Origin: an uncultured Trueperaceae bacterium
GTDB taxonomy: Bacteria > Deinococcota > Deinococci > Deinococcales > Trueperaceae
Assembly: GCA_937907415.1 (NCBI GenBank)
Contig: CALCHY010000338.1
Location: 1-9,180, forward strand
Direction of reading: 5' to 3'
DNA: 9,180 bases
The notes under the pieces are model-generated. The model saw nothing but the letters and a program-made list of their open reading frames with translations, was not told where the DNA came from and searched no databases. This document shows, one piece after another, positions 1 to 9,180 of the stretch. Within the stretch, counting starts at the first letter, position 1, and each line of letters opens with the position of its first letter. A program made the position numbers and the translations under genes.

Positions 1-11
1 CGTTTCAACAT
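1..11 (-). CDS. Start of a divergent gene, truncated at the window edge
   Basis: An ATG on the minus strand (bases 11-9) opens a frame reading M-L-K before the window ends. The start is believable because a perfect AGGAGG Shine-Dalgarno sequence lies 9 nt upstream at 26-21. Nothing can be said about the product. Its position makes bases 12-351 a divergent promoter region shared with the polysaccharide operon, so it could be a regulator or another member of the pathway. That is inference from position only. Confidence 0.5.
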
Positions 12-20
12 CGTTCTTGT

Positions 21-26
21 CCTCCT
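21..26 (-). promoter_or_regulatory. Ribosome binding site of the divergent gene
   Basis: Read on the minus strand this is AGGAGG, a full match to the consensus, followed by 9 nt and then ATG at base 11. It is the best ribosome binding site in the window and is the main reason for calling a divergent gene start here. Confidence 0.55.
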
Positions 27-150
27 CGAGGTTAGGGCTCGCGCGATGTGCGAAGCTGGCCCAAGACCAGGCTACCCGACCGCATGTCGATTCTAGCCGG
101 GCGTTTGTGGCAAAGTAGTTACAAGGCAAGACGACCGCTTCCCCCGAGCC

Positions 151-168
151 GTGCCAGGCACCTGGCAC
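151..168. repeat. Perfect inverted repeat, candidate operator
   Basis: The sequence is GTGCCAGG-CA-CCTGGCAC: two perfect 8-base arms around a 2-base spacer. It sits near the middle of the divergent intergenic region. The very short spacer suits a dimeric DNA-binding protein better than an RNA hairpin. It could control one or both flanking genes. A repeated intergenic element is the alternative, which a genome-wide count would settle. Confidence 0.5.
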
Positions 169-194
169 CAGCGCACAGAGTTAAGAGCCCTGTA

Positions 195-208
195 AGAGGT
201 TCGCCTCT
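195..208 (+). other. Small hairpin with TTCG loop in the operon leader
   Basis: Perfect 5-base arms AGAGG/CCTCT enclose a TTCG loop. In RNA this would be a UUCG tetraloop hairpin closed by a G-C pair rather than the extra-stable C-G. No T-tract follows, so it is not an intrinsic terminator. It would be part of the leader only if transcription starts upstream of it. Confidence 0.35.
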
Positions 209-229
209 AGGATCACTAACAAGACAGCC

Positions 230-250
230 GGCCCAATTGTTACGGGGGCC
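230..250 (+). other. Short hairpin in the operon leader
   Basis: Arms GGCCC (230-234) and GGGCC (246-250) enclose an 11-base loop. In G+C-rich DNA a 5-bp stem is weak evidence alone. It is listed because it lies in line with the hairpins at 195-208 and 276-305. Confidence 0.25.
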
Positions 251-275
251 AACCTCACAACCCGAGGCGATGAAG

Positions 276-305
276 CGTGCTCCCAATTTGGGCGCTTGGA
301 GCACG
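276..305 (+). other. 8-bp stem-loop upstream of the operon
   Basis: Perfect 8-base arms CGTGCTCC (276-283) and GGAGCACG (298-305) flank a 14-base loop. The loop region can also pair differently (AAGCG 273-277 with CGCTT 293-297), so two mutually exclusive folds are possible. There is no T-tract. It ends about 30 bases before the ribosome binding site of the first gene, so it most likely belongs to the 5' untranslated region. Confidence 0.4.
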
Positions 306-335
306 TCTAGCCAGTAGCGCAACCGAGCGGGGACT

Positions 336-342
336 GGAAGGA
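336..342 (+). promoter_or_regulatory. Ribosome binding site of the first lipoprotein gene
   Basis: GGAAGGA lies 9 nt before the ATG at 352. A second GGAG at 345-348 is only 3 nt away, too close to be the main site. This supports ATG 352 as the start. Confidence 0.6.
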
Positions 343-351
343 CCGGAGTAG

Positions 352-1179
352 ATGAAGAGTCATCGGTCGAAGTACTCACTCTTGCGCAAGTCCTCTCGTG
401 GCGCCGCGGCGGCGTTGGCGCTCCTCGCCCTCACGTTAGTTGGTTGCCGCCCGCAGCAGCAGCCGGACCCGGCGTCCGTTGACCGCGTTGGCTTGGTGCT
501 CCTCAGCCAGGCCACTGAGGTCGGGGCGCCTGCTGGTCAGGCGACCTTCGTTGAGCTCACCACTAAGCGCGCGGAGGAGCTGATGGGCAGCCCGTTCGGT
601 GCGCAAGTCGGCACGTGTGACGTGTCGGCTGCCGCGGCCCCTACCGGCGGCAGCGTGATCGGCGCGCCCAGCGGCAATCGGTTGTTAGCGGGCACCATCC
701 AGCTCCTTACGGGCGCCACGGATTACGGTTCGCTAGAGCGCGGCCCGGACGGTCGCTACTCACTACCAGCGGCCCTTGCGCCGCTCCCGACCGACGGCCT
801 TTCTCTGCAACTAGCAGCCACTGGCGCTTTCCCCGCGTTCAACAACGTGACGGTCGCCACCGGCAAGACGCCCACGTTGCAGGGGTTCGACGCCGCGAAC
901 ATCACGGTCAACACGCGGTTCGGCTGGACGCCCGGCGGCGCCAACTCGGCGATCATCCTCGTCGGCTCAGACGGCACCGTTGCCTTCTCTTGCGTGGCTG
1001 ACGACTCCCTCGGTGCCTTCAGCTTCCCTGAGGCTACGCGCGCCGAACTCACGAACGCTGGCTTTGGCACGGGTTCACTCGACACCCTCGGGCGCCTGAC
1101 CACGACCCAGGCGCGCGCCAGCTCGGCGCTTCTGGTAGTCGGCGCGTTACGCCTCGTCAACCTCGGAACGGAGCCGTGA
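352..1179 (+). CDS. Lipoprotein of unknown function, first gene of the polysaccharide operon
   Basis: This 275-aa protein is exported and lipid-anchored. It has a basic n-region (K2, R5, K7, R12, K13, R16), a hydrophobic Ala/Leu stretch at residues 17-30 and lipobox LVGC with Cys32 as the modified residue. The mature part is rich in Ala, Gly and Thr, has no transmembrane segment and contains just two more cysteines, C89 and C214, which could form a disulfide. The pattern of short beta-like stretches (around 43-52, 198-215 and 258-270) suggests a small beta-rich domain. I do not recognise the family. It starts behind a good ribosome binding site, and its TGA overlaps the GTG of the deacetylase gene by four bases, so the two are probably translationally coupled. 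An accessory role at the cell surface in polymer export or modification is inferred from this coupling only. Confidence 0.85.
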   Translation: MKSHRSKYSLLRKSSRGAAAALALLALTLVGCRPQQQPDPASVDRVGLVLLSQATEVGAPAGQATFVELTTKRAEELMGSPFGAQVGTCDVSAAAAPTGGSVIGAPSGNRLLAGTIQLLTGATDYGSLERGPDGRYSLPAALAPLPTDGLSLQLAATGAFPAFNNVTVATGKTPTLQGFDAANITVNTRFGWTPGGANSAIILVGSDGTVAFSCVADDSLGAFSFPEATRAELTNAGFGTGSLDTLGRLTTTQARASSALLVVGALRLVNLGTEP

Positions 1180-4166
1180 GCCGCGTGAAGCAGGGCCGGA
1201 ACCCCAACCGCAGACAAGTGCCGGTAGCGGCGCTACGCATGCTCATAACGTTCGTTGCGCTAGCCGCCGTGCTCGTTGCATGCAGCACCAGCCCCGCAGT
1301 CACCAAAGCCGAAGACGCGCGCAAGGAAGTGCCAGCGCCAACCCACGCGACTGAGCCGTGGAATCCCTCGGTTGTTGTCCCACGCGGTCCGTTCTACTCC
1401 GCTCCGCTCCACCTCGGCACCATTCCGGAGGGCGAACCGCAAACGTGGTTGAGGCCGCTCGGGGTGGGCGACAAAGTCGAGATGAAGGCGCTGCTCATCT
1501 CAGCGACCAACAACGCGGGGGAGATAGAGCCCTCTACCGGCGCCTGGATAGCGCTGCTCGAGCAGACGGGCACGCCGTACGACTGGTTCGTGGCGTCAGA
1601 AGAGACCCTCACGCCCGACAGGCTCGTGCGTGGTGACGGGGTCGGGCGCTACCAGGCCATACTGCTTAGCACCAGCAACCTCGTCTACGCCCCAGCTTGG
1701 GAGTCCGCACTGGACTCAGGCGAGTGGGAGCTTTTGTTCAACTACGAGCGCGACTACGGGGTGCGCCAGGCAACGCTTTACGGGGCGCCCTACAGTGCAC
1801 CTGAGGATCTCGGAGTGGGCATTTGGACGCCGTCCGACTTGGATTCTGCGGTCCTAACGCCGACGGCGGCTGGCCTGACCGTATTCAACGACCTTCCCGC
1901 TGGCAGCGAGATCGACGTGTACGGAAGCGATGGATTCCCGAGCCGCGACCCCCTGCCCGGCACCACTCCACTGCTCATGGCTGGCGACGACATCCTCGCC
2001 TTGCTTACCGAGACCGACGGGCGCGAGCGCGTGACGATGCTGTACAACAACCCGGCCTGGGGCGCATCGAACACACCAGCCATCTACACCCAACAGATCG
2101 GGGCCTCGCTCTTGCGTTGGGCGATGCGCGGCGTGCACATCGGCGAGCGGCGCGCCAGCTATCAGGCCGACGTCGACGACTGGTTCAGCAAGACCGGCTT
2201 CTGGGACGTTGGAGTTGGCGGTATCAGCCAAGACGTCGAGTTTGAAATGGATGCCCAGGACGCCTACAGCCTCGTGGCCCAACAACAGGGCCTACGCACG
2301 CTAGGCGGCGGCATTGCCCCAGGTTTCACTTGGGCGATGGCGTTCAACGGTGATAACGCCGAGCCAAGCAGCATCATCGACTGCGAGCTACCCGCCTCGT
2401 CTCACACCCTCTCGAGCATGACGAGGTGCTTGGCTGGCGAGTTCCGCTGGGTGAACCACACCTGGAGCCATGAGTACATGGACTGGATCCCTGAACTGCC
2501 CGATCCTGGCCCGAACTATGACGAGATAATCACCGAGATCAGCAATAGCGACAACCTCGCCACCGCAATGGGCCTCGACCCGACCAACTCGGTACGTAGC
2601 CTCGTTACTGGCGACATCTCCGGCCTCGGCTGGTACGCGCCGGGAGGGCCGGACACCGGCCCGAAGGTCGACTTCGGCCTCGATCACTCGAGCCCATACC
2701 TGCTGCAAGCCGTGGTCGACAGTGGCCGCAGCTACCTGGCGTCCAACATGTCGACCCCAAGCCATGAGCCCGACTGCTGGGCCTGCGGCATCGAGCACCC
2801 GATGAACGCTGCCGTGTTCCTAGTGCCACGGTGGCCGACTAACCTGTTCGCCACCGTCACCACGCCTGAAGCCGTTACGCAGGCCTACAACATGACGTAC
2901 GGGCCGGGCGGCACTGAGCCCATCCCCGGACTGACTCAGCCGCTCAGCTACGAAGAGATCCTGGATCTCGATACCGACATCGCCCTGGTCCACCTTCTCT
3001 CCGGCTCGCCGTACCCGCACTACTTCCACATCCCCAACTTCTACGAGTACGAGGCGGGCAGATCAACGCTCTACGACTGGACCGCAGCCTTGTTCACCAA
3101 GTACGCCGCGGTGGCCAACGAGCCGCTCCTCTCGTACACGAACGACGCCTCCGGCGATTACGTGCGCGCCCGCACCGAGTTCCTAGCCACCGGAGTCACC
3201 GGCGTATGGGACCGCATGACGAACACGGTGACCCTCACCGCCGCGAACGCCGGGCCGGTGTTCTTCACGGGAGCGTCGCTTGGCAGCGGCTCGACCGACC
3301 TCGCCTACAACGGTCGCGTGATCTCGCAGCGCGAGTTCAGCGCCGGGCAGTCCGTGACGTTCAGTGTCGGACCGGCAGCGCCGCCCGTGATGCCCGTCAT
3401 CGGAACGTTCGCCGCTGACCCAGCTGCAATCAATGCCGGCCAAACCACGCAACTCCGTTGGAGCGTCACCGGCAGTGCCACCAGCCTCGCGGTGCGCGTG
3501 AAGGGCGGCAGCGTGGTTGAAGCGGGCCTCCCTGACGCAGGCAGTCTCACCGTTAGTCCAACGGCGACCACGACTTACGAACTCGTGGCTAGCTGGACGG
3601 GCGGCTCCGACGTAGTGGCCGAGGTCACCGTCGCCGTCACGCCTGCACCCCTCATCACCAGCTTCAGCGCTTCACCAGCCGCCATCACGGTGGGCGAGAG
3701 CACCCAACTCAACTGGACCGTCACCGGCACCGCAACGAACATCGCCCTGCGCGTGAAGGACAGCGCGGAAATCGTAACGGGCCTACCGGCCAGCGGCAAC
3801 CACGCCGTCAACCCAACGGCGACCACGACTTACGAACTCGTGGCTAGCTGGACGGGCGGCGCAGATGTCATTCGCGAAACGACGGTAACCGTCGCACCCG
3901 CGGTGGACCCTGAGGTCGTGATGCACACCCTGACGCTCGAACTGTCCGGCAGCGGCTTCGGGGTAGTGATAACCAGCCCGAACGGCGCCGCTTGCATCGA
4001 CGAGTGCGAGATCGAGGTTAAGGCCGGCACGACCATCACCCTCGCGCCCGTCGCGTTGCTCGGCTCGACCTTCGACGGCTTCACTGGCGCCTGCGACGGC
4101 GTCACCTGCACCATCACGCTCAGTGCCGACGCAACCATCGGCGCCCGCTTCGAGTTCAAGGACTAG
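1176..4166 (+). CDS. Agd3-like (CE18-type) polysaccharide deacetylase lipoprotein with Ig-like and C-terminal repeat domains
   Basis: This 996-aa surface lipoprotein probably removes N-acetyl groups from an aminosugar exopolysaccharide. The signal peptide carries lipobox LVAC with Cys36. Residues about 100-325 form an N-terminal module that may correspond to the carbohydrate-binding part of Agd3. The deacetylase core spans about 326-660. ADVDDWF (331-337) supplies the Asp pair and NHTWSHEYMDW (427-437) supplies H428-xxx-H432, the usual metal-binding Asp/HxxxH arrangement of polysaccharide deacetylases. YPHYFHIPN (613-621) is a possible later active-site motif. The long spacing and surrounding sequence resemble Aspergillus Agd3 (CE18) more than classical CE4 enzymes. 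Two Ig-like domains follow (about 741-822 and 827-907, 85-residue period), then a domain like the divergent InlB B-repeat family (about 914-996) with four cysteines (940, 944, 973, 978). The GTG start overlaps the previous stop. The alternative Met22 would leave a signal peptide without a basic n-region. The CE18 assignment is by eye. Confidence 0.75.
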   Translation: MSRVKQGRNPNRRQVPVAALRMLITFVALAAVLVACSTSPAVTKAEDARKEVPAPTHATEPWNPSVVVPRGPFYSAPLHLGTIPEGEPQTWLRPLGVGDKVEMKALLISATNNAGEIEPSTGAWIALLEQTGTPYDWFVASEETLTPDRLVRGDGVGRYQAILLSTSNLVYAPAWESALDSGEWELLFNYERDYGVRQATLYGAPYSAPEDLGVGIWTPSDLDSAVLTPTAAGLTVFNDLPAGSEIDVYGSDGFPSRDPLPGTTPLLMAGDDILALLTETDGRERVTMLYNNPAWGASNTPAIYTQQIGASLLRWAMRGVHIGERRASYQADVDDWFSKTGFWDVGVGGISQDVEFEMDAQDAYSLVAQQQGLRTLGGGIAPGFTWAMAFNGDNAEPSSIIDCELPASSHTLSSMTRCLAGEFRWVNHTWSHEYMDWIPELPDPGPNYDEIITEISNSDNLATAMGLDPTNSVRSLVTGDISGLGWYAPGGPDTGPKVDFGLDHSSPYLLQAVVDSGRSYLASNMSTPSHEPDCWACGIEHPMNAAVFLVPRWPTNLFATVTTPEAVTQAYNMTYGPGGTEPIPGLTQPLSYEEILDLDTDIALVHLLSGSPYPHYFHIPNFYEYEAGRSTLYDWTAALFTKYAAVANEPLLSYTNDASGDYVRARTEFLATGVTGVWDRMTNTVTLTAANAGPVFFTGASLGSGSTDLAYNGRVISQREFSAGQSVTFSVGPAAPPVMPVIGTFAADPAAINAGQTTQLRWSVTGSATSLAVRVKGGSVVEAGLPDAGSLTVSPTATTTYELVASWTGGSDVVAEVTVAVTPAPLITSFSASPAAITVGESTQLNWTVTGTATNIALRVKDSAEIVTGLPASGNHAVNPTATTTYELVASWTGGADVIRETTVTVAPAVDPEVVMHTLTLELSGSGFGVVITSPNGAACIDECEIEVKAGTTITLAPVALLGSTFDGFTGACDGVTCTITLSADATIGARFEFKD
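3558..3605 (+). repeat. Exact 48-bp direct repeat, copy 1
   Basis: Identical to 3813-3860 at all 48 positions, including synonymous third-codon positions. It encodes the segment from Pro of SPTATTTYEL to the TGG before the domain end. The DNA on both sides differs between the copies. Confidence 0.9.
3813..3860 (+). repeat. Exact 48-bp direct repeat, copy 2
   Basis: Second copy of the 48-bp repeat, exactly 255 bp downstream of the first and in the same reading frame. Identity at synonymous sites points to recent duplication, gene conversion or slippage between the two Ig-like domains. Confidence 0.9.
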
Positions 4167-4210
4167 GACTGCGCATGCTAGTGGCCGCACTCCCACCACT
4201 CGCCTTCCGT

Positions 4211-4256
4211 CGCCAGCGCGGAGGTCACGGTCTTGCCGTGGCCACCGCCGCTGGCG
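4211..4256 (+). other. Nested stem-loop between the deacetylase and pelF-like genes
   Basis: Outer arms CGCCAGCG (4211-4218) and CGCTGGCG (4249-4256) are perfectly complementary. Inside them GGTCACGG (4223-4230) pairs with CCGTGGCC (4236-4243), with one G-U wobble, around a 5-base loop. The structure lies in the only non-coding gap of the operon (4167-4277) and ends 8 bases before the next ribosome binding site. No T-tract follows, so it is not a standard intrinsic terminator. It may protect or process the mRNA or set expression of the downstream genes. Confidence 0.55.
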
Positions 4257-4264
4257 CGGTGCGC

Positions 4265-4269
4265 GGGAG
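4265..4269 (+). promoter_or_regulatory. Ribosome binding site that fixes the pelF-like start
   Basis: GGGAG lies 8 nt before ATG 4278. This favours that start over an in-frame TTG at 4233, which is buried in the stem-loop and would add 15 residues not expected in the family. Confidence 0.65.
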
Positions 4270-4277
4270 CTAGCGTC

Positions 4278-5693
4278 ATGCAGATCCTGCTCACAACGGA
4301 AGGCACCTACCCGTCGATCATGGGTGGCGTGAGCACGTGGTGCGATCAGCTCGTCAGGGGCATGTCCGACTACGACTACCACCTGCTCGAGGTCACAGGG
4401 CCGCTCCCAACGGAGCCCGCCTACTCTCTGCCAGCCAACGTCGGGGCCCTCACCTCGGCGCGGCTCTGGACCCCGCGGGCGGCGCGTTCCGGCCGCGGGG
4501 TCAAGGCCGAGTTCGAGTTCAGGAACGGGCTCGAGAACCTCCTCGGGTTCGCAGATGACGACATCAAGTCTTTCGCTAGGGGCCTGCTAGACCTCGCCAC
4601 GCTCGGCACCACCGTCGACTTGTGGCCGTATTTCGACAAGCCGTCCACCTGGGATGCCGTGCGCTTCGCCATCTGGCGCGCCAACGGCGAACAACCGCCA
4701 ATGGCCGAGGTGGCGTTATCCGTCAATTGGCTCAAGGGTACCCTCGGGCCCCTGCTGTTCATCCCCGCCGTCGCCGACCAGGCGCACACGACCTCCAACG
4801 GCTTGTCGGCCATTCCGGCCTGGTTGGCGGCCAAGGCGCACGGCATCCCGCTCATGCTCACGGAGCACGGGCTGTACTTGCGCGAGCGTTACCTGAGCCT
4901 CACGAGCGAAGGCAACCCGCCAGGCATGAAGCTCTTGCGTTCGCGCTTCTATCTCACCCTCGCTCGCCTCATCTATGAAGACGCCGACCTCGTCGTGTCC
5001 GTTAGCGAGTTCAACCGCACCTGGCAGATCGAGTTGGGTGCCGCGGCGGAGAAGACCCGCGTGGTCTACAACGGAGTGGCGCCAGAGGCGTTCCCCGAAG
5101 CGGCGTGGCATGCCGACCAGGCGCCGACGGTGTCGTGGGTCGGGCGCATCGACCCGATCAAGGACCTCGAGACGCTCGTTCGTTCGTTCACGACCGTCAC
5201 GCAGGTGGCGCCGGAGGCTCGCCTCAAGCTCTTCGGGCCGGTGCCGAAGGGCAACGAGGCATACAACGCCAAGGTGAGACGCCTCGTCGAGGAACTCGAT
5301 CTCTCCAAGTCCGTGACCTTCGAGGGCCCCGTGAAGCCCGTTCACACCGCGTATCACGCGGCCGACGTCGTGGCGCTTTCGAGCATCTCCGAGGGCTTCC
5401 CCTACGTGGCCATCGAGGCCATGATGTGCGGCCGGCCAGTGGTGGCAACGCAGGTCGGGGGCGTGGGCGAGGCTGTCGGCGATTTCGGCCGCATGGTCGA
5501 CCCGCGGGCGCCCGAGGAGTTCGGCACCGCCCTCGCTGAACTACTAGTCGACGTGCCGCTGAGGCGTCGCCTCGGTGAGGGCGCCAGGGAGCGCGCGCTT
5601 AGCCTCTTCACGCTCTCGCGCATGTACGACGGCTACCGCGGACTGTACGGCGAGATGGGCTCGCGCTCCAGCCGCGTTGGGTTGGCGCGGTGA
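4278..5693 (+). CDS. pelF: PelF-like family GT4 glycosyltransferase
   Basis: This 471-aa cytoplasmic GT-B glycosyltransferase is the probable polymerising enzyme of the locus. PelF of the Pel system uses UDP-activated N-acetylhexosamine/galactosamine sugars. The N-terminus, LLTTEGTYPSIMGGVSTW (4-21), is the PelF hallmark (EGTYP followed by a GGVS glycine loop). LTEHGLYLRERY (194-205) continues the family pattern. The C-terminal half has SVSEFN (241-246), YNGV (264-267), VGRIDPIKDLETL (288-300) with the phosphate-binding Arg290 and Lys295, and SEGFPYVAIEAM (371-382), whose E372 and E380 form the EX7E motif of retaining GT4 enzymes. The length is close to that of known PelF. There is no signal peptide or membrane segment. 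The gene follows a 111-bp gap with a stem-loop and ends in a GTGA overlap with the membrane-protein gene. The donor sugar cannot be read from sequence. Confidence 0.85.
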   Translation: MQILLTTEGTYPSIMGGVSTWCDQLVRGMSDYDYHLLEVTGPLPTEPAYSLPANVGALTSARLWTPRAARSGRGVKAEFEFRNGLENLLGFADDDIKSFARGLLDLATLGTTVDLWPYFDKPSTWDAVRFAIWRANGEQPPMAEVALSVNWLKGTLGPLLFIPAVADQAHTTSNGLSAIPAWLAAKAHGIPLMLTEHGLYLRERYLSLTSEGNPPGMKLLRSRFYLTLARLIYEDADLVVSVSEFNRTWQIELGAAAEKTRVVYNGVAPEAFPEAAWHADQAPTVSWVGRIDPIKDLETLVRSFTTVTQVAPEARLKLFGPVPKGNEAYNAKVRRLVEELDLSKSVTFEGPVKPVHTAYHAADVVALSSISEGFPYVAIEAMMCGRPVVATQVGGVGEAVGDFGRMVDPRAPEEFGTALAELLVDVPLRRRLGEGARERALSLFTLSRMYDGYRGLYGEMGSRSSRVGLAR

Positions 5694-7015
5694 GCCAGCC
5701 GGTCGCTTACACTCCACCCGATTACGTGCCCCCAGAAGTGGCGGCTAGCGACTGGGACGGACCTGAGCGCCGCAGCCGCGCGCCGGTCGACCAACTCGGC
5801 CGTTCACTCAACCTCCTCTGCCTCGAGGCGAGCGGACCGTACGAGATCGTCGCCCACCTCGAGGCGCTCGGTTACAACAGCGCATCGGCGCTGGCGCGCT
5901 TCGGGGTAAGCAGCCACTTCGAGTTGGCGCACCAGCTTTACGAGCGCACGCCGCGCATCCGCGACCGCTCCAAGGTGAAGCGTAAACGCACTGGCGATTG
6001 GGCAACGCCGGTGGCCATGGGCTTAGCGTTCGTGGCCACTTTCCTTCTCGGAGCCTTCAGCCAGGTCGAGATGCTGGCGCCCGCCATGGTCATCCTCGTG
6101 TGGTCGCAGGTTGGCGCCGCCATGCTGCAGAAGGCCAAGGGAGAACTGCTGCGGACCGAGCAAGGCGTCGTCCTCGCGTTCCTCGTGCAACTGGGCATAC
6201 TTGCGATAGTCGGGAGTTGGACACTGCTGCAGTACGGGTTAGCGACCCTCGCCCCGACACTGACGTGGTTCGCGGTCGGCGCGCTGCTGTGGGCAGAGAG
6301 GCGGGTCGCGGCATTGACCGTTCCGCTGCTCGTACTGCTTGGCCTCGTACTAGCCACGCTGCTCCCCGTGCCTGCAGTGATGCCGCAACTGATCGTGGTC
6401 GTCGCCGTGGCCGCAATGTGCTTGCCGCTCGCGTGGCGCGATACGCGGCCCATCTTCGATTGGTTGCGCCGCAGCATCGGCGTTGCTCTGCACCCGTTCC
6501 TCTACGGCGTCGGACAGGGGCTGCTCATCCTGGCGCTTCTGCGCCACGAGGACCCGGCTGGCGACGTGGTGCCTGGCGGGGTCCTATTGCTCCTGGTGCT
6601 GTTGCTCTCGCAACGCTTCCTCATCATGCTCAAGGCTGCGCTCACGGCGCGCCTGTGGCGCTCGACCAGCGCGTCCGGGTTCCGCACGTACGCGCATGCG
6701 GCGTTGTTCGTTTACGTCGGCATGTACGTCCTGCCGCTGCTTGCCGCGCTGATCATCGAGGCGGTGCTGGGCGTGGGGGGCTGGCACTTCTACTGGTTCG
6801 CTTTCGGCCTCTTCGGCCTCAGCCTAGGCATCTCGGTCGTTGGTTTCGCGCTCGGGAACCCGGCCGGGGCGAGCATCCCGTTCCTGCTCGCCGGCGTGGC
6901 GGCGGTGGCTGGCATGCCGTTCTTGGTGGTCAGCGCCTGCCTCGCGCTTGTCTTGCTGCTCGTAGCCCAGTTGCGCGTCAGGCAGGTGGGCCGCTATGCC
7001 GTCTACCTCCTCTAG
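5690..7015 (+). CDS. Polytopic membrane protein with a small cytoplasmic N-terminal domain, at the position of a PelG-like exporter
   Basis: This is a 441-aa integral membrane protein. Residues 1-34 are polar and probably disordered. Residues about 35-92 form a small soluble domain (VAHLEALGYNSASALARFG around 54-72, then FELAHQLYERTPR at 77-89). A basic stretch, KVKRKR (95-100), precedes roughly 11-12 hydrophobic segments from 106 to 427, a count like that of PelG and other MOP-type flippases. The N-terminus does not look like PelG, and I cannot name the family. Its GTG start overlaps the pelF-like stop by four bases, without a strong ribosome binding site, so translation is probably coupled. 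Being fused in transcription to the glycosyltransferase, it is the best candidate for moving the nascent chain across the membrane or tethering the synthase. That role is inference. Confidence 0.8.
   Translation: MSQPVAYTPPDYVPPEVAASDWDGPERRSRAPVDQLGRSLNLLCLEASGPYEIVAHLEALGYNSASALARFGVSSHFELAHQLYERTPRIRDRSKVKRKRTGDWATPVAMGLAFVATFLLGAFSQVEMLAPAMVILVWSQVGAAMLQKAKGELLRTEQGVVLAFLVQLGILAIVGSWTLLQYGLATLAPTLTWFAVGALLWAERRVAALTVPLLVLLGLVLATLLPVPAVMPQLIVVVAVAAMCLPLAWRDTRPIFDWLRRSIGVALHPFLYGVGQGLLILALLRHEDPAGDVVPGGVLLLLVLLLSQRFLIMLKAALTARLWRSTSASGFRTYAHAALFVYVGMYVLPLLAALIIEAVLGVGGWHFYWFAFGLFGLSLGISVVGFALGNPAGASIPFLLAGVAAVAGMPFLVVSACLALVLLLVAQLRVRQVGRYAVYLL
6984..6989 (+). promoter_or_regulatory. Ribosome binding site of the PelA-hydrolase-like gene
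   Basis: AGGTGG lies 6 nt before ATG 6996, inside the end of the preceding gene. It supports this start. An in-frame TAG at 6963-6965 and the absence of any other start codon between it and 6996 rule out a longer protein. Confidence 0.55.
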
Positions 7016-7709
7016 GTCTCACCCCGACCTCCTCGTCTACTACGGTTCCGGCGAGGTGGCGACCCTCGCACGGCACAAGCGCGTGGTACTGCAGGCCGAT
7101 CACTACTTCCCGTCCGACATCAAGCTCCTCGCCGCCCACGGCACCCAAGCGTTGGCCTACTTGTCGTTGGGTGAGGACACGGGCCCCGAGGCGCCGTGGC
7201 AACTCGCCGAGCGCAACCCCATCTGGGGCGGCCATTACGTAGACCCGGCTCACCCTGAGTGGTTGGCTCACGTGCGGGCGCAAGCAGAAGTGGCGTTGGC
7301 TGACGGCTTCACCGGGCTGCTGCTGGACACGCTCGAGACTCCGCCCATGTTGGCGGGCGGTCGGGTGGCTTTGGTGACGCTACTAAGCGAACTGCGCGGC
7401 GTGGTCGGCGACGGCTACCTGTTAGCCAACCGCGGTCACCACCTGCACCGCGAGATCGCGCCGTTCGTTGACGGCTTCTTGTTCGAGTCGTTCTCGACGA
7501 CGTGGGAGGACGGCTACCGCGCGCTGCGCGGCCGCGAGCTCCTCGACAACGCCACCCGCCTGCGGCTACTGCAGGCTACGGGCCGTGAGGTGTACGCCCT
7601 GGATTACGCCAACAAGCCAGACTTGGCGGACTTCGCGGTGCAGCGCGGCACCCACCTCGGGCTGCGCGTTCAGGTCACGAACCGTAACGTCACCGGCTTG
7701 CCGGGCTGA
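6996..7709 (+). CDS. PelA-hydrolase-like glycosidase (GH166/GH114-type TIM barrel) without signal peptide
   Basis: This 237-aa single-domain protein resembles the N-terminal hydrolase domain of PelA, an endo-alpha-1,4-N-acetylgalactosaminidase. The order of motifs follows a TIM barrel: LLVYYGSGE (12-20), ALAYLSLGE (52-60), WGGHYVDPAHPEWLAHV (77-93), GFTGLLLDTLE (104-114), LLANRG (142-147), VDGFLFESF (158-166) and VYALDYANK (199-207). D111, E114 and E164 are the obvious catalytic candidates. Known relatives are usually exported, but this one has no signal peptide, and an in-frame stop 31 bases upstream of the ATG excludes a hidden one. It would therefore stay in the cytoplasm unless it is exported unusually or held by the membrane protein whose gene it overlaps by 20 bases. 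It may trim or proofread chains inside the cell, or be inactive. The family call is by eye. Confidence 0.75.
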   Translation: MPSTSSRSHPDLLVYYGSGEVATLARHKRVVLQADHYFPSDIKLLAAHGTQALAYLSLGEDTGPEAPWQLAERNPIWGGHYVDPAHPEWLAHVRAQAEVALADGFTGLLLDTLETPPMLAGGRVALVTLLSELRGVVGDGYLLANRGHHLHREIAPFVDGFLFESFSTTWEDGYRALRGRELLDNATRLRLLQATGREVYALDYANKPDLADFAVQRGTHLGLRVQVTNRNVTGLPG

Positions 7710-7716
7710 ACAGCGG

Positions 7717-8886
7717 CTACCTGCAGGAGGTGCGGGCAGCGCCGAGGTTCCAGTCCTTCAGGATGAAGTCCATGTTCAACGCAATCGCTTTGGAGCAGAA
7801 GCTGCCGGTCGAGAGTTCGTACTCGGCGCCGAACACGGCCTTGCCTGCTTGAATGAACGGCGTGAGCAGCTCGCACTCGTTCCAACTGAAGCACTCCTCG
7901 TTGATGGCGAAGTCGAAGTAGTCGACGAGGTCGCGCACTTGATCGAGGTCGTTCTTGAGGGCTATGGCCAGGCCGCGTTCGTGCGCGGCGTTGGCCAGCC
8001 AGCGGTTGTAGGCCAACTGGTCGGCGGCGCGCAGGCTGAAGCCGGTGTCGTTGGCGTAGCCGTCGACGTTGTCTGGCTCCACGGCGTCGCAGCCCTTGGC
8101 CTTGGCTAGGTCGAGGCGGCCGAGCATGACGGGTGCCAGGGCGTCGATGGCGCGGATGTCGAGCCACTGCTCAGGCCAGCCGTCCATCGCCTTGCCCTTC
8201 ACGGACGCGGGGAAGAGCCCGGCGTCGGAGCGGACCGACTCGAAGCTGCCTGCGCTGAAGTAGCAGATGACGCGGCGCCCGGCAGCGTGGAGCTGCGCGA
8301 TGGTTTCCGCCGACGTGAGCTCGAGGTCGATGTCGTACACGTCCGCCTCTACGCTCAGGTCAAGCTTCCCGCTTAGCTGCCACTGCCACGAAGTACCCGG
8401 CCTCGGCCGCCAGATCTCGCCGGTCGGTGTGGTTGGCGGCGTCTGGTCCGTAGTGGCCGCAACTTCGAACTCGGCGCGCGCGACGGTGGTGCCACCGTCT
8501 AGGTCGTGCAGTTCGCCGATGATGACGTGCCTGCCCTCGCCAAGGTCGTCAAGGCGTAGCGGTTCGCCGTCTGGCATGGGGGTGAATGGGGCGGTGTCGT
8601 CGCGGCGGATTCTCACTTGCTCGCCGGCAGAGTCCTCTACGAAGAAGTCGACGAACTTCAGCTTCGACTCCGGTTCGGTCACGAACACGTGGAGTTCGCC
8701 GTTGACGCGCTGACCGTCGAGCGGGAACGCTTGGTCAAGCGATGCGTGGTGGCTGGCGAGGATCATCCCGGCGGCCACTTGCGGCGCCGCCGTCGCGGAG
8801 CAGCCAGCGGCCAGAGCCACGAATAGACTGCCGATGAGTAACGTGATCATCTTGGCTTTGCCGCTGCTCCCGGGTTTGGCGTTCAT
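7717..8886 (-). CDS. GH114 endo-alpha-1,4-polygalactosaminidase lipoprotein with N-terminal Ig-like domain
   Basis: This 389-aa exported protein probably cleaves galactosamine-containing polysaccharide at the cell surface. The signal peptide has basic residues K10 and K12, hydrophobic stretch 13-27 and a lipobox-like AAGC with Cys29. Residues about 42-145 look like an Ig-like or similar beta-sandwich domain. After a Thr/Pro linker, the GH114 TIM barrel runs from about W159 to the end: VICYFSAGSF (206-215), GCDAVEPDNVDGY (265-277), LAIALKND (306-313) and FAINEECFSWNE (326-337). Acidic residues at 267-275 and E330/E331 are the likely catalytic groups. C208, C266, C332, C338, C364 and C388 could form disulfides. 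I chose ATG 8886 because GGGGAAG lies 6 nt upstream. ATG 8937 has no ribosome binding site and would add 17 residues. It is convergent with the operon, 7 bp between stops. Ega3 of Aspergillus is a characterised GH114 enzyme. Confidence 0.85.
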   Translation of the reverse strand: MNAKPGSSGKAKMITLLIGSLFVALAAGCSATAAPQVAAGMILASHHASLDQAFPLDGQRVNGELHVFVTEPESKLKFVDFFVEDSAGEQVRIRRDDTAPFTPMPDGEPLRLDDLGEGRHVIIGELHDLDGGTTVARAEFEVAATTDQTPPTTPTGEIWRPRPGTSWQWQLSGKLDLSVEADVYDIDLELTSAETIAQLHAAGRRVICYFSAGSFESVRSDAGLFPASVKGKAMDGWPEQWLDIRAIDALAPVMLGRLDLAKAKGCDAVEPDNVDGYANDTGFSLRAADQLAYNRWLANAAHERGLAIALKNDLDQVRDLVDYFDFAINEECFSWNECELLTPFIQAGKAVFGAEYELSTGSFCSKAIALNMDFILKDWNLGAARTSCR

Positions 8887-8892
8887 CTGCAG

Positions 8893-8899
8893 CTTCCCC
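8893..8899 (-). promoter_or_regulatory. Ribosome binding site that fixes the GH114 start
   Basis: On the minus strand the sequence reads GGGGAAG and ends 6 nt before ATG 8886. It is a moderate match, but the upstream alternative ATG 8937 has none. Confidence 0.45.
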
Positions 8900-9032
8900 G
8901 CTTCTCGAGGCCTTGTCGGGAGCAAGTTGCGGCACATGTAGACGAAAAAGCGGCTTTGCCTACTCGAACCGGTTGCGCCACTCGCTCCACCCGGCCCAGG
9001 CGCCCAGATACAGACCGGGTTTTATCGCGTTT

Positions 9033-9049
9033 CGAGGGCAGTCCCCTCG
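9033..9049. other. 6-bp hairpin upstream of the GH114 gene
   Basis: Perfect arms CGAGGG (9033-9038) and CCCTCG (9044-9049) surround a 5-base loop. No T-tract follows on either strand. It could be a weak terminator of the gene further right, or a regulatory element of the GH114 gene. Chance is also possible in G+C-rich DNA. The rest of 8938-9139 shows no gene or clear promoter. Confidence 0.25.
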
Positions 9050-9139
9050 TGCTTCGAGTCTCGTTTCAGCGCCAGTGAGAAGAGTGAGGTGGCACCCATT
9101 TTCGCGTCCGGTGTGGGTTTCTCCACGCGCGCCGGGCGG

Positions 9140-9178
9140 TTAGTAGTCGATGCTGCCGCCACCCCATGCGCAACCGGT
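9140..9178 (-). CDS. Possible C-terminal end of another minus-strand gene
   Basis: One minus-strand frame reads T-G-C-A-W-G-G-G-S-I-D-Y and then TAA (9142-9140). Gene 7717-8886 is on the same strand downstream, so an upstream neighbour ending here would fit. Twelve codons are too few to prove coding or name a family. Confidence 0.25.
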   Translation of the reverse strand, partial: TGCAWGGGSIDY

Positions 9179-9180
9179 CC

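Follow-up and report, generated by a model that had tools for sequence, protein, structure and literature searches.

Gene organisation of the locus

The stretch of DNA analysed here (hereafter, the window) comprises 9,180 nucleotides from an uncultured Trueperaceae bacterium. According to its open reading frame list, it contains six genes, namely those for a lipoprotein (LP), a deacetylase (CE), a glycosyltransferase (GT), a multi-spanning membrane protein (MEM) and a TIM-barrel hydrolase (TIM) on the forward strand, and a convergent gene for a GH114 lipoprotein on the reverse strand. All proteins named in the original prediction were present at the positions it gave; the MEM gene, which is central to the locus, was absent from its text. 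Close relatives were found in uncultured Trueperaceae (Deinococcota), with 67% identity in MEM (locus L001) and 82% and 81% identity in GT (L061 and L062, respectively). The genome survey of gene order that had been proposed as a check showed that the order was kept in relatives, indicating that the gene cluster in the window is not due to chance.

The LP gene (352..1179, + strand) encodes a 275-aa lipoprotein with a lipobox-like N-terminus and overlaps the start of the CE gene (1176..4166, + strand). LP had no Pfam match, and its relatives (phmmer, E-value of 1e-4 or better) were found only in L061 and L062 among the 27 loci surveyed below. In these two closest relatives, the LP-CE pair was tandemly duplicated (L061, 9131-19708; L062, 1030-14846).

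CE, a 996-aa lipoprotein, scored 30.7 bits against the Pfam family CBM87_Agd3 (cut-off 27.6) and 23.5 bits against Agd3_CE, slightly below the cut-off of 27.6. The structure model, which extended up to residue 740, had both the CBM87 and the CE fold of Agd3. The predicted Asp-Asp and HxxxH motifs were present as D334-D335 and H428xxxH432; these four residues, together with R552 and H618, aligned with D377, D378, H510, H514, R613 and H668 of Agd3, and the catalytic motifs CM1-CM4 of Agd3 were all found. Thus, CE is an Agd3-type (CE18) deacetylase, as its fold and residues fit despite the Agd3_CE score below the cut-off. That CE18 is connected with human NDST1 is not claimed as new; a 2024 paper on NDST1 names Agd3 (PMC10864358).

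The convergent gene (7717..8937, - strand; ATG 8886 is a possible alternative start) encodes a protein with a lipobox-like N-terminus that matched Pfam GH114 with 279 bits, in agreement with its prediction as a GH114 lipoprotein, and the endo alpha-1,4 polygalactosaminidase 6ojb with an E-value of 7.5e-57. Asp289 and Glu347 occupied the conserved catalytic places and were kept in all 15 aligned rows. GH114 occurred in at least 11 of the 27 loci, a lower bound given that the window protein alone was used for the search.

Glycosyltransferase and membrane protein

The GT gene (4233..5693, + strand), for which the PelF-like N-terminus makes ATG 4278 a likelier start than 4233, encodes a PelF-related GT4 enzyme with a DUF3492 match of 154 bits. 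GT scored 178 bits against the NCBIfam PelF model (cut-off 100), compared with 688 for one PelG-associated PelF. In a tree of 47 rows, the 30 module-type GTs (those of the window, 25 of the 27 Deinococci loci and four plasmid loci; the truncated loci L074 and L080 were excluded here and from the signal count below) formed one branch with support of 99/99. The sister branch (99/96) comprised eight PelFs with PelG neighbours and one Paenarthrobacter protein, the eight PelFs alone having support of only 88/54, and eight other GT4 enzymes (97/84) were separate from both branches. The rooting was less sure than this split because of very long branches in some outgroup rows. The assignment of the enzyme to PelF therefore held in part: the PelF family cut-off was passed, but GT fell in a sister clade to, and not inside, the clade of PelFs neighbouring PelG. 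On the Paenarthrobacter plasmid pTC2 (L100, 4426-9696), a PelF-family GT lay beside a GHL15-family protein, galE and a putative integral membrane protein, and no gene in this stretch was annotated as PelG.

MEM (5690..7015, + strand; 441 aa) combined a conserved N-terminal segment (about residues 25-90) with 12 helices of the MOP (MATE/MurJ/Wzx) fold in a structure model with a pLDDT of 85.5, for which the best Foldseek E-value was only 0.014. It matched no Pfam or NCBIfam profile, including PF16933 (PelG). The hhalign probability between MEM and PelG was at most 1.5, whereas seven PelGs left out of the PelG profile scored 97.8-100; in the first control, divergent PelGs had been rows of the deep profile, and the repeat used these seven. 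The combined MEM profile omitted L061 (over-extended start) and L075, in which the MEM gene consisted of two overlapping pieces (7446-8836, genome G072). At the sequence level, the identification of MEM as PelG was rejected. A distant common descent may nevertheless link them, as both may have the MOP fold and one source name labels PelG as "Wzx-like"; a sequence search found no PelG relative in the PDB. A database protein (P0142) shared the N-terminal segment of MEM, although its membrane part was otherwise dissimilar (24% identity overall).

A hydrolase without a recognisable export signal

TIM (6996..7709, + strand; 237 aa) had PelA (5tcb, E-value of 7.5e-15) as its best PDB match, consistent with the PelA-hydrolase-like TIM barrel that had been predicted. 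The catalytic pair D111/E164, equivalent to D160/E218 in the PelA hydrolase (GH166), was kept in 26 of 26 rows, and profile comparison linked TIM with 99.1% probability to a pair of PelA-hydrolase-like proteins from pel loci. The similarity to spherulin-4 was weak by comparison (58.6% probability over 67 columns), and this identification was rejected.

Signals were assessed with a simple hydropathy score rather than a trained predictor, over the first 45 residues of TIM and the first 70 of CE and GH114. When the TIM start was set by a rule, at a Met close to the conserved motif, a hydrophobic N-terminus was absent in 24 of 24 TIM rows (maximum 1.2) and present (1.8 or more) in 24 of 26 CE rows and 10 of 12 GH114 rows. 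In the two CE rows that showed no signal (L062 and L078) and in the GH114 row L083, the start seemed to lie too far upstream; the GH114 row L081 was cut by the locus end. By this score, the signal sequence of an exported GH166 enzyme was not found in TIM, which suggests that TIM is cytoplasmic and would place it on the opposite side of the membrane from PelA. When read from the first possible start, TIM was hydrophobic in L064 (2.36) and L067 (1.74) and slightly so in L083 (1.23); the extra upstream stretch in L064 and L067 falls inside the end of the MEM gene. In the window, the reading frame has a stop at 6963, with no ATG, GTG or TTG between it and the TIM start, and this start overlaps the MEM end by 20 nt. 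With the chosen starts, half of the rows (12 of 24) had an overlap of exactly 20 nt and three had one of 11-23 nt; TIM followed MEM after a gap of 1-24 nt in seven rows and lay about 2 kb away in the other two.

Distribution within the class

The survey covered 111 genomes of the class (completeness not given) and 14 control genomes. At an E-value of 1e-3, the PelF model matched 107 of the 111 genomes and all 14 controls; its cut-off (27/111; 1/14 controls) alone separates PelF from other GT4 enzymes. MEM was found in 27 of the 111 genomes, the same ones in which PelF exceeded the cut-off. PelG (PF16933) was found in none of the 111, Thermotoga maritima being matched among the controls. PelD (PF16963) exceeded its cut-off in none of the 111 genomes and in no control genome; the sole match, below the cut-off, was in G036, a genome without the module. 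Agd3_CE matches (E-value of 1e-3 or better) were found in 20 genomes, all within the 27, and a custom profile identified CE in the loci of G031, G032, G037, G053 and G073, which the Agd3_CE model had missed.

The fetched stretches contained GT in 27 of 27 cases and an adjoining CE in 24, and a short TIM lay within about 2 kb in 24 (one cut by a contig end). GT-MEM had no neighbouring CE in G076 (where it lies close to a contig end and CE is present elsewhere in the genome), G098 and G099, the latter two having no Agd3_CE match at an E-value of 1e-3 or better. No short TIM was found near MEM in G059 (MEM at a contig end), G010 and G100; as G010 and G100 show, the locus does not strictly depend on the hydrolase. 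In G076, Agd3_CE matches occurred on eight contigs (C101, C448, C179, C580, C95, C577, C351 and C437), and the contig carrying GT-MEM-TIM (C85) was not among them.

Comparison with known systems

The galactosaminogalactan (GAG) cluster of Aspergillus fumigatus comprises uge3, sph3, ega3, agd3 and gtb3. The window shares with it a separate Agd3-type deacetylase and an Ega3-type GH114 enzyme, but carries a GH166-like barrel instead of Sph3 (GH135) and no epimerase among its six genes (Pfam and NCBIfam profiles). Its GT is a PelF relative accompanied by a separate MOP-fold protein, whereas the fungal cluster is described as encoding a putative transmembrane Gtb3 (PMC4817252). The predicted fungal-GAG-like tool set (CE18 with CBM87, and GH114) around a PelF-related GT4 was supported by profile, fold and residue matches. 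With PelABCDEFG of Pseudomonas, the locus has in common a PelF-related GT and a PelA-hydrolase-like barrel; it lacks a bifunctional PelA, PelG and PelD, and the same profiles found no known outer-membrane export gene, PelB and PelC included, among the six genes. Overall, the locus is closer to the fungal GAG tool set than to the classic Pel set of bacteria.

Bamford et al. (2020; PMC7229062) report agd3 from 45 species of bacteria, Deinococcus-Thermus among them, and also name Actinobacteria; of the 35 in their tree, 30 are located within or close to an operon encoding carbohydrate-active enzymes. Every operon identified there contains both a multi-spanning membrane protein and a GT that is cytoplasmic, and GH114 is highly consistent. 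The window has an agd3 homologue (a CE18 and CBM87 deacetylase) together with each of these components and belongs to the kind described in that study. Therefore, its characterisation as undescribed was wrong for the kind, and separate genes for the two PelA activities have likewise been reported in Gram-positive pel loci (PMC7112168). The MEM fold, the pairing with a sister clade of PelF and a leaderless PelA-hydrolase-like protein were not found in the consulted passages of Bamford et al. (2020), and no title or abstract opening among the literature matches listed concerned the MEM family or a leaderless hydrolase; either may be shown in the supplement or Fig. 8 of Bamford et al. (2020).

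The pel locus of Bacillus cereus is given as pelDEADAFG plus pelAH, with PelADA and PelAH as separate proteins and a signal sequence on PelAH (Whitfield et al. 2020, PMC7112168), and Gram-positive pel loci are reported to contain pelF and pelG (PMC7112168; companion survey PMC7112194). The window resembles such loci in its separately encoded deacetylase and hydrolase and its GT of the PelF superfamily. It differs in the Agd3-type deacetylase and the leaderless hydrolase, in the absence of PelD and PelG from the surveyed class, and in that no PelE was seen among the window genes.

Proposed function and alternative interpretations

These computational results make it fairly likely that the locus produces a partly de-N-acetylated alpha-galactosaminyl-type exopolysaccharide, exports it and trims it. 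The product would probably be a sticky biofilm sugar consisting of galactosamine that is partly deacetylated. The PelF-related GT4 would polymerise a UDP-sugar in the cytoplasm, with UDP-GalNAc as the likeliest substrate, and the MOP-fold MEM would act as an inner-membrane transporter in the place of PelG, its conserved N-terminal segment possibly docking GT or the hydrolase. Outside the membrane, the lipid-anchored Agd3-type CE could deacetylate the chain to yield a cationic polymer, and the GH114 lipoprotein could cleave deacetylated stretches. The leaderless TIM might cut the acetylated chain in the cytoplasm, serving chain release, length control or the clearing of stalled polymer. Counting against this interpretation are the Agd3_CE score below the cut-off, the Foldseek E-value of MEM, the three genomes without CE beside GT-MEM, the two (G010 and G100) without a short TIM near MEM, the hydrophobic first possible starts in L064 and L067, and the six window genes including neither an epimerase nor a known gene for outer-membrane export.

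The locus could instead be genuine Pel, with PelA split into two genes and the machinery of Pseudomonas or Bacillus only rearranged, as the original prediction of split PelA activities implied. The GT4 score above the NCBIfam PelF cut-off, PelA as the nearest PDB match of the hydrolase and the separate PelADA and PelAH of B. cereus (PMC7112168) fit this reading. However, the deacetylase matches Agd3, the hydrolase lacks the signal found on B. cereus PelAH (PMC7112168), PelG is absent and PelD below its cut-off throughout the 111 genomes, MEM cannot be aligned to PelG and GT lies outside the PelG-associated PelF branch. Because of the deacetylase type, the signal-less hydrolase and the missing PelG, we reject this reading as improbable. 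A polymer other than a simple galactosamine, for example one containing glucosamine or, as in fungal GAG, a mixed polymer with galactose, made by related enzymes, also appears unlikely, since two galactosaminidase-type hydrolase families with kept catalytic pairs co-occur and the Agd3-type CBM and CE are found together.

It is somewhat less implausible, although still doubtful, that TIM has been misread or is exported by an unrecognised route and acts extracellularly like PelAH, the overlap with MEM being operon packing. The simple hydropathy score and rule-based starts, the hydrophobic readings in L064 and L067 and the possibility of non-classical export leave room for this. Against it, no row was hydrophobic from the chosen start whereas the module's CE and GH114 generally were, the longer readings run within the MEM gene end, and the window has no in-frame upstream start codon. 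Moreover, the spherulin-4 proteins of two actinobacterial loci had no clear signal either (scores 1.50 and 1.08), the one in Kocuria directly following a membrane gene with a 4-nt overlap. Returning to the apparently cytoplasmic hydrolase, we tentatively raise the possibility of PelG-independent export, in which synthases of the PelF type would on two occasions have acquired different MOP-fold partners and, here, a transporter-coupled cytoplasmic GH166-like glycosidase would work in synthesis or chain release.

If this route is true, it would mirror in bacteria the unexplained requirement for the Sph3 hydrolase in fungal GAG synthesis, where loss of sph3 is reported to abolish GAG by an unclear mechanism (PMC7329490). 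TIM is a candidate for an Sph3-like function. Sph3 and Ega3 are, however, called membrane-bound and described as acting on extracellular polymer (PMC12054363), which speaks against a simple parallel with a cytoplasmic TIM. An exporter-like MEM beside an apparently cytoplasmic sugar-cutting enzyme makes the locus an informative variant of those reported in 2020, within a coherent class of bacterial GAG-like loci set apart from Pel by their own transporter family, GT clade and Agd3-type deacetylase. The locus also cautions that the automatic label "PelF" implies neither PelG nor Pel. A leaderless hydrolase next to the exporter in tractable strains of Thermus or Deinococcus would allow a direct test of how hydrolases contribute to synthesis.

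Module-type loci on plasmids

Module-type loci were also found on plasmids of Deinococcus ficus, Deinococcus sp. QL22, Streptomyces californicus, Kocuria rosea and Thermus brockianus, although the last (pTB1, L094) is probably not independent of contig C2 of G054. CE was confirmed by profile in the other four (L090, L092, L093 and L102). MEM was confirmed by profile only in QL22 and Streptomyces (L102 and L092) and was uncertain in D. ficus and Kocuria, where hmmsearch matched neither L090 nor L093 and hhalign gave probabilities of 53.8% and 79.4%, respectively. Three plasmid loci contained nucleotide-sugar enzymes, and both actinobacterial ones encoded a spherulin-4 protein. On the K. rosea plasmid, which was typed as mobilizable, the cluster (L093) lay between two genes with the same transposase accession (4562-5362 and 12830-13630).
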